Under the pieces are notes generated by a model. That model did no database searches. It was not told the DNA's origin and saw nothing but the letters and a program-made list of their open reading frames with translations. From assembly GCF_030209445.1 (NCBI RefSeq), contig NZ_JARVSD010000014.1:186001-250000 (forward strand): DNA of 64,000 nt, written 5' to 3'. Shown one piece after another: positions 1 through 64,000 of this stretch (its first letter is position 1; each line of letters opens with the position of its first letter). Origin of the DNA: Promicromonospora sp. MEB111. Its GTDB lineage: Bacteria > Actinomycetota > Actinomycetes > Actinomycetales > Cellulomonadaceae. Position numbers and translations under genes: made by a program.

Positions 1-1
1 C

Positions 2-421
2 CCGGGCTGCGACGGCGAGGCAACCGGTGCTGGGGTCAACGGCAACCTGCCCGACGACGAGCTGTGCGACCTGTGGAACGGCTACCCGCCGATCCGGGCC
101 GATGCCGCCGTCGCCCTGGCCCGTCTGAACCAGGCCTACACCGAGCGGTTCGGCGAGGCGCTGTGTCTCACGGACGGCTACCGCAGCTATGCGCAGCAGG
201 TCACCGCGAAGGCGCAGAAGCCCACGCTGACGGCGACGCCGGGTCGGTCCAACCACGGCTGGGGCCTCGCGGTGGACATCTGCGCCGACGGCTACGCGGG
301 CGAGCGCTGGGACTGGCTCAAGGCGCACGGCCCGGAGCACGGCTGGGACAACCCGGCGTGGGCGCGGGCCGGCGGCTCCGGACCGTACGAACCGTGGCAC
401 TGGGAGTTCACGGCGGCGTGA
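2..421 (+). CDS. M15B D-Ala-D-Ala carboxypeptidase (VanY-type), 5' end cut by window
   Basis: The first 139 codons in frame 2 end at TGA 419-421 and form the C-terminal catalytic domain of a peptidase M15B (VanY/D-alanyl-D-alanine carboxypeptidase) protein. The zinc-site signature SNHGWGLAVDI (S-x-H-x-x-G-x-A-x-D) and the terminal PWHWEF motif are both present, as is a DGYRSYAQQ stretch typical of the fold. These enzymes trim the terminal D-Ala of peptidoglycan stem peptides outside the membrane. The N-terminus (signal peptide or anchor) lies upstream of the window. No phage or resistance genes adjoin it, so a housekeeping wall-trimming role is the simplest reading. Confidence 0.88.
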   Translation, partial: PGCDGEATGAGVNGNLPDDELCDLWNGYPPIRADAAVALARLNQAYTERFGEALCLTDGYRSYAQQVTAKAQKPTLTATPGRSNHGWGLAVDICADGYAGERWDWLKAHGPEHGWDNPAWARAGGSGPYEPWHWEFTAA

Positions 422-454
422 TGCCGAGCGGGTGACGCCGCACGCCGCCTGCCC

Positions 455-967
455 CTAGTCCGCCGCGGCCGCCTTCTTCCGCCGCCGCGCCCCCGCCGAC
501 CGCGGTGGCGTCTGCCGCATGTGGTCCCGCGCGCGGGCGAGGATGTCCGCGAGCGTCTCGACGTCGGCGCGGGTCAGCGGGGCGAACAGCAGGTCGTCGA
601 GCACGGCGACGTGCCCCGGGAAGACCTCCGCGAGCACGGCGCGCCCCTCCTCCGTGATGGTCACGGTGACGCCGCGCTCGTCGTCCGACGACTGCGACCG
701 GGTCACGAGGCCCCGCTTCTCCAGCGTCTGGGCCTGGTAGGTCAGCCCGCTGCGGCTGTAGACCACGCCGTCGGCCAGGTCGGTCATCCGCCGGCTGCCC
801 GTCGGGGAGTCCCCGAGGGTCGCCAGGAGCTGGAACTGCACGTAGCTCAGGTCCCCGGCGTCCCGCAGCTGTTGCTCGACGGAGTGCTTCAGCAGGCTGC
901 TCGCCTCGATGAGGGCGAAGTAGGCGCCCAGCTGCGTGGCGTCCAGGGGCGGCGGGGTCGAGGTCAC
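455..967 (-). CDS. MarR-family transcriptional regulator
   Basis: A 170-residue protein with a winged helix-turn-helix: DLSYVQFQLLATLGDS, then the recognition region RRMTDLADGVVYSRSGLTYQ, then the wing (VTRSQSSDDERGVTVTIT). Length and layout match MarR repressors of oxidative or aromatic stress genes. The GTG start at 967 lies 30 bp from the first of two near-identical inverted repeats in the divergent promoter region (997-1069). It is transcribed away from a quinone-oxidoreductase-like gene at 1092, the usual regulator/target pair. Repression of itself and of the neighbour, relieved by a small electrophile or quinone, is inferred from this layout. Confidence 0.9.
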   Translation of the reverse strand: MTSTPPPLDATQLGAYFALIEASSLLKHSVEQQLRDAGDLSYVQFQLLATLGDSPTGSRRMTDLADGVVYSRSGLTYQAQTLEKRGLVTRSQSSDDERGVTVTITEEGRAVLAEVFPGHVAVLDDLLFAPLTRADVETLADILARARDHMRQTPPRSAGARRRKKAAAAD

Positions 968-996
968 GTCTCCAGCCTAGCCAGGCCCGCCGATAC

Positions 997-1028
997 TTCC
1001 AACTCGAAGCACTTGCTTCGAATTGGAA
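997..1028. promoter_or_regulatory. MarR operator 1 (inverted repeat)
   Basis: Perfect arms CGAAGCA (1005-1011) and TGCTTCG (1014-1020) around CT, extended by outer arms TTCCAA (997-1002) and TTGGAA (1023-1028). It overlaps the -35 of the downstream oxidoreductase and sits just upstream of the marR start, so one bound dimer could control both genes. Confidence 0.8.
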
Positions 1029-1041
1029 GCGGTGCTAGCGT
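1013..1041 (+). promoter_or_regulatory. Sigma-A-like promoter of the oxidoreductase gene
   Basis: TTGCTT (1013-1018), 17-bp spacer, TAGCGT (1036-1041). The -35 hexamer lies inside operator 1 and the expected start point lies just upstream of operator 2, a classic repressible arrangement. Confidence 0.55.
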
Positions 1042-1051
1042 GCTCATCAGT

Positions 1052-1069
1052 TGCTTCGAATCCGAAGCA
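1052..1069. promoter_or_regulatory. MarR operator 2 (inverted repeat)
   Basis: TGCTTCG (1052-1058) and CGAAGCA (1063-1069) around AATC. These are the same 7-bp arms as operator 1 in the opposite order, placed between the promoter and the ATG at 1092, where a bound repressor would block elongation. Confidence 0.75.
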
Positions 1070-1091
1070 TTTGACCGAAGGGAACGACATC

Positions 1092-2030
1092 ATGAAGGCA
1101 GTTCGGTTCCACGAGACGGGCACCGCCGAGGTTCTGCGCTACGAGGACGCCGACCAGCCGGTCCCCGGCGCCGGCGAGGTGCGCGTCCGGGTCGCCGGGT
1201 CGGCGTTCAACCCGGCCGACGGCGGCATCCGCGGCGGGTTCCTGCCGTTCCCCGTCGCGCTGCCGCACGTGCCGGGCTACGACGTCTCCGGCACGGTCGA
1301 CGCGCTCGGTGACGGCGTGGAGGGCCTCGCCGTGGGCCAGGACGTCGTCGGCTTCATCCCGATGATCGCCGACGGCTCGGCGGCGCAGTACGTCGTCGCC
1401 CCGGCGGCCGACCTGGTGGCGGCCCCGACGCGCATCCCGCTGGCCGACGCCGCCGGGCTCCCGTCCGTGGGCCTCACCGCCTCGCAGGCGCTGTTCGAGG
1501 CCGGCGGGCTCCAGGCCGGTCAGCGGGTGCTGATCAACGGTGCCGGCGGCCCGGTGGGTGGGTACGCCGTGCAGCTCGCCAGGCGCGCCGGCGCGTACGT
1601 CGTCGCCACCGCGAGCCCGCGCAGCGAGCAGGCCGTCAAGGCGGCCGGCGCGGACGAGGTGATCGACCACACGACCACCTCGGTGCTCGACGCGGTGACC
1701 GAGCCGGTCGACGTGCTGCTCAACCTGGCCCCGATCACCGCCGAGGGCTTCGCGGCCCTGGTCGCCCGGGTCCGCGACGGCGGCGTCGTCGTCTCCACGA
1801 CGCCGACCGTGACCACACCCGGTGACGAGGCGCGCGGCGTGCGCGCGGTCACCGTCTTCCTGCACCCCGACGCCGACGTGCTCTCGGGCCTGGTCGCCCT
1901 CGTCGACAGCGGTGACCTGCACGTGGAGATCGCCCGGCGCGTGCCGCTGAGCGAGCTGCCCGCGATCCACCGGCAGGCCGACGCGGGGCAGGTCCACGGC
2001 AAGGTCGTGGTCGTCCCGCCCGCCGTCTGA
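1092..2030 (+). CDS. NADP-dependent quinone oxidoreductase-like MDR protein
   Basis: A 312-residue zinc-independent medium-chain dehydrogenase/reductase of the quinone oxidoreductase (QOR) type. The N-terminal GroES-like domain (VPGAGEVRVRVAGSAFNPADGG) is followed by a Rossmann domain with the nucleotide loop INGAGGPVGGYAVQLARR. The zinc-ligand cysteines of alcohol dehydrogenases are absent. Such enzymes reduce quinones or enones with NADPH. ATG 1092 is chosen because GAAGGGA precedes it; an upstream in-frame GTG would place the coding region across the operators. Pairing with the divergent marR gene and two shared operators suggests induction by a reactive carbonyl or quinone. The true substrate is unknown. 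Confidence 0.88.
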   Translation: MKAVRFHETGTAEVLRYEDADQPVPGAGEVRVRVAGSAFNPADGGIRGGFLPFPVALPHVPGYDVSGTVDALGDGVEGLAVGQDVVGFIPMIADGSAAQYVVAPAADLVAAPTRIPLADAAGLPSVGLTASQALFEAGGLQAGQRVLINGAGGPVGGYAVQLARRAGAYVVATASPRSEQAVKAAGADEVIDHTTTSVLDAVTEPVDVLLNLAPITAEGFAALVARVRDGGVVVSTTPTVTTPGDEARGVRAVTVFLHPDADVLSGLVALVDSGDLHVEIARRVPLSELPAIHRQADAGQVHGKVVVVPPAV

Positions 2031-2038
2031 GAGAACGG

Positions 2039-2084
2039 GGACCCCGCCGGGCCCGGAGCGGAAGCTCCGGGCCCGGCGGGGTCC
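2039..2084. terminator. Bidirectional terminator hairpin
   Basis: A 21-bp perfect stem (2039-2059 with 2064-2084) around GGAA, placed between the convergent oxidoreductase and iclR genes. It lacks a U-tract, as is usual in high-GC actinobacteria. Confidence 0.85.
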
Positions 2085-2106
2085 GTGCGTGCCTGTGGGC
2101 GGGTCC

Positions 2107-2910
2107 TCAGCGCACCATGCTGTTGTCGTGCACGGCCGCCAGCCGCGACCGCACGCTGAGCAGGGTCTCGATGATGAGGTCCTCGCGCCCGTCGCCGAGC
2201 CGGCTGATCGGCACCGCGACGCTCATCGCGTCCACCGCGTGGTGGCCGAAGGGGAGCGCCACACCGAAGCAGCGCACGCCCATGCACGACTCCTCGCTCT
2301 CGGTGGCGTACCCCTGGTAGGCCGCCTGGTCGATGATCTCGAGCACGGCCTCCTTCTCGGTGGTCGTGTGCGGGGTGATCGCGGCGATCGACTCGGGCAC
2401 CAGGTCGCGGCGGGACTCGGCCGGCATCTCGGCGAGCAGGGCGCGCCCCAGCGACGTGGCGTACGCCGGGAGCCGGCGCCCGACGGCGGAGTGCATGCGC
2501 AGCGGGTGCACCGACTCGCGCTTGGCGGTGTAGATGACGTCGGCGCCGTCGAGCCGGCCCAGGTGGACCGTCTCCTGGGTGGCGGCGGCCACCTCGTCCA
2601 GCACGGACTGGGCGCGGGCCAGCACGGGGTCGCCGTCGAGGTAGGCCGAGCTCACCACCAGGGAGTGGATGCCGAGCTGGTAGACGCTGCCCGTGGGGTC
2701 CGTCTGCAGCCAGCCGCGCTCGGTCATGGTCCGCAGCAGCGCGTGGAGGCTGCTCTTGGGGATGTTGAGCCGGTTCGAGAGCTGCAGCTGAGTTCCGGGG
2801 CCGCGGGCGGCGATGTCGTCCAGCAGGTCCAGGGCGCGGGCGGCGGACTTGACCGGCCCCGCGTCGGCGGCGCCGTTCGTCTCCCTCTTGAACTCCTTCT
2901 GAAGCTGCAT
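2107..2910 (-). CDS. IclR-family regulator of the kdu cluster
   Basis: A 267-residue IclR regulator. The N-terminal winged HTH covers KSAARALDLLDDIAARG...LQLSNRLNIPKSSLHALLRTM, and the C-terminal effector domain carries typical TVHLGRLDGADVIYTAKRES and LPAYATSLGRALLAEM segments. ATG 2910 is selected because AGGAGAG precedes it; a longer in-frame reading lacks a ribosome site. It diverges from kduI, and GTTC-rich repeats lie in the shared 197-bp promoter region. Family relatives (KdgR type) repress uronate catabolism and respond to 2-keto-3-deoxygluconate; that effector is inferred from context only. Confidence 0.9.
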   Translation of the reverse strand: MQLQKEFKRETNGAADAGPVKSAARALDLLDDIAARGPGTQLQLSNRLNIPKSSLHALLRTMTERGWLQTDPTGSVYQLGIHSLVVSSAYLDGDPVLARAQSVLDEVAAATQETVHLGRLDGADVIYTAKRESVHPLRMHSAVGRRLPAYATSLGRALLAEMPAESRRDLVPESIAAITPHTTTEKEAVLEIIDQAAYQGYATESEESCMGVRCFGVALPFGHHAVDAMSVAVPISRLGDGREDLIIETLLSVRSRLAAVHDNSMVR

Positions 2911-3006
2911 GAACTCTCCTCTGGTCCTACCACGGTGCACCGGGCCCTCCCCGGGGGTGAATACGACACTACCGCGAGTTCGCATACATGGACAGGTTTC
3001 CGCCCC

Positions 3007-3036
3007 TTGACCCGTGAGCCGGATCACGTCTATCTT
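3007..3036 (+). promoter_or_regulatory. Promoter of the kduI operon
   Basis: TTGACC (3007-3012), 18-bp spacer, TATCTT (3031-3036), a strong housekeeping-type promoter for this genome. The expected start point is immediately upstream of the repeat cluster at 3044-3090. Confidence 0.65.
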
Positions 3037-3043
3037 CAGACCA

Positions 3044-3090
3044 GTTCACATAGACGAACGCAGTTCACAGACGAACGCGATTCGCAGACC
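3044..3090. promoter_or_regulatory. Tandem IclR operator repeats
   Basis: Three imperfect tandem units: GTTCACATAGACGAAC (3044-3059), GTTCACAGACGAAC (3063-3076) and a weaker GATTCGCAGACC (3079-3090). A related GTTCGCATACATGGAC lies at 2978-2993 on the iclR side. The cluster sits just after the kduI -10, so binding would block the kdu promoter. Confidence 0.6.
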
Positions 3091-3107
3091 GACCGAGGGG
3101 CAGCTAC

Positions 3108-3926
3108 GTGATCCAGGTTCGATACTCGACATCTCCGTCCAGCGCGGAGACGGCCACCACTGCGGACCTGCGAGAGAGCTTCCTCGTCGCAGACCTCTTC
3201 GAGAGCGGCGAGGTCCGGGGCACCTACACCCACGACGACCGGATGGTGATCGGCGGGGCGGTTCCCGACACCACCGAGCTCGCCCTGCCGGCCTGGTCCG
3301 ACGTGCTGGGCACCGAGTCCCACCTCGAGGGCCGCGAGCTCGGCATCATCAACGTCGGGGCCGCCGGGCACGTCGTGGTCGACGACGAGAAGTACGAGCT
3401 GGAGCACCTCGACGGCCTCTTCGTGGGGCGGGGGAGCGAGGTGTCCTTCGGCGGTGCCGACGCCGCCTTCTACTTCGTGTCCGCCCCGGCGCACGCGACC
3501 TACCCGACCCAGGCGCTCAGCCACGGCGAGATCGAGCCGGTCCCGCTGGGCACGGCCGAGGCGGCCAACGAGCGCAACCTCTTCCGCTACGCCTGGGGCC
3601 AGGAGCTCAAGACCTCCGTGCTCCAGTTCGGGGTGACCGTGATCGCCAGCGGCTCGGTCTGGAACACGTTCCCGCCGCACCTGCACGACCGCCGCACGGA
3701 GATCTACTGCTACGTGGACCTCGACGAGCAGGACCGCGTCTTCCACTTCATGGGCCAGCCCGGCGCCACCCGCCACCTCGTGCTCCGCAACCGCGAGGCC
3801 GTCATCTCCCCGCCCTGGTCGGTCCACGCCGGGGCCGGCACCGGGTCGTACGCCTTCATCTGGGCGATGGCCGGCGAGAACAACGTCTACACGGACCTGA
3901 GCCCCGTGGCGCTGGAGGACCTGTGA
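3108..3926 (+). CDS. kduI: 5-dehydro-4-deoxy-D-glucuronate isomerase
   Basis: A 272-residue KduI, close to the usual size of about 278. It isomerises 5-dehydro-4-deoxy-D-glucuronate, the product of pectin or glycosaminoglycan lyases, to 3-deoxy-D-glycero-2,5-hexodiulosonate in the cytoplasm. The metal-site signature FPPHLHDRRTEIYCYVDL supplies His191, His193 and Glu198, and His240 in WSVHAG is the fourth ligand. The protein is a double cupin with characteristic INVGAAGHVVVDDEKY and NRNLFRY-like segments. The GTG start at 3108 follows AGGGG by 7 bases. It opens the operon and overlaps kduD by GTGA, so translation is probably coupled. Confidence 0.95.
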   Translation: MIQVRYSTSPSSAETATTADLRESFLVADLFESGEVRGTYTHDDRMVIGGAVPDTTELALPAWSDVLGTESHLEGRELGIINVGAAGHVVVDDEKYELEHLDGLFVGRGSEVSFGGADAAFYFVSAPAHATYPTQALSHGEIEPVPLGTAEAANERNLFRYAWGQELKTSVLQFGVTVIASGSVWNTFPPHLHDRRTEIYCYVDLDEQDRVFHFMGQPGATRHLVLRNREAVISPPWSVHAGAGTGSYAFIWAMAGENNVYTDLSPVALEDL

Positions 3927-4714
3927 CCACCGACCCGGCCGCCACGCCCGCCGGTGAGGCGCGCTCACCCTTCGACCTGCACGGCAGGTGCGCCGCGGTG
4001 ACCGGTGCGGGGCGCGGCCTCGGCCGGGCGGTCGCGCTCGGCCTCGCCCGCGCGGGGGCCGACGTCGTGCTGCTGGGCCGCCCGGGCAACCAGGACGAGA
4101 CGCGCGACCAGGTCGTCGCGCTCGGTGCGAAGGCCGACGTCGTGGACCTCGACGTGAGCGACCTCGACGCGGTCGAGCGGGTCTGCGCCGAGCTGACCGG
4201 CTCGCGGCAGATCGACATCGTGGTCAACAACGCCGGGATCATCGACCGCGAGGACTCCGTCGACGTCAGCCGCGACTCCTGGCAGCGCGTGCTCGACGTC
4301 AACCTCAACGGGCTCTTCTTCCTCACCCAGCAGCTCGGCCGGCCGATGGTCGAACGCGGCCACGGCAAGGTCGTCAGCATCGCCAGCCTGCTGTCCTTCC
4401 AGGGCGGCCTGCGGGTGGTGTCGTACGCCGCGAGCAAGCACGGGGTGGCCGGGGTGACCAAGGCGCTGGCCAACGAGTGGGGGCCGCACGGCGTCCAGGT
4501 CAACGCGATCGCCCCGGGCTACATGGTCACCGACAACACCACCGCGCTCCGCGACGACGCGGACCGCTCACGCTCCATCCTCGAACGCATCCCGGCCGGC
4601 CGCTGGGGCACCGCCGAGGACGTCGCCGGAGCGGCCGTCTTCCTCAGCTCACCTGCCGCCGACTACGTCAACGGTCACGTCCTGGCCGTCGACGGAGGCT
4701 GGCTGGCCCGCTGA
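3923..4714 (+). CDS. kduD: 2-dehydro-3-deoxy-D-gluconate 5-dehydrogenase (SDR)
   Basis: A 263-residue classical short-chain dehydrogenase that reduces the KduI product to 2-keto-3-deoxygluconate with NAD(P)H. The cofactor loop TGAGRGLG, the NNAG motif and the catalytic S-x(n)-YAASK motif (VSYAASKHGVAGVTKALANEW) are all present. The GTG at 3923 overlaps the kduI stop codon by four bases (GTGA), a strong reason for this start. Its position directly after kduI separates it from the many other SDRs, which sequence alone would not. KDG kinase and KDPG aldolase, needed downstream, are not in the window. Confidence 0.92.
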   Translation: MTTDPAATPAGEARSPFDLHGRCAAVTGAGRGLGRAVALGLARAGADVVLLGRPGNQDETRDQVVALGAKADVVDLDVSDLDAVERVCAELTGSRQIDIVVNNAGIIDREDSVDVSRDSWQRVLDVNLNGLFFLTQQLGRPMVERGHGKVVSIASLLSFQGGLRVVSYAASKHGVAGVTKALANEWGPHGVQVNAIAPGYMVTDNTTALRDDADRSRSILERIPAGRWGTAEDVAGAAVFLSSPAADYVNGHVLAVDGGWLAR

Positions 4715-4779
4715 GCCCGTCCCTCCCACATCAGTTCCACCGCCGGACACCGGCACCGAACGAAATCGAGGAAACGACA

Positions 4780-5880
4780 ATGAAGTTCACCTCTCGACAC
4801 ACTGCCGCTCGAGGCACGGCCGCCGTCCTCGGCGTCGCGCTGGCGGCCGCCGCACTCACGGGCTGCACCGAGACGGCCGCCGGGGGCGGTGGCAGCGCCG
4901 AGGGCGGCGCCGCCTGCGACCCCGCCGACGTCACCCTGGTGGGCCAGGTGCGCAACGAGTCCAACCCCTACGAGGCCTCGTGGCTCGACGGCGGCGACGC
5001 CTTCGCCGAGCAGGTCGGCCTCACCCAGGAGCGGCTCACCTACGACGGCGACTCGACGCGTCAGCAGGAGCAGATCAGCCAGCTCCTCGCCGGCGACACC
5101 GAGTGCCTCGTCATGAACATCCTGCCCAACGGCGACTCCGACACCCCGCCCATCGTCGAGGGTGCCGAGGAGGCCGGCGCCTACCTGGTCACCCAGTGGA
5201 ACAAGCCGGCCGACCTGAACGTCACCGACTACGACCACTGGCTCTCGCACATCACCTACAACGGCGTGGAGTCCGGCAAGCAGATCGGCGACGCGCTGGC
5301 CGAGGCCATCGGCGGCTCGGGGGGCATCATCGCCCTCCAGGGCATCCTGGACACCGGTGCCGCCAAGGACCGGTTCGCCGGGCTCGAGGAGTCGCTGGCG
5401 GCCAACCCGGACGTCGAGCTGCTCGACGACCAGACCGCCAACTTCTCCCGCGCCGAGGCGCTGGAGGTCACCAAGACGCTCCTCACCAAGCACGGCGAGG
5501 ACGTCAAGGGCATCTGGGCCGCCAACGACGACATGGCGCTCGGCGCGCTCGAGGCGCTGCAGCAGGCCGGCCGCGACGACGTGGCCGTGGTCGGCATCGA
5601 CGCCGTGCCGGACGCGCTGACGGCGATCGAGGACGGCACCATGACGGCGACCGTCTCCAGCGACGGCCCCTGGCAGGGCGGCATCGGCCTGGCCATCGGC
5701 TACTGCGTGGCCACCGGCGAGCTCGCCGTCGAGGACATCGCCGACGAGGACCGCGCCTGGTTCGCCGAGCAGTTCCTCATCGAGCAGGACAACGTCGCCG
5801 ACTTCGTCTCCCCGGAGACCGACGAGGCCGACTTCGCCTGCGACAACCTCTTCAGCCGTTCGCAGGGCGCGATCTCGTGA
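4780..5880 (+). CDS. Sugar ABC transporter substrate-binding lipoprotein (ribose type)
   Basis: A 366-residue periplasmic-binding-protein-like lipoprotein (Peripla_BP_4 type). It has a signal peptide with lipobox ALTGC, a low-complexity Gly/Ala/Glu linker, then two lobes beginning VTLVGQVRNESNPYEASWLDGG. Conserved features include WAANDDMALGALEALQQAG and VAVVGIDAVPDALTAIEDG, the hinge and sugar-contact regions of ribose/galactose binders. The ATG at 4780 follows GAGGAAACGAC. It is the receptor of the importer encoded by the next three genes. A uronate or deoxy-uronate ligand is inferred from kduI/kduD. Confidence 0.92.
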   Translation: MKFTSRHTAARGTAAVLGVALAAAALTGCTETAAGGGGSAEGGAACDPADVTLVGQVRNESNPYEASWLDGGDAFAEQVGLTQERLTYDGDSTRQQEQISQLLAGDTECLVMNILPNGDSDTPPIVEGAEEAGAYLVTQWNKPADLNVTDYDHWLSHITYNGVESGKQIGDALAEAIGGSGGIIALQGILDTGAAKDRFAGLEESLAANPDVELLDDQTANFSRAEALEVTKTLLTKHGEDVKGIWAANDDMALGALEALQQAGRDDVAVVGIDAVPDALTAIEDGTMTATVSSDGPWQGGIGLAIGYCVATGELAVEDIADEDRAWFAEQFLIEQDNVADFVSPETDEADFACDNLFSRSQGAIS

Positions 5881-6896
5881 CCATGGCACCCCCCGCCGAA
5901 GCCGACACCGACGTCGTGCACGCGCAACGCCCCCGGCCTCGGCGGGGGGTGTCCCTGCGGGACGCGGGACCGCCGATCGCGCTCGTCGTCATCTTCGGGA
6001 TCTTCGCGATCCTCAGCCCCGGGTTCCGCACGCTCTCCAACGTGCAGAACGTACTGGACGCCGCGGCGGTCCTCGCCGTCGTGACCATCGGCATCAGCTT
6101 CGTGCTGATGATGGGTTCGATCGACCTGTCCGCCCCCGGGATCATGGGTGCGTCCGCCATCACGGTCGCCCTCCTGGTCGCCAACAACCGCAACGACAAC
6201 GACTGGGGTCTGCTCGGGGTCGCCGTGGCGGTCCTGCTGGCCGCCGCGCTCGGCTGCCTCAGCGGGCTCGCCCTGGTCGTGCTCAAGGTGCCGTCGTTCA
6301 TGGCCACCCTCGGTGTCTCCGCCGTGGGCCTGGGTGTGGCCACTCTCCTGTTCGCGGGCGTCCAGCCCAACGTCTCCGACCCGATGCTGGAGGGCTGGGC
6401 CGTGGACCGGTTCCTCGGCCTGGCCCACCTGACCTGGATCGCGCTGGCCTGCGTGGTCCTGGGCGCCCTGGTCCAGCGCTACTCGCGCCTGGGCCGGTAC
6501 GCCTTCGCGATCGGCGGCGCCGAGGAGGTGCTGTCGCTCTCCGGCGTGCGGGTCGCGCCCTTCAAGGTGGCGGTCTTCACCATGGCGGGCGCGTTCTACG
6601 GCCTGGCCGGCGTGCTGGTCACCAGCCAGCTCAGCGCGGGTCTGGTTCAGGCCGGCAAGGGCTACGACTTCTCGGCCATCACGGCCGCCGTCGTCGGCGG
6701 AACCCTGCTCACCGGCGGCCGCGGTGGCATCCTCCACTCCACGGTCGGCGTGCTGCTGGTGACCGTCCTGACCAACGGCCTCGTCCAGGTCGGGGTGAGC
6801 CCGTACTGGCAGGGCGGTGTACAGGGCCTCATCGTCGTCGCGGCCGTCGCGGCCGCCGTCATCCCACAGCGTCGTAGGAACCAGGTGACCAAGTGA
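5877..6896 (+). CDS. Sugar ABC transporter permease (RbsC/BPD_transp_2)
   Basis: A 339-residue polytopic inner-membrane permease of the branched-chain/ribose permease family. About eight to ten hydrophobic segments are visible from PPIALVVIFGIFAIL onward, with the family signature SSITAAVVGGTLLTGGRGG-like segment (FSAITAAVVGGTLLTGG). The GTG at 5877 overlaps the upstream stop (GTGA) and has AGGG nine bases before it; ATG 5883 is the alternative. It is one of two non-identical permeases around the ATPase gene, implying a heterodimeric channel. Confidence 0.9.
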   Translation: MTMAPPAEADTDVVHAQRPRPRRGVSLRDAGPPIALVVIFGIFAILSPGFRTLSNVQNVLDAAAVLAVVTIGISFVLMMGSIDLSAPGIMGASAITVALLVANNRNDNDWGLLGVAVAVLLAAALGCLSGLALVVLKVPSFMATLGVSAVGLGVATLLFAGVQPNVSDPMLEGWAVDRFLGLAHLTWIALACVVLGALVQRYSRLGRYAFAIGGAEEVLSLSGVRVAPFKVAVFTMAGAFYGLAGVLVTSQLSAGLVQAGKGYDFSAITAAVVGGTLLTGGRGGILHSTVGVLLVTVLTNGLVQVGVSPYWQGGVQGLIVVAAVAAAVIPQRRRNQVTK

Positions 6897-8455
6897 CAAC
6901 GAACCTGCGGACAGAGACCGCACCCCGCGTGCCGGAACCCCGGCACGCCCTCGAGGTGCGCGGACTCGTCAAGCACTACCCGGGCGTCAAGGCGCTCGAC
7001 GGCGTGGACCTCGTGGTGCGCCGGAACGAGGTGCTGGGCCTGGCCGGCGAGAACGGCGCCGGCAAGTCCACGCTGCTCAAGGCGCTGGTCGGGCTCGTGC
7101 GGCCGGACGCCGGCGAGATCTGGGTGCGCGGCGAGAAGGTGCGGCTGCGGAGCGTCGTCGACGCCGCCGACCACGGCATCGGCATGGTGTTCCAGGAGCA
7201 GTCGCTCGTGCCCAACCTCACCGCCGCCGAGAACATCGTGCTCGGCAGCGAGGGGCCGGGCGTGCGCCGCGGCATCTACCGCTGGGGCACGATGCGCCGG
7301 CTCGCGCAGGAGCAGCTGGACAAGATCGGGTCGCACATCGACCCCCTCGCGCGCACCGACACCCTGAGCTTCGCCGACCGGCAGATGGTCGAGATCGCCA
7401 AGGTGCTCCGCATCGAGGAGCGCACCTCGCACCCGCCGGTGATCATCCTCGACGAGCCCACCTCGGTGCTGGAGTCCAAGGAGATCGAGACCCTCTTCAC
7501 CCAGGTGCGGCGGCTGCGCGAGTTCGCGTCCGTCGTCTTCGTCTCGCACCGGCTCGACGAGGTGCTCGACGTCTGCGACCGGGTCGCCGTGCTGCGTGGC
7601 GGCCAGTCGGTGGGCGAGGTGCCCGCCGAGGGCGCGGCCCCGGCCGAGCTGCACCGCATGATGATCGGCTCGACCGGGTCCGACGACCACTACCACGACG
7701 GCGCCGCCGAGCGGTCCGACGAGCCCCGCAGGCCCCGCCTCGTGGTGCGCGGCCTGTCCGGCAGGACGTTCCAGGGCGTCGACCTGGACGTCCACGCCGG
7801 CGAGATCGTCGGCATCGTCGGCGTGCACGGCTCCGGCCGCGAGGACGTGTGCCGGGCGCTCTTCGGCGCCGAGCCCACCACGGCGGGCGAGGTGGAGCTC
7901 GACGGCAAGCGGCTCGACCTGTCCGGCACCCGCGCGGCCTGCGCCGCGGGCATCGGGTACGTCCCGGCCGAGCGCAAGACCGAGGGCATGGTGGGCCCCA
8001 TGTCGGTGGCCGACAACATGACGCTCACCAAGCAGCAGGCCCGCTGCACCGGACCCGTGGTCCGGCCGCGCAAGCAGGCGACGCTGGTGGACACGTGGAT
8101 CGACCGGCTCTCGATCCGCACCCCGCACCGGGGCACCGCGATCCAGCGACTGTCGGGCGGCAACCAGCAGAAGGTGGTGCTGGCCCGCTGGCTGGTGGCC
8201 GGCGACGTCCGGCTGCTGCTGCTCGACCACCCCACCCGCGGCCTCGACGTCGGGGCGCGCTCGGAGGTGTACCGGCTCATGCGTGAGCTCGCCAACAGCG
8301 GCGTGGCCACGGTGCTGCTGGCCGACAGCCTCGAGGAGGCGATCGGCATGTCCGACCGGATCATCGTGATGAGCGATGGCCGCGCGACCACGGAGGTCGC
8401 CGCTCCCACGGGGAGCAAGCCGACTCCGCTCGACCTCGTCAAGGAGATGGTCTGA
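6893..8455 (+). CDS. Sugar ABC transporter ATP-binding protein, two NBDs (RbsA/MglA type)
   Basis: A 520-residue tandem ATPase. Domain 1 has Walker A GENGAGKST, an unusual signature LSFADRQMVEIAK (normally LSxGxxQ) and Walker B VIILDEPTSVL. Domain 2 has the family-typical degenerate Walker A GVHGSGRED, a canonical signature LSGGNQQKV and Walker B LLLLDHPTRGLDVG, where His446 replaces the catalytic Glu. The GTG start overlaps the permease stop by GTGA. It energises uptake by the surrounding binding protein and permeases. Hydrolysis probably occurs mainly at one composite site, an inference from the residue changes. Confidence 0.93.
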   Translation: MTTNLRTETAPRVPEPRHALEVRGLVKHYPGVKALDGVDLVVRRNEVLGLAGENGAGKSTLLKALVGLVRPDAGEIWVRGEKVRLRSVVDAADHGIGMVFQEQSLVPNLTAAENIVLGSEGPGVRRGIYRWGTMRRLAQEQLDKIGSHIDPLARTDTLSFADRQMVEIAKVLRIEERTSHPPVIILDEPTSVLESKEIETLFTQVRRLREFASVVFVSHRLDEVLDVCDRVAVLRGGQSVGEVPAEGAAPAELHRMMIGSTGSDDHYHDGAAERSDEPRRPRLVVRGLSGRTFQGVDLDVHAGEIVGIVGVHGSGREDVCRALFGAEPTTAGEVELDGKRLDLSGTRAACAAGIGYVPAERKTEGMVGPMSVADNMTLTKQQARCTGPVVRPRKQATLVDTWIDRLSIRTPHRGTAIQRLSGGNQQKVVLARWLVAGDVRLLLLDHPTRGLDVGARSEVYRLMRELANSGVATVLLADSLEEAIGMSDRIIVMSDGRATTEVAAPTGSKPTPLDLVKEMV

Positions 8456-8457
8456 GC

Positions 8458-9462
8458 ATGTCCACGCCCGTCCTCACCCAGCCGGCCCCCGGGCCTGCCT
8501 CCGAGCCCGCCGTCAAGGGCCGGCCGACCACGGCCCAGCGGCTGACGTCGTTCATGCCGGTCATCGCGCTCGTCGTGCTGCTGGCGGCGCTCACCATCGC
8601 AGACCCGAGCTTCCTGACCACCAGCAGCCTCACGGCCGCGGTCCGCACGTCGGCGCCGCTCGTCGTGCTCGCGGCCGGCGCCACCCTGGTGGTCCTGTGC
8701 GGCGGCATCGACCTGTCGATCGCCGCGCTGTGCTCCCTGGCGACGGTGTTCTTCGCGCTGTGGCTGCCCGACCTCGGGGGGCTCACCACCCTGGCGATCA
8801 TCGCGGCCACCGGCGCGATCGGGGCGCTGCAGGGCGTCGCCCACGTGCTGCTGCGCATCCCGTCGTTCATCGTCACGCTCGGCGGCATGAGCATCTTCAC
8901 CGCGATCGCGCTGGTGATCTCCGACGCCGGGCCGATCCGGGTGATCGACCGCGACGCCACCCACTGGCTCACGCTCTACGTGGCCGGCGTGGTGCCGATG
9001 TCGTTCTTCGTCGCCCTGCTCGTCGTGGTGGCGGTCTCCCTGGTGGTCCGGTTCACCCCGCTCGACGCCTGGATCCGCGCCACCGGCTACTCCGAGTCGG
9101 CGGCCCGCCTGGGCGGCGCCCCGGTCGACCTGGTCAAGGTCGCCGCGTTCACCGTCTCCGGCGCCTGCGCCGGGCTGGCCGCCGTCATGCTGGTGTCCCG
9201 CAACTTCAGCGGCAGCCCGACCATGGCCGACAACCTGCTGCTGCCCGCGGTGGCTGCCATCGTGGTGGGCGGCACCGCCATCACCGGCGGCCACGGCTCG
9301 CTGTGGCGCAGCCTCGCGGGGGCGCTCGTGGTGACCCTGCTGCGCGTGGGGCTGCCGATCGTCGGCGTGCCGTCGGCGTACGAGCAGATCCTCTACGGCG
9401 CGATCATCGTCGCCGCCGTCGCGCTCACCCTCGACCGGTCGAAGGTGCTGATCATCAAGTAG
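8458..9462 (+). CDS. Sugar ABC transporter permease (RbsC/BPD_transp_2), second copy
   Basis: A 334-residue permease of the same family as the one at 5877-6896 but clearly diverged. Hydrophobic segments start at PVIALVVLLAALTIADPSFL, and the signature LLPAVAAIVVGGTAITGGHGS lies near the C-terminus. The ATG starts two bases after the ATPase stop, with GGAG shortly upstream. Together with the first permease it should form the membrane channel of the uronate-linked importer. No terminator follows before the aldehyde dehydrogenase gene 59 bp downstream. Confidence 0.9.
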   Translation: MSTPVLTQPAPGPASEPAVKGRPTTAQRLTSFMPVIALVVLLAALTIADPSFLTTSSLTAAVRTSAPLVVLAAGATLVVLCGGIDLSIAALCSLATVFFALWLPDLGGLTTLAIIAATGAIGALQGVAHVLLRIPSFIVTLGGMSIFTAIALVISDAGPIRVIDRDATHWLTLYVAGVVPMSFFVALLVVVAVSLVVRFTPLDAWIRATGYSESAARLGGAPVDLVKVAAFTVSGACAGLAAVMLVSRNFSGSPTMADNLLLPAVAAIVVGGTAITGGHGSLWRSLAGALVVTLLRVGLPIVGVPSAYEQILYGAIIVAAVALTLDRSKVLIIK

Positions 9463-9521
9463 CCGCGGCCCACCTCGCCCCGAACCACTCCTGAGAACCC
9501 CGACACCCCGGAAGGCTCCCC

Positions 9522-11012
9522 ATGTCCGAGAACTCCCTTCTCCTGCCCGCCGTCTCCTCGTTCCTGTCCTCGCCCAAGCAGCTGCTGATCGACGGTGAGT
9601 GGGTGGACTCCAAGGACGGCAAGACCTTCGCGACGGTGAATCCGGCGACCGAGGAGGTCCTGGTCCAGGTGGCCCAGGCGTCCGCGGTCGACGCCGACCG
9701 GGCGGTCACCGCCGCCCGCAACGCGTTCGAGTCGGGCTCACCGTGGTCGAAGATGACCCCGCGCGACCGCTCGCACCTGTTGTGGCGCATCGGCGACATG
9801 ATCGACGAGCGCACCGAGGAGTTCGCCCAGCTGGAGTCGCTCGACAACGGAAAGAGCCTCGCGTCCGCCCGGGGCGACGTCGGCGTGGCCGCCGAGCTGT
9901 TCCGCTACTTCGCCGGCTGGGCCACCAAGCTGGAGGGCACGACGATTCCCATGTCGGTGCCCGGCCGGGACTTCCACGCCTACACCCGGCGTGAGGCCAT
10001 CGGCGTCGTCGCCGGCATCGTGCCCTGGAACTTCCCGCTCACGATGGCCGCCTTCAAGATCATCCCGTCCATCACGGCGGGCAACACCGTGGTGCTCAAG
10101 CCGGCCGAGCAGACCCCGCTCACCGCGCTCCGGCTCGGCGAGCTGCTGCTGGAGGCCGGCCTCCCGGCCGGTGTGGTCAACGTGCTGCCCGGGTTCGGCG
10201 ACGCGGGCGCCGCCCTGGTGGACCACGCCGGCGTCGACAAGGTCGCCTTCACCGGCAGCACCGAGGTGGGCAAGAAGATCGCCGCGGGTGCCTCGAAGAA
10301 CCTCAAGAAGGTCTCGCTGGAGCTGGGCGGCAAGGCGCCCAACATCATCTTCGCCGACGCCGACCTCGACGCCGCGATCGCCGGCGCCGCCCTGGCGGGC
10401 TACTTCAACGAGGGCCAGTGCTGCGTCAACGGCTCGCGCCTCTACGTGCAGCGCGAGGTGTTCGACCAGGTCATCGAGGGTGTGGCCGCGGCGGCCAAGG
10501 CCATCCGGGTCGGCGACGCGTTCGACCCGGCGACCACGATGGGGCCGCTGGTCTCGCAGGAGCAGCACGAGAAGGTCATGGGCTACGTGCGGGGCGCGGT
10601 CGCCGACGGCGCCACGATCGCCGCGGGCAGCGCCGGCCCGGCCGCCGACCGCGGCTACTTCTTCTCCCCGACCCTCATCACCGACGTCACCGAGCAGATG
10701 GCGGTCCAGACCGACGAGATCTTCGGGCCCGTCATCACCGCCATCCCGTTCGACAGCGAGGACGAGGTGGTCGCGGCGGCCAACAACACGGTCTACGGCC
10801 TGGCCGCGGGCGTGTGGTCGCGCGACCTGAGCACGGCCCACCGGGTCGGCAGCAAGCTCCGGGCCGGCACGGTCTGGCTCAACACCTGGCACGCGGACGA
10901 CGTCACCCTCCCGCGGGGCGGCTTCAAGCAGTCCGGCTGGGGTCGCGAGCTGGGCTCGTTCGGGCTGGACGACTACACGGAGCTCAAGACCGTCATCGCC
11001 GAGCTCCGGTGA
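9522..11012 (+). CDS. NAD(P)-dependent aldehyde dehydrogenase
   Basis: A 496-residue class I/II ALDH oxidising an aldehyde to a carboxylate. Key elements are GIVPWNFPL (substrate tunnel), FTGSTEVGKKIA (cofactor loop), LELGGKAPN with general base Glu267, and FNEGQCCVNGSR with catalytic Cys301. It resembles betaine/phenylacetaldehyde-type dehydrogenases, and sequence alone does not fix the substrate. GGAAGG precedes the ATG. As the last gene of the kdu-ABC operon it may oxidise a sugar-derived semialdehyde (an alpha-ketoglutarate semialdehyde step would fit oxidative uronate routes), but that is conjecture. Confidence 0.9.
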   Translation: MSENSLLLPAVSSFLSSPKQLLIDGEWVDSKDGKTFATVNPATEEVLVQVAQASAVDADRAVTAARNAFESGSPWSKMTPRDRSHLLWRIGDMIDERTEEFAQLESLDNGKSLASARGDVGVAAELFRYFAGWATKLEGTTIPMSVPGRDFHAYTRREAIGVVAGIVPWNFPLTMAAFKIIPSITAGNTVVLKPAEQTPLTALRLGELLLEAGLPAGVVNVLPGFGDAGAALVDHAGVDKVAFTGSTEVGKKIAAGASKNLKKVSLELGGKAPNIIFADADLDAAIAGAALAGYFNEGQCCVNGSRLYVQREVFDQVIEGVAAAAKAIRVGDAFDPATTMGPLVSQEQHEKVMGYVRGAVADGATIAAGSAGPAADRGYFFSPTLITDVTEQMAVQTDEIFGPVITAIPFDSEDEVVAAANNTVYGLAAGVWSRDLSTAHRVGSKLRAGTVWLNTWHADDVTLPRGGFKQSGWGRELGSFGLDDYTELKTVIAELR

Positions 11013-11147
11013 GCCCGCGCCGCCGGCGCTGACGCCGCGCGGACCGAGCAGCACCACCGGGAACGTCCCACGAGGACCGAACCCACCCACCCGACAACCA
11101 GCAGGAACCACACAGGAACACAGCAACACCCAGTGACAGGTCTGGGC

Positions 11148-11174
11148 GGCCGACCCCGGGGCGGGGGATCGGCC
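11148..11174. terminator. Possible terminator hairpin after the aldehyde dehydrogenase gene
   Basis: GGCCGA (11148-11153) pairs with TCGGCC (11169-11174), with internal CCCC/GGGG pairing and a small bulge. It lies in the 211-bp gap between the kdu operon and the secreted oxidase gene. The rest of that gap shows no clear gene or strong promoter. Confidence 0.4.
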
Positions 11175-11223
11175 GTCCGGGCTGCCTTCATGTCCATGAG
11201 AACCGTGCGAAAAGGGATCAACG

Positions 11224-14200
11224 ATGAACCTGTTACGCAGACCTGACCGGCGCCACCACGCGCGTCGCTCCCGCCGGGCACGCCTGGCGGCCGTGCTCGC
11301 CGCCTCCCTGGCGGTCGTACCCTTCCTGGGCGGCGTCGCCCAGGCCGCACCCGCAGCAGCGGCCTCCGCGCAGGCCGCGCCCGGGTCCGTCGACGACGGC
11401 GTGCTGCGCGTGCTGCTGTTCTACAAGTCCAACTTCCACGCCTCGCACGTCCAGGCCCGTCAGGCCATCCGTGACCTGGTCGCGGACCTGGGCGTCGAGT
11501 ACGGCCAGCCGGTCGAGATCCAGGAGACCGACGACCCCGCCGCCTTCACCACGGCGAACCTCGCGACCAAGGACACGATCGCGTTCGCCCAGACCGGTGG
11601 CGTGCTGTTCAACGTGGACCAGCGCGCCGCGCTGGAGGCCTACATCCGCGGTGGCGGCGGCTACCTGGGCCTGCACTACGCGGGCTGGTCGGTCGGCCAG
11701 AGCGAGCACGACGTGAACCCGTTCTACGCCCGGCTCGTGGGCGCGGCGTCCGAGGGCCACCCCGAGAACCCCGCGGTGCGCCCGGGCCGCGTGGTGGTCA
11801 AGGACACCTCGCACCCGCTGACCCAGGGCCTGCCGGCCGAGTTCACCCGCAGCGACGAGTGGTACGACTGGCTGGTCAACCCGGCGCCCAACGTACGCAC
11901 CCTCCTGAACGCCGACGAGTCGTCCTACGGCGGGGGCAACAACGGCACGAACCACCCGATCACGTGGTGCCAGGAGATCGACTCCGGCCGGTCGTGGTAC
12001 TCGGGGATGGGGCACGAGGGCACGGCGTACGCCGAGGCCCCGATCCGCACGCAGATCAAGAACGGCCTGGCCTACACCGCGGGCCTGCTCCCGGCCGACT
12101 GCTCGGCGCCGAACAAGGCCGAGCAGGGCGCCTGGAGCGGCGTCACGCCCTGGCCGCTGGTGCCGATCAACGCGGCGCTGACGTCCGACGGCAAGGTCCA
12201 GTCGTTCGGCAGCGTCTCGTCGGGCTGCACCGACAACACGCCCTACGACTTCTACGGCAACTCGTGCGTCACGCAGGGCGGCCAGATGGAGATCGACGTC
12301 TGGGACCCGGACGAGGAGCGCACGACCGCCAACGTGAACGACGGCATCGTCACGAACTCCACGTACACCGACCTGTTCTGCTCGATGCAGGTCCAGATGC
12401 CGCACCGGCGGGCCACCATGACGGTCGGCGGTGACGACGGCCTGGGCGGCAACGCGCCCAACGACGCCGCCATCGGCGTCACCAGCTACACGACCAACCA
12501 GGGCCTGCGCAACGAGGCCCCGATGAACTACCCGCGCTGGTACCCCACGGGCACCACCCTGCCCGACGGCTCCGTCGTGGTGCAGGGCGGCAGCCTCAAG
12601 GGCGGCCCGGGCGGTCCCGGCGTGCTGACGCCGGAGATCTACACGCCGGACGAGGGCAGCTCCTGGAAGCTGCTGGAGGGCGCCACCAGCGCGGCCACGT
12701 ACGGCGACGGCGGAGGCGGCAACGGGCCCGACGAGAACCGCTGGTGGTACCCGCGTGCGTTCGTCGCGCCGGGCAACGGCAACGTCTTCAACATCACCGG
12801 CACCCAGATGTACGAGCTCGACCCCTCCGGCGACGGTGAGGTGACGCTCCGGGGCACCCTGCCCGCGGACGTCGCGAACCAGGGCGGCCTCGGCAACCCG
12901 GTCGGCGCCACGTCCACCGCCACGATGTACCGCCCCGGCAAGATCCTGCAGGTCGGCGGCGGCTGGTGGGCCAACGGCGGCGGTCCGGACGGCGCCCGCG
13001 CCGGCTTCACCGTCGACATCACCGGCGGCACCGACGCGCCCGTGGTCGAGGCGACCGAGCCGATGCAGTACGCCCGGCACTGGGCCACGTCCACGGTGCT
13101 GCCCGACGGCGACGTGATCGTCACCGGCGGCTCGCGCGACAACAACGGCAACGGCGGCTACGTCACCAGCGCCGAGATCTGGGACCCCGACACCGGCGAG
13201 TGGACCACGGTGGACGTGCCCTACGAGCACGCCCGCCTGTACCACTCGACCGCGCTGCTCCTGCCCGACGGCCGTCTGATGGTGGGCGGCGGCGGTACGC
13301 CGGGCCCGCGCAACTACACGGACGTCGAGTTCTACTCCCCGTCGTACCTCTTCGACGGCGACGAGCCGGCGGTGCGTCCGGAGGTCACGGGCGTGCCGGA
13401 GAAGGTCGGCTACGACGGCACGTTCGACGTGCAGGCCGACGTCGACGTCTCCCGGGTCACCCTGGTCCGCAACGGCTCGGTGACGCACGGGTTCAACAAC
13501 GACCAGAACTTCCAGGACCTGGCGTTCGCCCAGAACGGTGACACCCTCACCGTCGAGAGCCCGGTCGACGGCACGTACGCCCCGCCCGGTGCGTACATGC
13601 TCTTCGTCTTCGACGAGGACGGCACGCCGTCGGTGGCCGACATCTTCCAGATCGACCCCGAGGTCGAGATGGACGCCCCGGCCCCGCACCTGGTCGACCA
13701 GATCGAGTACCCCCGCCTGCCCGCGGAGTGGCGTTCCGCCAACCCGCCGGCCGTCGTGGACGTCGCGCCGGGCAACGGCCGGATGTCCCCGTGGGAGGTC
13801 GACAGCGAGGTCCAGCTCGTCCGTGCCGCGGCGCCCAGCCAGGGCGGCCTCGGCCTGACCGGCTATCACCTCGCCGTGGGCAGCGAGGGCAGCCTGACCC
13901 GCACGGTCAAGGGTCTCGACCCGGGCCGTGAGTACCGGGTCTCGCTGCGCTACGCCCGCGACAGCCGGTCCGCCGGCACGGCACCCGGCACCGCCGACCT
14001 CTCGGTCGGTGACCTGTCGACGACCCTGTCGGCGGGGGCCAACCTGTCGTCGCAGACGGCGTTCGGCACGTACGTCGGGACCTTCGTGGCCGGGGCACGG
14101 TCGCAGGACCTGACCATCTCCGCCGGGGACTCGGGCGCGGGCGTCATGATCGACGACCTGGTGATCGTGGGCTCCGACGCGGGCGCCTCCGACGTCCCCG

Positions 14201-16980
14201 TGCACTACGCCTTCGAGGAGAGCTCCGGCACCCGGGCCGCCAACACCGGCACGGACGGGTCCGTGGGCGCTGCCACGCTCACGGGGACCACCGGCTGGAG
14301 CGAGGACGGCGTGTTCGGCGACGCCCTCGACCTCAGCGGCGGCAGCAACGCCAACGCGGTGGACCTGCCGGACAACCTGCTCCAGGGCGAGGAGAGCTTC
14401 ACCACCTCGTTCTGGGTGCGGCCCGACACGAAGACGGGCTGGACCGGCCTGTTCCACATCGGGGACGGGCTCGAGGGAGCCGGCAGCTTCTTCCAGATCC
14501 AGATGCAGACCAACGCCGCCGGTGCCACCGGTCTCGCGGCCACGTTCAAGGCCAAGGGGAACGCGCTGCAGGAACGGGTCTACGCGACGCCGACCCGTGA
14601 CGTCGTGGCGGGCGAGTGGAACCACGTCGCGTTCACCCGTCAAGGTGCGACCGGCACGCTCTACCTGGACGGCGAGCCCATCGCGTCCCGCGACGACCTG
14701 ACGATCGACATGTCCGACGTCGGGCCGACGGCCAACAACTGGCTGGGGCGCAACGGTTTCCCGGACCCTGCCTACGACGGCCTCATGGACGACGTCCGGG
14801 TCTACACCTCGGCGCTCGGTGACGACGCCGTGGCGGCCCTGTACGCCGACGGCAGCGCGCTCGCCACGACCACCACGGTCACGGTCGAGCCGGGCTCCCC
14901 GTCGCCGTTCGGCGAGCCGGTCACCGTCTCGGGTGCCGTCGCGGCCGCGAGCGGCGGGGCCCCCACGGGCGTCGCCGAGCTGTGGGTCGACGGGTCCCGC
15001 GTGGGCGGGCAGGTCGACGTCGCGGCCGGCGCGGTGCGGTTCACGGACGTGGCGCTCTCGCCGGGCGACCACGAGGTGCAGATCCGCTTCCTCGCCGACG
15101 ACGGGTGGCGCGACTCCGCGCAGACCGTGGAGCACACGGTCGAGCGGCCGCCGCCCGGCGAGGGCACGCCGATCCACTACACCTTCGACGAGGGTCAGGG
15201 ATCGACGGCGGCCAACACCGGGCTGGACAGCTCGGTCGGGGCGGCGACGCTCACCGGGTCGACCGGCTGGTCCGGTGCCGGGAAGTTCGGCGGGGCGGTC
15301 AACCTGCCCGGCGGTGCGTCGGGCACGGGCAACCAGGTCGAGCTGCCGGACAACATCGAGGCCGGGATGGAGGGCGAGTTCAGCGTCTCGATCTGGGCTC
15401 GCCCCGACGCCCTGCCCACGTGGGTGCCGCTGCTGCAGATCGGCAGCAGCACCGACACGTTCTTCCTGCTGCAGTCCAACACCCAGACCAGCGGGGCCAC
15501 CGGCTTCGCGGCGACGTTCAAGGCGCCCGGCACCCCGGGCAGCGCCCAGGAGCGTCTGGTGCTGGGCCAGGGCAACGACCTGCCGCTCAACGAGTGGACG
15601 CACGTGGTGTTCACCCAGAGCGGCTCGGTCGGGAAGATCTACTTCGACGGCGAGCTCCAGGCCACGCGCGACGACTTCACCGTCACCATCGGTGACGTCG
15701 GGGTGGGCGGCCAGACGACGACCAACCTCATCGGCGGGACCAGCTGGCCCGACGGCCGCTGGGACGGCCTCGTCGACGACTTCCGGATGTTCGGTTACGA
15801 GCTGACCGCCGAGCAGGTGGGCGACCTCCACGCCGGGACGGCGTCGAACACGGCCCCGGTGGGTGCCGCCGACGCCTACGGCACCGTCGAGGACGAGCCG
15901 CTGGAGGTGGCGGCGCCGGGGCTCCTGGCGAACGACACCGACATCGACGGCGACGACCTGACCGCGACCGGGCTCACCCAGCCGGCGCACGGCGACGTCG
16001 TCCTGCAGGCGGACGGGTCCTTCACGTACACGCCCGAAAGCGGGTACTTCGGGACGGACACGTTCACCTACAAGGCCTCCGACGGCGCGGCGACGTCCGC
16101 GGCGACGACGGTGACCATCACGGTGGAGGAGGGCGAGCAGCCGCCCGTCAACACGGCTCCGGTGGCGGGCAACGACGCCTACTCGGCCGTGGGCGGTCAG
16201 CCGCTGACCCTCCCGGCGCCGGGTGTGCTGGCCAACGACACCGACGCCGACGGCAACGTCCTGACCGCGACCGCGGTGACCCAGCCGGCCAACGGCCGGG
16301 TCACGCTGGAGGCGGACGGGTCCTTCACCTACACCTCCGACGACGGGTTCTCCGGCAAGGACGTGTTCACCTACAAGGCCGACGACGGGGAAGACCTGTC
16401 CGCCGCGGCCACGGTGACCGTCACGGTGAAGTCGCCGACGGTGACGGCGGTGGCCGGCGTGGCCCTGCCCATCACCTACGGCACGGCGGGCACGGTCTCG
16501 GTGGCGGTCTCACCGGCCACGGCCACGGGTGCGGTCGAGCTGCGCGACGGTGACACCACCCTCGCGACGACCACGATCGCGGACGGGCGAGGAACCCTCG
16601 TCCTGCCGGCCACCTCGCTGAAGCCAGGGGTGTACGACCTGACCCTGCGCTATGCGGGCGACGCCGACCACAGGGCCGCGACGTCGAAGGTCCGGGTCGT
16701 GGTCGACAAGGTGGTGCCCACCATGGAGATCACCGCGAAGAAGTCGGGCAAGAAGGTGGCCGTCGAGGTCTCCTTCACCGCCGCGAACGAGGTCCCGGTG
16801 ACGGGGCAGGTGCGCATCGCGGTGAAGGACGGCCAGACGCTCCTCGGGACCATTCAGAACGGGCTCGCCCGCTTCGAGGTGGCCCAGCCCAAGGGGAAGG
16901 ACCTGACGCTCACGGCGTCCTACCTCGGCAGCGAGCTGGCGCTCGCGGCGGAGACCAGGGTGACCGTCAGGGTGAGGTAG
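11224..16980 (+). CDS. Secreted ThuA / copper-radical oxidase / LamG / Ig-like multidomain protein
   Basis: A 1,918-residue exported protein. Order: signal peptide (1-41, cut near AQA); ThuA-like amidotransferase-fold domain (about 61-285); galactose/glyoxal-oxidase-like beta-propeller with DUF1929 C-terminal domain (about 300-815); CBM-like beta-sandwich (about 873-984); LamG 1 (about 992-1203); Ig-like (1215-1310); LamG 2 (1314-1537); two VCBS/cadherin-like repeats starting NTAPV (1542 and 1643); a terminal Ig-like segment. The copper-radical residues are all present: Cys386 (DLFCSM) and Tyr440 (PRWYPT) for the thioether cofactor, Tyr673/His674 (ARLYHS) and His755 (VTHGFN). Such oxidases convert primary alcohols or aldehydes with O2, giving H2O2. 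No LPXTG or membrane anchor is visible. AAAGGGA precedes the ATG. Copper genes follow. Confidence 0.9.
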   Translation: MNLLRRPDRRHHARRSRRARLAAVLAASLAVVPFLGGVAQAAPAAAASAQAAPGSVDDGVLRVLLFYKSNFHASHVQARQAIRDLVADLGVEYGQPVEIQETDDPAAFTTANLATKDTIAFAQTGGVLFNVDQRAALEAYIRGGGGYLGLHYAGWSVGQSEHDVNPFYARLVGAASEGHPENPAVRPGRVVVKDTSHPLTQGLPAEFTRSDEWYDWLVNPAPNVRTLLNADESSYGGGNNGTNHPITWCQEIDSGRSWYSGMGHEGTAYAEAPIRTQIKNGLAYTAGLLPADCSAPNKAEQGAWSGVTPWPLVPINAALTSDGKVQSFGSVSSGCTDNTPYDFYGNSCVTQGGQMEIDVWDPDEERTTANVNDGIVTNSTYTDLFCSMQVQMPHRRATMTVGGDDGLGGNAPNDAAIGVTSYTTNQGLRNEAPMNYPRWYPTGTTLPDGSVVVQGGSLKGGPGGPGVLTPEIYTPDEGSSWKLLEGATSAATYGDGGGGNGPDENRWWYPRAFVAPGNGNVFNITGTQMYELDPSGDGEVTLRGTLPADVANQGGLGNPVGATSTATMYRPGKILQVGGGWWANGGGPDGARAGFTVDITGGTDAPVVEATEPMQYARHWATSTVLPDGDVIVTGGSRDNNGNGGYVTSAEIWDPDTGEWTTVDVPYEHARLYHSTALLLPDGRLMVGGGGTPGPRNYTDVEFYSPSYLFDGDEPAVRPEVTGVPEKVGYDGTFDVQADVDVSRVTLVRNGSVTHGFNNDQNFQDLAFAQNGDTLTVESPVDGTYAPPGAYMLFVFDEDGTPSVADIFQIDPEVEMDAPAPHLVDQIEYPRLPAEWRSANPPAVVDVAPGNGRMSPWEVDSEVQLVRAAAPSQGGLGLTGYHLAVGSEGSLTRTVKGLDPGREYRVSLRYARDSRSAGTAPGTADLSVGDLSTTLSAGANLSSQTAFGTYVGTFVAGARSQDLTISAGDSGAGVMIDDLVIVGSDAGASDVPVHYAFEESSGTRAANTGTDGSVGAATLTGTTGWSEDGVFGDALDLSGGSNANAVDLPDNLLQGEESFTTSFWVRPDTKTGWTGLFHIGDGLEGAGSFFQIQMQTNAAGATGLAATFKAKGNALQERVYATPTRDVVAGEWNHVAFTRQGATGTLYLDGEPIASRDDLTIDMSDVGPTANNWLGRNGFPDPAYDGLMDDVRVYTSALGDDAVAALYADGSALATTTTVTVEPGSPSPFGEPVTVSGAVAAASGGAPTGVAELWVDGSRVGGQVDVAAGAVRFTDVALSPGDHEVQIRFLADDGWRDSAQTVEHTVERPPPGEGTPIHYTFDEGQGSTAANTGLDSSVGAATLTGSTGWSGAGKFGGAVNLPGGASGTGNQVELPDNIEAGMEGEFSVSIWARPDALPTWVPLLQIGSSTDTFFLLQSNTQTSGATGFAATFKAPGTPGSAQERLVLGQGNDLPLNEWTHVVFTQSGSVGKIYFDGELQATRDDFTVTIGDVGVGGQTTTNLIGGTSWPDGRWDGLVDDFRMFGYELTAEQVGDLHAGTASNTAPVGAADAYGTVEDEPLEVAAPGLLANDTDIDGDDLTATGLTQPAHGDVVLQADGSFTYTPESGYFGTDTFTYKASDGAATSAATTVTITVEEGEQPPVNTAPVAGNDAYSAVGGQPLTLPAPGVLANDTDADGNVLTATAVTQPANGRVTLEADGSFTYTSDDGFSGKDVFTYKADDGEDLSAAATVTVTVKSPTVTAVAGVALPITYGTAGTVSVAVSPATATGAVELRDGDTTLATTTIADGRGTLVLPATSLKPGVYDLTLRYAGDADHRAATSKVRVVVDKVVPTMEITAKKSGKKVAVEVSFTAANEVPVTGQVRIAVKDGQTLLGTIQNGLARFEVAQPKGKDLTLTASYLGSELALAAETRVTVRVR

Positions 16981-16988
16981 AAGAGGGA

Positions 16989-17018
16989 CGGGCCCGGAGG
17001 ACGTGTCCTCCGGGCCCG
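16989..17018. terminator. Terminator hairpin after the oxidase gene
   Basis: A 14-bp perfect stem (16989-17002 with 17005-17018) with a two-base GT loop, starting 9 bp past the oxidase stop codon. Confidence 0.75.
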
Positions 17019-17026
17019 GCCCGATC

Positions 17027-17094
17027 CGCTTCGAGACCCGGGGTTTCTTCGCTTTGAGCGACCTCAAAGCGAAGAAACCCCGGGTCTCGAAGCG
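17027..17094. terminator. Very long palindrome, 32-bp perfect stem
   Basis: Arms 17027-17058 and 17063-17094 pair perfectly around CGAC. The stem includes GTTTCTTCGCTTTG, which recurs in the palindrome at 50881-50946. It separates the oxidase gene from the convergent tautomerase gene and probably terminates both. Confidence 0.75.
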
Positions 17095-17103
17095 AGCTGG
17101 ATG

Positions 17104-17328
17104 TCAGTCGTCGGCGAGCGACGCGACCACTCCGGCGCGGCTCTCGTCCTCGCTGGCGAGCACGCCGCCGTTGGCGACGATGTCGGGGGTGATCTCGCTG
17201 AAGACCATACGGACGTCCTGGCGGCGGGCACCCAGGATCTCGACGGCGCTGTCGGCCACGGCCTGGGCGAATGCGCGACGCTGCTCGATCGAGCGGCCGC
17301 GCAGCAGCTCGACGGTGATGTTGGGCAT
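17104..17328 (-). CDS. 4-oxalocrotonate tautomerase-like protein
   Basis: A 74-residue small tautomerase. After Met removal the N-terminal Pro (MPNITVELLRGRS) is the catalytic base of the 4-OT superfamily, and the RRAFAQAVADSAVEILG and VRMVFSEI stretches match the fold. It would interconvert enol and keto acids as a small oligomer in the cytoplasm. GGAGGG lies upstream of the ATG at 17328. It stands alone, convergent with the oxidase gene and divergent from ycnI. The physiological substrate cannot be told from sequence. Confidence 0.85.
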   Translation of the reverse strand: MPNITVELLRGRSIEQRRAFAQAVADSAVEILGARRQDVRMVFSEITPDIVANGGVLASEDESRAGVVASLADD

Positions 17329-17449
17329 GTCTTCCCTCCGGTGGCGGCCGCCCCGCAGTTCACGGCTGCGACCTTGATTCAGTGACGTGAACCACCGTAC
17401 GCGTAGCGCACCCCGAAATCCATGGTCTCGGGTGCATCGGTTCACACTC

Positions 17450-17478
17450 TTGACACTAGTTCGACAGGCTGGTTTGGT
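17450..17478 (+). promoter_or_regulatory. Candidate promoter of ycnI-copCD
   Basis: TTGACA (17450-17455), 17-bp spacer, TTTGGT (17473-17478), 32 bp before the ycnI ATG. GTGAACC (17387-17393) and GGTTCAC (17439-17445) form a widely spaced inverted repeat upstream, possibly a regulator site. Confidence 0.4.
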
Positions 17479-17510
17479 GTGCGGGCCAGCTCCACTCCCC
17501 AGGAGTCACC

Positions 17511-18212
17511 ATGAATCGCACGACAACGATCCGTCGCGCGGCCCTCACCGGCCTTGCCGCCGCGGGCCTCGTGGCCCTCGGGACGACGACGGCGGCGGCC
17601 CACGTGACCATCACGCCGTCCACCACCGCAGCGGGCGCCACCGCCGTCCTCCGCGTCGAGATCCCGCACGGCTGCGAGGAGTCGGCGACGACCGCGATCA
17701 CCATCCGGGTCCCCGAGGAGGCCACGGACGTGACCGCCTCCGGCACGGACCGCTGGGCGGTCGAGCAGAGCCCGGACGGCCTGACCTGGACGACCGACGA
17801 GCCGCTCCCGGACGGGGAGCACGCCGAGGTCGAGTTCTCCGTGCGCCTGCCCGACGACGCCGGCGCGACCCTCGTGTTCCCGATCGTCCAGCAGTGCGAG
17901 GTGGGGGAGGCGGCCTGGACCGAGGTCGCCGAGCACGGGGACGGGCACGACGCGCTCGAGCGGCCGGCGCCGGTCCTCGTGGTGACGGCGGGCGACGCCG
18001 GGGCGGCCGCGGACGCGACCGCCGAGCCGGTCGCCGAGCCTGCCGCCGAAACTTCTGCCGAGCCGGGTGCGGAGCCAGTCGCCGAGCCCGCCGCGGAGCC
18101 GGCCGCCGCCGAGGCCCGCGGCTCTCTCGTCACCTACGGTGCCGCCGGGCTCCTGGCCGCGGGCGTCCTGGTGGGCGGGGCGGTGCTGCTGCGGCAGCGC
18201 CGACGCGGATGA
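17511..18212 (+). CDS. ycnI: YcnI-family (DUF1775) copper-binding membrane protein
   Basis: A 233-residue extracytoplasmic protein: signal peptide ending TTTAAA, mature N-terminal His (HVTITPSTT), a DUF1775 beta-sandwich, a 40-residue Ala/Glu/Pro linker (repeated AEPVAEPAAE units) and one C-terminal transmembrane helix with an RQRRRG stop-transfer. In characterised YcnI proteins the mature N-terminal His binds copper with a conserved Trp. AGGAG precedes the ATG. Its stop overlaps the start of copCD (ATGA), so the two are translationally coupled. A role in copper trafficking is established for the family; delivery to the nearby copper oxidase is inferred. Confidence 0.9.
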   Translation: MNRTTTIRRAALTGLAAAGLVALGTTTAAAHVTITPSTTAAGATAVLRVEIPHGCEESATTAITIRVPEEATDVTASGTDRWAVEQSPDGLTWTTDEPLPDGEHAEVEFSVRLPDDAGATLVFPIVQQCEVGEAAWTEVAEHGDGHDALERPAPVLVVTAGDAGAAADATAEPVAEPAAETSAEPGAEPVAEPAAEPAAAEARGSLVTYGAAGLLAAGVLVGGAVLLRQRRRG

Positions 18213-19876
18213 CCCGCCGGACCGCGGGGCGGCGCGCCGGCGGCTGGCTGCTCCTGCTCGCCGTCGCCTGGGCGCTCCTGCTCGGGTCGGCGAGCCCGGC
18301 CGCGGCCCACGCGACGCTCATCGGCACCGACCCGGCGCAGGGCGCGGTGCTCGACGTCGCCCCCGAGCGCGTCACCTTCACCTTCAACGAGTCCGTGATC
18401 GGCGTCCCGGCGGGCATCAAGGTGTTCGACGCGACCGGTGAGGAGGTGGCCTCCACGGCCACGGTCCGCGCGTCGCGGCTGCTGGTCGACCTCGACGGCG
18501 AGGTCCCGGACGGCACGCTCGTGGTGGTGTGGCGGCTCGTGTCGGAGGACGGGCACCCGATCGGCGGCTCGCTGAGCTTCGCCGTCGGCGCGCCCAGCGA
18601 CGTGGTGGACGTACCGACCGGCGCGGACGCGGGCACCGACGCGCCCGTCCTGCTCGGCGTGGTCCGCGGGGTGGGCTACGTGGGCCTGCTGGTGGCCGCC
18701 GGGACGGCGGCCTTCACGGTCCTGTTCCTCCCGCGCGACCGCATGGCCGACCGGTCACGCACCCGCCTGCGTCCCGTCGCCCGCACGGCGGCCGGCGTCG
18801 CCGCCCTGGGCTGGGGGCTGGCCGTGCCGCTCGTCGCGCTCTACCAGCTCGGCCTGCCGGCCTCGGCGATCACCGACGGCTCGACCTGGTCGGCGCTCGC
18901 GCCCGCCGAGTACGCCGTCCCCGCCGTCGTGGTCGCAGGGCTCGCTCTCGCCGCCTGGTCGCTCCCCGCGGGTGCGGCGCCCGACCGGACGCGGGTCGTC
19001 CTCGTGCTGGCCGGCTGTGCGCTCGCGGTCGCCGCGCCCGCCTTCACCGGGCACACGCGCGCCGCGACGCCCGAGGCGCTGGTGATCGGCGTGGACGTGC
19101 TGCACCTCGCCGCGGGAGCCCTGTGGCTCGGCGGCCTGGTGGCGGTCGCGCTCGTGCTCGGGGACCTCGCGCGCGGCGACGCCGGCGCCGTCGTGCTCGG
19201 CCGCTTCTCCACCTGGGCCTCGGTCCTGCTGGCCGTGCTCGTGGTCGCCGGGACGGTCCTGGCCTGGCGTGTCGCCGGGAGCTGGGGCGCGCTCGTCGAC
19301 TCCGGCTACGGCGGCCTCCTCCTCGTCAAGGTGCTCGCCGCGCTGGTCGCGATCGGGATCGCCGCGTGGAACCGGTTCGCCCTGCTGCCCCGCCTCCGGA
19401 CGGCACCGCGCAAGGGCCGTGCGGCGCCCGCCGCCCTGCTGGTCCGGACGGCGCTCGCGGAGGCCGGCGTGCTGGTGGTGGTCCTGGTCGTCACGGGCTT
19501 CCTGGTGGACCGGAGCCCGGAGTCCGACACGACCGTCACCGCGAGTGAGGAGCGGGGACCGAGTGCCGAGGAGTCGGTGCGGCTGGACGACATCTCGGCG
19601 CGGATCACCCTGGACCCCCTCGCCGTCGGGCCCGCCACCCTCACCATCGAGATGACCGACACGGCCGGCGAGCCCGTGGAGGGCTATGAGGCCCCGCGGA
19701 TGAGTCTGGCGTCCGACGAGGTGGAGCTCGGCGAGGTGACGCTCAGCTCGCTCGGCCCGGGCGTCTACGCGGGCGACCTCGTGCTGCCGACCACGGGCGA
19801 GTGGGAGGTGCAGGTGTCGCTGCGCACCACGGAGTTCGACAACCCGGTGCGGACGGTGACGTTCGTCGTGCCGTGA
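18209..19876 (+). CDS. CopC-CopD fusion copper transport protein
   Basis: A 555-residue fusion. Residues 1-35 form a signal peptide; the CopC domain starts at the mature His (AHATLIGTDPAQGA) and retains SEDGHPIGGSLSFAV, giving the His residues of the copper site. A CopD domain with about eight transmembrane helices follows (GVVRGVGYVGLLVAAG to VLVVVLVVTGFLV), and the last 110 residues form a YtkA-like beta domain (RITLDPLAVGPATLTIEM). CopC binds copper outside the membrane and CopD imports it. The ATG overlaps the ycnI stop by ATGA. Confidence 0.9.
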   Translation: MTRRTAGRRAGGWLLLLAVAWALLLGSASPAAAHATLIGTDPAQGAVLDVAPERVTFTFNESVIGVPAGIKVFDATGEEVASTATVRASRLLVDLDGEVPDGTLVVVWRLVSEDGHPIGGSLSFAVGAPSDVVDVPTGADAGTDAPVLLGVVRGVGYVGLLVAAGTAAFTVLFLPRDRMADRSRTRLRPVARTAAGVAALGWGLAVPLVALYQLGLPASAITDGSTWSALAPAEYAVPAVVVAGLALAAWSLPAGAAPDRTRVVLVLAGCALAVAAPAFTGHTRAATPEALVIGVDVLHLAAGALWLGGLVAVALVLGDLARGDAGAVVLGRFSTWASVLLAVLVVAGTVLAWRVAGSWGALVDSGYGGLLLVKVLAALVAIGIAAWNRFALLPRLRTAPRKGRAAPAALLVRTALAEAGVLVVVLVVTGFLVDRSPESDTTVTASEERGPSAEESVRLDDISARITLDPLAVGPATLTIEMTDTAGEPVEGYEAPRMSLASDEVELGEVTLSSLGPGVYAGDLVLPTTGEWEVQVSLRTTEFDNPVRTVTFVVP

Positions 19877-20005
19877 CGGGTGCGGGCTGCGTCGGCCACG
19901 AGCGCGGACCGGGTGAACTCCCGCGCGATCCTGGCCGGCACCATCGAATCCGGGCGATCCTTCACCTGACGCCGGACCTGACCGGCTTCTACCGAGGTGG
20001 CGGGG

Positions 20006-20455
20006 ATGCGCGCAAGGACTGAGCAGGAGTACGCCCGGCAGGGCCTCGTGGTGCTCGTGGTGGCCGTGTCCGTCGTGGTCTACCTGGCGCTGGACCCTGG
20101 CTGGCCGTTCCTGGTGAGCGTCCTGGTCTTCGTCGCCGTCGTCCCGGCGCTCGCGTGGCTCGTCGCGAGCGCGGTGTATCCACGGGAGGACCCGGACCTG
20201 CCGGTCCCGATCGACCGTGGATCCGGCGACGGCTACACCGTCTGCCTGGGCGCCGAGCCGACCGAGGAGTGGGAAGGCCTGACCGAGATGTTCCTCATGA
20301 TCAACGGCGCTTCGGGCCGGAGCATCAAGGAGGCCGGTCTGACCGCGGGGTCACCGGTGTTCGTCCGGGTGCCGGAGAGTGAGGCGCGGCAGATCCTCGC
20401 GGAGATGGGCGAGTTCGGCATCCAGGCTCGTCTGGCACGTGAGAGGACGTCGTAG
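20006..20455 (+). CDS. Two-TM protein with a C-terminal ribosomal L7/L12-like domain
   Basis: A 149-residue protein. Two hydrophobic helices (LVVLVVAVSVVVYLAL and FLVSVLVFVAVVPALAWLV) are followed by a cytoplasmic domain, TVCLGAEPTEEWEGLT...INGASGRSIKEAGL...ARQILAEMGEFGIQARL. The pattern G-x-x-x-KEA, PV-V then an alpha-helix with GIQARL resembles the C-terminal fold of ribosomal L7/L12, where it binds other proteins. GAGGTGG supports ATG 20006. Function is unknown, and the fold assignment is by eye. The gene is followed after 34 bp by a small lipoprotein gene, possibly one operon. Confidence 0.65.
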   Translation: MRARTEQEYARQGLVVLVVAVSVVVYLALDPGWPFLVSVLVFVAVVPALAWLVASAVYPREDPDLPVPIDRGSGDGYTVCLGAEPTEEWEGLTEMFLMINGASGRSIKEAGLTAGSPVFVRVPESEARQILAEMGEFGIQARLARERTS

Positions 20456-20489
20456 GCAGGTTCGGCAACGAGCACGATCGAGGTGGGCG

Positions 20490-20930
20490 GTGAACAAGGT
20501 ACCGAGCGGGAGACGGCTGACGGCGGCCGGGCTTCTGACCGCAGTGGCGGGTGCTCTGTCCGTGGCCGGCTGCTCCTGGGTCGATGGCACCGACGAGTGC
20601 GCGGAGGCCCTCGCCGAGCATCGGGTACTGCTCCTGGAGGAGGCGAACGCCCTGGACGTCGCACAGGGCGCGCCCGCGCTGAGCTGTGACGACACGGGTG
20701 GTCCGCCGGCGTACGCCGTCTTCGATCTGGAGCCTCGTGCGAAGGACGGCCTCGACGATCTGCTGGCCCGGCACGGATGGGAGTGCGCCGAGCACGACGA
20801 CGAGGAGGGCCCTCCGGGTCTGGTGTGCACCAAGGCGGTCGAAGGGGTGCCGCTGGAGCTCCTGACGTCCAGGTTCCTCAACGGGGCCGTCGAGGTGTGG
20901 GTGTACGCAGATCCTCCCTGGACCGACTGA
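20490..20930 (+). CDS. Small lipoprotein of unknown function
   Basis: A 146-residue predicted lipoprotein: signal peptide RRLTAAGLLTAVAGALSVAGC with the VAGC lipobox, then a small acidic domain with several Cys residues (SWVDGTDECAE, LSCDDTGG, GWECAEHDD, LVCTKA), likely two disulfides. No family is recognised. The GTG start at 20490 follows GAGGTGGGC. It lies downstream of the two-TM L7/L12-like gene on the same strand. Outer-face membrane localisation is the only firm inference. Confidence 0.6.
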   Translation: MNKVPSGRRLTAAGLLTAVAGALSVAGCSWVDGTDECAEALAEHRVLLLEEANALDVAQGAPALSCDDTGGPPAYAVFDLEPRAKDGLDDLLARHGWECAEHDDEEGPPGLVCTKAVEGVPLELLTSRFLNGAVEVWVYADPPWTD

Positions 20931-20958
20931 CCTGGTGGACCGCCCTGCGGCTCCGGCG

Positions 20959-21399
20959 TCAGGCGAGCGCGGCCCGCAGGCGGTTCGCGTAGGCGCGGCG
21001 GCGGTCGGCCGGGAGCCACTCCGGCTCCGGGAGCGTGCCGTAGAGGTCGTCGCCCGTGTACCGGGGGAACAGGTGCTGGTGGAAGTGCCACACGTCCTGG
21101 TTGCCGGCGGGCTCGTTGTGCTGGCGGGTGGAGACGCCCGCGCAGTCGTACGCGGTGCGCATCGCACGGGCGAGCCGCTGCGTGACGTCGAAGATCGCGT
21201 GGCCGTCGGCTGCCGGGAGGTCGTACAGGTTCTCGTGGTGGGCCACCGGGATGATCAGCGCGTGACCGGCGTTCCGCGGCCACCACCGGGGCGCGATGAT
21301 CGCGAAGACCCGGTCGTCGCGGTAGACCACGTCGGCCTCGCGCTCTGCCGCGAAGTCGCAGAACGGGCAGTCATAGCCTGCGGGCTCGTGGTTGTGCAC
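20959..21399 (-). CDS. HIT-family hydrolase
   Basis: A 146-residue histidine-triad protein. The active-site motif HFHQHLFPR (H-x-H-x-H) is intact, and an N-terminal CPFCDF pair may bind zinc as in Hint/Fhit-like actinobacterial proteins. HIT proteins cleave nucleoside phosphoramidates or dinucleoside polyphosphates. The GTG start at 21399 is preceded by TAGGGT with a 7-base gap, a leaderless arrangement; longer in-frame readings run through low-quality Arg-rich sequence. Two convergent genes adjoin it and no operon is evident. Confidence 0.85.
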   Translation of the reverse strand: MHNHEPAGYDCPFCDFAAEREADVVYRDDRVFAIIAPRWWPRNAGHALIIPVAHHENLYDLPAADGHAIFDVTQRLARAMRTAYDCAGVSTRQHNEPAGNQDVWHFHQHLFPRYTGDDLYGTLPEPEWLPADRRRAYANRLRAALA

Positions 21400-21409
21400 A
21401 GGGCGGACC

Positions 21410-21832
21410 CTAGTGCGCCTGCGACCTCGTCTCGGCGAGCGAACGCTCCAGCAGCGCGCGCAGCACCCCACGGTCCACGCCGGTCAGCCGCGTGAGGTAG
21501 AGGCAGACCTTGCTCGCGCGGTACGTGCCCAGCTCGGCGAGAAGGTCGGGCCAGCGCTCCGCGAAGTGCTCGGGGAGGTAGATCGTGTGCCTCGTGGGAC
21601 CCGGCGCGAAGGCGAGCAGGGGTGAGCGGCCACCGTGCCCGCTCTCGTAGCGGTACTCGTACTCCCCGAAGCCGATGATGCGCCCCGCCCACACGACCGG
21701 CTTCTCGCCGCTGACCTCGCCGAAGATCGCCAGCAGCTCGTCGGCCTCGGCACGCCGCGGGCCGGTGGCGCGGTCGAGCACCTCCGTGACGGGCAGGTCC
21801 GACGGCGACATCGCGGGCTGCTTCGTCGGCAT
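21410..21832 (-). CDS. DUF1801 domain protein
   Basis: A 140-residue DUF1801 (YdhG-like) protein. The diagnostic elements are RRAEADELLAIF, PVVWAGRIIGFGEYEYRY, and LGTYRASKVCLYLTRL followed by a terminal helix. The family is small and cytosolic, and some members have been described as iron-chaperone or heme-related, but there is no settled function. The ATG at 21832 has GAGAGGCGG upstream. It is divergent from the photolyase gene. Confidence 0.8.
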   Translation of the reverse strand: MPTKQPAMSPSDLPVTEVLDRATGPRRAEADELLAIFGEVSGEKPVVWAGRIIGFGEYEYRYESGHGGRSPLLAFAPGPTRHTIYLPEHFAERWPDLLAELGTYRASKVCLYLTRLTGVDRGVLRALLERSLAETRSQAH

Positions 21833-21945
21833 CGGACCGCCTCTCGCTCGTGCTGGATCCTCAGCGTACTGCGGCGGCGTCGGCCCACCACGGCGGGCGA
21901 TCCCGCCCGGGCGCGAGCCGGGCGGTGCCCCCGTACGGTGGCGGC

Positions 21946-23346
21946 ATGACCGAAGCCCCGGCGCTGATCTGGTTCCGCCGCGACCTGCGGGTCGCCGACC
22001 AGCCCACCTTTCTCGCCGCAGGTCAGGACACCCGCGCGCTGGCCCTGTTCGTGCTCGACCCGCGCCTGCTCGAGCCCTCCGGCGCGGCACGCCGGTGGTT
22101 CCTCTACGGCTGCCTGCGGGACCTGGGCGAGAGCCTCGGCGGCCGGCTCCTGGTCGTGCAGGGCGACCCGGTCGACGTCGTGCCCCGGGTGGCCGAGGCG
22201 ATCGGCGCGGGCGCCGTCCACATCGCGGCCGACTTCGGTCCCTACGGCCAGGCTCGCGACGACGACGTCGAGCGCGCGCTCGACGCGCAGGGCCGCGAGC
22301 TGGTGCGCACCGGTTCGCCCTATGCCGTGGCGCCCGGCCGGGTCCGGTCCGGGGACGGCGGCCGCTACCGCGTGTTCACGCCGTTCAGCCGGGCCTGGGC
22401 CGACCACGGGTGGCGCGCCCCGGCGGACACCGACGCCGGCTCCCTGGACTGGATCGACCCCGCGACCGTCGACGTGGAGGCAGTGGAGATCCCGGACCAG
22501 CCCGCCGTCGACGCCGACCTGCCCGAGCCAGGGGAAGCGGCGGCACACCGGCGCTGGGACGAGTTCGTGCGCGACCACCTCCAGGACTACGCCGACGGTC
22601 GGGACCGGCCCGACCGGCCCGGCACCTCGCGGATGTCGGTCTACCTCAAGTACGGCTGCGTGCACCCGCGCAGCCTGCTCGCCGACCTCGCGGCCAAACG
22701 GTCCGACGGCGCCCAGTCGTTCCGCAACGAGCTCGCGTGGCGCGACTTCTACGCCGACGTGCTCGACCAGCGACCCGACTCCGCCCACCGCAACTACGAC
22801 CGCTCCTTCGACGCGCTGGTCACCGACAGCGGCCCGGAGGCCGACGAGCTGTTCGCCGCCTGGCGGGAGGGGCGCACCGGCTTTCCCATCGTCGACGCCG
22901 GGATGCGGCAGCTCCTGGCCGAGGGCTGGATGCACAACCGGGTGCGCATGATCACGGCGTCGTTCCTCGTCAAGGACCTGCACCTGCCGTGGTGGTGGGG
23001 CGCCCGACACTTCATGAGCCGGCTGGTCGACGGCGACCTCGCCTCCAACCAGCACGGCTGGCAGTGGGTGGCCGGCAGCGGTACCGACGCCGCGCCCTAC
23101 TTCCGGGTGTTCAACCCGGTGCTGCAGGGCGAGCGGTTCGATCCGGACGGTGACTACGTGCGCCGGTACGTCCCCGAGCTCGCGGACGTGTCGGGCAAGG
23201 CCGCGCACCAGCCCTGGAAGCTGCCGGACGGCCCGCCGCGCGGGTATCCCGCACCTGTCGTGGACCACAAGGCGGAACGAGCGGAGGCCCTGGAGCGCTA
23301 CGAGGCCGTCCGCGCGGCGCGGGAGAACATGCGCGCGACGTCCTGA
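21946..23346 (+). CDS. phr: Deoxyribodipyrimidine photo-lyase (class I CPD photolyase)
   Basis: A 466-residue photolyase repairing UV-induced cyclobutane pyrimidine dimers with light, using FAD. The antenna domain starts LIWFRRDLRVAD. The FAD domain has FRNELAWRDFYADVL, GFPIVDAGMRQL, NRVRMITASFLVKDL and the hallmark DGDLASNQHGWQWVAGSGTDAAPYFRVFNP, and ends before a short basic tail. TACGGT with a six-base gap to ATG 21946 suggests a leaderless transcript. Start, length and motifs all match bacterial class I enzymes, so the call is firm. Confidence 0.95.
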   Translation: MTEAPALIWFRRDLRVADQPTFLAAGQDTRALALFVLDPRLLEPSGAARRWFLYGCLRDLGESLGGRLLVVQGDPVDVVPRVAEAIGAGAVHIAADFGPYGQARDDDVERALDAQGRELVRTGSPYAVAPGRVRSGDGGRYRVFTPFSRAWADHGWRAPADTDAGSLDWIDPATVDVEAVEIPDQPAVDADLPEPGEAAAHRRWDEFVRDHLQDYADGRDRPDRPGTSRMSVYLKYGCVHPRSLLADLAAKRSDGAQSFRNELAWRDFYADVLDQRPDSAHRNYDRSFDALVTDSGPEADELFAAWREGRTGFPIVDAGMRQLLAEGWMHNRVRMITASFLVKDLHLPWWWGARHFMSRLVDGDLASNQHGWQWVAGSGTDAAPYFRVFNPVLQGERFDPDGDYVRRYVPELADVSGKAAHQPWKLPDGPPRGYPAPVVDHKAERAEALERYEAVRAARENMRATS

Positions 23347-23385
23347 CCGGGGCGCGCGGGAGCCCGGTGGCGCCGTCCGCCCCGG
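23347..23385. terminator. Possible terminator after the photolyase gene
   Basis: CCGGGGCG (23347-23354) pairs with CGCCCCGG (23378-23385) directly after the stop codon; the loop is large and itself GC-rich. No U-tract. Confidence 0.35.
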
Positions 23386-23486
23386 GACTTCGCCCGAACC
23401 GGGTGAACGCCCCCGCACGCGGGAGTGATCGACTGCCGGGTGTCGTGCCCACACGGCAGCCAGGCGCACACCTAGGAGAGTCGGCC

Positions 23487-26117
23487 ATGAGCGACTCGTT
23501 CGGCGGGAACGTGCTCGTCTACCAGGCGAAGCTGCGCCCCGCCGTGAACCCCGAGTACCTGGTGCGTCGGCCGCGGCTCATCGAGCTGCTCGACACGGCC
23601 GTCGAGTCGCCGCTCACCCTCGTCGTCGCGCCGGCGGGCTCGGGCAAGACGTCCCTCCTGCGGGACTGGGTGGGCTGGACCGACCTGCCGAACGCCTGGC
23701 TGTCCGTCGACGAGTCGGACCGCGACCCCGCGCAGCTCTGGCTGAGCATCCTCGCCGCGCTCGACGGCATCGCCCCGGGGTGCGCGGAGCCTGCCGCCGA
23801 CCTGGTCCGACGCCGGCACGCGCTGCTCGACGCCGTGGGGACGCTGCTCGACGACCTGGAGTCGCGGCGGTACGGCCCGCGGGTGCTGGTCATCGACGAC
23901 CTGGAGGTCGTGGACGAGGCGGTGGCGGGCGGGTCGCTGACCATGTTCGTCCAGCACCTGCCCCGCTGGCTGCGCGTCGTCCTGGTGAGCCGGCACGTCC
24001 CAGCCCTCCCGGTGGACCGGCTGCGCGCACGGGGCATGCTCGGCGAGGTCCGGTTTCCCGAGCTGCGGTTCTCGTTCGACGAGGCGACCGAGATGCTGGC
24101 CCGGCTGGCGCCGACGCTGCCGCCGCAGCGCGTGGCCAAGGCCGCCCGGCATGCCGGCGGCTGGGCCGCCAGCATCCAGCTCGCCGCGCTGGCCGCCCGG
24201 TCCGCGGACGCCCGCGCGGGCCCCGACGCACCGCAGCAGGACGAGGTCGAGCGCTACCTGGGCGACTACGTCTGGCACGAGGTGCTGAGCGGGGAGCCCG
24301 CCGACGTCGTCGACGTCCTGGTCGCGGTGTCCGTCGTCGACCGGGCGGAACCCGGCCTCGCCCGGGCGCTCGCCGGCCGCCTCGACGCCCCGATCCTGCT
24401 GGAGCGGGCGGAGGAGCGGGGGCTGTTCGCCGCGCGCATCGAGCCGTCGGGCGCCTACGAGACGCACGCCCTGGTGCGCGAGGCCCTGCTGTCCGACCTG
24501 CGCAGGCGCGAGCCCGAGCGGGTGACCGAGCTCCACCGGCGCGCGGCGCAGTGGTTCGAGGACGCCGGGCAGCCGGTGGCCGCGCTCGAGCACCTGCTGC
24601 GCGCCGGCGAGGTCCGCGCGGCGCTGCGGCTGCTGGCGTCGTGCGTGCCCGAGCTCTACGACAGCGGGCGCGAGGTCACCGTGCGGCGCATGCTCGCCGC
24701 GATCCCGGCGGGCACCGCGGTGGTCGACACGGCTGCGGCCGTCGACCTCGCGTGGTGCCAGCTGTTCGCCGACCGGAACGTCTTCGTGCAGACCGTGCAC
24801 ACCGTCGTGGCTCGGGCGGACGGGGACGGCGCGGTCGAACCGTGCCTGCTCGCGCGGCTGGAGATGCTCCGCGCGGCGTCGGCGGCCGTCTCGGGCGACT
24901 GGGGCGCGGGGGCCCGGTCCGCCCGGTGGTCCCTCGCGACCATCGGGGACCGCTGGCAGACCGACCCGCTGTGCAAGTTCGGCTGGAACCTGCTGGCCCG
25001 GGAGATCGCCCTCGCGGAGCGGTGGGACGACGCCGGCCCGGAGGTGCGGCAGATCGCCCGCACCCTCGGCCCGGCACCCGGCCGACGGATCGCCTTCGAG
25101 GCCACACGGGCCCTGGGGGCGGCCCTCGCCGGGCGCCCGGTCGAGGCGCTGCGCCTGGTGTACGGCACGCGGCAGGTGTCCGAGGCCGCGAACCTGACGA
25201 CGGCGCGGACCGAGCTGATGATCGCCGAGGCGCTGGCCAACCGGGAGATCGGGGAGCAGTCGGCCGCGCTGCCGGTGCTGTCGCGCCTGGTCGAGACCCC
25301 GTGCGACCCGGTGCCGCACTGCCGGCTGCTGGCGTGCCTCGAGCTGGCGCGGGCCGCGGTCGACTCCGGGGACGGCGCCGCGGCCGAGCGTGCCTTCGGC
25401 GACGCCACGGAGCTGGTCGACACGGAGCTCACCGGTCCGGGCAGCCGCACGCTCCTTGCCCGTACGGGCACCCTGCTGGCCCTGGCGGAGAGCCGCCTCG
25501 ACGACGCCGGGCGCTGGGCCGCCGAGGTCGACGACCCGTTCTGGGGCGGCGTCGAGACGGCGCGTGTGCTCATCGCGGAGGGCGACGTCGGGACGGCGGA
25601 CACGACGCTGCGCGCGGCCGCCCCGCGTTGTGTGCGCCACCACGTGCTCCTCGACCTGCTCCTGAGCCGCACGACCCGCAACGCGGACGAGGCCGAGGCC
25701 GCCCTGTCGCGTGCGGTACGGCTCGCCGCCGAGCACGGCCTCGTGCAGACGGTCGCGTCCGAGGGGACGGAGGTCGTCGAGGCGATCGAGCGACTGGCCT
25801 GGCAGGTGCCGAGGCCGTGGCTGGACCGGCTCCGCCGCGTCCCGCTCTCCGGGGCGTCACCGCCCGGTACGGCGGTGGTCGAGCTCGTCGAGGACCTGAC
25901 CGACCGGCAGCTCGGGATCCTCCGGATGCTCCCGAGCCGGCTCAGCCTGCGGGAGATCGCGGACGAGCTGTTCATCTCGGTGAACACGCTCAAGTTCCAT
26001 CTCAAGGTGATCTACCGCAAGCTGGGCTGCGGGTCCCGCGCCGAGGCGGCCGACCTGGCCCGGGCGCTGATGAACCGGCACCGGCGGGGTCAGCCCTCGG
26101 GCGGCTGGCGGCGCTGA
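23487..26117 (+). CDS. MalT-like large LuxR-family ATP-binding regulator (LAL)
   Basis: An 876-residue STAND-type regulator. Near the N-terminus it has LRPAVNPEYLVRRPRLIELLD and the P-loop APAGSGKTSLL, with a Walker-B-like VLVIDDLEVVDE and MalT-typical LDWxxLSVDESDRDP-like sequence (AWLSVDESDRDPAQLW). The middle is a long all-helical TPR-like sensor; the C-terminal LuxR HTH reads LTDRQLGILRMLPSRLSLREIADELFISVNTLKFHL (last 65 residues). It probably activates transcription after binding an unknown ligand and ATP. AGGAGAG precedes ATG 23487. The gene stands alone, so targets cannot be read from context. Confidence 0.9.
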   Translation: MSDSFGGNVLVYQAKLRPAVNPEYLVRRPRLIELLDTAVESPLTLVVAPAGSGKTSLLRDWVGWTDLPNAWLSVDESDRDPAQLWLSILAALDGIAPGCAEPAADLVRRRHALLDAVGTLLDDLESRRYGPRVLVIDDLEVVDEAVAGGSLTMFVQHLPRWLRVVLVSRHVPALPVDRLRARGMLGEVRFPELRFSFDEATEMLARLAPTLPPQRVAKAARHAGGWAASIQLAALAARSADARAGPDAPQQDEVERYLGDYVWHEVLSGEPADVVDVLVAVSVVDRAEPGLARALAGRLDAPILLERAEERGLFAARIEPSGAYETHALVREALLSDLRRREPERVTELHRRAAQWFEDAGQPVAALEHLLRAGEVRAALRLLASCVPELYDSGREVTVRRMLAAIPAGTAVVDTAAAVDLAWCQLFADRNVFVQTVHTVVARADGDGAVEPCLLARLEMLRAASAAVSGDWGAGARSARWSLATIGDRWQTDPLCKFGWNLLAREIALAERWDDAGPEVRQIARTLGPAPGRRIAFEATRALGAALAGRPVEALRLVYGTRQVSEAANLTTARTELMIAEALANREIGEQSAALPVLSRLVETPCDPVPHCRLLACLELARAAVDSGDGAAAERAFGDATELVDTELTGPGSRTLLARTGTLLALAESRLDDAGRWAAEVDDPFWGGVETARVLIAEGDVGTADTTLRAAAPRCVRHHVLLDLLLSRTTRNADEAEAALSRAVRLAAEHGLVQTVASEGTEVVEAIERLAWQVPRPWLDRLRRVPLSGASPPGTAVVELVEDLTDRQLGILRMLPSRLSLREIADELFISVNTLKFHLKVIYRKLGCGSRAEAADLARALMNRHRRGQPSGGWRR

Positions 26118-26132
26118 GGCGCCGTTCCGGGA

Positions 26133-26906
26133 TCACTGCTCGCCGGGCGCGCCGTCCCCGGCCGTCAGGGCGGCCAGCGCCGCCTTGGTCTTGGTCTCCT
26201 GCGGGGAGCCGAGGTCGAGCCCCTTGCCGGCGAGGAGGGCCTTCGTCTCCGCGGCGGCCTGGAACGCCTCGTCGGGCGGCGCCTTGGTGGACAGCTCGAG
26301 GATCCTGGTTCCGTCGGGCAGCACCCACAGCTCGGCGACCATGCGGCGGGGGTACCCCTTGGCCCGGAACCGGCACTTCAGCAGGTTGATCGGCCCGAGC
26401 ACGGTGAGGTCGTCCACCCCGACGTCCCCGGGCAGGCGCTCGCCCAGCAGGGCCCGCTGGTCGTCGTCGAGCAGGCCGTGGATGCCCCGGTCGCCGATCA
26501 TCAGCTTGCGCACCCGGCGGTCGGGCGCCTCGACGGTCAGCGAGCACGAGCAGGTGTACCCGGCGGGCGACGCGTCCAGCTCGACCTTGAACCCTTCGTG
26601 GCCGCGGTAGCCGTCAGGCACGTCGTGCGGCATCGCGGGGCGGAGCTTGACCGTCAGGTCGCCGGGCTTGCGCTGGGTCCGCCGGGCGCGCAGCACCACC
26701 CCGGCCGAAGAGAGCCGCAGGTCGGGGGTGTCGACGAACGCGACCTGGCGCAGGACGGCGTCCAGCGGATCGATGCCCAGTGCTCGGACTGCGGAGCGCT
26801 GGAAGTTGTCGGGCACGGTGAGCTTGAGCTCGACGGAGTCGACGTCGGGCAGGATCGCGAGCATGCCGGCGAGCTGCTCGGCGTCGTAGGTGGGTATGGC
26901 GGACAT
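26133..26906 (-). CDS. CYTH-like domain protein
   Basis: A 257-residue protein with the opening pattern of the CYTH/triphosphate-tunnel superfamily: VELKLTVPDN (the E-x-K strand), then FVDTPDLRLSSAGVVLRARRTQRKPGDLTVKLRP, in which alternating charged residues line a tunnel. Members hydrolyse or cyclise triphosphates. The C-terminal half (GRDRGIHGLLDDDQRALL, WVLPDGTRILELSTK) is less familiar, so catalysis is not assured. GGAGG lies before the ATG. It diverges from the DUF6325 gene; the 147-bp gap between them shows no clear regulator site. Confidence 0.65.
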   Translation of the reverse strand: MSAIPTYDAEQLAGMLAILPDVDSVELKLTVPDNFQRSAVRALGIDPLDAVLRQVAFVDTPDLRLSSAGVVLRARRTQRKPGDLTVKLRPAMPHDVPDGYRGHEGFKVELDASPAGYTCSCSLTVEAPDRRVRKLMIGDRGIHGLLDDDQRALLGERLPGDVGVDDLTVLGPINLLKCRFRAKGYPRRMVAELWVLPDGTRILELSTKAPPDEAFQAAAETKALLAGKGLDLGSPQETKTKAALAALTAGDGAPGEQ

Positions 26907-27053
26907 GGGGGCCTCCGGGGGTATGTCTCCCGATCATGCCCCGGGGCCGGGTGGCGCAGGTCCACCCCGGTGGGGGTGGGCCGCGACCACCCCTGGTGCT
27001 GCCAGTGTCGGAGAGAACCGCTGTACCCGCCCGCCACCGCAGGAGGCCCGGAG

Positions 27054-27536
27054 ATGACCGAGCTGGACGTCGGACCGATCGACTACCTTGCCGTCGAGTT
27101 CCCGGGCAGCCGGCTGCGGGGCCAGGGCCTCGCCGCTCTGCTGGACCTCGTCGAACGCGGGATCATCCGGATCCTCGACCTCCGGGTCGCCAGACGCACC
27201 GAGGAGGGCGACATCGTGGCCGTCGCGCTCACCGACCTGGACCACGACGGCACGCTCGACCTCGCCGTGTTCGAGGGCGTGGGTTCCGGGCTGCTCGACG
27301 ACGAGGACCTGGCGCAGAGCGTCGCGCTGGTGGCCCCCGGCGACGCCGTCGGCCTCATCGTCTACGAGAACACGTGGGCCGGGCCGTTCGTGACGGCCAT
27401 GCGGGAGGCCGGGGCACAGGTGATCGCCAGCGGCCGCATCCCGGTCGAGGACGTCGTCGCGGTGCTCGACGCCCTCGAGGCGGAGCAGACGGCCCCGTCG
27501 ACGACACCGACCACTCAGCCTGAAGGGACGACGTGA
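27054..27536 (+). CDS. DUF6325 family protein
   Basis: A 160-residue protein beginning MTELDVGPIDYLAVEFPG, the hallmark of DUF6325/DUF1269-like actinobacterial stress-associated proteins, with repeated alpha/beta elements (RGIIRILDLRVARR, DAVGLIVYENTWAGPF, SGRIPVEDVVAVLDAL). AGGAGG precedes ATG 27054. Its TGA overlaps the ATG of the SHOCT protein (TGATG). This pair is a common actinobacterial module, usually described as general-stress or membrane homeostasis genes; no reaction is known. Confidence 0.8.
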   Translation: MTELDVGPIDYLAVEFPGSRLRGQGLAALLDLVERGIIRILDLRVARRTEEGDIVAVALTDLDHDGTLDLAVFEGVGSGLLDDEDLAQSVALVAPGDAVGLIVYENTWAGPFVTAMREAGAQVIASGRIPVEDVVAVLDALEAEQTAPSTTPTTQPEGTT

Positions 27537-27832
27537 TGGGACTCCTCCGAGGTGTGGCACGCACCGCTGTCGTGGCAGGCACCGCGACCGCGGTGTCCAA
27601 CCGGGTCTCCCGGCGTCAGGCGAACCGCTGGGCCGGGCAGCAGGAGGCCTACGCGGCACCGCCGCCGCAGCAGGCATACGCGCCCCCGCCGCAGGAGGCC
27701 TACGCGGCGCCCCCGCCGGCCGCGTCGGAGGACGTGATCGCGCAGCTCGAACGGCTCGGCAAGCTACGGGACGACGGCATCCTCACCGACGCCGAGTTCA
27801 GCGCCCAGAAGGCCAAGCTGCTCGCCGGCTGA
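27536..27832 (+). CDS. SHOCT-domain small protein
   Basis: A 98-residue protein: a short N-terminal segment GLLRGVARTAVVAGTATAVSNRV, a Pro/Ala/Tyr repeat region (units like AYAAPPPQ, three times), and a C-terminal SHOCT domain (DVIAQLERLGKLRDDGILTDAEFSAQKAKLLAG). SHOCT tails mediate oligomerisation or attachment of partner domains. It overlaps DUF6325 by one base (TGATG), implying coupled expression and probably a joint role. Confidence 0.85.
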   Translation: MGLLRGVARTAVVAGTATAVSNRVSRRQANRWAGQQEAYAAPPPQQAYAPPPQEAYAAPPPAASEDVIAQLERLGKLRDDGILTDAEFSAQKAKLLAG

Positions 27833-27940
27833 GGTCCCTGCCGGCAGACGTGTACCTGCGTGTCGAGGGGTGGGAGCCGCCGCGCCCGCCCGGGGGTTCC
27901 TTCGCGCGGCGGCGAGGCTGTCCCGAGAGCGAGGCAACTC

Positions 27941-29440
27941 ATGAGTGCGATGGATGCTTCTCACGAAGCCGGGGCCGAACCCCCGGCCGAACCCCCCACC
28001 CGGGCCGAGGTCCGGGCCCAGGCCCGGGCCAAGGTGCCGGCGACGACATGGATCTCCTGGGTCGCGCTCGCCATGATGACCACCAGCTCGGTCGCGAGCC
28101 TGCGGGCCGCGCCGACCATGGCGGTCTACGGGCTGGCGTGCGTCTTCCTCTACCTGGTGCCCGCGGTGGTCTTCCTCCTGCCGACGTCGCTCGTCTCCGC
28201 CGAGCTGGCCTCCGGCTGGAAGGGCGGCGTGTACAACTGGGTGGCGCGCGGCATCTCCAAGCCCATGGGGTTCCTCGCGGTGTGGTGCCAGTTCGCGATG
28301 ACGATCTTCTACTACCCGAGCCTGCTCGGGTTCGTCGCGAGCACGCTGGCCTACGTCTTCAACCCGGCGCTCGCGAGCAGCGGCGTCTGGACGGCGTGCG
28401 TCATCATCGTCGTCTACTGGAGCGGCGTCTGGGTCTCCTCGCGCGGCACCAAGGGCGTCGCGGGGCTCGCGAGCGGCGGCCTCGTCATCGGCACGCTGAT
28501 CCCGGGCGTGGTGCTCGTGGTGCTCGGCATGGTGTTCCTCGGCCAGGGCAACGAGTCGGCCGCGCCGATGACCGCCGACAACATCCTCCCCGCGTGGGCC
28601 GGGCTCGCCAGCCTCGTGCTCATCGTGAACAACTTTCTCTCCTACTCCGGCATGGAGATGAACGCCGTGCACGTGTCGTCGCTGCGGAACCCGGGCAAGG
28701 AGTTCCCCAAGTCGATGTTCCTGGCGATGGGCATGGTGCTGCTGATCTTCATCCTCCCGGCCCTGGCGATCAGCTGGGTGGTGCCCGCCGAGCAGCTCTC
28801 GCTCACCGCGGGCGTGATGCAGGCCTTCGACGCGGTGTTCGCCAACTTCGGCACGCAGTGGCTCACCCCGATCGTCGGGATCATGCTCGTGACGGCCTCG
28901 CTCGGCGGGATGCTCACCTGGCTCGCCGGCCCGTCCAAGGGCCTGCTGCTGATCTCGCGGCAGGAGGGCTACCTGCCACCGTTCCTGCAGCGGCTCAACA
29001 AGAACGGGGTGCAGCAGAACATCCTGGTGGTCCAGGGCATCGTCACCACGGCGATCGGCCTGATGTACGCGCTGATCCCGAACGTCTCCAGCGCGTACTG
29101 GATCTTCTCGGTGATCACCACGCAGGTGTACCTGATCATGTACCTGCTCATGTTCGTCGCGGCCATCGGCCTGCGCCGCAAGTACCCCGACCATCCGCGC
29201 GGCTTCCGCAGCCCGATGCTCAAGTCGCTCTGCGGCGTCGGTTTCGGGGCGTCGCTCGCGGCCCTGCTGGTCGGGTTCGTCCCGCCGTCCCAGTTCAGCG
29301 GGGGCAACCCGGTCGTGTACGTCGTGATCGTCGTGGTCGGTGCCCTGGGGCTCGGCCTGCTGGTCCCGTACCTCTTCTACCGGGCCCGCAAGCCCTCGTG
29401 GAAGCAGGAGGCCCCGACGGAGGAGGTGAGCCCGGAATGA
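27941..29440 (+). CDS. APC-superfamily amino-acid permease, glutamate:GABA antiporter-like
   Basis: A 499-residue permease with about 12 transmembrane helices. The N-terminal TTWISWVALAMMTTSSVASLRAAPTMAVYGL and LVSAELASGWKGGVYNWV match the GGA (GadC-type) branch of the APC superfamily, as does the TASLGGMLTWLAGPSKGLLLISR region before helix 9. Such carriers exchange amino acids or amines across the inner membrane. ATG 27941 has GAGG upstream; an earlier in-frame start would add an Arg-rich tail. Its stop overlaps the next ATG (ATGA), and a dipeptidase gene follows. Confidence 0.88.
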   Translation: MSAMDASHEAGAEPPAEPPTRAEVRAQARAKVPATTWISWVALAMMTTSSVASLRAAPTMAVYGLACVFLYLVPAVVFLLPTSLVSAELASGWKGGVYNWVARGISKPMGFLAVWCQFAMTIFYYPSLLGFVASTLAYVFNPALASSGVWTACVIIVVYWSGVWVSSRGTKGVAGLASGGLVIGTLIPGVVLVVLGMVFLGQGNESAAPMTADNILPAWAGLASLVLIVNNFLSYSGMEMNAVHVSSLRNPGKEFPKSMFLAMGMVLLIFILPALAISWVVPAEQLSLTAGVMQAFDAVFANFGTQWLTPIVGIMLVTASLGGMLTWLAGPSKGLLLISRQEGYLPPFLQRLNKNGVQQNILVVQGIVTTAIGLMYALIPNVSSAYWIFSVITTQVYLIMYLLMFVAAIGLRRKYPDHPRGFRSPMLKSLCGVGFGASLAALLVGFVPPSQFSGGNPVVYVVIVVVGALGLGLLVPYLFYRARKPSWKQEAPTEEVSPE

Positions 29441-29886
29441 GCACCGTCGGCGAGACGCAGTCCGGGCGCGAGCGCACGTTCCTGTACGTGGCGGTAGGCG
29501 TCGTGATCGGCGTCCTCCTCGTCCTGGCCCTGGTTCTCTACCGTGCGGCGGACGCGACCCGCGACGCCGAGGCGAAGGCCGACGAGCTGATCCAGGCGCT
29601 CGACGAGGCGGGGGCGACGGTCACGCCGTCCAAGGACCAGATCGTCACGGTGCTCGGCGACGACGGCGGGGCGGTCTGCGCGAACCCCAACGACGCCCTG
29701 AACCGCGCGACGCTGCAGGCGCAGCTCGCCAACGGCGCCAGCGGCCCCGGCGCGCGCCCCGTGATCACGGACCGCAAGATCCTGCGCGGGCAGACGCTGA
29801 TCATCGAGATCTACTGCCCCGACGAGCTCGCGGAGTTCCAGCAGTACGTGGACGACCTCACGACCGACGACGTGGTGGGCTCGTGA
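29437..29886 (+). CDS. Single-TM exported protein of unknown function
   Basis: A 149-residue protein: short cytoplasmic N-terminus, one helix (TFLYVAVGVVIGVLLVLALVLY), a short coiled-coil-like ATRDAEAKADELIQALDEAG, then a small globular tail with two Cys (AVCANP and EIYCPDE). It is coupled at both ends: ATGA with the permease and GTGA with the peptidase. Its position inside a permease-peptidase operon suggests an accessory or sensing subunit, but no family is recognised. Confidence 0.7.
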   Translation: MSTVGETQSGRERTFLYVAVGVVIGVLLVLALVLYRAADATRDAEAKADELIQALDEAGATVTPSKDQIVTVLGDDGGAVCANPNDALNRATLQAQLANGASGPGARPVITDRKILRGQTLIIEIYCPDELAEFQQYVDDLTTDDVVGS

Positions 29887-31235
29887 CCACCGACCTCCGC
29901 GCCCTGGTCGACCAGGAGATGCCGCGGGTCCGCGCCGAGCTCGCCGAGCTCGTCGCCATCCGGTCGGTCGCGGACCCCCGGCAGTTCCCGCCCCAGGAGT
30001 GCGACCGGGCGGCGCAATGGGTGCTCGCCAGGTTCGCCGGGGTCGGCTTCCAGGACGCGCACCTGGAGCGGACGGCGGACGGGAGCATGGCGGTGGTCGG
30101 CTCGCGGCCCTGCGCCGACCCGTCCGCGCCGACCGTGCTGCTCTACGCGCACTACGACGTGCAGCCGCCGCTCGACGAGTCCGCCTGGCGCACGCCGCCC
30201 TTCGAGCTCACCGACGCCGACGGCAGGTGGTACGGCCGCGGCAGCGCCGACTGCAAGGGGAACATCGTCATGCTCCTGGCCGCGCTGCGGGCGCTGGGCG
30301 AGGCGCCGGTGCACCTCAAGCTGGTCGTCGAGGGCTCGGAGGAGCAGGGCACGGGCGGCCTGGAGGCGTTCGTGCCCGAGCACGCCGACCTGCTGCGCGC
30401 CGATGCCGTCCTCGTGTGCGACACCGGCAACGCCGCCGTCGGGCAACCCGCCGCGACCGTCAGCCTGCGCGGGATGGTCAACGTGGTGCTGACGCTCCAG
30501 GCGCTCGCCTCGGAGGTCCACTCCGGCATGTTCGGGGGCGCCGCCCCCGACGCCCTGGCGGCCCTCGTCGCGGTGCTGGGCACCCTGCGCGACAGCAACG
30601 GGGACACCACGGTCGCCGGGCTCGACCACCGCGGGACCTGGCCCGGCGAGGGCTATCCCGCCGACCGGTTCCGGTGGGACGCGACCGTGCTGGAGGGCGT
30701 CTCCCTGCTGGGTGACGGCACCGTCGCGGACCTGCTCTGGGCGCGGCCCGCGCTGACCATCCTGGGCATCGACTGCCCGCCGGTGGTCGGCTCCGCCTCG
30801 GCGATCACGCCCCGTGCCTCCGCCCGGCTGAACCTCCGCATCCCGCCCGGCACCACGGCGGACCAGGCCCGGACGGCGCTCGAGAGGCAGCTCCGTGCGG
30901 CGGCACCCTGGGGCGTCGCGGTGCAGGTCACGGTCGAGGCGGAGGGCGAGCCCTTCCTCGCGGCGGTCGACGGCCCCGCGTTCCACGCGCTGGCCGGGGC
31001 GCTGGAGGAGACCTACGGCCGGCCGATGGCCAGGCTCGGGCAGGGCGGGTCGATCCCGCTCTGCAACGTGTTCGCGGACACCTACCCCGGGGCGGAGATC
31101 CTCCTGGTCGGCGTCGAGGAACCGCTCGCGGCCATCCACGCTCCGAACGAGAGCGTGGACCCCACCGAGATCGCGAACATGGCGCGGGGCACGGCCCGCT
31201 TCCTCCAGCTCTACGCGGAGGCCGCCGCCCGCTGA
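29883..31235 (+). CDS. M20-family dipeptidase
   Basis: A 450-residue metallopeptidase of the M20 (CNDP/PepV-like) group. Di-metal ligands are visible as His in LLYAHYDVQPP, Asp in GRGSADCKGNIVM and the Glu pair EGSEEQGTGG; a dimerisation domain starts near SLRGMVNVVLTLQA, and the late QGGSIPLCN and HAPNESVD motifs close the site. It hydrolyses dipeptides or N-acyl amino acids in the cytoplasm. The GTG start overlaps the upstream stop (GTGA). It plausibly processes a substrate imported by the antiporter two genes upstream. Confidence 0.92.
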   Translation: MTTDLRALVDQEMPRVRAELAELVAIRSVADPRQFPPQECDRAAQWVLARFAGVGFQDAHLERTADGSMAVVGSRPCADPSAPTVLLYAHYDVQPPLDESAWRTPPFELTDADGRWYGRGSADCKGNIVMLLAALRALGEAPVHLKLVVEGSEEQGTGGLEAFVPEHADLLRADAVLVCDTGNAAVGQPAATVSLRGMVNVVLTLQALASEVHSGMFGGAAPDALAALVAVLGTLRDSNGDTTVAGLDHRGTWPGEGYPADRFRWDATVLEGVSLLGDGTVADLLWARPALTILGIDCPPVVGSASAITPRASARLNLRIPPGTTADQARTALERQLRAAAPWGVAVQVTVEAEGEPFLAAVDGPAFHALAGALEETYGRPMARLGQGGSIPLCNVFADTYPGAEILLVGVEEPLAAIHAPNESVDPTEIANMARGTARFLQLYAEAAAR

Positions 31236-31273
31236 CCGTCCGGCGTCCGCCGACCGTCCGGCGGCCGCTCCCG

Positions 31274-31323
31274 GAAGGTGCGTGCGCATGCTCTCGACCT
31301 CGAGAGCATGCGCACGCACCTTC
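31274..31323. terminator. Long palindromic terminator, 24-bp perfect stem
   Basis: Arms 31274-31297 and 31300-31323 pair perfectly around CC; the arms include GTGCGTGCGCATGCTCTCGA. It separates the dipeptidase operon from the next promoter. Confidence 0.85.
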
Positions 31324-31336
31324 TTGCGCCGGACTC

Positions 31337-31366
31337 TTGCGCGCCTTCCATGTCTTTCGATAGTGT
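31337..31366 (+). promoter_or_regulatory. Promoter of the second sugar ABC operon
   Basis: TTGCGC (31337-31342), 18-bp spacer, TAGTGT (31361-31366). Its -10 touches the tandem operator that follows. Confidence 0.55.
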
Positions 31367-31406
31367 CCCGCTCATCGACACAGCAGTCCCGATCATCGGG
31401 ACAGCA
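31365..31406. promoter_or_regulatory. Tandem 21-bp operator repeats
   Basis: Two abutting 21-bp units (31365-31385 and 31386-31406) match at 18 positions. The second contains the dyad GTCCCGA-TCA-TCGGGAC. They cover the expected transcription start and are the likely binding site of the IclR protein encoded at 34636. Confidence 0.65.
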
Positions 31407-31429
31407 CACAATGAGGTGGAGACGTGGAG

Positions 31430-32761
31430 ATGAGTACGCTCACGCGCCGCACGGTCCTGCGGGCGATCGGCGCGGCCGGGCTCGCCGGCGTCGCGGCGAC
31501 GATCGCGGGCTGCGCGCCGACGATCGGGACGGCGCGGCTGCCGCGGGTCCCCGCGGCCTACGACGGGCCGCCGGTCACGCTGAAGTTCTGGAACGGGCTC
31601 ACCGGCGGCGACGGGCCGGTGATGCGGACCCTGATCGACGAGTTCACGCGGGAGCACCCGCACATCGGCATCGACATGTACGCCCTGCCGTGGGGCGACT
31701 TCTACCAGAAGTTCCCCGCCGCGGTGACGAGCGGCCTCGCACCGGACTTCGCCCTCATGCACAACTTCCAGGTGGCGACCAACGCCGCGCGGAAGGTGAT
31801 CATGCCGGTCGACGACGTCCTGGAGACGGTCGGCCTGGTCGAGTCGGACTACCTCCCGGTCGTCTGGGGCTCCGGCGTCTACCGGGACCAGCGCTGGTCG
31901 CTGCCGCTGGACATGTGGCCCGACTCGCTGTTCTACAACCGCCGGGTGCTGGAGCAGGCCGGGCTGGACCCGGACGCGCCGCCGACGGACCGCGCCGCCT
32001 ACGAGCACGCGCTCGACGCGCTGGCGTCGGCCGGGGTCCAGGGCCACTGGCTCCCCGCCGTCGACCCGCAGGGGGTGGGGCGCGGCTTCGACTCCCTGCT
32101 CTGGCAGTTCGGCGGCGAGCACTATGACAGCGCTGGCAGGGCCGCGACGTTCGGCGCCCAGGCCGGGGTGGACGCGCTCACCTGGCAGCAGTCCCTGATC
32201 CGGGCGGGCTGGAGCCCGCGGAATGTCAGCGGCTCGGACGCCTCGATGGCGTTCAAGAACGACCAGAACGCGTTCCTCTGGGGCGGCCCCGGCGCCCTCA
32301 TCAACGACCTCGGCTCGGTCGACGGGCTCGACTGGGACGTCGCTCCGCTGCCGCGGATCGGCGGCGGGCGGGCCGCGTTCTCCGGCTCGCACCAGTTCGT
32401 GGTCGCGCGCCAGCCGCGGTTCGACGCCGACCGGCTCGCCGCCGTCGTGACGTTCCTCGGGTGGATCCTCGCGAACTCGATCGGCTGGGCCACGGCGGGT
32501 CCGGTCCCCGCCCGCATGCCGATCCTGGACTCGCCCGAGCTGGCTGAGCTGACAGCGCAGTCACACGTCGCCGAGGGCGTGGAGCACATCCGGTTCTACC
32601 CGCTGGTGCCGGGGATCGCGGAGGTGCAGACCACCATCCTGTACCCCGCGATCGGCGACGCCCTGCTCTCGCTCGGCGACCCGCGCGCGGCGCTGGAGAC
32701 CGCGACGACCCAGGCGTCCTTCCTGCTCCAGGAGAACGCCGAGAAGTACGGGAGGGCCTGA
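31430..32761 (+). CDS. Sugar ABC transporter substrate-binding lipoprotein (MalE/SBP_bac_1)
   Basis: A 443-residue extracellular binding lipoprotein. The signal sequence starts TRRTVLRAIGAAG and ends in lipobox TIAGC, a Tat-like twin-arginine lipoprotein signal. The mature part opens VTLKFWNGLTGGDGPVM, typical of family 1 sugar binders, and contains NFQVATNAARKV and GGPGALINDLGSVDG. ATG 31430 is preferred; an in-frame GTG six bases upstream is possible. It heads an operon with two permeases, an IclR regulator and a sugar-acid dehydratase, so a hexonate or uronate ligand is inferred. Confidence 0.92.
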   Translation: MSTLTRRTVLRAIGAAGLAGVAATIAGCAPTIGTARLPRVPAAYDGPPVTLKFWNGLTGGDGPVMRTLIDEFTREHPHIGIDMYALPWGDFYQKFPAAVTSGLAPDFALMHNFQVATNAARKVIMPVDDVLETVGLVESDYLPVVWGSGVYRDQRWSLPLDMWPDSLFYNRRVLEQAGLDPDAPPTDRAAYEHALDALASAGVQGHWLPAVDPQGVGRGFDSLLWQFGGEHYDSAGRAATFGAQAGVDALTWQQSLIRAGWSPRNVSGSDASMAFKNDQNAFLWGGPGALINDLGSVDGLDWDVAPLPRIGGGRAAFSGSHQFVVARQPRFDADRLAAVVTFLGWILANSIGWATAGPVPARMPILDSPELAELTAQSHVAEGVEHIRFYPLVPGIAEVQTTILYPAIGDALLSLGDPRAALETATTQASFLLQENAEKYGRA

Positions 32762-32762
32762 C

Positions 32763-33707
32763 ATGACCGCCACCGCCGTCCGCGCGACCACCACGGCCGC
32801 CGTCGCCACCACCGCCGTCTCGCCCAGCCGGCCCCGGCCCTGGACGCCCTATCTCTTCCTCGCGCCCTTCCTGCTGATCTTCGGCACGTTCGTGCTGGTC
32901 CCCGCCGTGTCGGGGCTCTGGATGAGCCTGCACAACTGGGACTTCTTCCTGCCCGACCGGCCGTTCGTGGGCCTCCAGAACTACGTGGACCTGTTCACCC
33001 CGGACGCGCTGGTGGCGCAGCAGTTCTGGGAGAGCATGCGGGCCACCGGGCTGTTCGTGGTGCTCTCGGTGCCGCTGCTCATGGCCATCCCGCTGGGCCT
33101 GGCGCTGCTGCTCAACCAGCGGTTCCGCGGGCGTACCTTCTTCCGCGCGGTCTTCTTCGCGCCGTACGTGCTGGGCGTCAGCGTGGTCGGCCTGCTCTGG
33201 CAGTACCTCCTGAACGGCAACACCGGCCTGGTCAACGGGTACCTCGCGGAGCTCGGCGTCACCGAGGCGGTGCCGTGGCTGACGGCGACGCCGTGGGTCT
33301 GGGTCTCGCTGGTGGGCGTCACGGTCTGGTGGACCATGGGCTTCAACTCCGTGGTCTACCTCGCGGGCCTGCAGAACGTGGACGAGGCGCTCTACGACGC
33401 CGCCAAGGTCGACGGCGCGAACCGGTGGCAGCAGCTCGTGCACGTGACGATCCCGCAGCTGCGCCCCGTCATCCTCTTCGTCCTGACGATGACGGTCCTG
33501 GCCTCGGCGAACATGTTCGGCCAGTCCTACCTGCTCACCGCGGGCAACCCGTCGAACGAGACGCGCACGGCCATCATGTTCATCGCCGAGGTGGGCCTGG
33601 AGCAGTTCCGCATGGGCCTCGCCGCCGCGATGAGCTATCTCCTCGCCCTCCTGCTGATCGCCGTCAGTGCCCTGAACTTCCTGTTCCTGCGACAGAAGGA
33701 GAGCTGA
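32763..33707 (+). CDS. Sugar ABC transporter permease (MalF-like)
   Basis: A 314-residue inner-membrane permease with six helices (PYLFLAPFLLIFGTFVLVPAV onward). The cytoplasmic EAA loop reads DEALYDAAKVDGANRWQQLVHVTIPQLRPVI, the docking site for the ATPase. It starts one base after the binding-protein stop codon. No ATPase gene occurs in this operon, so it probably uses a shared multi-sugar ATPase (MsiK type) encoded elsewhere, as in many actinobacteria. Confidence 0.93.
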   Translation: MTATAVRATTTAAVATTAVSPSRPRPWTPYLFLAPFLLIFGTFVLVPAVSGLWMSLHNWDFFLPDRPFVGLQNYVDLFTPDALVAQQFWESMRATGLFVVLSVPLLMAIPLGLALLLNQRFRGRTFFRAVFFAPYVLGVSVVGLLWQYLLNGNTGLVNGYLAELGVTEAVPWLTATPWVWVSLVGVTVWWTMGFNSVVYLAGLQNVDEALYDAAKVDGANRWQQLVHVTIPQLRPVILFVLTMTVLASANMFGQSYLLTAGNPSNETRTAIMFIAEVGLEQFRMGLAAAMSYLLALLLIAVSALNFLFLRQKES

Positions 33708-33708
33708 C

Positions 33709-34626
33709 GTGGCCACCACCGTCGTTCCCACCGGCAGCACCACCCGTCCCGCGGCGACGCGGCAGCCCGCGGCCCGGCGCCTGCGCGACGAGGCGACCGG
33801 CCGCGGCGTCGTCGGCACGCTGCTGCTGTACGCGATGCTGCTCATCCTGTCCGTGCTCATCCTGGCGCCGCTGCTGTGGATGCTCTCCACGTCGTTCAAG
33901 ACGACGGGCGACGCCACGGCCCTGCCGCCGGAGTGGATCCCGCCCACGCCGACCGTCGAGGGCTACACCCGGCTGTTCGCCGACGCGCAGGCCCCGCTGC
34001 TGCGCTGGCTCGGCAACTCCGTGCTCGTCGGCGTGCTGCACACCGTCCTGGTGCTCGCCACGGCGTCGGCGGCCGCGTACCCGCTGGCCCGGATGCGGTT
34101 CCCCGGCCGCCGGCTGATCTTCGCGCTGATCATCGCCACGCTGTTCGTCCCCGGCTTCGTCTTTCTCATGCCGAACTACCTGATCGTGGACGGGCTGGGC
34201 TGGCTCGACAGCGTCTGGGCGCTGGTGGTGCCGGGCGCGGCGAGCGCGTTCGGCGTGTTCTTCCTGGTCCAGTTCTTCCAGAGCCTCCCGGCGGAGCTGG
34301 AGGAGGCGGCGCTGATCGACGGCGCCAACCGCTGGCAGATCTTCGTCCGCGTGGTGCTGCCCCTGTCCCGGGCGCCGCTCGCGACGCTCGGCCTGCTGTC
34401 GTTCCTCGGGAGCTGGAACGACTTCCTCTGGCCCCTGTACGTGCTGTTCAACCCGGAGCAGCTCACGCTTCCCGCCGGTCTGGCGACGCTGCGGGGTGCC
34501 TACGCCACCGACTTCCCGGCGGTCATGGCGGGGGCGGCGATCGCGAGCGTCCCGGTGCTGATCCTGTTCGCGTTCGTGCAGCGCTACGTGATCGCCGGCG
34601 TCGCCCGCTCCGGTCTCAAGGGATGA
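33709..34626 (+). CDS. Sugar ABC transporter permease (MalG-like)
   Basis: A 305-residue partner permease. After a 35-residue cytoplasmic N-terminus the helices begin GTLLLYAMLLILSVLILAPLLWML; the EAA loop is ELEEAALIDGANRWQIFVRVVLPLSRAPLATLGL. The GTG start lies one base after the MalF-like stop, with GAAGGAGAG upstream. With the preceding gene it forms the heterodimeric channel for the ligand of the lipoprotein at 31430. Confidence 0.93.
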   Translation: MATTVVPTGSTTRPAATRQPAARRLRDEATGRGVVGTLLLYAMLLILSVLILAPLLWMLSTSFKTTGDATALPPEWIPPTPTVEGYTRLFADAQAPLLRWLGNSVLVGVLHTVLVLATASAAAYPLARMRFPGRRLIFALIIATLFVPGFVFLMPNYLIVDGLGWLDSVWALVVPGAASAFGVFFLVQFFQSLPAELEEAALIDGANRWQIFVRVVLPLSRAPLATLGLLSFLGSWNDFLWPLYVLFNPEQLTLPAGLATLRGAYATDFPAVMAGAAIASVPVLILFAFVQRYVIAGVARSGLKG

Positions 34627-34635
34627 GCAGGTGCC

Positions 34636-35442
34636 GTGCAGAATGGCAGCGTGACTGACTCGAGCAACCGGGCCCCCGCCGACGGCGGGGCCGCCGGCAC
34701 CCTCGCACGCGGCCTGGACATCGTCGAACGGATCGCGGCGACTCCGGGCCTGACCGTCCAGCGGCTGGCCGCGGACCTCGGGCTCAGCCGCAGCGCCGCC
34801 TACCGCATCGTGGGCACGCTGCGGGAGCGCGGCTACGTGGTGGGCGAGACCGAGCTGCGGCTCGGGCCCGTCGTGATGCGCCTGGGGCTGCAGGCGCTGG
34901 ACGGCCTCGACGTCCACGCCGTGGGGCCCGAGCACCTGCGCGAGCTCGTCGCCGAGACCGAGGAGACGGCGTTCATCGCCATCTTCGACGACGACCAGAT
35001 GTGCTACGTGATGCAGCAGGAGGGGCCGCAGGTGGTGAAGGTGGTCTCCAAGCTGGGCAGTCGCGCCCCGCTGCACGCGTCGGCACTGGGCAAGGCCTAC
35101 CTGTCGGCGCTCCCGCCGGCCGAGGCCCGGGCGATCGTCGACCGCATCCCGCTGACCGGCTACACCCCGACCACCCTCACCACCGCGCCCACGCTGCACG
35201 CGGAGCTCGACCGCATCCGCGATCGTGGCTGGGCCCTCGACGACGCCGAGCGGGAGCCCGGCGTGCGCTGCGTCGCCGCGCCGATCCTCGGTGCGGGTGA
35301 TCTCCCGGTCGCCGCGATCAGCGCGGCCGGGCCCCGGGACCGCATCGTCGCGGCCCAGCCCTCGATCGTGGCGGCCGTGCGCCGTACCGCCGCCCGCCTC
35401 TCCGTCGCGCTCGGCGCGGCACCACCGCCCGACCTTCCCTGA
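34636..35442 (+). CDS. IclR-family transcriptional regulator
   Basis: A 268-residue IclR protein. The HTH spans GTLARGLDIVERIAATPGLTVQRLAADLGLSRSAAYRIVGTL, and the effector domain includes DDQMCYVMQQEGPQVVKVVSKLG and PLHASALGKAYLSALP. GTG 34636 follows AGCAGG; GTG 34651 is an alternative. It sits inside the sugar operon, nine bases after the MalG-like gene, and the tandem operator at 31365-31406 is the obvious candidate target. It probably senses an intermediate made by the downstream dehydratase. Confidence 0.88.
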   Translation: MQNGSVTDSSNRAPADGGAAGTLARGLDIVERIAATPGLTVQRLAADLGLSRSAAYRIVGTLRERGYVVGETELRLGPVVMRLGLQALDGLDVHAVGPEHLRELVAETEETAFIAIFDDDQMCYVMQQEGPQVVKVVSKLGSRAPLHASALGKAYLSALPPAEARAIVDRIPLTGYTPTTLTTAPTLHAELDRIRDRGWALDDAEREPGVRCVAAPILGAGDLPVAAISAAGPRDRIVAAQPSIVAAVRRTAARLSVALGAAPPPDLP

Positions 35443-35451
35443 TTGGACCCC

Positions 35452-36558
35452 ATGGCCTCCGCAGACCCCCGCATCCGTACCGTCCGGCTCGCCTCGCTGG
35501 AGACCCGCTACCCCCGGACCGTGGGCCGCAACGCCCGGCTCGGCAGCCACGGCGCCGGACCCGGCTCGGACGTCGCAGTGCTCGTCACCGACGACGGCCG
35601 GGCCGGCTGGGGGCTGTTCGAGGGGCCGCCGGGCGACGTCGCCCGGGTCGAGGGTCGCCTGCTCTCGGAGCTGATCGACCCCGCCACGGGCATCCTCGAC
35701 GACGCGGAGCACTGGCTCGACATCGCCCTGCACGACCTGCTCGGCGTGGTGCACGACGCCCCGGTGCACGCGCTGCTCGGCGGTCGGGGCACGCCGGACG
35801 TCGCCGTCTACGACGGCGCGATCTACTTCGACGACCTGGACCCCGACGACGCGCCGCGCGGCGTCGGCGTGCTGGTCGAGGAGTGCCGCGCGGACGCCGC
35901 GCTGGGCTTCCGGGACTTCAAGCTCAAGATCGGCCGGGGCAACAAGTGGCTCTCCCGTGCGGCCGGCGACGCCCGCGACATCGAGGTGACCCGCGCGATC
36001 CGCGACGCGTTCCCGGACGCCCGGATCCTGGTGGACGCCAACGACGGCTACGACCGCGACGGGTTCGTCGCCTACCTGGAGGCCGTCGCCGACGTGGGGC
36101 TGTACTGGGTCGAGGAGCCGTTCCTGGACGACGCGGACGACCTCAAGGCCCTGCGCGCGTGGCTCGACGCGCACTCGCCGGAGACCCGGATCGCCGAGGG
36201 GGAGACCTCGCCCGACGTCGCCGCGCTGCTGCCGGTCGCCGCCGCCGGGTCGATCGACGTGCTGCTCATGGACGTGATGTCGTACGGCCTGACCGCCTGG
36301 CGCGCCCTGATGCCCCGGCTCGTGGCGGACGGCGTCCACGCCTCGCCGCACGCGTGGGGGCGGCCGCTCAAGACCCGATACGCGGCGCACCTCGCGGCAG
36401 GGCTGGGCAACGTCGAGGTCGTCGAGGGCGTGCCGGGCACCGTGGCCGGCGTCGACCCCGGGCTGCTCACCCCGGCCGACGGCGTGCTGCGGCTGGGTGA
36501 CACCCCCGGCTTCGGCATCCCCGTGCCGGACGACGTCCACCTGCGCCCGATCGGCTGA
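35452..36558 (+). CDS. Enolase-superfamily sugar-acid dehydratase (mandelate racemase group)
   Basis: A 368-residue enolase-superfamily enzyme. The N-terminal capping domain is followed by a barrel with the K-x-K base (FRDFKLKIGRG), metal ligands Asp (ILVDANDGYD), Glu (LYWVEEPFLDD) and Glu (RIAEGETS), and a late His in ASPHAWGRPLKTR. K-x-K plus His is the mandelate-racemase pattern found in acid-sugar dehydratases and racemases. It would dehydrate a sugar acid to a 2-keto-3-deoxy acid. ATG 35452 is preferred; TTG 35443 is possible. It ends the operon before a strong terminator. The exact substrate is not deducible. Confidence 0.82.
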   Translation: MASADPRIRTVRLASLETRYPRTVGRNARLGSHGAGPGSDVAVLVTDDGRAGWGLFEGPPGDVARVEGRLLSELIDPATGILDDAEHWLDIALHDLLGVVHDAPVHALLGGRGTPDVAVYDGAIYFDDLDPDDAPRGVGVLVEECRADAALGFRDFKLKIGRGNKWLSRAAGDARDIEVTRAIRDAFPDARILVDANDGYDRDGFVAYLEAVADVGLYWVEEPFLDDADDLKALRAWLDAHSPETRIAEGETSPDVAALLPVAAAGSIDVLLMDVMSYGLTAWRALMPRLVADGVHASPHAWGRPLKTRYAAHLAAGLGNVEVVEGVPGTVAGVDPGLLTPADGVLRLGDTPGFGIPVPDDVHLRPIG

Positions 36559-36604
36559 TCCCGGCCGGCGTGCCGGGCGTGGGCGTCCGGCGGGACACGA
36601 AGGA

Positions 36605-36642
36605 GGGGGCCGGAGCGTCGCTCGCGCGACGCTCCGGCCCCC
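36605..36642. terminator. Bidirectional terminator hairpin
   Basis: A 17-bp perfect stem (36605-36621 with 36626-36642) around TCGC, between the convergent dehydratase and hydrolase genes. Confidence 0.85.
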
Positions 36643-36653
36643 GTCCGGCGTCC

Positions 36654-37463
36654 TCAGCTGCCCAGGGCGGCGACCTCCCGCACGGCGTCGGCGACGGCGC
36701 GGAAGTCCTTGTTGAGGATCGCGCCGTGGTTGCTGGGCACCTTGGCGCTGATCCTGATGTTCGGGTTGCCCGCCGTCGCGGCCTCCAGGCCGGCGCGGAT
36801 CTGCTCCTGCTCGTCGCCCCTGCTGCCGAGCGACGTGCCCGAGGCCACCACGTAGCGCACCGGGACGCCGATGTCGTTCAGCACCGGCGCCAGGGCGCTC
36901 TCGCGGGACAGCCTGCCGAGCTCGATGTTGCTCTCGGCCTGTTCCGCCGCGGTCATCCGCGGCGTGATGCCCGTGATCCGCAGCGGGATCGTGAACCAGC
37001 TCATCCGGCGGAACAGCTTGCGGATGCGGACCTCCATCGCGTCGTCGAGCCAGTCGTGCGGAAAGGCGCCGTCGACCAGGACCGCGCCCAGGGTGCGTCC
37101 CGGGTTGCGCTGCGCCCAGTGAGCCGCGACGACGGCCCCGTAGGACCAGCCGATCACCAGCGCCTTCTCCACGCCGCGGGCGGCGAGGACGGCGTCGACG
37201 TCGCGCACGGCGGCCTCGAACGAGTAGTCCGCGGACGTCCCGGACTTCTTGCCGCGTGCGCGCTCGTCGAAGGTGATGTGCCGGTAGCCGGTGCCCAGGT
37301 CGGCGATGGTCTTGCGCCAGTAGCCCTGGGTCGCGAACTGGCCGTTCAGGTAGACGACCGGGAGACCGGGGCCGCCGGTGTCGGTCACGGCCAGGGCCGT
37401 GTCGTCGACCGGCACCATGCCGGACCACGCGGTGCTGGTCGAGGAAGCGCTGTCGTTCGTCAT
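36654..37463 (-). CDS. Alpha/beta-fold hydrolase
   Basis: A 269-residue alpha/beta hydrolase. The oxyanion region is PVVYLNGQFATQGYW and the nucleophile elbow GWSYGA supplies the Ser. An acid is likely in the PVRYVVASGTS region and the catalytic His is in VPSNHGAIL. It is cytoplasmic with no signal peptide. ATG 37463 lies eight bases after AAGG; a GTG nine bases earlier overlaps that ribosome site. It is downstream of the DUF4097 gene on the same strand, but a hairpin lies between them. Substrate unknown. Confidence 0.83.
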   Translation of the reverse strand: MTNDSASSTSTAWSGMVPVDDTALAVTDTGGPGLPVVYLNGQFATQGYWRKTIADLGTGYRHITFDERARGKKSGTSADYSFEAAVRDVDAVLAARGVEKALVIGWSYGAVVAAHWAQRNPGRTLGAVLVDGAFPHDWLDDAMEVRIRKLFRRMSWFTIPLRITGITPRMTAAEQAESNIELGRLSRESALAPVLNDIGVPVRYVVASGTSLGSRGDEQEQIRAGLEAATAGNPNIRISAKVPSNHGAILNKDFRAVADAVREVAALGS

Positions 37464-37550
37464 GTTCTCCACCTTGTGGGTCGTGGTGCGGTCGGTGCGG
37501 TCGGGTGGTGCCGTCGTACGTGGTGCCGGCGCTCAGGCGCCGTGGTTCGT

Positions 37551-37581
37551 GGTGCCGGCCCGGTCGGCCGGGGCCGGCACC
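37551..37581. terminator. Hairpin between the DUF4097 and hydrolase genes
   Basis: GGTGCCGGCCC (37551-37561) pairs with GGGCCGGCACC (37571-37581). It directly follows the DUF4097 stop on the minus strand and may attenuate read-through into the hydrolase gene. The surrounding gap contains repeated GTGGTGCCG units. Confidence 0.55.
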
Positions 37582-37588
37582 GCCCCGC

Positions 37589-38254
37589 TCAGAGGCTGCG
37601 AGCGGAGATGTCGCCGTAGGCGGTCGTCGCGCGGACGTCCAGCACGGCGGCGCCGTCGTTCTTGAGGGTGTTGCTGATGCGGCCGAGGCTCGTACCGGCG
37701 TCGAGGGTGGCCGAGACGCCGGCGCCCGCGGCGACCGTGATGTCACCGGCCTGGGTGCTGAGCACGACCGAACCGTTCGTGGCCTCCGCGACCCGGATGT
37801 CGCCGCGGGCGGTGGTGATCTCCGCGGGACCGGTGAGCCGGCCCACCTCGACGTCGCCGTCGATCGCGGTGAGGCGCAGGCTCGCCGCCTCGTCGATCTT
37901 GATCTGCTGGTAGGCGCCGTCGAAGACCACGTCACCGAGGCGGCCGACGGCGCGGAGCTCGGCGGCCTCGGACGTGCCCTCGAGACCCGAGCCCGCGGGG
38001 AGCTGGACGGTGACCTCCACGGAACCCGCGTGGCCGACGAGCTTGTTGCGGGGCTCGGCGGTGCGGATCTGCAGCACGCCGTCGGCGTAGGTGACGGTGG
38101 TCTGCTCGGCGGTCTGGACGTCGCGGCTCTTGGCGGGGTTGGTGGGCCGCACCTCGACGGTGGTGTCGGCGCGGTCGGCGGCGATGAGCTGGACCCGGCC
38201 GGCGGGGATCTCGACGACGGTGGAGATCGGGGCGGGGGTGTCGAAGTTCTGCAT
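37589..38254 (-). CDS. DUF4097 beta-repeat protein
   Basis: A 221-residue protein built almost wholly of short beta repeats (IDGDVEVGRLTGPAEITTARGDIRVAEATNG), the DUF4097/DUF2807-type right-handed beta helix. It has no signal peptide, so it appears cytosolic. AGGAG precedes the ATG at 38254, and TTGCCA-N17-TAGCGT lies upstream on the minus strand. It is divergent from a two-HTH regulator. This pairing recurs in actinobacteria from general knowledge, but no molecular role is established. Confidence 0.82.
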   Translation of the reverse strand: MQNFDTPAPISTVVEIPAGRVQLIAADRADTTVEVRPTNPAKSRDVQTAEQTTVTYADGVLQIRTAEPRNKLVGHAGSVEVTVQLPAGSGLEGTSEAAELRAVGRLGDVVFDGAYQQIKIDEAASLRLTAIDGDVEVGRLTGPAEITTARGDIRVAEATNGSVVLSTQAGDITVAAGAGVSATLDAGTSLGRISNTLKNDGAAVLDVRATTAYGDISARSL

Positions 38255-38303
38255 GGTGATCGGCTCCTGTGCTGGTTGCTGCTCGGTGTTTCTGACATCG
38301 CAA

Positions 38304-38332
38304 ACGCTACGTTGCTTTCCAGAGCGTGGCAA
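38304..38332 (-). promoter_or_regulatory. Promoter of the DUF4097 gene
   Basis: On the minus strand: TTGCCA (38332-38327), 17-bp spacer, TAGCGT (38309-38304). GTTGCGTTGACAGAAC at 38340-38355 looks like an inverted partial copy of the repeats on the regulator side. Confidence 0.6.
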
Positions 38333-38383
38333 CATCCTTGTTGCGTTGACAGAACATATACGCAGGTCAGAGCGCACAAAGGG

Positions 38384-38450
38384 TTGCAATGGTTCTGAAA
38401 CTAACGCAACGCAACGGATGTCGTCCATTGCAATGGCTCTGAAGTGAACG
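38384..38450. promoter_or_regulatory. Two direct repeats, likely regulator operators
   Basis: Two 23-bp copies (38384-38406 and 38428-38450) beginning TTGCAATGG and ending AACG, identical at 19 positions and spaced 44 bp start to start, about four helical turns. The second copy contains the -35 of the regulator promoter. Confidence 0.65.
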
Positions 38451-38457
38451 CTATGCT
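38428..38457 (+). promoter_or_regulatory. Promoter of the two-HTH regulator
   Basis: TTGCAA (38428-38433), 18-bp spacer, TATGCT (38452-38457), 42 bp before the ATG. The overlap with a 23-bp repeat suggests autoregulation. Confidence 0.6.
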
Positions 38458-38499
38458 GGGCAGGCAGGGACACCACGAGGGGCCACGGAGGGGATCGCG

Positions 38500-39252
38500 A
38501 TGCCGGGAGGCAGACTCACCAAGCAGGAGCGTCAGCAGATCGCGCTGGGCCTGGCCGACGACCTGTCCTACGCCGAGATCGCGCGGCGCCTCGACCGCCC
38601 GACGTCCACGGTCACACGTGAGGTGCTGCGCAACGGCGGCCCCACCGGCTACCGCGCGGAGCTGGCCCATCGCGCCACGGAACGCCGCGCCCACCGGAGC
38701 CGGCAGGCCGCGCCCCGCAGTGCCCAGGCGCTGCCCCAGGCGCACGGGCGCGACGCCGCGGCGGTGGCCGACTTCGAGGAGACGCTCACCACGGTGCTCA
38801 TGGCCTCGGGCCTGCCCAAGATGACCGCTCGCGTGCTGACCTGCCTGTTCACCACCGACGCGGGCAGCGTCACCGCCGCCGACCTCGTCCGGCGGCTCCA
38901 GGTCAGCCCGGCGTCCGTCTCCAAGGCGATCACGTTCCTCGAGGGACAGGGCCTCGTGCGGCGGGAGCGCGACGAGGGCCGCCGCGAGCGGTACGTCGCG
39001 GACAACGACGTCTGGTACCAGTCGACGATCGCCAGCGCCCGGGCCAACGACCAGCTCGCCGAGACCGCCCGGCAGGGCGTCGTCGTGCTCGGGGCGAGCA
39101 CGCCCGCAGCGGCGCGCCTGGAGAACATCGCCCGGTTCCTCGACTTCATCAGCGAGAGCATCGTCCGCGCCGCCGAGCAGGCCCGCGAGGTGCTGCACAC
39201 CGGTCCCGTGCAGATGTCGGACGACGCCGGAGCGGGGGACCGTGACCGCTAG
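38500..39252 (+). CDS. Regulator with IS30-type HTH fused to a MarR/GbsR-like winged helix
   Basis: A 250-residue protein with two DNA-binding domains. Residues 1-60 (LTKQERQQIALGLADDLSYAEIARRLDRPTSTVTREVLRNGG) are the HTH_38 domain of IS30 transposases, but no DDE catalytic domain follows. Residues 85-210 form a winged helix of the MarR/GbsR group (AADLVRRLQVSPASVSKAITFLEGQGLVRRERDEGRRERYV). The C-terminal helices resemble a GbsR dimerisation region. It diverges from the DUF4097 gene; the shared promoter region holds direct repeats. It looks like a domesticated HTH joined to a MarR scaffold. The effector is unknown. Confidence 0.82.
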   Translation: MPGGRLTKQERQQIALGLADDLSYAEIARRLDRPTSTVTREVLRNGGPTGYRAELAHRATERRAHRSRQAAPRSAQALPQAHGRDAAAVADFEETLTTVLMASGLPKMTARVLTCLFTTDAGSVTAADLVRRLQVSPASVSKAITFLEGQGLVRRERDEGRRERYVADNDVWYQSTIASARANDQLAETARQGVVVLGASTPAAARLENIARFLDFISESIVRAAEQAREVLHTGPVQMSDDAGAGDRDR

Positions 39253-39785
39253 TGCAGCGCCAGCTTCAGCCCGATCATCGCGACCCCCAGCAGGCCCGCG
39301 GTCGCCGTGGCGGCCAGGCGCCTGCCACCCGTCAGCCCGCTGTCGGTGCTCATGCGCCAGCCCACGACCAGCAGCAGCACGAGGTTGACGACGAGGGCGA
39401 TGTCGACGGCCACGTCGGCCGGCACCCGGAGCACCGCCTCGATCAGGAGCACGACGACGGGCGCGGTGCAGGCAGCCACGAGCGGCAGCCCCTCGGTGAG
39501 CACGTGCCGGCGTTCGGCGGCGTCGAGGGGGCGGCGCGCGAGGGAGCGCGCGGCGATGAGGTGCGCGTAGGACTCGGCGCACCAGTAGACCAGCAGCGTG
39601 CCGCCCAGCAGCCCGGCGACCCGCACGAGCCCGAGGTCAGCGGGGGCGGACGCGAGCACGGAGCCGGTGATGACCAGCCCGTACAGGTACGCCGCGCGCT
39701 CCTTGAGCGACTCGCCCGGCTCACCGTGCTCGTCGGCTCTGACATGCCGCCCCGTGCGGCGGGGGTCCGGCTCGTCGGCACGCAC
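39249..39785 (-). CDS. Four-TM membrane protein of unknown function
   Basis: A 178-residue polytopic protein with about four helices (YLYGLVITGSVLASAP, RVAGLLGGTLLVYWCAESYAHL, LPLVAACTAPVVVLLIEAVL and VDIALVVNLVLLLVVGW plus a last LAATATAGLLGVAMIGL). The Arg-rich first 25 residues are cytoplasmic. GTG 39785 is the most plausible start but lacks a clear ribosome site; it overlaps the end of the sulfatase gene, suggesting coupling to it. Its stop overlaps that of the convergent regulator. No family recognised. Confidence 0.6.
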   Translation of the reverse strand: MRADEPDPRRTGRHVRADEHGEPGESLKERAAYLYGLVITGSVLASAPADLGLVRVAGLLGGTLLVYWCAESYAHLIAARSLARRPLDAAERRHVLTEGLPLVAACTAPVVVLLIEAVLRVPADVAVDIALVVNLVLLLVVGWRMSTDSGLTGGRRLAATATAGLLGVAMIGLKLALH

Positions 39786-39796
39786 GACGACCGCGC

Positions 39797-42163
39797 CTAC
39801 TGCCGTGCCATGGCGACGCGGAGCCGCTCCTCGGGGCTGATGAAGTGATCGTGGTCGTCGCTGCCGAGGTCGAGCTGGACCCACTCGATCCGGCCGGTGA
39901 ACCGGCTCGAACCGGCGCTGTAGGCGTCGGACACGCTCGTCCCGGACTCGTAGCCGATGTCCGTGGTCTCGTCGGCGGAGAAGATCAGAGGCTGGGTCGC
40001 CTCCACGCGGCCGCGCCCCACCGGGGACCCGTCGTGGAAGAGGGTGACGTCACCGCCCTTGCCCAGCCCGCCGCCGTCGTAGGCGAACTCGACGCGGAGC
40101 TGGTGCCTGCCGGACGGCACCGGCACGTCGGCCACGACGTCGTACCGGCTGATGCCGAGCACGTTGTAGGTGAACGTCAGCCGGCCGCCCGCTGCGTGCA
40201 CCGACCAGCCGCCGAACCGCCCGCCCTGCGCGATGAGGACGCCGCTGGTGGCGCCCTCGGCGACGTCGGCCTCGGCGGTCACGGAGAACGACTTGTTCTT
40301 GACGCTGACGACGCTGTTCTCCGACAGCCGTCCCATCCCGGGGAAGAAGAGCTGTGAGTCGCCGTGGATCAGGGTGGGCCGGCCGGCGAGCTCGGGCACG
40401 AGCCGCTCCGCGGTGCGGTCGTCCATCGGCAGCACGTTGTACTTCGTGGCCTCGATGAGCCACAGCCGCTGGAGCCTGGCGAGCGCCTCGGGCCGCTCGG
40501 CGGCGAGGTCGTGCGCCTGGCTGAAGTCCGTCGTGCCGTCGTACAGCTCCCAGACGTCGTCGTCGAACGCGGGCGGCGGTGCCCCGGTCAGCTCCCATGG
40601 CGTGCGGTGCTTGGTGACGGCGCTCCAGCCGCGGTCGTAGATCCCTCGGTTGCCGAACATCTCGAAGTACTGCAGGTCGTGCCGTTCGGGTGTGGCGGCG
40701 TCGCCGAACGCGTAGACCATGGAGGTGCCCTCGATGGGTGCCTGCAGCACGCCGTTGACCGTGGTCGGCTCGGGCAGCCCCGCGGCCTCGAGGATCGTGG
40801 GCGCGACGTCGATGACGTGGGCGAACTGCGTGCGGAGCCCGCCGCGCTCCGTGATGCCGCCGGGCCAGTGCACGATCGTGCCGTTGCGGGTGCCGCCCCA
40901 GTGCGAGGCGACCTGCTTGGTCCACTGGTAGGGCGTGTCCATGGCCCAGGCCCAGCCCACCGCGTAGTGGTTGTAGGAGCTGGGCGAGCCGAACTCGTCG
41001 ATCTTGGACCGCATGAAATCGGGCGTCTCCAGGGCGGCCATGCCGTTGAAGTTCGCCATCTCGTTGAAGGCGCCGTTCACCGTGCCCTCGGCCGAGGCGC
41101 CGTTGTCGCCGATGATGTAGTAGACGATCGTGTCGTCGAGGACGCCCAGGTCCTCCAGCGTGTCGATCACCCGGCCGACCTGGACGTCGGTGTGCTCCAG
41201 GAAGCCCGCGTACACCTCCATCTCGCGCGCGAGCACGGGCTTGAGGGCGTCGGGCATGTCGTCCCAGGCGGGGATCTCGTCGTGCCGCGCGGTGAGGTCG
41301 GCCTCGGGCGGGATGACCCCGAGCTCCTTCTGCCGCGCGAACGTCCGCTCGCGCTGCACGTCCCACCCGTCGTCGAACCGCCCGCGGTACTTCTCGACCC
41401 ACTCCGGCGGGACATGGTGCGGGGCGTGCGTCGCTCCCGGGGCGAGGTAGACGAAGAACGGCTTGTCGGGCATCAGGGCCTTCTGCTGCCGCACCCACGA
41501 GCACGCGTGGTCCACCAGGTCCTCGGTCAGGTGATAGCCCTCCTCGGCGGTCGCCGGGGGCTCGACCGGCGTCGTCCCGTTGTACAGGGCGGGGGCCCAC
41601 TGGTTGTTCTCGCCGCCGATGAACCCGTAGAAGGTCTCGAAGCCCCCGCCGCCGGTCGGCCACGCGTCGAACGGGCCCATCGGCGACGACTGCCACACCG
41701 GCACCTCGTGGCACTTGCCGAACTGCGCCGTCGAGTACCCGTTCAGCCGGAGCGTCTCGGCCAGCGGGGCCTTGGTGTTGGGGCGCAGCGAGCTGTTCCC
41801 GGGCGCCGACGTCGCCGTCTCGGTGATGCTGCCCATGCCCACCGAGTGGTGGTTGCGGCCCGTCAGCAGCGCCTGTCGCGTCGGCGCGCACAGCGCCGTC
41901 GTGTGGAAGCGGTTGAAGCGCAGGCCGCCCGCGGCGAGCCGCTCCGCCGTCGGCGTCGAGCAGGGCCCGCCGAACGCGCTCGACGCCCCGAACCCGACGT
42001 CGTCGAGCAGGACGACCAGCACGTTGGGCGCGCCGGGTGGGGGCAGCAGCGGCTCGATCGGGGGGTACGACGTGTCGGGATCCTTCGCGTCGTACGTCGT
42101 CAGGCCCGACGCCGGCCGGTCCGGGATCGGCAGCATCGTGCGGGCGTGCGGGTGAGGACGCAT
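39797..42163 (-). CDS. Type I arylsulfatase
   Basis: A 788-residue formylglycine-dependent sulfatase. The metal site VVLLDDVGFG (Asp54/Asp55) and the modification motif C-x-P-x-R in LCAPTRQALLTGR (Cys92) are intact; Cys is oxidised to formylglycine by a separate enzyme not in this window. YIIGDNGAS gives the later Asp/Asn metal ligands. The last 190 residues form the beta-rich C-terminal domain of large arylsulfatases. No signal peptide is visible. ATG 42163 has GGAG upstream; ATG 42199 is an alternative with a weaker site. It hydrolyses sulfate esters, with the natural substrate unknown. Confidence 0.92.
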   Translation of the reverse strand: MRPHPHARTMLPIPDRPASGLTTYDAKDPDTSYPPIEPLLPPPGAPNVLVVLLDDVGFGASSAFGGPCSTPTAERLAAGGLRFNRFHTTALCAPTRQALLTGRNHHSVGMGSITETATSAPGNSSLRPNTKAPLAETLRLNGYSTAQFGKCHEVPVWQSSPMGPFDAWPTGGGGFETFYGFIGGENNQWAPALYNGTTPVEPPATAEEGYHLTEDLVDHACSWVRQQKALMPDKPFFVYLAPGATHAPHHVPPEWVEKYRGRFDDGWDVQRERTFARQKELGVIPPEADLTARHDEIPAWDDMPDALKPVLAREMEVYAGFLEHTDVQVGRVIDTLEDLGVLDDTIVYYIIGDNGASAEGTVNGAFNEMANFNGMAALETPDFMRSKIDEFGSPSSYNHYAVGWAWAMDTPYQWTKQVASHWGGTRNGTIVHWPGGITERGGLRTQFAHVIDVAPTILEAAGLPEPTTVNGVLQAPIEGTSMVYAFGDAATPERHDLQYFEMFGNRGIYDRGWSAVTKHRTPWELTGAPPPAFDDDVWELYDGTTDFSQAHDLAAERPEALARLQRLWLIEATKYNVLPMDDRTAERLVPELAGRPTLIHGDSQLFFPGMGRLSENSVVSVKNKSFSVTAEADVAEGATSGVLIAQGGRFGGWSVHAAGGRLTFTYNVLGISRYDVVADVPVPSGRHQLRVEFAYDGGGLGKGGDVTLFHDGSPVGRGRVEATQPLIFSADETTDIGYESGTSVSDAYSAGSSRFTGRIEWVQLDLGSDDHDHFISPEERLRVAMARQ

Positions 42164-42285
42164 GGGATGCTCCGCTTCGTCGCGCTGAGGGTCGGGCATC
42201 TTCCACGCTAGGCCGGCGCCACGAGCGCGCATCCCACAAAAGAGGTGAGTTCCCCTGGCGCCGGACGTCGGCCCAGGTCGGCTGG

Positions 42286-43281
42286 TCAGCCCAGGTCGGC
42301 GAGGACCGTCGTGGGCGGCACGAAGAAGGTCGTGCCGGTCTGCGGGGTCGAGAAGTCGAGGATCCGGTCGTGCAGGCCGGGCGGGTCGCCCACGAACATG
42401 CGCTCCAGCATCCGCTCGATGACCCACAGGTGGCGGGCGTAGCCGATGAAGTAGGTGCCGAACTCGCCGTGCCCCGGGCGGCCGAACGGCATGTTGTCGC
42501 GCAGGATGTCGTGCTCGCCGTCCTCGTCGGTGATCGTGGCGAGGGTCTTGTGCGACTTCTGGCCGGTGACCGCGTCGTCGAGCTCGACGCCGTCCGCCTT
42601 GGTGCGGCCGATGATCCGCTCCTGCTGCTCGGTCGGCAGCGCCTGCCAGGCGGCGAGGGTGTGCAGGTACTTCTGCACGACGACGTAGCTGCCGCCGGCG
42701 AACTCCGGGTCCTCGTCACCCACCAGGGTGGACTCCGGGAGGTCCGCGCCCACCGGGTTGGCCGTGCCGTCGACGAAGCCGAGCAGGTCGCGGGTGTCGA
42801 AGTAGCGGAACCCCGACACCTCGTCGACGGTGGTGACCGCGCTGCCGAGCGCGGCGAGCAGCAGGCGCTCCAGCTCGAAGCACAGGTCCTGGCGGTCCGA
42901 CCAGATGTGGAACAGCAGGTCACCCGGGGTGGAGACCGCCGAATGGGCGGCGCCGGCGATCTCCCGGAAGGGGTGGAGCTCGGCCGGCTGCTCCCGTCCG
43001 GTCAGCTCCGTCCAGATCCGGCTGCCGATGCCGACGGTGCAGGAGACCGGGTTCCCCAGGTCGCGGAACCCGACGGTCTTGACCAGACCGTCGAGGTCGG
43101 CGAGCACCTCGCGGACGGTGCTCATTGCCGCGTCGCCGTCGTTCACGACGAGCGTGAGGAAGACGGCCGACCGCCGCAGCGGGGCGTCCACGCCCTGCGG
43201 CGAGACGGGTGCGCCGTAGGTCGACGGGGCGGTCCGCCCGGTGTGTCCGCTGCTCAGGCTGCTGCTCGTGCTGTCCGGCAT
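42286..43281 (-). CDS. Dyp-type heme peroxidase
   Basis: A 331-residue dye-decolorising peroxidase. The distal-side GxxDG motif is GFVDGTANP; the proximal heme His is probably in GQKSHKTLA; and the distal Arg lies in GTYFIGYARHLWVIE. There is no Tat signal and no obvious C-terminal encapsulin-targeting tail, so it appears cytosolic. It oxidises bulky substrates with H2O2. It overlaps no gene but lies 9 bp downstream of the kinase-like gene on the same strand, possibly co-transcribed with it. A link with H2O2 from the distant copper oxidase would be speculation. Confidence 0.92.
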   Translation of the reverse strand: MPDSTSSSLSSGHTGRTAPSTYGAPVSPQGVDAPLRRSAVFLTLVVNDGDAAMSTVREVLADLDGLVKTVGFRDLGNPVSCTVGIGSRIWTELTGREQPAELHPFREIAGAAHSAVSTPGDLLFHIWSDRQDLCFELERLLLAALGSAVTTVDEVSGFRYFDTRDLLGFVDGTANPVGADLPESTLVGDEDPEFAGGSYVVVQKYLHTLAAWQALPTEQQERIIGRTKADGVELDDAVTGQKSHKTLATITDEDGEHDILRDNMPFGRPGHGEFGTYFIGYARHLWVIERMLERMFVGDPPGLHDRILDFSTPQTGTTFFVPPTTVLADLG

Positions 43282-43290
43282 GCCGGAAGG

Positions 43291-44139
43291 CTAACAGCGG
43301 CGGTTCGGGCCGTCGGGCTCTTCCCGTGCCGCCCGCCAGGCCTCGGCCAACGCCGCGACCGAGGGCCAACGCTCCTTCCGCTCCGGGCGGACCGCGCGGT
43401 CGGCGACGGCGAGCTGCGCGGCCGAGCCGGCCCAGGCCGCGGGCGACCGCGTCGCGTCGTCGCCCAGGAACGTGTGCGCGAGCGCCCCGAGCGCGAAGAC
43501 GTTCGTGACCTCGTCGATCGGCGCGCCGAGCGCGTACTCCTCGGGCGACATGAACCGGGACGACCCCCACATCCGCCCCATCCGGTTGACCACCGGTGCA
43601 CGCTCGTAGAGGTCCAGGTCGCACAGGACGACGCGCCCGGTCGCCGGCTCGATCATCACCGAGCCGTCGTACAGGTCGACGGCCACCCAGCCGAGCGCCG
43701 CCGCGTGCGCGTGGAAGTCGTAGAGCTGCCGCACCGCGTCGACCCGGGCGGCCAGGTCCAGGGACCGCACGACGTGCGACCGCTCGTACTGCCTGCCGAC
43801 CGGCGTCGCGTCGGTCCAGTCGAACACGAGGGCGTGGCCGGTCCCGACGTCCACGGCCTCGCGCAGGGTCACGAGGGTGGGGTGGGCGAGCGCCCGGTAG
43901 ACGTCGGCGGCCCGGCGGGCCCGCGCGGCCGCGTCGACCCCGTCGCCGTCGTACCGCTCCGTGGGCGCGCCCGCGTACTTGACGAACACCCGGCCCGCGG
44001 GCCCCTCGACCCCCAGGCAGAGGTTGCCCGAGTCCTGCTGGTCGAGCACCGCGAACACCGTGCCCCAGCGCGCCGTGAAGGACAGGTCGTGCGGCGTCCG
44101 CAGGCGCACGGGCAGGCCGTCCAGGTCGGTCACGATCAC
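43291..44139 (-). CDS. Protein-kinase-like protein with atypical catalytic loop
   Basis: A 282-residue kinase-fold protein. The beta-3 lysine is in GRVFVKYAG; the catalytic loop reads WVAVDLYDGSVMI, keeping the Asp but replacing His-Arg with Val-Ala-Val and the usual Asn with Ser; the DFG position is DLD (VVLCDLDLY); a kinase-like MSPEEYALGAPIDEVTNVFALG follows. The general layout is that of actinobacterial Ser/Thr kinase-like proteins without a membrane segment. AGCCTA complements a TAGGCT box six bases before GTG 44139, suggesting a leaderless message. Activity is possible but not assured. Confidence 0.75.
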   Translation of the reverse strand: MIVTDLDGLPVRLRTPHDLSFTARWGTVFAVLDQQDSGNLCLGVEGPAGRVFVKYAGAPTERYDGDGVDAAARARRAADVYRALAHPTLVTLREAVDVGTGHALVFDWTDATPVGRQYERSHVVRSLDLAARVDAVRQLYDFHAHAAALGWVAVDLYDGSVMIEPATGRVVLCDLDLYERAPVVNRMGRMWGSSRFMSPEEYALGAPIDEVTNVFALGALAHTFLGDDATRSPAAWAGSAAQLAVADRAVRPERKERWPSVAALAEAWRAAREEPDGPNRRC

Positions 44140-44235
44140 GCGCGGAGCCTAGCCGGAACTCACCCGCTTCCACGGGGCGCGGCCCAGCCCACGGACGTAC
44201 CGTCGAACAGACGGAGCGACGGCGACGGAGGAACG

Positions 44236-44982
44236 ATGACCACCACACCCGCCCCGCGTGAACCCGAGCTGGCCGGTCAGACCGTCGTCGTGATCGGCGG
44301 CAGCGCGGGCATCGGGCTCGAGACCGCGCGCCGCGCCCGGACCGAGGGTGCCGACGTCGTCCTCACCGGCCGGGACCCGGCCCGCCTGGAGCGCGCCGGT
44401 ACCGACGTCGGCGCGCGCGCCACCGCGGCCTTCGACGCCACCGACACCGCCGCCCTCGCGCGGTTCTTCGGGGAGCTGCCGGACCCGCTCGACCACGTGC
44501 TGATCACGGCCGGCGGCCCGCACTACGGACCCCTGCTGGAGATGGACGCCGCCGAGGTGCGCGACGCGCTCGGCGACCACATGGTCGTGGCCCTCGACGT
44601 GGCCCGCAACGTCGCCGGCCGGCTGCGGCCCGGCGGGACGCTCCTGCTGATGGGCGGCACCGGGGCGCGGCGCGTCGGCCACGGCCTCGGGATCGCCTCG
44701 GCCACCACCGCCGCCCTGCCGCCGTTCACGGCGGCCCTCGCGCTCGAGCTGGCGCCGGTCCGGGTCAACCTCATCGCCGCGGGCTTCGTCGACACACCGC
44801 TGTCGGCCTCGCTGCTCGGCGACAAGCTGGACGAACGTCGCGCCGAGCTGCGGGACACCCTGCCGATCGGGCGGGTCGTCGGTCCGGCCGACGTGGCGGC
44901 GCTCGCCGTCCACCTCATGGCCAACACCGCACTGACCGGTGCGACCTATGACATCGACGGCGGCCAGCAGTTCGTCTGGTGA
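44236..44982 (+). CDS. SDR-fold protein lacking the canonical Tyr/Lys pair
   Basis: A 248-residue Rossmann protein with cofactor loop IGGSAGIGLETARRA and TGRDP. The usual Y-x-x-x-K is replaced by GIASATTAALPPFTAALALEL, with neither Tyr nor Lys in place, and the preceding Ser region is GGTGARRV. This matches the Lin1944-like SDR branch, whose members lack the classical active site. It may bind NAD(P) without acting as a normal dehydrogenase. GGAGG precedes ATG 44236. An enoyl-CoA hydratase-like gene follows 47 bp later. Confidence 0.82.
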   Translation: MTTTPAPREPELAGQTVVVIGGSAGIGLETARRARTEGADVVLTGRDPARLERAGTDVGARATAAFDATDTAALARFFGELPDPLDHVLITAGGPHYGPLLEMDAAEVRDALGDHMVVALDVARNVAGRLRPGGTLLLMGGTGARRVGHGLGIASATTAALPPFTAALALELAPVRVNLIAAGFVDTPLSASLLGDKLDERRAELRDTLPIGRVVGPADVAALAVHLMANTALTGATYDIDGGQQFVW

Positions 44983-45029
44983 CCCGTCCGGCGATCCGTC
45001 CGATGATCCGTCCGGCAAGGAGCACGACC

Positions 45030-45860
45030 ATGAGCACGGAGCAGTTCCACGTCGACGAGGTCTCGCCGTCGTACTGGCGGGTGACCTTCGACAACGGGCC
45101 CGTCAACCTGCTGGACCCCGACACCGTCGAGCAGCTCGCGGTGCTGGTGGACCGGATCGAGGCGGCCCCCGACCTCACGGTCGTCGTGTTCCGCAGCGAC
45201 ACGCCCGGCTACTTCATGGCGCACTGGGACTTCCTGTCCGACACCTCCCGCGTCGTGGGGATGCCGCTCGGGCCGACGGGCCTGCACCCGTACCTGGACA
45301 ACTTCGTCCGGCTGAGCCGCGTGCCGGTCGCGACCATCTCGGAGATCCGCGGCCGCACCCGCGGCGCCGGGAGCGAGTTCGTGCTCGCCACCGACATCCG
45401 CCTCGCGTCCGAGCGGGCCGTGCTCGGCCAGTTCGAGGTCGGCGTGGGCGCCGTCCCCGGCGGCGGTCCGATGGCGCGCCTGGGGCGGCTGGTCGGCCGG
45501 GGCCGCGCGCTGGAGATCCTGCTCGGCGGCGAGGACGTCCCAGCCGCGCGGGCCGCCGAGTACGGGTACGTGAACCGGCTCGTGCCCGACGCCGAGCTGG
45601 AGCGGGTCACCGACGCGTTCGCCCGCCGGATCGCGGCCTTCGACAAGGTCGCGGTGGCGGGCATCAAGCAGCTGGTGGACGTCGCGACCCTGCCCGCCGA
45701 CGACGAGCTCGCCCGCGGGCTCGACGCCTACTTCGCCACCGCCGGCCGCCCCGAGCACCGGCCGTTCGTCGGCCTGCTCCTCGAGCACGGCCTCCAGCGG
45801 CCCGACGGCGTCGAGACCGACCTCGGCACCGCGATCGGCCGGCTCCGCCAGGGTTCCTGA
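45030..45860 (+). CDS. Enoyl-CoA hydratase/isomerase-family protein
   Basis: A 276-residue crotonase-fold protein. The first oxyanion loop is PGYFMAHWDFLS and the second RGRTRGAGSEFVLATDIRLASERAVLGQFEVGVGAVPGGG; the Glu in FEVGVG is the usual catalytic position, and the helical tail AFDKVAVAGIKQLVD is typical. Divergence in the first loop (AHWD rather than AGAD) makes the specific reaction uncertain. AAGGAG precedes ATG 45030. The 47-bp leader contains three near-copies of GATCCGTCCG. It may share a transcript with the upstream SDR gene. Confidence 0.85.
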   Translation: MSTEQFHVDEVSPSYWRVTFDNGPVNLLDPDTVEQLAVLVDRIEAAPDLTVVVFRSDTPGYFMAHWDFLSDTSRVVGMPLGPTGLHPYLDNFVRLSRVPVATISEIRGRTRGAGSEFVLATDIRLASERAVLGQFEVGVGAVPGGGPMARLGRLVGRGRALEILLGGEDVPAARAAEYGYVNRLVPDAELERVTDAFARRIAAFDKVAVAGIKQLVDVATLPADDELARGLDAYFATAGRPEHRPFVGLLLEHGLQRPDGVETDLGTAIGRLRQGS

Positions 45861-45899
45861 CCCGCAGCAGGGCGGGCCGCCTGGGCGCTGCCGCTACTT

Positions 45900-45996
45900 C
45901 GGCAGTCCGCCCTTGACGTCGGCAGTCGGCATCGAGATCGGCACAGGCCTGTGCCGATCTCAGTGCCATCTGCCGACTTGGCGGAGCTGACTGCCG
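45900..45996. repeat. Large nested inverted repeat between convergent genes
   Basis: A 28-bp perfect palindrome (45934-45961, half-site GAGATCGGCACAGG) is nested inside longer imperfect arms: CGGCAGTC (45900-45907) with GACTGCCG (45989-45996), and GTCGGCA near 45918 with TGCCGAC near 45971. It lies between the convergent crotonase and tetR genes and could serve as a terminator. No open frame of interest overlaps it. Confidence 0.65.
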
Positions 45997-46022
45997 GCCT
46001 CGCGTGCGCCCGGCCGCTCCCG

Positions 46023-46595
46023 CTACGGGTTCCGCAGCCCGCGGAGGGTGTGCTCGAAGCTGCGGACGTAGCTGTCGCGGTGCTGCTCGTCGCAGGCGCG
46101 GGCGATGATGCCGCGCTCCCAGATCAGCACGTCGACGTCGTCCGGCGTGAGGTCGGCCCGGATCGCGCCGGTGGCCTGTGCCTCGGCGAGGAATCCTCCG
46201 GCGACCTCGCTGGCGCGCTCGCACAGCGCGGTCAGCGCGCCGGACCCGGGCTGGGCGCGCAGCAGCACGTCGTTGGCCGCGGGCTCGTCGAACGCGACCA
46301 GCCAGATCTGCCGCAGGTAGCCCTCGAACCGCTCGGCGGGATCCTCGATGGCGCCGACCGCGGTGATGATGCCCGCGATGCGCTCGGCGAACAGCTCCTC
46401 CACCACCGCGTCGATCAGGCCCTGCCGGCCCCCGAAGCGGTGGTAGATGGTGCCCTTGCTGACGCCCGCGGCTCGTGCGACCTCGTCCAGGGGGCTGTTC
46501 AGCCCGCCCGCGCGGAACACGTCGAGGGCGGCCAGCCGGATGCCCTCGACGTTGCGCCGCGCGTCGGCGCGGAGCCGCGGCGGGTCCGAGGTCAT
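46023..46595 (-). CDS. TetR-family transcriptional regulator
   Basis: A 190-residue TetR repressor. The HTH is LAALDVFRAGGLNSPLDEVARAAGVSKGTIYHRFGGRQGLID; the C-terminal ligand domain (AAFDEPAANDVLLRAQPGSGALTAL) follows. The ATG at 46595 overlaps the dsbA-like stop by four bases (ATGA), so the repressor is the last gene of a three-gene operon. The dyad over the operon promoter at 47480-47491 is its likely operator, giving autoregulation. Confidence 0.9.
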   Translation of the reverse strand: MTSDPPRLRADARRNVEGIRLAALDVFRAGGLNSPLDEVARAAGVSKGTIYHRFGGRQGLIDAVVEELFAERIAGIITAVGAIEDPAERFEGYLRQIWLVAFDEPAANDVLLRAQPGSGALTALCERASEVAGGFLAEAQATGAIRADLTPDDVDVLIWERGIIARACDEQHRDSYVRSFEHTLRGLRNP

Positions 46596-47293
46596 CGACC
46601 GATCCCGGCGGCGGCGGGCGAGCCCACCGTCTCGTTCCAGCTCGTCTGCAGGGCCTGGAGGAACGCCTCCACCGGCTGCGCGCCGGACACGGCGTACTTC
46701 CCGGCGAACACGAAGAACGGCACGCCCGTGATGCCGAGCTGCCGGGCCTGCTGGATGTCGGCCTCGACGGCGTCGGCGAACTCGTCGTCGGCGAGCGCGG
46801 TCAGGGCGGCGTCGCGGTCCAGGCCCACCTGCGCGGCCAGGTCCGCGAGGACCTGGTGGTCGGCCACGTTCAGGCCGTCGGTGAAGTACGCCTGGAACAG
46901 CCGCTGGACCATCTCGTGCTGCTTGCCGTGCCCGGCGGCGAAGTGGCTGAGCTGGTGCGCGGTGCGGGTGCCCACGGCCTTGGCCCGGTCGAAGCGGTAG
47001 TCCAGCCCGACCTGCCGGCCGCGCTCCGCGATCTGCTCGTGCATCGCCGCCGCCTGCTCGCGCGGGAACCCGCGCTTGGCCGAGAGCAGCTCCAGCAGGT
47101 CGATCGGCTCGTCGCCGGTCAGCTCCGGCATCAGCAGGAAGCTGTGGTAGCGCACCTCGACCCCGGAGGCGTGCGGGAACTGCTCCAGCGCCCGCTCCAG
47201 GAGCGCGTCGCCCATGTAGCAGAACGGGCACATCACGTCGCTCCACACGTCGACCACGAGCTTGTCCGCGGCCCGACCGAACGCACCGGCCAT
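46592..47293 (-). CDS. DsbA-family (FrnE-like) thiol oxidoreductase
   Basis: A 233-residue thioredoxin-fold protein. The active site is WSDVMCPFCYMGD (C-P-F-C); the helical insertion and the cis-Pro loop GITGVPFFVFAGKYAVSGAQ match the FrnE branch of cytosolic DsbA-like proteins. No signal peptide, so it acts in the cytoplasm. ATG 47293 overlaps the stop of a short upstream reading frame (ATGA), and its own stop overlaps tetR. Family members have isomerase or oxidase activity on protein thiols and are linked to stress tolerance. Confidence 0.9.
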   Translation of the reverse strand: MAGAFGRAADKLVVDVWSDVMCPFCYMGDALLERALEQFPHASGVEVRYHSFLLMPELTGDEPIDLLELLSAKRGFPREQAAAMHEQIAERGRQVGLDYRFDRAKAVGTRTAHQLSHFAAGHGKQHEMVQRLFQAYFTDGLNVADHQVLADLAAQVGLDRDAALTALADDEFADAVEADIQQARQLGITGVPFFVFAGKYAVSGAQPVEAFLQALQTSWNETVGSPAAAGIGR

Positions 47294-47469
47294 CAGGAGC
47301 ACACCCCGTCCACGGAGCAGACGCCGAACGCCTCGCCCAGGGGCAGGAGCTCGAACGGGGACCGGACCGCCGGGGCGCCGTCGACGGCCTCGGGCATCAC
47401 CTCTGCCGGGGCCTGGACCGCGGCCTCGACCACGGGGGCGGCCTGCACGACCGCGTCACCTGTCTTCAT
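47293..47469 (-). CDS. Short peptide with Cys-containing C-terminus, coupled to the DsbA-like gene
   Basis: A 58-residue frame starting MKTGDAVVQAAP, rich in Ala/Val/Glu, then FELLPLGEAFGVCSVDGVCS at the very C-terminus with two Cys. Support for expression: TTGACG-N18-TACCGT lies 8 bases before the ATG (leaderless), and the stop overlaps the dsbA-like ATG by ATGA, so the frame spans exactly from promoter to coupled gene. No family recognised. It could be a substrate or a modified-peptide precursor for the DsbA-like protein, or a leader peptide that sets its translation. Confidence 0.5.
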   Translation of the reverse strand: MKTGDAVVQAAPVVEAAVQAPAEVMPEAVDGAPAVRSPFELLPLGEAFGVCSVDGVCS

Positions 47470-47477
47470 GGTCAAGG

Positions 47478-47507
47478 ACGGTAGGACTAACTTGAACCCC
47501 CCGTCAA
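47478..47507 (-). promoter_or_regulatory. Promoter and TetR site of the peptide-dsbA-tetR operon
   Basis: Minus strand TTGACG (47507-47502), 18-bp spacer, TACCGT (47483-47478), eight bases before the ATG at 47469. GGTAGGACTAAC (47480-47491) is an imperfect dyad over the -10, a plausible TetR operator. Confidence 0.6.
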
Positions 47508-47555
47508 CTTGGGCTGCCTTCATCGCCGTCGGACGACGGGTCGGTCAGGGACTGC

Positions 47556-48641
47556 TCAGCGGCCCGCGGTGACGGCCTGGGTCACCGGCGCCCAGGACAG
47601 CGCGCGCAGGCATCCCGAGCGGATGTCGTCGAGGTGCGCGGCGAGCCGGGCCGGGGCGTGGCTGTTCAGGCCCTGGCGGACGGCGGTCAGGCCGGGGCCG
47701 AGCCGCAGGTGCAGCCCCCACGTGAGGTGGGCGACGGCGAAGCCGAGGGCTGCGGCCGGGCGCAGGTCGGTGCCCGCCAGGGCGCTGACGGCCTCGGCGT
47801 AGACGTCGAGGACGGCCGGCTCGTCCAGCTCGCCGTGGCCGCCGAAAGCCCGGTACATGGAGACGAACGTGCCGAGGTCGTAGCCGACCGGCCCCACCCC
47901 GACGTGCTCCCAGTCGATGAGGACCAGGGCGCCGCCGGCGGTCAGGCCTGCGTTGCGGGGCGTGAGGTCGCCGTGGACGAGGGTGGTCGGCAGCTCCGCC
48001 GCGCGCGCCGCGAGCTCGTCCGCGGCGTCCAGGCCCGCGTGCAGCGCGTCGACCTGCTCGGGCGTGAACAGGTTCCGCAGCCGCGGGTCGCCGGGCAGGG
48101 CGTCGAGGTTGTCGTGCCCGTCCGGCACGTGGTGGGCGTAGGCGGCGTAGCCCGCGGTCTCCAGCCAGGGAGCGCCGAGCAGGCCGGGCTCCAGGTCGCC
48201 GGGCACGTGCAGCAGCGCGGCCCGCTCGGCGGCGGTGGCCGCGGCGGCGGGCGTCCAGCTCTGCTGCAGCACGGCGTCGACGTCGCGCATGATGATCCAG
48301 TCGAGGCCGTTGTGACCGACCACCGTGACGTGGGGCGGCGTCGTCGTGCCGCGGGGGAGGAGGTCCGGGACGCCGCTCCGGAAGAAGCGGGCCTCGCGGT
48401 GGTCCAGCTCGGCGTCGCGCGAGTCGAGCAGGGACGGCTGGCCCCAGCCCGGGACCTTGACGATCCAGGCGGACGGGTCCGCGTGCGGGACCGCGACGCA
48501 GACCCGGAGCACGGCGGCCCGGCTCAGGCCCTGCGACAGGTCGCGCACCGAGAGCACGCGCGCCCCGGGACCCCATGCGCCCTCTCGGGACGCGAGGACG
48601 GTCTCGATCGTCTCGGCGTCGGGCAGGCCAGGTGCGTTCAT
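47556..48641 (-). CDS. APH-family phosphotransferase
   Basis: A 361-residue aminoglycoside-phosphotransferase-fold kinase. The catalytic loop LVHGDLTPRNAG (H-G-D-x(4)-N) and metal site VLIDWEHVG are intact; the N-lobe lysine is in WIVKVPGWG. This family includes sugar, choline and antibiotic kinases. No resistance genes adjoin it, so antibiotic inactivation is only one option. GAGGGAAG supports the second of two adjacent ATGs (48641); 48644 is equally possible. Divergent from a flavin-binding split-barrel gene. Confidence 0.85.
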   Translation of the reverse strand: MNAPGLPDAETIETVLASREGAWGPGARVLSVRDLSQGLSRAAVLRVCVAVPHADPSAWIVKVPGWGQPSLLDSRDAELDHREARFFRSGVPDLLPRGTTTPPHVTVVGHNGLDWIIMRDVDAVLQQSWTPAAAATAAERAALLHVPGDLEPGLLGAPWLETAGYAAYAHHVPDGHDNLDALPGDPRLRNLFTPEQVDALHAGLDAADELAARAAELPTTLVHGDLTPRNAGLTAGGALVLIDWEHVGVGPVGYDLGTFVSMYRAFGGHGELDEPAVLDVYAEAVSALAGTDLRPAAALGFAVAHLTWGLHLRLGPGLTAVRQGLNSHAPARLAAHLDDIRSGCLRALSWAPVTQAVTAGR

Positions 48642-48732
48642 CATCTTCCCTCGATGTCGAGAACGTGGCGGCGGCTCCGTCCCAGGGATATCAGCAGCCA
48701 CACGGGCAGCGCGAATGCTTGGAGTGATACCG

Positions 48733-49230
48733 ATGGAACAGCACGAGATCACCGAGATCCTGAACCGGCCGCTCAGCCAGGAGCTGCTGGCCCGCGACAT
48801 CACGCGCCTGGCGTACGTCGCCACGGACGGCACGCCCCGCACCGTGCCGATCGGGTTCTCCTGGAACGGCACCGAGATCGTGATGTGCACCCCGACGAAC
48901 GCGCCCAAGCTCCCGCACCTGCGGGCGAACCCGGCGGTCGCCCTGACGATCGACACCGAGGTGCACCCGCCCACGATCCTGCTGGTCCGCGGCCGGGCGG
49001 AGCTGGACGTCGTCGACGGCATCCCGGACGAGTACATGGAGGCGAACACCAGCTACGAGATGACACCGGAGCAGCGCGCCGAGTGGGAGGTGGGCGTGCG
49101 CGCGCTCTACGACGGCATGGTCCGGGTCGTGGTGACCCCGACCTGGGCGAAGCTGATCGACTTCGAGACGACCCTGCCCACCGCCGTCGAGGAGCTGCTC
49201 CGGAAGCAGGCCGGGCGCCAAGGGTCGTGA
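48733..49230 (+). CDS. Pyridoxamine 5'-phosphate oxidase-like split-barrel protein
   Basis: A 165-residue split beta-barrel (PNPOx-like) protein: ARDITRLAYVATDGTPRTVPIGFSWNGTEIVMCT, then ANPAVALTIDTEVHPPTILLVRGRAELD. The family binds FMN or F420 and includes oxidases and actinobacterial F420-dependent reductases; the ligand cannot be fixed by eye. GGAG eight bases upstream supports ATG 48733. A stand-alone gene, divergent from the phosphotransferase. Confidence 0.8.
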   Translation: MEQHEITEILNRPLSQELLARDITRLAYVATDGTPRTVPIGFSWNGTEIVMCTPTNAPKLPHLRANPAVALTIDTEVHPPTILLVRGRAELDVVDGIPDEYMEANTSYEMTPEQRAEWEVGVRALYDGMVRVVVTPTWAKLIDFETTLPTAVEELLRKQAGRQGS

Positions 49231-49360
49231 GGTCGGTCCCGGCGTCGATACGGTGCACCGGGGCCGCTCACGGACGCACCGGGTGAAACCGGCGAAACGG
49301 GGGTTACCACCGCGCGCTCGCCTGCTTACGCTCGTCGCAGGTGAGCCACGAGGAGCGGGC

Positions 49361-50170
49361 ATGATCTCCGAGGAATCGACCGTGATCGTCACCGGTGCGA
49401 CGGGCGGCATCGGGCTCCAGACCGCGCGTGAGCTCGTGGGCCGGGTCCGGCGCGTGATCGTCCAGGGTCCGGAGCCGGAGACCATGGTGCGTCCGGCGCT
49501 CCAGGTGCTCGGCGAGGGGACCGCGGAGGTGCGCTACGTCCGGTGCGACTTCGAGTCCTTGGCGGACGTCGCCGACGCCGCCGACGCCATGACCGCGCTG
49601 GCCGCGGGTCCGATCGACGCCGTCGTCAACAACGCCGGCGTCCCCGGGGCGATGACCCGGCAGGTCACGAAGGACGAGCACGAACGCACGCTCCAGGTGA
49701 ACTTCCTCGCGATGGTGCTGCTCACCGAGCGGCTGCTGCCGGCGCTCGCGGACGACGGCCGCGTCGTCAACCTCGCGTCGGCCACCCACGAGATGACCGA
49801 CCTCGACCTGGCGGACATCGAGCTGGAGCGCGGCTACGACGCCGTGCGGGCCTACGCGCGGTCCAAGCTCGCGATCATCCTCTACACCCGGTGGCTCGCG
49901 GACCGGCCGGCGGGCCGGGGCGTCATACCCGTGAGCCTCAGCCCCGGCGTGATCAGCACGCCGCTGCTGCACGCGATGTTCAACATCGGCGGGGTGTCGG
50001 TGCGGCACGGGGCCGACAACGTCCTGGCCGCGGTCACCGGGCCGGTCCGTGCGGGCGACTACTTCGACGACGGCGAGCTGGTGGAGCCGAGCGCCCAGGC
50101 GCGGGACGCCCGGCTCGGGCGGGCGCTCATGGACTACGCCTTCGGGGCGCTGCGGCCGCACCTGTCGTGA
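49361..50170 (+). CDS. Short-chain dehydrogenase/reductase
   Basis: A 269-residue classical-type SDR with cofactor loop VTGATGGIGLQTAREL, NNAGVPG and the active-site Y-x-x-x-K as YARSK, preceded by LASATHEM. The arrangement resembles WW-domain oxidoreductase/retinol-dehydrogenase-like SDRs. Substrate not deducible. GAGGAGCG precedes ATG 49361. The following gene on the same strand also encodes a Rossmann protein, 45 bp away, so they may share a transcript. Confidence 0.85.
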   Translation: MISEESTVIVTGATGGIGLQTARELVGRVRRVIVQGPEPETMVRPALQVLGEGTAEVRYVRCDFESLADVADAADAMTALAAGPIDAVVNNAGVPGAMTRQVTKDEHERTLQVNFLAMVLLTERLLPALADDGRVVNLASATHEMTDLDLADIELERGYDAVRAYARSKLAIILYTRWLADRPAGRGVIPVSLSPGVISTPLLHAMFNIGGVSVRHGADNVLAAVTGPVRAGDYFDDGELVEPSAQARDARLGRALMDYAFGALRPHLS

Positions 50171-50215
50171 GCGTTCCGGCATAGCCTGGAGCGGACCCTG
50201 ACGGAAGGAAGCACC

Positions 50216-50863
50216 ATGTCCCGCGTTCTGATCATCGGCGGCCACGGAAAGATCGCGCTGCGGCTCGCGCCCCTGCTCGTCGAGCGAGGTGACGAGGTCA
50301 CCAGCGTCTTCCGCAACCCGGACCACCAGGAGGAGGTCGCGGCCACGGGGGCGACGCCGCTGGTCGCCGACGTCGAGCAGCTCGACACCGCGGGCCTCAC
50401 GGACCTGGTGCGCGGCCAGGACGCCGTCGTCTGGTCGGCGGGAGCGGGTGGCGGCAACCCGGCGCGCACCTACGCCGTCGACCGCGACGCCGCGATCCGG
50501 TCGATGGACGCCGCGAAGGCGGCGGGCGTCGCGCGCTACGTGATGGTGTCCTACCTCGGCGCGGGCCCCGGCCACGGCGTGCCCGAGGACAACTCGTTCT
50601 TCGCCTATGCGGAGTCGAAGACGGCGGCCGACGAGCACCTGCGCGGCACCGGGCTCGACCACACGATCCTCCAGCCGGGACCGCTCACGCTGGACGAGCC
50701 GACGGGGCTCATCGAGGTGGCCGAGCCGGGTGACGGCCGCGTCGCGCGCGCCGACGTCGCCGGGGTGATCGCCGCCGTCCTGCTGGACGACGGCACCGTG
50801 GGGCGCACCATCGCGTTCGGCAACGGTGGCACGCCGATCGCGGAGGCGATCGCCGCGGGCTGA
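50216..50863 (+). CDS. Atypical SDR / NAD(P)-binding protein (NmrA-like)
   Basis: A 215-residue NAD(P)-binding protein of the YwnB/NmrA-like atypical SDR group: VLIIGGHGKIALRLAPLLVERGDEV (G-x-x-G-x-x-x), VWSAGAGGGNPARTYAVDRDAAI, a region FAYAESKTAADEHLRG retaining Y-x-x-S-K, and LQPGPLTLDEPTG. Family members are redox sensors or isomerases of unknown substrate. GGAAGGAAG precedes ATG 50216. Confidence 0.85.
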   Translation: MSRVLIIGGHGKIALRLAPLLVERGDEVTSVFRNPDHQEEVAATGATPLVADVEQLDTAGLTDLVRGQDAVVWSAGAGGGNPARTYAVDRDAAIRSMDAAKAAGVARYVMVSYLGAGPGHGVPEDNSFFAYAESKTAADEHLRGTGLDHTILQPGPLTLDEPTGLIEVAEPGDGRVARADVAGVIAAVLLDDGTVGRTIAFGNGGTPIAEAIAAG

Positions 50864-50880
50864 CCCGGGCTCCGGAACGC

Positions 50881-50946
50881 ACCTTTGAGGCCCGAGTTTC
50901 TTCGCTTTGCAGGCCTGCAAAGCGAAGAAACTCGGGCCTCAAAGGT
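50881..50946. terminator. 66-bp perfect palindrome
   Basis: Bases 50881-50913 are the exact reverse complement of 50914-50946, with no unpaired loop. Its arm carries GTTTCTTCGCTTTG, the same 14-bp core as the palindrome at 17027-17094. It lies 18 bp after the NmrA-like gene and probably terminates it. Confidence 0.75.
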
Positions 50947-51015
50947 GAGGAGCGGACGACGCCGGAGCGCGCCGGCCGACCCTTCACCGGCTGCGGCGCT
51001 CGTTACGATCGGCGA

Positions 51016-51912
51016 GTGCCTCAGCTGATCGTCGCCGTACTCGTCGCCCTCGCGCTCACGGCCTGCCAGGGCGGCCCGACGGCAGGTCAGGAGGTCGGCC
51101 CCGGCAGCGCGCCGGCCTCGGACGACGCCGGCGCCGGCGCGAGCGACGCCACGGAACCCGGCGACGCCGCGGTGACCCTGCCGCCGACGACCGGGCGGTT
51201 CGACTACCAGCTCGGCACCGCGTACGAGCCGGACGGCGGCCTCGACGTCGTCGTGCGGGACGCGACCGCCGAACCCGCGGACGGCGCCTACGGCATCTGC
51301 TACGTCAACGGCTTCCAGACCCAGCCCGACCAGGCGGACCTCTGGCTCGGCGACAACGAGGACCTGCTGCTCCACGACGCGGCCGGCGAGCTGGTCGTGG
51401 ACCCGGACTGGCCCGACGAGTACGTCCTGGACCCGTCGACCGACGAGCGGCGCGGCCGCATCCTCGACCTGCTCGGCCCCGTGATCACGGGTTGCGCCGA
51501 CGCGGGCTTCTCCGGCGTCGAGATCGACAACCTCGACACCTGGACGCGGTTCACGGACCCGGCCACCGGGCAGATCGACCAGGACGCCGCCCTGGCCCTG
51601 GCCGGCGCGTACATCGACCTCGCGCACGAGGCGGGCCTCGCCATCGGGCAGAAGAACGCCGCCGAGGCGACGACGGTGGGGCGCGACCTCGGGTTCGACT
51701 TCGCCGTCACGGAGGAGTGCGCCGCCTACGGCGAGTGCGGCGCCTACACCGGCGTCTACGGGCAGAACGTGCTGCAGATCGAGTACACCGACAACCTCCC
51801 GGACGGGTTCGACGCGGTCTGCGCCGACCCGGACCGGGCCCCGCTGGCGATCCTGCGCGACCGCGACCTGGTAGGCCCCGACGACGAGGCGTACGCCTAC
51901 GAGCAGTGCTGA
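51016..51912 (+). CDS. GH114-type (endo-alpha-1,4-polygalactosaminidase-like) lipoprotein
   Basis: A 298-residue exported TIM-barrel protein. A short signal peptide ends in lipobox LTAC, followed by an Ala/Gly/Asp linker and a GH114-like domain: YQLGTAYEPDGGLDVVVRD, GICYVNGFQTQP, FSGVEIDNLDTWTRF (putative catalytic Asp region), AIGQKNAAE, FAVTEECAAYGEC and LQIEYTD. The fold family cleaves alpha-1,4-linked galactosamine polymers or related exopolysaccharides. TACGAT six bases before GTG 51016 suggests a leaderless message. A stand-alone surface hydrolase. Confidence 0.82.
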   Translation: MPQLIVAVLVALALTACQGGPTAGQEVGPGSAPASDDAGAGASDATEPGDAAVTLPPTTGRFDYQLGTAYEPDGGLDVVVRDATAEPADGAYGICYVNGFQTQPDQADLWLGDNEDLLLHDAAGELVVDPDWPDEYVLDPSTDERRGRILDLLGPVITGCADAGFSGVEIDNLDTWTRFTDPATGQIDQDAALALAGAYIDLAHEAGLAIGQKNAAEATTVGRDLGFDFAVTEECAAYGECGAYTGVYGQNVLQIEYTDNLPDGFDAVCADPDRAPLAILRDRDLVGPDDEAYAYEQC

Positions 51913-51997
51913 GCCCGGCGCCGGGCGTGCCACGGCCGGCGTCGCCCCCCGCGCCGTCCGGGCCCGGGCCGGTCCCGCCGGTGCTTATCCTCGACGC

Positions 51998-52774
51998 ATG
52001 ACTTCCCCCCTCGTGCCGCCGCCGGATCCTCGTGACACGGGGACGACCGGCCGCAGGGGCCTGCTCACCGAGCACATCGCACGCCAGCTCGAGCAGCAGA
52101 TCCGCACGGGGGAGTGGGCCGTGGGCTCCAAGCTGCCGTCCGAGCGCGAGCTCGCGGTGCAGTTCGGGGCGAGCCGGAACGTGATCCGCGAGGTGCTGCG
52201 CCGCCTGGAGGCCACCGACCTGATCGAGGTGGCGCCGGGTCGCGGGTCGTTCGTCACCGAGCAGTCATCGGCGCACGCCAGGGGCTACGACGCCCTCTAC
52301 CGCACCGAGCGCCCCACCGTCCGGCAGCTCATCGAGGCGCGGATCCCGCTCGAGGTCGAGATCGCCGGGCTCGCGACGGAGCGCGCCTCGGACGAGCAGG
52401 TCGACGCCATCGTGCAGGCGCTCGACCGCGTGGAGTCGGCCGGTGACGTCGTCGACAAGGCGCGCGAGGACCTCCGGTTCCACGACACCATCGCCGCCGC
52501 CTGCGGTAACCCGGTGCTGCGCATCATGCTGTCGTCGATCGGCGGCATGATGTTCGAGATGATGCTGCGCTCCAACTCCGACCCGCGGATCGGGGAGCCG
52601 GGCGTGCCGCACCACCCCGAGATCGTCGAGGCGATCCAGGCGCGCGACGTCGCGCTCGCCCGGGAGCGCATGCGCGAGCACCTCGCGCTCGGTCTGCGCA
52701 CCTACGGTCCGGACCTCGACGTCGGCCTGGACCTGATGGCGTCCCGCCACATCGAGACCCTGCTGGGGCGGTGA
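51998..52774 (+). CDS. GntR-family (FadR/FCD) regulator
   Basis: A 258-residue FadR-type GntR protein. The winged HTH is LTEHIARQLEQQIRTGEWAVGSKLPSERELAVQFGASRNVIREVLRRLEA, and the FCD ligand domain has metal-site His residues (LRFHDTIAAACGNP, HHPEIVEAI, MREHL). FCD members often sense sugar acids. TATCCT six bases before ATG 51998 suggests a leaderless message. The perfect FadR-like operator before the ABC operon at 54148 is its likely site, although a toxin-antitoxin pair lies between. Confidence 0.9.
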   Translation: MTSPLVPPPDPRDTGTTGRRGLLTEHIARQLEQQIRTGEWAVGSKLPSERELAVQFGASRNVIREVLRRLEATDLIEVAPGRGSFVTEQSSAHARGYDALYRTERPTVRQLIEARIPLEVEIAGLATERASDEQVDAIVQALDRVESAGDVVDKAREDLRFHDTIAAACGNPVLRIMLSSIGGMMFEMMLRSNSDPRIGEPGVPHHPEIVEAIQARDVALARERMREHLALGLRTYGPDLDVGLDLMASRHIETLLGR

Positions 52775-52788
52775 CGGGACCCGCGCGA

Positions 52789-52817
52789 TTGATTCATATT
52801 GAATCACCGCGTAGTGT
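52789..52817 (+). promoter_or_regulatory. Promoter and operator of the zeta toxin-antitoxin operon
   Basis: TTGATT (52789-52794), 17-bp spacer, TAGTGT (52812-52817). The dyad GATTCA-TAT-TGAATC (52791-52805) overlaps the -35, fitting autorepression by the HTH antitoxin. GAGGAGG lies before the ATG. Confidence 0.65.
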
Positions 52818-52837
52818 GACCTCCGAGGAGGTCGTCC

Positions 52838-53260
52838 ATGTCGAACCATGTTGCCGCCGTCGGCGAGTCGGATCTGAAGATGGCCTACGTCCAGGCGCGG
52901 CTGGCCGAGATCGAGCGGACCCGACGCATCTACCTCGCGGCCGATGGCGGAATGTCCCAGCGGGACATCGCGCGTGCCGTCCGCCTCTCCCAGGCCAGCG
53001 TGCACCGCCTGGTCGCCAGGGCGAAGGTGCTCGGGGTTGGCGAGTCGGTCGAGGAGATCGTGCTGCAGCGCTATGCGGGCAGGATCTCGACCGACGAGAT
53101 GTTCCGGAACCTCGGTACGGCTGGTGTCTGGCTGCCGCGTGTCGTCGATCCCGCCGACGGCGTCCTGCCCGGATCGTCCGAGGAGGACATCGAGGCGCTG
53201 CTCGACGGCGGATTTCTCACCGAGGCCGAGGTCGACCAGATCCTCGATGCGCATGAGTGA
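52838..53260 (+). CDS. HTH-type antitoxin of a zeta toxin pair
   Basis: A 140-residue protein with a central helix-turn-helix (MSQRDIARAVRLSQASVHRLVARAK) and an acidic helical C-terminal half (SSEEDIEALLDGGFLTEAEVDQILDAHE) suited to toxin binding. Classical epsilon antitoxins are small three-helix proteins, whereas this one carries its own DNA-binding domain. It overlaps the toxin start by eight bases. Codons such as CAT, GTT, GAT, CGA and GGA are more frequent than in neighbouring genes, a sign of acquisition. The antitoxin role is inferred from position. Confidence 0.75.
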   Translation: MSNHVAAVGESDLKMAYVQARLAEIERTRRIYLAADGGMSQRDIARAVRLSQASVHRLVARAKVLGVGESVEEIVLQRYAGRISTDEMFRNLGTAGVWLPRVVDPADGVLPGSSEEDIEALLDGGFLTEAEVDQILDAHE

Positions 53261-54098
53261 GCTGCGCGACGAGGTTCACACCGCCGCGCTGAGAGCGATC
53301 TCGGGCGAGAGCCCGCTGGACGCGCTTCTCGCCGGCGGCGAGCGGCGTCGACTGGTTCGTGCTGCTCGTGACTGGTACCTGGACAGCTACGGCGAAGACG
53401 TGACGCGTGGCGGTACGTGCGTCGTCGTCACGGCCGGCCCGCCTGGTGCGGGCAAGAGCTCCACGCTCTCGGCGGCCGTGGAGGATGTCCGGTCGCGGCT
53501 GGTGATCGACGCTGACATCGCCAAGGAGTTCCTTGCGCGGTGGTGTGTGGTCGAAGGGGCCTACAGCAACGTCCTCGCCCGGACGTTGCCGGACGGCCGC
53601 GGCGTCATGCCGATGGACCTGTCGCCGTTGCTGCAGACGATGTCGACCGAGGTGTGCAACGCCGTCCGCCGCACCGCGCTGGAGGCGGGCATGGACATTG
53701 TGGTCGAGAGCACGATGTCCACGCCCGCGTACGGGGAGCGGCTGCTGCTCTCGCTGGCCAAGGCGGACTGCCGGAGCCTGCTCATCGTCTCGGTCGAGAC
53801 GGACAAGGTGACGGCGCACGAGCGTGCTCGCGCGCGATGGTGGGCCGGTCGGCTCGATGACCACGAGCTGGGCGGACGGCTGGTGCTGCCGGAGGCCGTC
53901 GATGCCGTCTTCGGCGGTGACGGTGCGGCCAGCGCGTGCCGTGCGAACGCCCGCAGCCTGGTGCGCTCCATCCGGCGCGGCGAGAGCTCGCTCGGCGCGG
54001 TCACGCTCCTGGAGTACGACGACGGAGCCCTGACGGCGGTCGATGCCGACCCGCCCAGGTCGATCGAGAACGCCGTGTCGATCGCCGAGGCCCGGTAG
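53253..54098 (+). CDS. Zeta-family toxin (UDP-GlcNAc kinase-like)
   Basis: A 281-residue P-loop kinase of the zeta toxin family. The Walker A is TAGPPGAGKSSTLSA, followed by LVIDADIAKEFLARW (Asp of the substrate site) and DIVVESTMSTP and the lid-region Arg cluster ERARARWWAGRL. Zeta toxins phosphorylate UDP-N-acetylglucosamine and so block peptidoglycan synthesis. ATG 53253 overlaps the antitoxin gene; ATG 53247 is an alternative. The pair sits between a GntR gene and the operon that carries the matching operator, suggesting a later insertion. Confidence 0.85.
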   Translation: MSELRDEVHTAALRAISGESPLDALLAGGERRRLVRAARDWYLDSYGEDVTRGGTCVVVTAGPPGAGKSSTLSAAVEDVRSRLVIDADIAKEFLARWCVVEGAYSNVLARTLPDGRGVMPMDLSPLLQTMSTEVCNAVRRTALEAGMDIVVESTMSTPAYGERLLLSLAKADCRSLLIVSVETDKVTAHERARARWWAGRLDDHELGGRLVLPEAVDAVFGGDGAASACRANARSLVRSIRRGESSLGAVTLLEYDDGALTAVDADPPRSIENAVSIAEAR

Positions 54099-54119
54099 CC
54101 CCGGGCATACCCGGCACCT

Positions 54120-54149
54120 TTGGAACCACCCTCTGCGCCGTGTTAGCGT
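54120..54149 (+). promoter_or_regulatory. Promoter of the third sugar ABC operon
   Basis: TTGGAA (54120-54125), 18-bp spacer, TAGCGT (54144-54149). The operator at 54148-54172 begins at the end of its -10. Confidence 0.55.
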
Positions 54150-54172
54150 CCAACTGGTCCTACCAGTTGGAC
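54148..54172. promoter_or_regulatory. FadR/GntR-type operator
   Basis: Perfect 11-bp arms (outer G/C plus TCCAACTGGT and ACCAGTTGGA) around CCT; the core TGGTCCTACCA fits the FadR-subfamily TGGT-N3-ACCA site. It covers the predicted transcription start, so binding should repress. Confidence 0.8.
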
Positions 54173-54234
54173 CACTGACGATCGGTATCCCGCACTCGAC
54201 GAGGCGGGCACACAGGGAGGTGTGACGTAACGTC

Positions 54235-55554
54235 ATGACACACGTACTCAGGCCGCGTGCGGCGCGGGGCATCGAGCTGAGCCGGCGGTCGTTCGGCGTG
54301 CTCGCCGCGACGTCCGTGCTGGCCGCCTGCGCGGGCAGCCCGCGGACGGCGAGCCCGGACGCCCCGCTGCGGGTGCTCGCGATCAACCACGTCTGGACGC
54401 AGGCGATCAGCCGCTACCTCCCCGAGCTCGAGGAGCGGATCGGCCGCCGGGTGTCGCTGCGGATGCTCACCGCCGACCAGCTCACCTCCAGCTTCAACGT
54501 CAAGCTCAACGCGTCGGCCACCGACATCGACGTCATGACGATCCGGCCGCTGCAGGACCAGATGATGTTCGCGCGCAACGGCTGGATCGCCGACCTCACC
54601 GACCGGGTCGAGGGCGACGCCGACTACCGCTGGACCGACTTCCAGGACGCCCCGCGCGAGCGGTCGATCACGGCCGGCGCCGCCGTCAGCGTCCCCGTCG
54701 TGACCGAGCGTCCCGCGCTGTACTACCGCAAGGACCTGCTCGAGGAGTTCGGCGGGGCGCCGCGGACCCTCGACGACATGCTCGACATCGCCCTGGAGAC
54801 CCAGCGGCGCAGCGAGGGCTTCTTCGGGTTCGTCGGCCGCGGCCAGCGGGCCGGCGCCGTCACCCAGTGGTCGAGCTTCCTCTACTCGTTCGGCGGTGAC
54901 TTCACGGTCGACGGCCGGTCGGGCATCGGCACGCCCGAGGCGGTCGCCGCCTACGAGTTCTACGGTCGCCTGCTGCACGACGCCGGACCGCCCGGGGCCA
55001 CCAACATGAGCCTCGAACAGGCCATGCCGATCTTCGCGCAGGGCAAGGCCGCGATGTATGTCGACGCCGACGCGATCTACAGCAACTTCCTGGACACGTC
55101 GATCTCCACCGTCACCGACACCGTGGGCTTCGCACCTTTCCCCGCAGGTCAGGCGGGTTCCGTGCCGCACAACATCCCGTCGTGGAGCCTGGCGGTCAAC
55201 GAGTTCTCGCTGTTGCGGGACGACTCGTGGGAGTTCCTGCGCTGGGCCTCCAGCCCCGAGATGGTGGCCCGGCTGCAGTCCGAGGGCATCCCGGGCGCGC
55301 GCCAGTCGGTCTGGGACGACCCGGCGACGCTGGCGTCCTTCCCCGCCGACCTCGCCGAGGCCATGCGGATCAACGCGGCCAACGGCGTGGGGCACGACCG
55401 CCCCGAGGTGATGCAGGTGGGCCGCGCCCGCGACATCGTCGGCCGCCCGCTGGTCTCCGGCATCGTCGGCGAGGACGTCGCGTCCGTGGCCGCCGACGCG
55501 GACGCCGAGTTCAACGACTTCCTCGTCCGCGACAACCGTCAGCAGGAGTTCTGA
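54235..55554 (+). CDS. Sugar ABC transporter substrate-binding lipoprotein (MalE/SBP_bac_1)
   Basis: A 439-residue binding lipoprotein. Twin-Arg RRSFGVLAATSVLAAC ends in lipobox LAAC. The mature part reads LRVLAINHVWTQAISRYLPELEERIG, then DIDVMTIRPLQDQMMFARNGWIADLTD and VPVVTERPALYYRKDLLEEFGG, a typical family 1 sugar binder. It heads an operon with two permeases and a mannonate dehydratase, controlled by a FadR-type operator. A uronate, aldonate or oligouronide ligand is inferred. Confidence 0.92.
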   Translation: MTHVLRPRAARGIELSRRSFGVLAATSVLAACAGSPRTASPDAPLRVLAINHVWTQAISRYLPELEERIGRRVSLRMLTADQLTSSFNVKLNASATDIDVMTIRPLQDQMMFARNGWIADLTDRVEGDADYRWTDFQDAPRERSITAGAAVSVPVVTERPALYYRKDLLEEFGGAPRTLDDMLDIALETQRRSEGFFGFVGRGQRAGAVTQWSSFLYSFGGDFTVDGRSGIGTPEAVAAYEFYGRLLHDAGPPGATNMSLEQAMPIFAQGKAAMYVDADAIYSNFLDTSISTVTDTVGFAPFPAGQAGSVPHNIPSWSLAVNEFSLLRDDSWEFLRWASSPEMVARLQSEGIPGARQSVWDDPATLASFPADLAEAMRINAANGVGHDRPEVMQVGRARDIVGRPLVSGIVGEDVASVAADADAEFNDFLVRDNRQQEF

Positions 55555-56516
55555 TGACGACGACAACCACCCGCACCTCCACCGCCGGCGCCGCATCCAC
55601 CCGCCGTACCCGGTCGTCGGACACGCCGTTCGTGACCTTCGAGCAGGCGAACCGGCGCCTCAAGTGGGCGCTCCTCGCGCCCGCGCTGGGCTTCGTCGGG
55701 CTGATGATCGCGTTCCCGCTGGTCTTCACCATCAACCTCAGCCTCACCGACGCCTTCGGCGCCGTGAACGCGGGCAACTCCTACGTGGGCCTGCAGAACT
55801 TCGCCGACGCCCTCACGGACACGCGCCGGTTCTGGCCCGCCGTCGGCCGCACCGTCACGTTCACGCTCGGCGCCGTCGTGCTGGAGACCGTGCTCGGGCT
55901 GGCCCTGGCGATGCTCATGCGCAAGGCGTTCCGCGGCATGGAGATCGTCCGCACCATCCTGATGGTGCCGCTGCTGGCCACCCCGGTCGCGATCGGCATC
56001 CTGTGGATGCTCATCCTCGACCCGACCAACGGCATCGCGAACCACCTGCTCGGGTTCGTGGGCATCCCGCCCCAGGAGTTCCTGGGTTCGGTGTCGCAGT
56101 CGCTGCCCACCCTCATGCTCATCGACGTGTGGCAGTGGACCCCGATGATGACCGTGCTGCTGCTCGCGGGCCTGACCACGCTGCCCGAGGAGCCCGAGGA
56201 GGCCGCCCGCGTGGACGGCGCGAACGCCTGGCAGCGGTTCGTCCACATCATCCTGCCGATGCTGCGCACCACGATCCTGACGGCACTGGTGCTCCGCGGC
56301 GTCGACGCCCTGAAGACGTTCGACCTGATCTACGCGACCAAGGGACCCGGCGGCGGCTCGGACTTCGAGGCCGAGACACTGAACGTCTACGCCTACGGCC
56401 TCACCTTCGACTACCAGGAGTACGGCCTGGCCTCCGCGGTGCTGGTCCTGTTCACGCTGTTCATCGTCGCGATCGTGGTCGTGCTGCGGCGCCGCACCGA
56501 GAGGAGCGCCTCGTGA
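55554..56516 (+). CDS. Sugar ABC transporter permease (MalF-like)
   Basis: A 320-residue permease with six helices ([26 protein letters not shown] onward) and EAA loop [33 protein letters not shown]. The ATG overlaps the upstream stop as TGATG, and its own stop overlaps the next GTG. It pairs with the following permease. As in the operon at 31 kb, there is no ATPase gene, so a shared ATPase is expected. Confidence 0.93.
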
Positions 56517-57328
56517 GCGCCACCACCACCTTCCGCGCCCTGCGCGGCGTGCTGATCACCGTCGTGTGCGCGGTGATCGCGCTGCCGATCATCTGGATGA
56601 TCGCCGCCGCGTTCAAGACGAACGTGCAGGTCACCGATCCGACGGTCGGCCTGGTCTTCTCGCCCACCTGGGACAACTTCCGGAACGTCCTGGCCGACGG
56701 CGCCCTGGCGCACTCGCTGCTCAACTCGCTGGTCGTCGGCGTCGTCTCGACGGCACTGAGCGTGGTCGTCGCCGTGCCGGCCGCCTGGGCGGTGGGCCGG
56801 TTCCGCATGCGCCGCACCGGCTCGATCGTGCTCGTGGCCCGCATCATCCCGGCCATCTCGCTGCTCGTGCCCTGGTACTACATGTTCGCGCAGCTCGGCC
56901 TGGTGGGCAGCCACCTGGTGCTGATCCTGAGCCACATGTTCGTCTCCGTGCCGCTGATCCTGTGGATCATGATCGGCTTCTTCGAGGGCCTGCCGGTGGA
57001 GCTGGAGGACGCCGCACGGACCGACGGCCTGTCCGCCTTCGGAGCGTTCCTGAGGATCGCGCTGCCGCTCGCGGCGCCCGGCACGGCCTCCGCCGCGGTG
57101 CTGGCGTTCATCTTCAGCTGGAACAACTTCATCTTCGCGCTGATCCTCGCGGACGAGCGCACGATGACGATGCCCGTGCTGCTGTTCAACTTCATGTCCT
57201 ACGCCAGCACCGACTGGGGCGGGCTCATGGCGGCCGCGACCCTCATGACCGTGCCGGTGCTGCTCGCCGCCGTCTTCGGGCAGCGTTTCCTGGTGGCGGG
57301 CCTCACCGCCGGCGCCACCAAGGGCTGA
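56513..57328 (+). CDS. Sugar ABC transporter permease (MalG-like)
   Basis: A 271-residue permease with helices from [23 protein letters not shown] and EAA loop [32 protein letters not shown]. The GTG overlaps the upstream stop as GTGA, with GAGGAG eight bases before it. Forms a channel with the preceding permease for the ligand of the lipoprotein at 54235. Confidence 0.93.
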
Positions 57329-57372
57329 CGCCCGCACTCCTGCTTCCCTCACCACCGACAGAAGGTTTCCGC

Positions 57373-58587
57373 ATGAAGATCGTCGACGCGAAGGTCGTCG
57401 TCACCTCGCCCGGCCGCAACTTCGTCACGCTGCAGATCACCACGGACGACGGGGTGACCGGCCTGGGCGACGCCACCCTGAACGGGCGCGAGCTGGCCGT
57501 CGTCAGCTACCTGCGCGACCATGTCGCGCCGCTGCTGGTCGGCCGCGACCCGCACCGCATCGAGGACACCTGGCAGTACCTGTACCGGGGCGCCTACTGG
57601 CGGCGGGGTCCGGTGACGATGGCCGCGATCGCCGCCGTCGACGTCGCCCTGTGGGACATCAAGGCCAAGGTCGCCGGCCTGCCGCTGTACCAGCTCCTCG
57701 GCGGCGCCAGCCGCGACCGGATCCGCGCCTACGGGCACGCGAACGGCTCCAGCCTGCCCGAGATCTTCGACTCGGTACGGGCGCTGCAGGAGCGCGGCTA
57801 CCAGAGCATCCGCATCCAGAGCGGCGTGCCAGGCCTGCAGTCGGTCTACGGCGTCCACACGACGACGTCGGACGACGGCTCCGCGCCGGACGCGCTCGCC
57901 CGGCCGGCCGTCGAGGACTGGGACACGGCCGCCTACCTGCGGTACATCCCCCAGGTCTTCGAGGCCGTGCGCAACGAGTTCGGCCCGGACCTGCCGCTGC
58001 TGCACGACGCGCACCACCGGCTGTCCCCGATCGAGGCCGCCCGCCTCGGCAAGGACCTGGAGCCGTACGACCTGTTCTGGCTGGAGGACTGCACCCCCGC
58101 CGAGGACCAGGAGGCGCTGCGTCTGGTGCGGCAGCACACGACCACGCCGCTGGCGATCGGCGAGGTGTTCAACACCGTGTTCGACTACCAGACGCTGATC
58201 GACGACCGGCTCATCGACTACGTGCGCTCCGCCGTCACGCACTTCGGCGGCGTCAGCCCCATGAAGAAGCTGTTCGACTACGCGGGCCAGCGCGGGATCA
58301 AGAGCGCGATCCACGGGCCGGAGGACATCTCGCCGGTGGGCATGGCCGCCGCGCTGCACCTCGACCTGGCGATCCACAACTTCGGCATCCAGGAGTACTC
58401 CGGGCACACGGACCTCACCAACGAGGTCTTCCGGCACGCGTACACCTTCGAGGACGGCCACCTGCACCCGGGCGAGGCCCCCGGCATCGGCGTCGAGCTG
58501 GACGAGGAGCTCGCGGCCGCGCACCCGTACGTGCCCGGGTACCTGCCGGTCAATCGGCTCCAGGACGGGTCCGTGCACGACTGGTGA
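57373..58587 (+). CDS. manD: D-mannonate dehydratase family enolase-superfamily enzyme
   Basis: A 404-residue ManD/RspA-type enzyme. Diagnostic segments are [43 protein letters not shown] (metal Asp and catalytic His region), [19 protein letters not shown] and [17 protein letters not shown]. ManD enzymes convert D-mannonate (sometimes D-gluconate) to 2-keto-3-deoxygluconate, the intermediate also reached by KduD; some family members have low or no activity. GAAGG precedes ATG 57373. It closes the third ABC operon, which makes this a uronate/aldonate uptake and breakdown unit. Confidence 0.88.
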
Positions 58588-58609
58588 CGCGGATCACCCC
58601 GGCGTGACC

Positions 58610-58636
58610 CCATCCGGGAACGCCCCGGCGTCGAAC
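58610..58636 (+). promoter_or_regulatory. SigK-type promoter of sigK
   Basis: CCATCC (58610-58615), 15-bp spacer, TCGAAC (58631-58636). It closely matches the mycobacterial SigK pattern CCATCC...CCGAAT and implies autoregulation. Confidence 0.85.
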
Positions 58637-58665
58637 CCGGTGTGCAGAGACGATCGGAGGACGTT

Positions 58666-59265
58666 GTGGGGCAGACTGGTTCGGTGGCCTCACCACCTGT
58701 CCGGACCTCGTCGCGGGACACCATCGACGCACTGCTCACGGCGTGCGCCGGGGGCGATCCGGCGTCGTTCACGCCCGTGTACGACGCGCTGGGGCCGGTA
58801 GCCTACGGCGCGTCGCTCGGCGTCCTGCGCGACCCCGACCATGCGGCAGAGGTGACCCAGGAGGTGATGGTGGAGGTGTGGCAGACGGCTTCGCGGTTCG
58901 ACGCCGCGCGCGGCTCCGCCCGCACCTGGGTCGCCACGCTGGCGCGCCGGCGTGCGGTCGACCGCGTGCGGTCGGAGCAGGCGCACCGGGACCGCGACCA
59001 GCGGGAGACGGACCTGCGCACCAACGAGTCCGAGCGGGACGTGGTGGTCGAGGACGTCGAACGGCGCCTCGAGGGATCCGCCGTGCGCCGCTGCATCGAG
59101 GGGCTCACCCCGACCCAGCGCGAGGCGGTGGTGGTCGCGTACTACGGCGGCCTGACCTATCGCGAGGTCGCCGAGCGGCTCGACAAGGCCCTGCCGACCG
59201 TCAAGAGCCGGATCCGCGACGGCCTCAACCGGCTCCGGGACTGCCTGGAGGTGCGTCGTGGCTGA
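58666..59265 (+). CDS. sigK: ECF sigma factor SigK
   Basis: A 199-residue group IV sigma factor. Region 2 is LRDPDHAAEVTQEVMVEVWQTASRFDAARGSARTWVATLARRRAVDRVRSEQ, and region 4 GLTPTQREAVVVAYYGGLTYREVAERLDKALPTVKSRIRDGL. The neighbouring rskA, fasciclin lipoprotein and dipZ genes are the known SigK partners of mycobacteria. GGAGG five bases before GTG 58666 decides the start; GTG 58642, near the predicted transcription start, is a leaderless alternative. It overlaps rskA. Confidence 0.93.
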   Translation: MGQTGSVASPPVRTSSRDTIDALLTACAGGDPASFTPVYDALGPVAYGASLGVLRDPDHAAEVTQEVMVEVWQTASRFDAARGSARTWVATLARRRAVDRVRSEQAHRDRDQRETDLRTNESERDVVVEDVERRLEGSAVRRCIEGLTPTQREAVVVAYYGGLTYREVAERLDKALPTVKSRIRDGLNRLRDCLEVRRG

Positions 59266-60031
59266 CGAGACGACCAGCCCGGGCGGCGTGCCCGGCGACG
59301 TCTGGGACCTGCTGCCCGGATACGCCCTCGACGCGCTCGACGACACCGACCGCGAGGCGGTCGAGCGGCTCCTCGCCGCCGACGTCGACGCCCGCCGTGC
59401 GCTCGACGAGTACCGCGACGTCGTCGCGTCGTTCGTCGTGGAGGCGGAGCCGCCCGCGGCACTGCGGGCCGGGGTGCTCGCCCAGGTGGCGAGCACGCCG
59501 CAGGTCCGGGACCTGACGGTTCCCGCTTCCGCGGACGGTCCGACGCCGGGCGGCGGCGCCGTCGTCGACCTCGCCGCCCGCCGCCGTCGTCGGCGCTGGG
59601 GCACCGCGGTGGCCGCGGTCGCCGCCGCGGCCGCGATCGCCGTCCCGACGACGATCGCCGTGCAGGTGACCGCCGAGCGCGACCGGCTGCGCGAGCAGGC
59701 CCAGGTGGTCTCGGAGATGCTGGCCGATCCTGACAGCGCGATCCTGCGCGGCGCCGTCGAGGGTGGAGGCGAGGCGTCGGTGCTGGTCGCCGGCGACGAC
59801 ATGCTCTTCCGTGCCGAGGGGCTGCCGGAGCTCGACCCGGACCAGGCGTACCAGCTCTGGGTGGTGGAGGGCGACGGCAGCGTCTCCTCGGCGGGCCTGC
59901 TCGCCCTGCACGACGGCCAGGCGACGTCGCTCGTCCGGGGCCGGGAGGGCGTGGGCATGGCCGTGTCGGTCGAGCCGGAGTCGGGCTCCGAGCAGCCGAC
60001 GTCGGCGCCCGTCGTGGTCCTGGGCGCCTGA
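59258..60031 (+). CDS. rskA: Anti-sigma-K factor RskA
   Basis: A 257-residue membrane anti-sigma factor: N-terminal sigma-binding domain (DVWDLLPGYALDALDDTDREAVERLLAADVDARRALDEY), one transmembrane helix (WGTAVAAVAAAAAIAVPTTIAV) after an RRRRRR stop, and the extracytoplasmic RskA domain (GLPELDPDQAYQLWVVEGDGS...GVGMAVSVEPESGS). It holds SigK at the membrane until regulated proteolysis releases it. The GTG overlaps sigK by eight bases. Confidence 0.93.
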   Translation: MADETTSPGGVPGDVWDLLPGYALDALDDTDREAVERLLAADVDARRALDEYRDVVASFVVEAEPPAALRAGVLAQVASTPQVRDLTVPASADGPTPGGGAVVDLAARRRRRRWGTAVAAVAAAAAIAVPTTIAVQVTAERDRLREQAQVVSEMLADPDSAILRGAVEGGGEASVLVAGDDMLFRAEGLPELDPDQAYQLWVVEGDGSVSSAGLLALHDGQATSLVRGREGVGMAVSVEPESGSEQPTSAPVVVLGA

Positions 60032-60071
60032 CCCGGTCCCAGCCGTGCCGATCCGGCCCGTACGTCCGGAC

Positions 60072-60111
60072 ACGAGAGAGCGCCCGTCCGGGAGGACGGG
60101 CGCTCTCTCGT
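60072..60111. terminator. Bidirectional terminator hairpin
   Basis: An 18-bp perfect stem (60072-60089 with 60094-60111) around GGGA, between the convergent rskA and fasciclin genes. Confidence 0.88.
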
Positions 60112-60127
60112 CGGTACTGCGGGTGGA

Positions 60128-60811
60128 TCACATCGGGGGCATCAGCACCGAGTCGACGAGGTAGACGGTCGCGTTCTGGGTCATGACGCCACCGCAGATC
60201 ACGTTCGCGTCGTTCACCTTGAGGTCGTCGCCGCTGCCGGTGACCTCGAGGGTGTCGCCCTGCACGGTGGTCTGCTCGCCGACCACCTGGTCGGGCGTGA
60301 GCTGGCCGGGCACCACGTGGTACGTGAGGATCGAGGTCAGCAGGTCGCCGTCCGTGGACAGGGTGTCCATGGTCTCGGCGTCGATCGCCTTGAAGGCGTC
60401 GTCGACCGGGGCGAACACGGTGAACTCGTCACCGTTGAGGGTGTCGACGAGGTTCACGTCGGGGTTGACCTCACCGCTCACGGCCGAGACGAGGGTCGTC
60501 AGCAGCGGGTTGTTGGAGGCAGCCACGGCCACCGGGTCGGTGGACATGCCCGTGACGGAGCCGGGGCCGTCCGGCACCTCCTCGGCGTAGGCGGCACAGC
60601 CGGGGCCCACGAGGTTCGCGGCGGGGTCGACCGCGGCGTCGTCCCCGGCGGGGGTCTCCTCCTCCATCGAGTCGGCGGCCTCCTCGGACGCGGACGTGTC
60701 CTCCGACCCGGTGTCTCCGCCCGACGAGTCCATGCTGCAGGCCGAGAGGCCGAGCATGGCCAGCGTGGCGATACCGGCGACGGCGTAGGACGTGCGGGTT
60801 CGAGCGTTCAT
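60128..60811 (-). CDS. Fasciclin-domain lipoprotein (MPT83/MPT70-like)
   Basis: A 227-residue lipoprotein. The signal peptide ends in LSAC, followed by an acidic Ser/Glu/Asp linker, then [18 protein letters not shown] and one FAS1 domain ([43 protein letters not shown]...[14 protein letters not shown]...[28 protein letters not shown]). This is the mycobacterial MPT70/MPT83 architecture with its paired Cys. It is driven by its own SigK-type promoter at 60866-60892. It is probably a surface protein; the family's molecular role is unclear. Confidence 0.93.
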
Positions 60812-60865
60812 CGGTCTCTCCTCGGTGTGGCGTCACCCCGCGTCTCACGGGGCGTCTTGACCGGG

Positions 60866-60892
60866 GTTCGGAGCCGTCGGCTCCCCGGATGG
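60866..60892 (-). promoter_or_regulatory. SigK-type promoter of the fasciclin gene
   Basis: On the minus strand CCATCC (60892-60887), 15-bp spacer, CCGAAC (60871-60866). The leader is about 48 nt with GAGGAGAG before the ATG. Confidence 0.88.
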
Positions 60893-60952
60893 GGGTCGGG
60901 GCGCACGAGTTTTCCCAGGCCTCCGACGTCCTGTCCGTACCTGTCCGGCGAC

Positions 60953-60979
60953 CCATCCGGAACGGGCCGCACACCGAAC
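60953..60979 (+). promoter_or_regulatory. SigK-type promoter of dipZ
   Basis: CCATCC (60953-60958), 15-bp spacer, CCGAAC (60974-60979). It ends seven bases before the dipZ ATG, so the dipZ message is probably leaderless. Confidence 0.88.
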
Positions 60980-60986
60980 CGGGCAC

Positions 60987-62729
60987 ATGGGAACCCTCAT
61001 CGTCATCGGCCTTCTCGGTGGCCTGATCACCGGAATCTCGCCGTGCATCCTCCCGATGCTGCCGGCCGTCTTCTTCGCGGGCGGAGTCCAGGGCGCACGC
61101 GACCGGACAGGCGGTGAGGGCCGGACGTCCCTGCGGCCCTACCTCGTGATCGCGGGCCTGGTCCTGAGCTTCAGCTTCTTCACGCTGCTCGGCTCCCTGC
61201 TGCTGTCCGTGCTCGGCCTGCCGCAGGACCTGCTGCGCTGGGCGGGGATCACGCTGCTGGTGCTGCTGGGCATCGGCATGATCGTGCCCCGGTTCGAGAT
61301 GGTCCTGGAGCGGCCCTTCCAGCGGGTCGCCGCGTTCGGGGCCAAGCGGGGCGCGGCCCGGCAGGACCGGGGCGCCTTCATCCTCGGCCTCGGCCTCGGC
61401 GTGCTCTACGTGCCGTGCGCCGGACCGGTGCTCGCGGCGATCACGGTCGCCGGCGCCACGGGCAACATCGGGGTCGAGACGGTGGCGCTGACCGTGTCGT
61501 TCGCCGTCGGCGCGGCGCTCCCGCTGCTCCTGTTCGCCCTGGCCGGACGCCAGATCGCCGAGCGGGTCCAGGCCTTCCAGCGGCACACCAAGGCCATCCG
61601 CACCGGAGGCGGCATCGTCGTCATCCTCCTGGCGATCGCGCTGGCGTTCAACGTGCCCGCGGCGATCCAGCGGCTGCTCCCGGACTACACGGGCGCGCTC
61701 CAGCAGCGCATCGACTCCTCGGAGACGGTGCGCGAGGCGCTCGACCTCGGCGGACTGGTGACCGACGAGAATCGCGAGCTGTCCAACTGCTCGAACGGCG
61801 CGCCCGTCCTGGAGGACTGCGGCACGGCGCCGGAGATCCGAGGTATCGACAGGTGGCTGAACACGCCGGACGGCAAGGCGCTCCAGCTCGAGGCGATGCG
61901 CGGCCAGGTGGTGCTCGTCGACTTCTGGACCTACTCGTGCATCAACTGCCAGAGGTCGATCCCGCACATCAGTGCCTGGTACGAGAAGTACGCCGACGTC
62001 GGCAAGGGTTTCGAGGTGGTCGGCGTGCACACGCCGGAGTTCGCCTTCGAGCGCGAGACGCGCAACGTGATCGCGGGTGCGAAGGACCTCGGCGTCACCT
62101 ACCCGATCGCCCAGGACAACTCGTACGCGACCTGGACGGCGTACCGGAACCGGTACTGGCCCGCCCAGTACCTCATCGACGCCGACGGCACCGTGCGGCA
62201 CATCCGCCTGGGCGAGGGCGGGTACCAGCGCACCGAGAACCTGATCCGCGAGCTGCTCGCCGACGCCAACCCCGGCGTCGAGCTGCCCGGGGCGACCACG
62301 GTCCAGGACGCGACCCCGCTCGACGAGATCACGCCCGAGACGTACTTCTCCATCAAGCGCGTCATCAACTACTCGGGCGAGCCCCGGTACGCGGCGGGCC
62401 GCCAGGAGTTCACGCTCGCGGCCGAGCAGGAGCAGGACACGTTCTCGCTCGGCGGCACGTGGGACGTCGACTTCGAGGGTGCGGAGGCGGTGTCCGACGA
62501 CGCCCGCGTGCGCCTCGCGTACCGGTCGGCCGACGTCTTCGTGGTGCTCGGCGGCGAGGGGACCGTCAGGGCGACGGTCACGGCCGACGGCGAGGAACGG
62601 ACCCGCGACATCGACGTCTCCGGGAACCCGCGGCTCCACCCGATCCTGGAGGGGGACGAGCCGACCGAGGGCCTCGTCGACCTGAGGGTGCCGGACGGCG
62701 TGCAGGTCTTCACCATGACGTTCGGCTGA
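60987..62729 (+). CDS. dipZ: DipZ: CcdA-redoxin-beta-domain membrane protein
   Basis: A 580-residue protein with three parts: an N-terminal CcdA-like electron carrier with about six or seven helices and its Cys pair (Cys20 in GISPCILPMLP, Cys144 in YVPCAGPVL); an external thioredoxin-like domain with CINC (Cys318/Cys321) in FWTYSCINCQRSIPH; and a C-terminal beta-sandwich (YFSIKRVINYSGEP to the end) seen in mycobacterial DipZ. It passes cytoplasmic reducing power to exported thiols. It shares a SigK-type promoter with the Cys-bearing fasciclin lipoprotein gene, which makes that protein a natural partner. Confidence 0.94.
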   Translation: MGTLIVIGLLGGLITGISPCILPMLPAVFFAGGVQGARDRTGGEGRTSLRPYLVIAGLVLSFSFFTLLGSLLLSVLGLPQDLLRWAGITLLVLLGIGMIVPRFEMVLERPFQRVAAFGAKRGAARQDRGAFILGLGLGVLYVPCAGPVLAAITVAGATGNIGVETVALTVSFAVGAALPLLLFALAGRQIAERVQAFQRHTKAIRTGGGIVVILLAIALAFNVPAAIQRLLPDYTGALQQRIDSSETVREALDLGGLVTDENRELSNCSNGAPVLEDCGTAPEIRGIDRWLNTPDGKALQLEAMRGQVVLVDFWTYSCINCQRSIPHISAWYEKYADVGKGFEVVGVHTPEFAFERETRNVIAGAKDLGVTYPIAQDNSYATWTAYRNRYWPAQYLIDADGTVRHIRLGEGGYQRTENLIRELLADANPGVELPGATTVQDATPLDEITPETYFSIKRVINYSGEPRYAAGRQEFTLAAEQEQDTFSLGGTWDVDFEGAEAVSDDARVRLAYRSADVFVVLGGEGTVRATVTADGEERTRDIDVSGNPRLHPILEGDEPTEGLVDLRVPDGVQVFTMTFG

Positions 62730-62737
62730 CGGCGCCG

Positions 62738-62771
62738 GCCGTCCGCACACGCTTCGTGCCGTGCGGACGGC
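62738..62771. terminator. Terminator hairpin between convergent genes
   Basis: GCCGTCCGCAC (62738-62748) pairs with GTGCGGACGGC (62761-62771), between dipZ and the thioesterase gene. Confidence 0.75.
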
Positions 62772-62776
62772 AGGGC

Positions 62777-63178
62777 TCAGGCTGCCGGGTGGACCAGCCG
62801 CACGGTCTGGAGCACGTGCACGCACAGCTCGCCGGTCTCGTCGGTCACCCGGACCTCGACGAGCACCTGGCGGCTGCTCGCCCGGACGGGCACGGCCGTG
62901 GCGGTGGCCTGCCCCGTCAGGGGGCGCAGGAAGTGCGTGGTCGAGTCGACGGTCGCCGGCAGGGCGCCCGGCCCGCCGTTGACGGACGCGCAGACGGCGG
63001 CGACCCCGTCCGCCAGGCCCATGAGGGCCCCGCCGTGCAGGCCGCCGCCGACCGTGGACAGCGGCTGGGAGTACGGCAGCCGTCCGACGACGGCCTCCGG
63101 CGTGATCCGGTCGAGCTCGACGCCGAGCGTCCTGACGAACGGTGCTGCGGCGTAGACGTCGTCCGCGGTCGGTGTCAT
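62777..63178 (-). CDS. PaaI-type hotdog thioesterase
   Basis: A 133-residue single hotdog-fold protein: VGRLPYSQPLSTVGGGLHGGALMGLADGVAAVC holds the GGxxHGG-like core, then VDSTTHFLRPLTGQATATAVPVRASSRQVLVEVRVTDETGELC. It probably hydrolyses an acyl- or aryl-CoA in the cytoplasm. GAGAGGA precedes ATG 63178. It is divergent from a tetR gene, and the 81-bp gap contains clustered dyads, so TetR control is likely. Confidence 0.87.
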   Translation of the reverse strand: MTPTADDVYAAAPFVRTLGVELDRITPEAVVGRLPYSQPLSTVGGGLHGGALMGLADGVAAVCASVNGGPGALPATVDSTTHFLRPLTGQATATAVPVRASSRQVLVEVRVTDETGELCVHVLQTVRLVHPAA

Positions 63179-63203
63179 GGGGATTCCTCTCGGTGCACGG
63201 TTG

Positions 63204-63233
63204 TAGAGATCTCTCTCTAGAGACGGGACTCTA
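63204..63233. promoter_or_regulatory. Clustered dyads, likely TetR operators
   Basis: AGAGATCTCT (63205-63214) abuts TCTCTAGAGA (63214-63223), and TAGAG (63218-63222) pairs with CTCTA (63229-63233). They lie between the divergent thioesterase and tetR genes. Confidence 0.6.
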
Positions 63234-63259
63234 ACGACGCGCTGCAGTACCGTCAACGC

Positions 63260-63832
63260 ATGGCCCGGCCCACCCACGACACCTCGACGATCCTCGACGC
63301 CGCGGGCCGGATCCTCGGCGAGGGCGGGCCGGCGAAGGTCACCATGGCGGCGGTCATCCGCGAGGCGGGCGTACCCAGCGGGTCGCTCTACTACCGGTTC
63401 CCGGACCGGCCCGCCCTGCTCGCGGCCCTGTGGAACAGCGCGATCGAGAGCTACCACCGGGACGCGTACCCGCTGTTCGAGGGGGATCCGGTCGAGGCGG
63501 CGGCCGCGCTCGCCGCGTACACCGTGCGGTGGTGCCAGGCCGAGCCGGCCCACGCGCACGCGCTTCTCGCGGGCCGCGCACGGTTCGAGGCCGAGGCCTG
63601 GCCCGAGGCCGCCCGCGACACCGAGGCGACGGAGAGCGCGCGCTGGAACGACGCGATCCGTGGGCTGACCCGGCGGGTCCGTGCCGAGACCTCGGTCTCG
63701 ACCACCGAGCTGCTCCTGGTCGTCGTCGATCTGCCCTACGCCGCGGTGCGGCGGTACCTGAGCGCCGGCAAGCCGATCCCGGCGGACCTCGCGGACGTGG
63801 TCGCGGGGATCGTCCGGACGTCGCTGCGCTGA
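63260..63832 (+). CDS. TetR-family transcriptional regulator
   Basis: A 190-residue TetR repressor. The HTH is DTSTILDAAGRILGEGGPAKVTMAAVIREAGVPSGSLYYRFPDRPALLAALW, and the ligand domain follows. TACCGT (63248-63253) lies six bases before the ATG, a leaderless arrangement. It diverges from the thioesterase gene and probably represses both through the dyads at 63204-63233. An acyl-CoA or related ligand is inferred from the neighbour. Confidence 0.9.
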   Translation: MARPTHDTSTILDAAGRILGEGGPAKVTMAAVIREAGVPSGSLYYRFPDRPALLAALWNSAIESYHRDAYPLFEGDPVEAAAALAAYTVRWCQAEPAHAHALLAGRARFEAEAWPEAARDTEATESARWNDAIRGLTRRVRAETSVSTTELLLVVVDLPYAAVRRYLSAGKPIPADLADVVAGIVRTSLR

Positions 63833-63836
63833 GCGC

Positions 63837-64000
63837 TCAGTCGTTCGGCGGTGCTTCGAGCTCGAACTCCGCCACGTCGGTCGCGACTCCGTTGACCTGG
63901 AGCGTCACGGCATGCGGCCCCGGGTAGTAGCGGCGCGTGGTGATCGGCCGGAACGAGTGCTCCCGGCTGAGCTCGACCTGCTCGCCCGGGGCGAGCGTCC
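63837..64000 (-). CDS. C-terminal fragment, DNA-alkylation-repair-like protein
   Basis: A minus-strand reading frame enters from the window end and stops at TGA 63839-63837. The last 54 residues include APGEQVELSREHSFRPITTRR, then YYPGPHAVTLQVNGVATDVAEFELEAPPND. HSFRPITTRRYYPG followed by a short strand and QVNG resembles the C-terminal tail of actinobacterial HEAT-repeat DNA alkylation repair proteins (YhaZ type). This is from memory of the family and only the tail is visible, so the identity is tentative; that it is coding is fairly clear. Confidence 0.5.
   Translation of the reverse strand, partial: TLAPGEQVELSREHSFRPITTRRYYPGPHAVTLQVNGVATDVAEFELEAPPND

Follow-up and report, generated by a model that had tools for sequence, protein, structure and literature searches.

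Does the SigK of an actinobacterium outside the mycobacteria control only the genes beside it, and does a single SigK locus reflect the ancestral arrangement? Both questions were raised by a window of 64,000 nt (the whole stretch of DNA analysed) from Promicromonospora sp. MEB111, in which the following features were found close together:

58610..58636, plus strand: SigK-type promoter of sigK-rskA, exact CCATCC-N15-TCGAAC, 28.6 bits; predicted +1 at 58644
58666..59265, plus strand: sigK, ECF sigma factor, 199 aa from GTG 58666 (NCBIfam SigK model; 4nqw chain A)
59258..60031, plus strand: rskA, membrane anti-sigma factor (PF10099, RskA_C, E=1.5e-19)
60072..60111, no strand: long inverted repeat where rskA and the Fas1 gene converge (-45.3 kcal/mol for the folded stretch 60061-60125)
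60128..60811, minus strand: gene of an MPT83/MPT70-like Fas1 lipoprotein (PF02469, E=1.4e-27; lipobox-like Cys25)
60834..60854, minus strand: predicted hairpin in the Fas1 mRNA leader, beginning 4 nt past the predicted +1 (z=-2.02)
60866..60892, minus strand: SigK-type promoter of the Fas1 gene, exact CCATCC-N15-CCGAAC, 37.4 bits; predicted +1 at 60858
60953..60979, plus strand: SigK-type promoter of dipZ, exact CCATCC-N15-CCGAAC, 30.6 bits; predicted +1 at the A of the ATG at 60987
60987..62729, plus strand: dipZ (Pfam; DipZ structure 5cyy, E=1.1e-114)

The sigK product scored 232.8 bits with the NCBIfam SigK model (cut-off, 226), and its best PDB match was 4nqw (chain A, E=4e-45). The reading frame opens at GTG 58642 (207 aa). 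GTG 58666, with GGAGGA at 58656-58661, is the likelier start because the first GTG contains the predicted +1 and protein conservation sets in at 58666. Cys143 and Cys193 of SigK (Cys151 and Cys201 in the 207-aa frame) aligned with the cysteines of M. tuberculosis SigK in 4nqw, and both were at least 90% conserved among 19 aligned sequences. The adjacent rskA starts at GTG 59258 and overlaps the sigK stop codon (59263-59265) by 8 bases; no weight-matrix site was found before it, which bore out the suggestion that rskA overlaps sigK and has no promoter of its own. RskA comprises a putative cytoplasmic N-domain, a single TM-like segment and a C-terminal RskA_C domain, and contains no cysteines (TM and Cys scan). 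The RskA_N model (PF22618) gave 22.4 bits, under its cut-off of 27, and the match to 4nqw chain B reached only E=0.045.

Downstream of the two other SigK-type sites lie the MPT70/83-like Fas1 gene and dipZ. The Fas1 lipoprotein matched MPT70 (1nyo) at E=2.7e-61. DipZ consists of a DsbD-like membrane domain (Cys20, Cys144), a thioredoxin-like domain (C318-x-x-C321) and Thioredoxin_10 at the C-terminus. The inverted repeat is a possible bidirectional terminator, and the terminator scan did not call it. Neither sigma-70 promoters nor intrinsic terminators were found within 58500-62800.

The three promoter sites are exact matches to CCATCC-N15-[CT]CGAAC at fitting distances from their genes. Beyond them, a pattern scan of the 64-kb window for CCATCC-N14 to N17-[CT]CGAA found nothing, and a weight matrix trained with 109 sites of other genomes (training median, 35.4 bits; minimum, 18.9 bits) gave no score above 8 bits in the window. 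The three matching promoters with a spacer of 15 each, as described in the sequence-only reading, were thus confirmed. In the whole genome (6.23 Mb), CCATCC-N15-[CT]CGAA occurred only six times, with three occurrences at the sigK locus within 2.4 kb and a fourth 36 nt upstream of a DUF4383 gene (C22). The remaining two were rejected as promoters: C4:6313 lies inside a coding region and scored below 9 bits, and C34:168411, at 17.4 bits, overlaps coding sequence, lying on the opposite strand across the 3' end of a SatD-like gene and the beginning of the gene that follows. The gene containing the C4 site appeared histidine kinase-like by eye. One-mismatch candidates (26 listed, 25 with loci) were also rejected, all scoring 10 bits or less in the weight matrix. 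A loose search with up to two mismatches returned 578 matches versus 203 for the backward pattern and was uninformative.

Counted outside the sigK locus, exact copies of the motif averaged 1.56 per genome in 48 SigK+ genomes and 0.36 in 53 SigK- genomes drawn from the same genera. Since the motif is commoner there in SigK+ than in SigK- genomes, the three sites in the window are not due to chance. No such difference was seen with spacers of 16-19. For whole genomes, where the contrast arises partly because as many as three sites are linked to sigK (an effect removed in the count away from sigK) and where sites of close relatives are not independent, at least two sites were found in 101/115 SigK+ and 10/106 SigK- genomes. 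Five of the 115 SigK+ genomes had no exact site, and 34 of the 106 SigK- genomes had at least one. SigK- here means that none of the 14 candidates scored in each genome reached E<=1e-50, and remoter copies (that of G033, E=1.2e-44) were counted as absent.

Ten of these 106 genomes keep two to four sites, and other ECF factors are expected in such genomes. This would suit sites read by a different ECF sigma factor of overlapping specificity, SigK being one user among several. However, without sigK the motif is ~7-fold rarer overall and fourfold rarer away from the locus, and 14 of the 15 relative loci carrying fas and dipZ as well show a site upstream of sigK itself (spacers diverged). Furthermore, PMC7509140 states that the mpt70 promoter of M. 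tuberculosis responds to SigK orthologues from other species, and we regard a shared use of the sites as very unlikely. The motif could instead serve another ECF factor whose gain and loss parallel those of SigK. Recognition by SigK itself is our preferred explanation. Of the 15 relative loci that hold all four genes (sigK, rskA, fas, dipZ), ten had all three sites and the other five had two, with diverged spacers. This conservation of the sites and their co-occurrence with sigK upheld the earlier proposal that promoter recognition and the core target set are conserved in a non-mycobacterial actinobacterium.

Bases outside the search pattern extend the motif to ACCCATCCG-N11-GC-N-CCGAAC. In mycobacteria, the SigK promoter reads CCATCC...CCGAAT, whereas the -10 element ends in C in Promicromonospora's family (388 CCGAAC vs 20 CCGAAT in 221 genomes). 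A pyrimidine-purine step follows 7-8 nt downstream of the motif, with Y (0.90) and R (0.92) at offsets 6 and 7; it was present at 40/40 sites in named loci of the family and at 28/29 outside it. Of 144 distinct sites, 30 had an ATG at offset 7, which was a gene start in 26 cases, and the dipZ sites had it without exception (18/18 distinct sites). With the ATG exactly at the predicted start, the dipZ mRNA is predicted to be leaderless.

The Fas1 mRNA is predicted to carry a short leader. Shuffles gave z<-1 for 22 of 26 Fas1 leaders, including that of MEB111, and the predicted hairpin displayed modest covariation. Of 500 shuffles, one equalled the covariation score and one the count of double-changed cells; 21 equalled the double-changed pairs and 190 the pair types. 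An alignment slid by -2 had more double-changed pairs (5 vs 4). The covariation analysis took 23 of the 26 leaders and dropped L066 (identical in letters to L063), L072 (136 nt, two overlapping sites) and L189. The dropped leader L189 (z=-0.14) speaks against the hairpin reading. The free energy of the Fas1 leaders was not below that of neighbouring GC-rich stretches, and no known RNA family was found in the Fas1 leader at the gathering score. Only the shuffles and the fixed position argue for the hairpin.

The fourth genomic site showed that the claim of a complete regulon in one locus was wrong: a SigK-type site precedes the unlinked DUF4383 gene and is kept in relatives. In the genus Promicromonospora, the DUF4383 subclade was found in 8/9 SigK+ and 0/4 SigK- genomes, and all eight of its members are preceded by the site, with diverged spacers. 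Genome G011 possesses sigK and lacks a site-bearing copy. The pattern is a joint presence of the gene and sigK. Loss of the promoter from a kept DUF4383 gene in SigK- genomes was considered and dropped, as the tree shows only other subclades there.

The sigK locus could still be exactly the whole regulon if the DUF4383 site were due to chance and the extra sites of relatives were background. Only one further promoter-like exact site occurs in 6.23 Mb, and 10 of the 18 DUF4383 copies in the nine SigK+ genomes of the genus have no site (8/18 do). According to the passages on SigK in PMC10540498, mycobacterial targets are restricted to two loci, and the M. bovis regulon is small (10 genes at two loci). 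However, the DUF4383 site, at 38.7 bits, outscores the training median and all three locus sites, DUF4383 genes follow 16 of the 144 distinct sites, and in L256, a distant actinomycete bin, sigK has a DUF4383 gene as its immediate upstream neighbour. The distribution of the subclade and the fourfold excess of sites away from sigK in SigK+ genomes also count against a regulon confined to the locus, which we consider unlikely.

A regulon extending beyond the locus also agrees with the further sites found in relatives before CHRD, LuxR-type and GtrA genes and probably before molybdopterin-oxidoreductase genes, where four congeners had a site before apparently the same gene. No promoter-like SigK site with up to two mismatches preceded the four PF00174 genes of the MEB111 genome. 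The PF00174 stretches held a single N14 match with one mismatch, in L173, and, at other spacers, a handful of matches with two mismatches.

The single locus had also been proposed to resemble the ancestral arrangement, which was not established. Among the 80 best named loci of a longer list, a biased sample, matches to rskA, fas and dipZ lay within 6.5 kb of sigK in 18, namely 17 of Promicromonospora's family and one of Kribbella; in 13 of the 80, Fas1 lay beside a molybdopterin oxidoreductase instead. These distributions point to a secondary, family-specific gathering of the four genes rather than an ancestral state. On the other hand, Kribbella catacumbae (L279) unites dipZ, Fas1, an rskA-like gene and sigK-rskA, and M. 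bovis also links Fas1 and dipZ (mpb83-dipZ-mpb70; PMC10540498). A secondary gathering is thus put forward only tentatively, at somewhat less than even odds. An ancestral MPT83 and a minimal mpt83-sigK-rskA cassette were proposed earlier (PMC7509140).

The locus shares SigK with both cysteines, RskA, an MPT70/83-like Fas1 protein and DipZ with the regulon of M. tuberculosis and M. bovis. It differs in occupying one locus instead of two (sigK; mpt83-dipZ-mpt70), in the unlinked DUF4383 site and in its flanks, which are genes for a ManD dehydratase, a thioesterase and a TetR regulator instead of the ufaA1 group (PMC10540498). PMC7509140 describes an mpt83-sigK-rskA cassette in which a SigK site lies upstream of mpt83, and its core genes are the same; compared with it, Promicromonospora adds dipZ, has Fas1 downstream and convergent, and carries a SigK site for each unit. 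An RskA without zinc ligands and a YALDAL stretch in helix 1, which by eye matches the published AS19-1 consensus, resemble the ECF19/AS19-1 group, and no structural difference from the description of that group in PMC7406223 was seen; the target set of Promicromonospora looks wider. The papers disagree on the group of M. tuberculosis SigK, which PMC7509140 placed in ECF18.

We propose, with a probability of roughly 0.87, an autoregulated SigK-RskA locus with four transcription units, one being the unlinked DUF4383 gene. The computational results comprise the genes, the promoter sites, the conservation of these sites and their association with sigK, the signal at the +1 position and the additional DUF4383 site. 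We infer that membrane RskA would hold SigK until a signal leads to its release; inhibition and modulation of SigK by RskA and proteolytic release were described in PMC7509140. Freed SigK with RNA polymerase would recognise ACCCATCCG-N11-GC-N-CCGAAC and start at the purine that is the 8th nucleotide past the motif. Its transcripts would be that of sigK-rskA, a Fas1 mRNA whose short leader is structured, a dipZ mRNA lacking a leader and, from an unlinked position, the mRNA of the DUF4383 membrane protein. The role envisaged for DipZ is electron transfer through the membrane to its own extracytoplasmic thioredoxin-like domain, so the physiological output is likely redox maintenance of the cell envelope along with a Fas1 lipoprotein at the cell surface.

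For the family as a whole, we lean slightly towards a dispersed envelope programme run by SigK, partly through leaderless mRNAs whose start codon is the SigK start site. It would include Fas1, DipZ, DUF4383 and genus-dependent genes, namely those of a CHRD surface protein with a sortase, a sulfite-oxidase-like molybdopterin protein, GtrA and a short LuxR-type regulator. If true, this would tie MPT70/83 proteins to extracytoplasmic redox repair, and the recurrent partner genes point towards envelope redox chemistry. In mycobacteria, the role of MPT70/MPT83 and the SigK signal are open questions (for the signal, PMC7509140). Soil relatives with a sharply marked SigK regulon, together with congeners without sigK, may serve as a test system for the regulon, its signal and its role.

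The sigK locus occupied the end of the window and comprised four genes:

58666–59265, plus strand, frame open from 58642: sigK, best PDB match by sequence M. tuberculosis SigK (4nqw)
59258–60031, plus strand: rskA, matching PF10099 well
60811–60128, minus strand: Fas1 lipoprotein gene, best PDB match by sequence MPT70 (1nyo)
60987–62729, plus strand: dipZ, best PDB match by sequence DipZ (5cyy)

The promoter motif CCATCC-N15-[CT]CGAAC occurred exactly three times in the window, where the sequence-only reading had placed it, and its core observation was real and well supported. Upstream of sigK (54235–58587) lay a gene for a ManD-type D-mannonate dehydratase and apparent sugar ABC transporter genes, none of them preceded by a SigK-type site. 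Across the whole genome, CCATCC-N15-[CT]CGAA was found six times: three copies at the locus, one before a DUF4383 gene and two overlapping coding regions. A SigK-like match was present in 38 loci of relatives, 15 of which also contained rskA, fas and dipZ; all three sites were found in 10 of these 15 and two in the other five, with diverged spacers. The remaining SigK-like loci, some of them distant paralogues lacking the cluster, included several with no site.

Among 221 genomes of the Cellulomonadaceae, the exact CCGAAC motif was counted 388 times, vs. 12 for a backward-pattern control (hand count of the control columns). SigK (E ≤ 1e-50) was detected in 115 of the 221. Genomes with sigK averaged 2.97 sites, compared with 0.43 in those without; at least one site was present in 110/115 vs. 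34/106 and at least two in 101/115 vs. 10/106. This contrast is partly linkage, because up to three sites are located at sigK itself. When the count was limited to sites ≥20 kb from sigK or on a different contig, in the three genera with listed sites, 48 genomes with sigK had 75 (1.56 each; 1.50 in the 18 genomes of at most 10 contigs) and 53 genomes without it had 19 (0.36 each). At spacers of 16–19, the same hexamers yielded 0.54 per spacer in genomes with sigK and 0.52 in those without it. The motif excess is thus specific to spacer 15 and to sigK-bearing genomes. In mycobacteria, the −10 element ends in T. The C seen in the window proved to be a trait of the family (388 CCGAAC vs. 20 CCGAAT); outside it, the last base in the named loci was mostly T (25 T, 4 C, 1 A and 1 G), with family membership assigned from record titles. 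One exact copy (L022, 1501–1527) spanned the end of a SatD-like gene, and the identical letters in genome G001 are probably due to the shared gene.

The fetched loci yielded 144 distinct sites, many of them orthologous and therefore not independent draws. Several bases outside the search pattern were conserved in them: CCATCC was flanked by C on its 5′ side (0.90) and by G on its 3′ side (0.76), spacer positions 13 and 14 were G (0.87) and C (0.85), and a pyrimidine (0.90) followed by a purine (0.92) occupied offsets 6 and 7 past the motif. This pyrimidine-purine step was found in 40/40 family sites and 28/29 outside sites of the 80 best-scoring named loci. An ATG began at offset 7 in 30 of the 144 sites; as read from the rows, 26 were starts of the downstream gene (18 dipZ, five short LuxR-type, two GtrA and one sortase-like) and four lay within a leader. 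A gene-start ATG at this offset would put +1 on its A, indicating leaderless mRNAs. The predicted +1 positions in the window are 58644 (sigK), 60858 on the minus strand (Fas1) and 60987 (dipZ). With +1 at 58644, sigK would have to start at GTG 58666, which is preceded by GGAGGA (58656–58661) and is where the conserved SigK protein starts. The Fas1 leader (60858–60812, minus strand) had a hairpin beginning 4 nt past the predicted start site; the majority of 26 leaders had such a hairpin, and its loop varied among them.

The claim of a complete regulon in one locus did not hold, given the unlinked DUF4383 site. This site, on contig C22, lay 36 nt in front of a DUF4383 membrane-protein gene and scored 38.7 bits, above all three locus sites (weight matrix trained on 109 sites from other genomes). 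DUF4383 genes were present in 12 of 13 Promicromonospora genomes searched (22 copies). Sites above 20 bits stood at eight copies, three reading CAATCC, one each in 8/9 genomes with sigK, including that of the window. No site was found at the other 10 copies in sigK-bearing genomes or at the four copies in genomes without sigK; for two of these four copies no start anchor was located, and the entire fetched stretch was scanned. In a tree of all 22 copies, the eight site-bearing ones formed one group (support 91/91). Presence of the site thus tracks one DUF4383 subclade, which in turn tracks sigK; genomes without sigK hold other subclades.

In relatives, sites outside the sigK cluster stood before a recurring set of genes. 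By tblastn, the 144 sites were assigned to sigK (33), Fas1 (26), dipZ (18), DUF4383 (16), CHRD (9), short LuxR-type (8), GtrA (2) and sortase (1) genes, with 31 unassigned; the CHRD, sortase, GtrA and LuxR identities rest on Pfam matches of a single example each. A protein like the molybdopterin oxidoreductase (PF00174) of the window genome lay downstream of sites in four congeners and, by eye, a similar one in two other family genomes; this protein family accompanied sigK, rskA and Fas1 in 13 of the best 80 named loci. In an actinomycete bin (L256), a DUF4383 gene was directly upstream of sigK. Together with the recurring set, these links would support a wider SigK regulon.

Other arrangements were observed. 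In six Cellulomonas, Actinotalea, Nesterenkonia and Oceanitalea records (L229, L233, L240, L242, L244 and L289), a SigK-type site ~1.4–1.7 kb upstream of sigK preceded the gene directly upstream of it, encoding a protein of 430–485 aa that has a duplicated domain and begins with a signal-peptide-like segment. One Promicromonospora genome had two sigK-rskA copies ~65 kb apart. The second (L055, G006:C2:890409-898017) had a SigK-type site of its own, and the stretch fetched for it gave no Fas1 or dipZ match; ~8 kb away lay a GtrA-like gene that also had a site (L159). Sites also preceded genes for similar-looking hydrophobic proteins at L179, L182 and L185, which come from three genomes belonging to a single genus of the family; the L182 protein, the one searched, had no Pfam match.

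The suggestion that the single locus resembles the ancestral arrangement does not stand as written. In 18 of the best 80 named loci, the top of a larger scan whose proportions are not frequencies in Actinobacteria, rskA, Fas1 and dipZ all lay 6.5 kb or less from sigK; 17 of the 18 were in the family (list compiled from record titles), the other being Kribbella catacumbae. A single-locus ancestor is possible. Excerpts of PMC7509140 already report that SigK sites are conserved in Actinobacteria and that mpt83-sigK-rskA forms a cassette with such a site, and they put forward an ancestral MPT83.

The same excerpts describe SigK release by reduction and proteolysis in M. tuberculosis. Both SigK cysteines of that species were present in the window SigK. 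The N-terminal model of RskA fell under its cut-off, and the RskA chain in 4nqw matched weakly (E = 0.045); a sequence scan found zero cysteines and one membrane-like segment, and YALDAL from the printed AS19-1 consensus was also read by eye in its helix-1 stretch. Given the retained SigK cysteines and a zinc-free type of RskA, it is reasonable to infer that SigK may be released here in the same way. DipZ had an extracytoplasmic CxxC as well as cysteines in the membrane portion. These features and Fas1, together with the molybdopterin oxidoreductase, CHRD protein and sortase of relatives, make redox upkeep of the envelope the best-supported role, with moderate confidence. The core of the locus is a further example of a known regulon, and the departures from it are a probably wider, dispersed target set, predicted leaderless starts and the shift in the −10 base.
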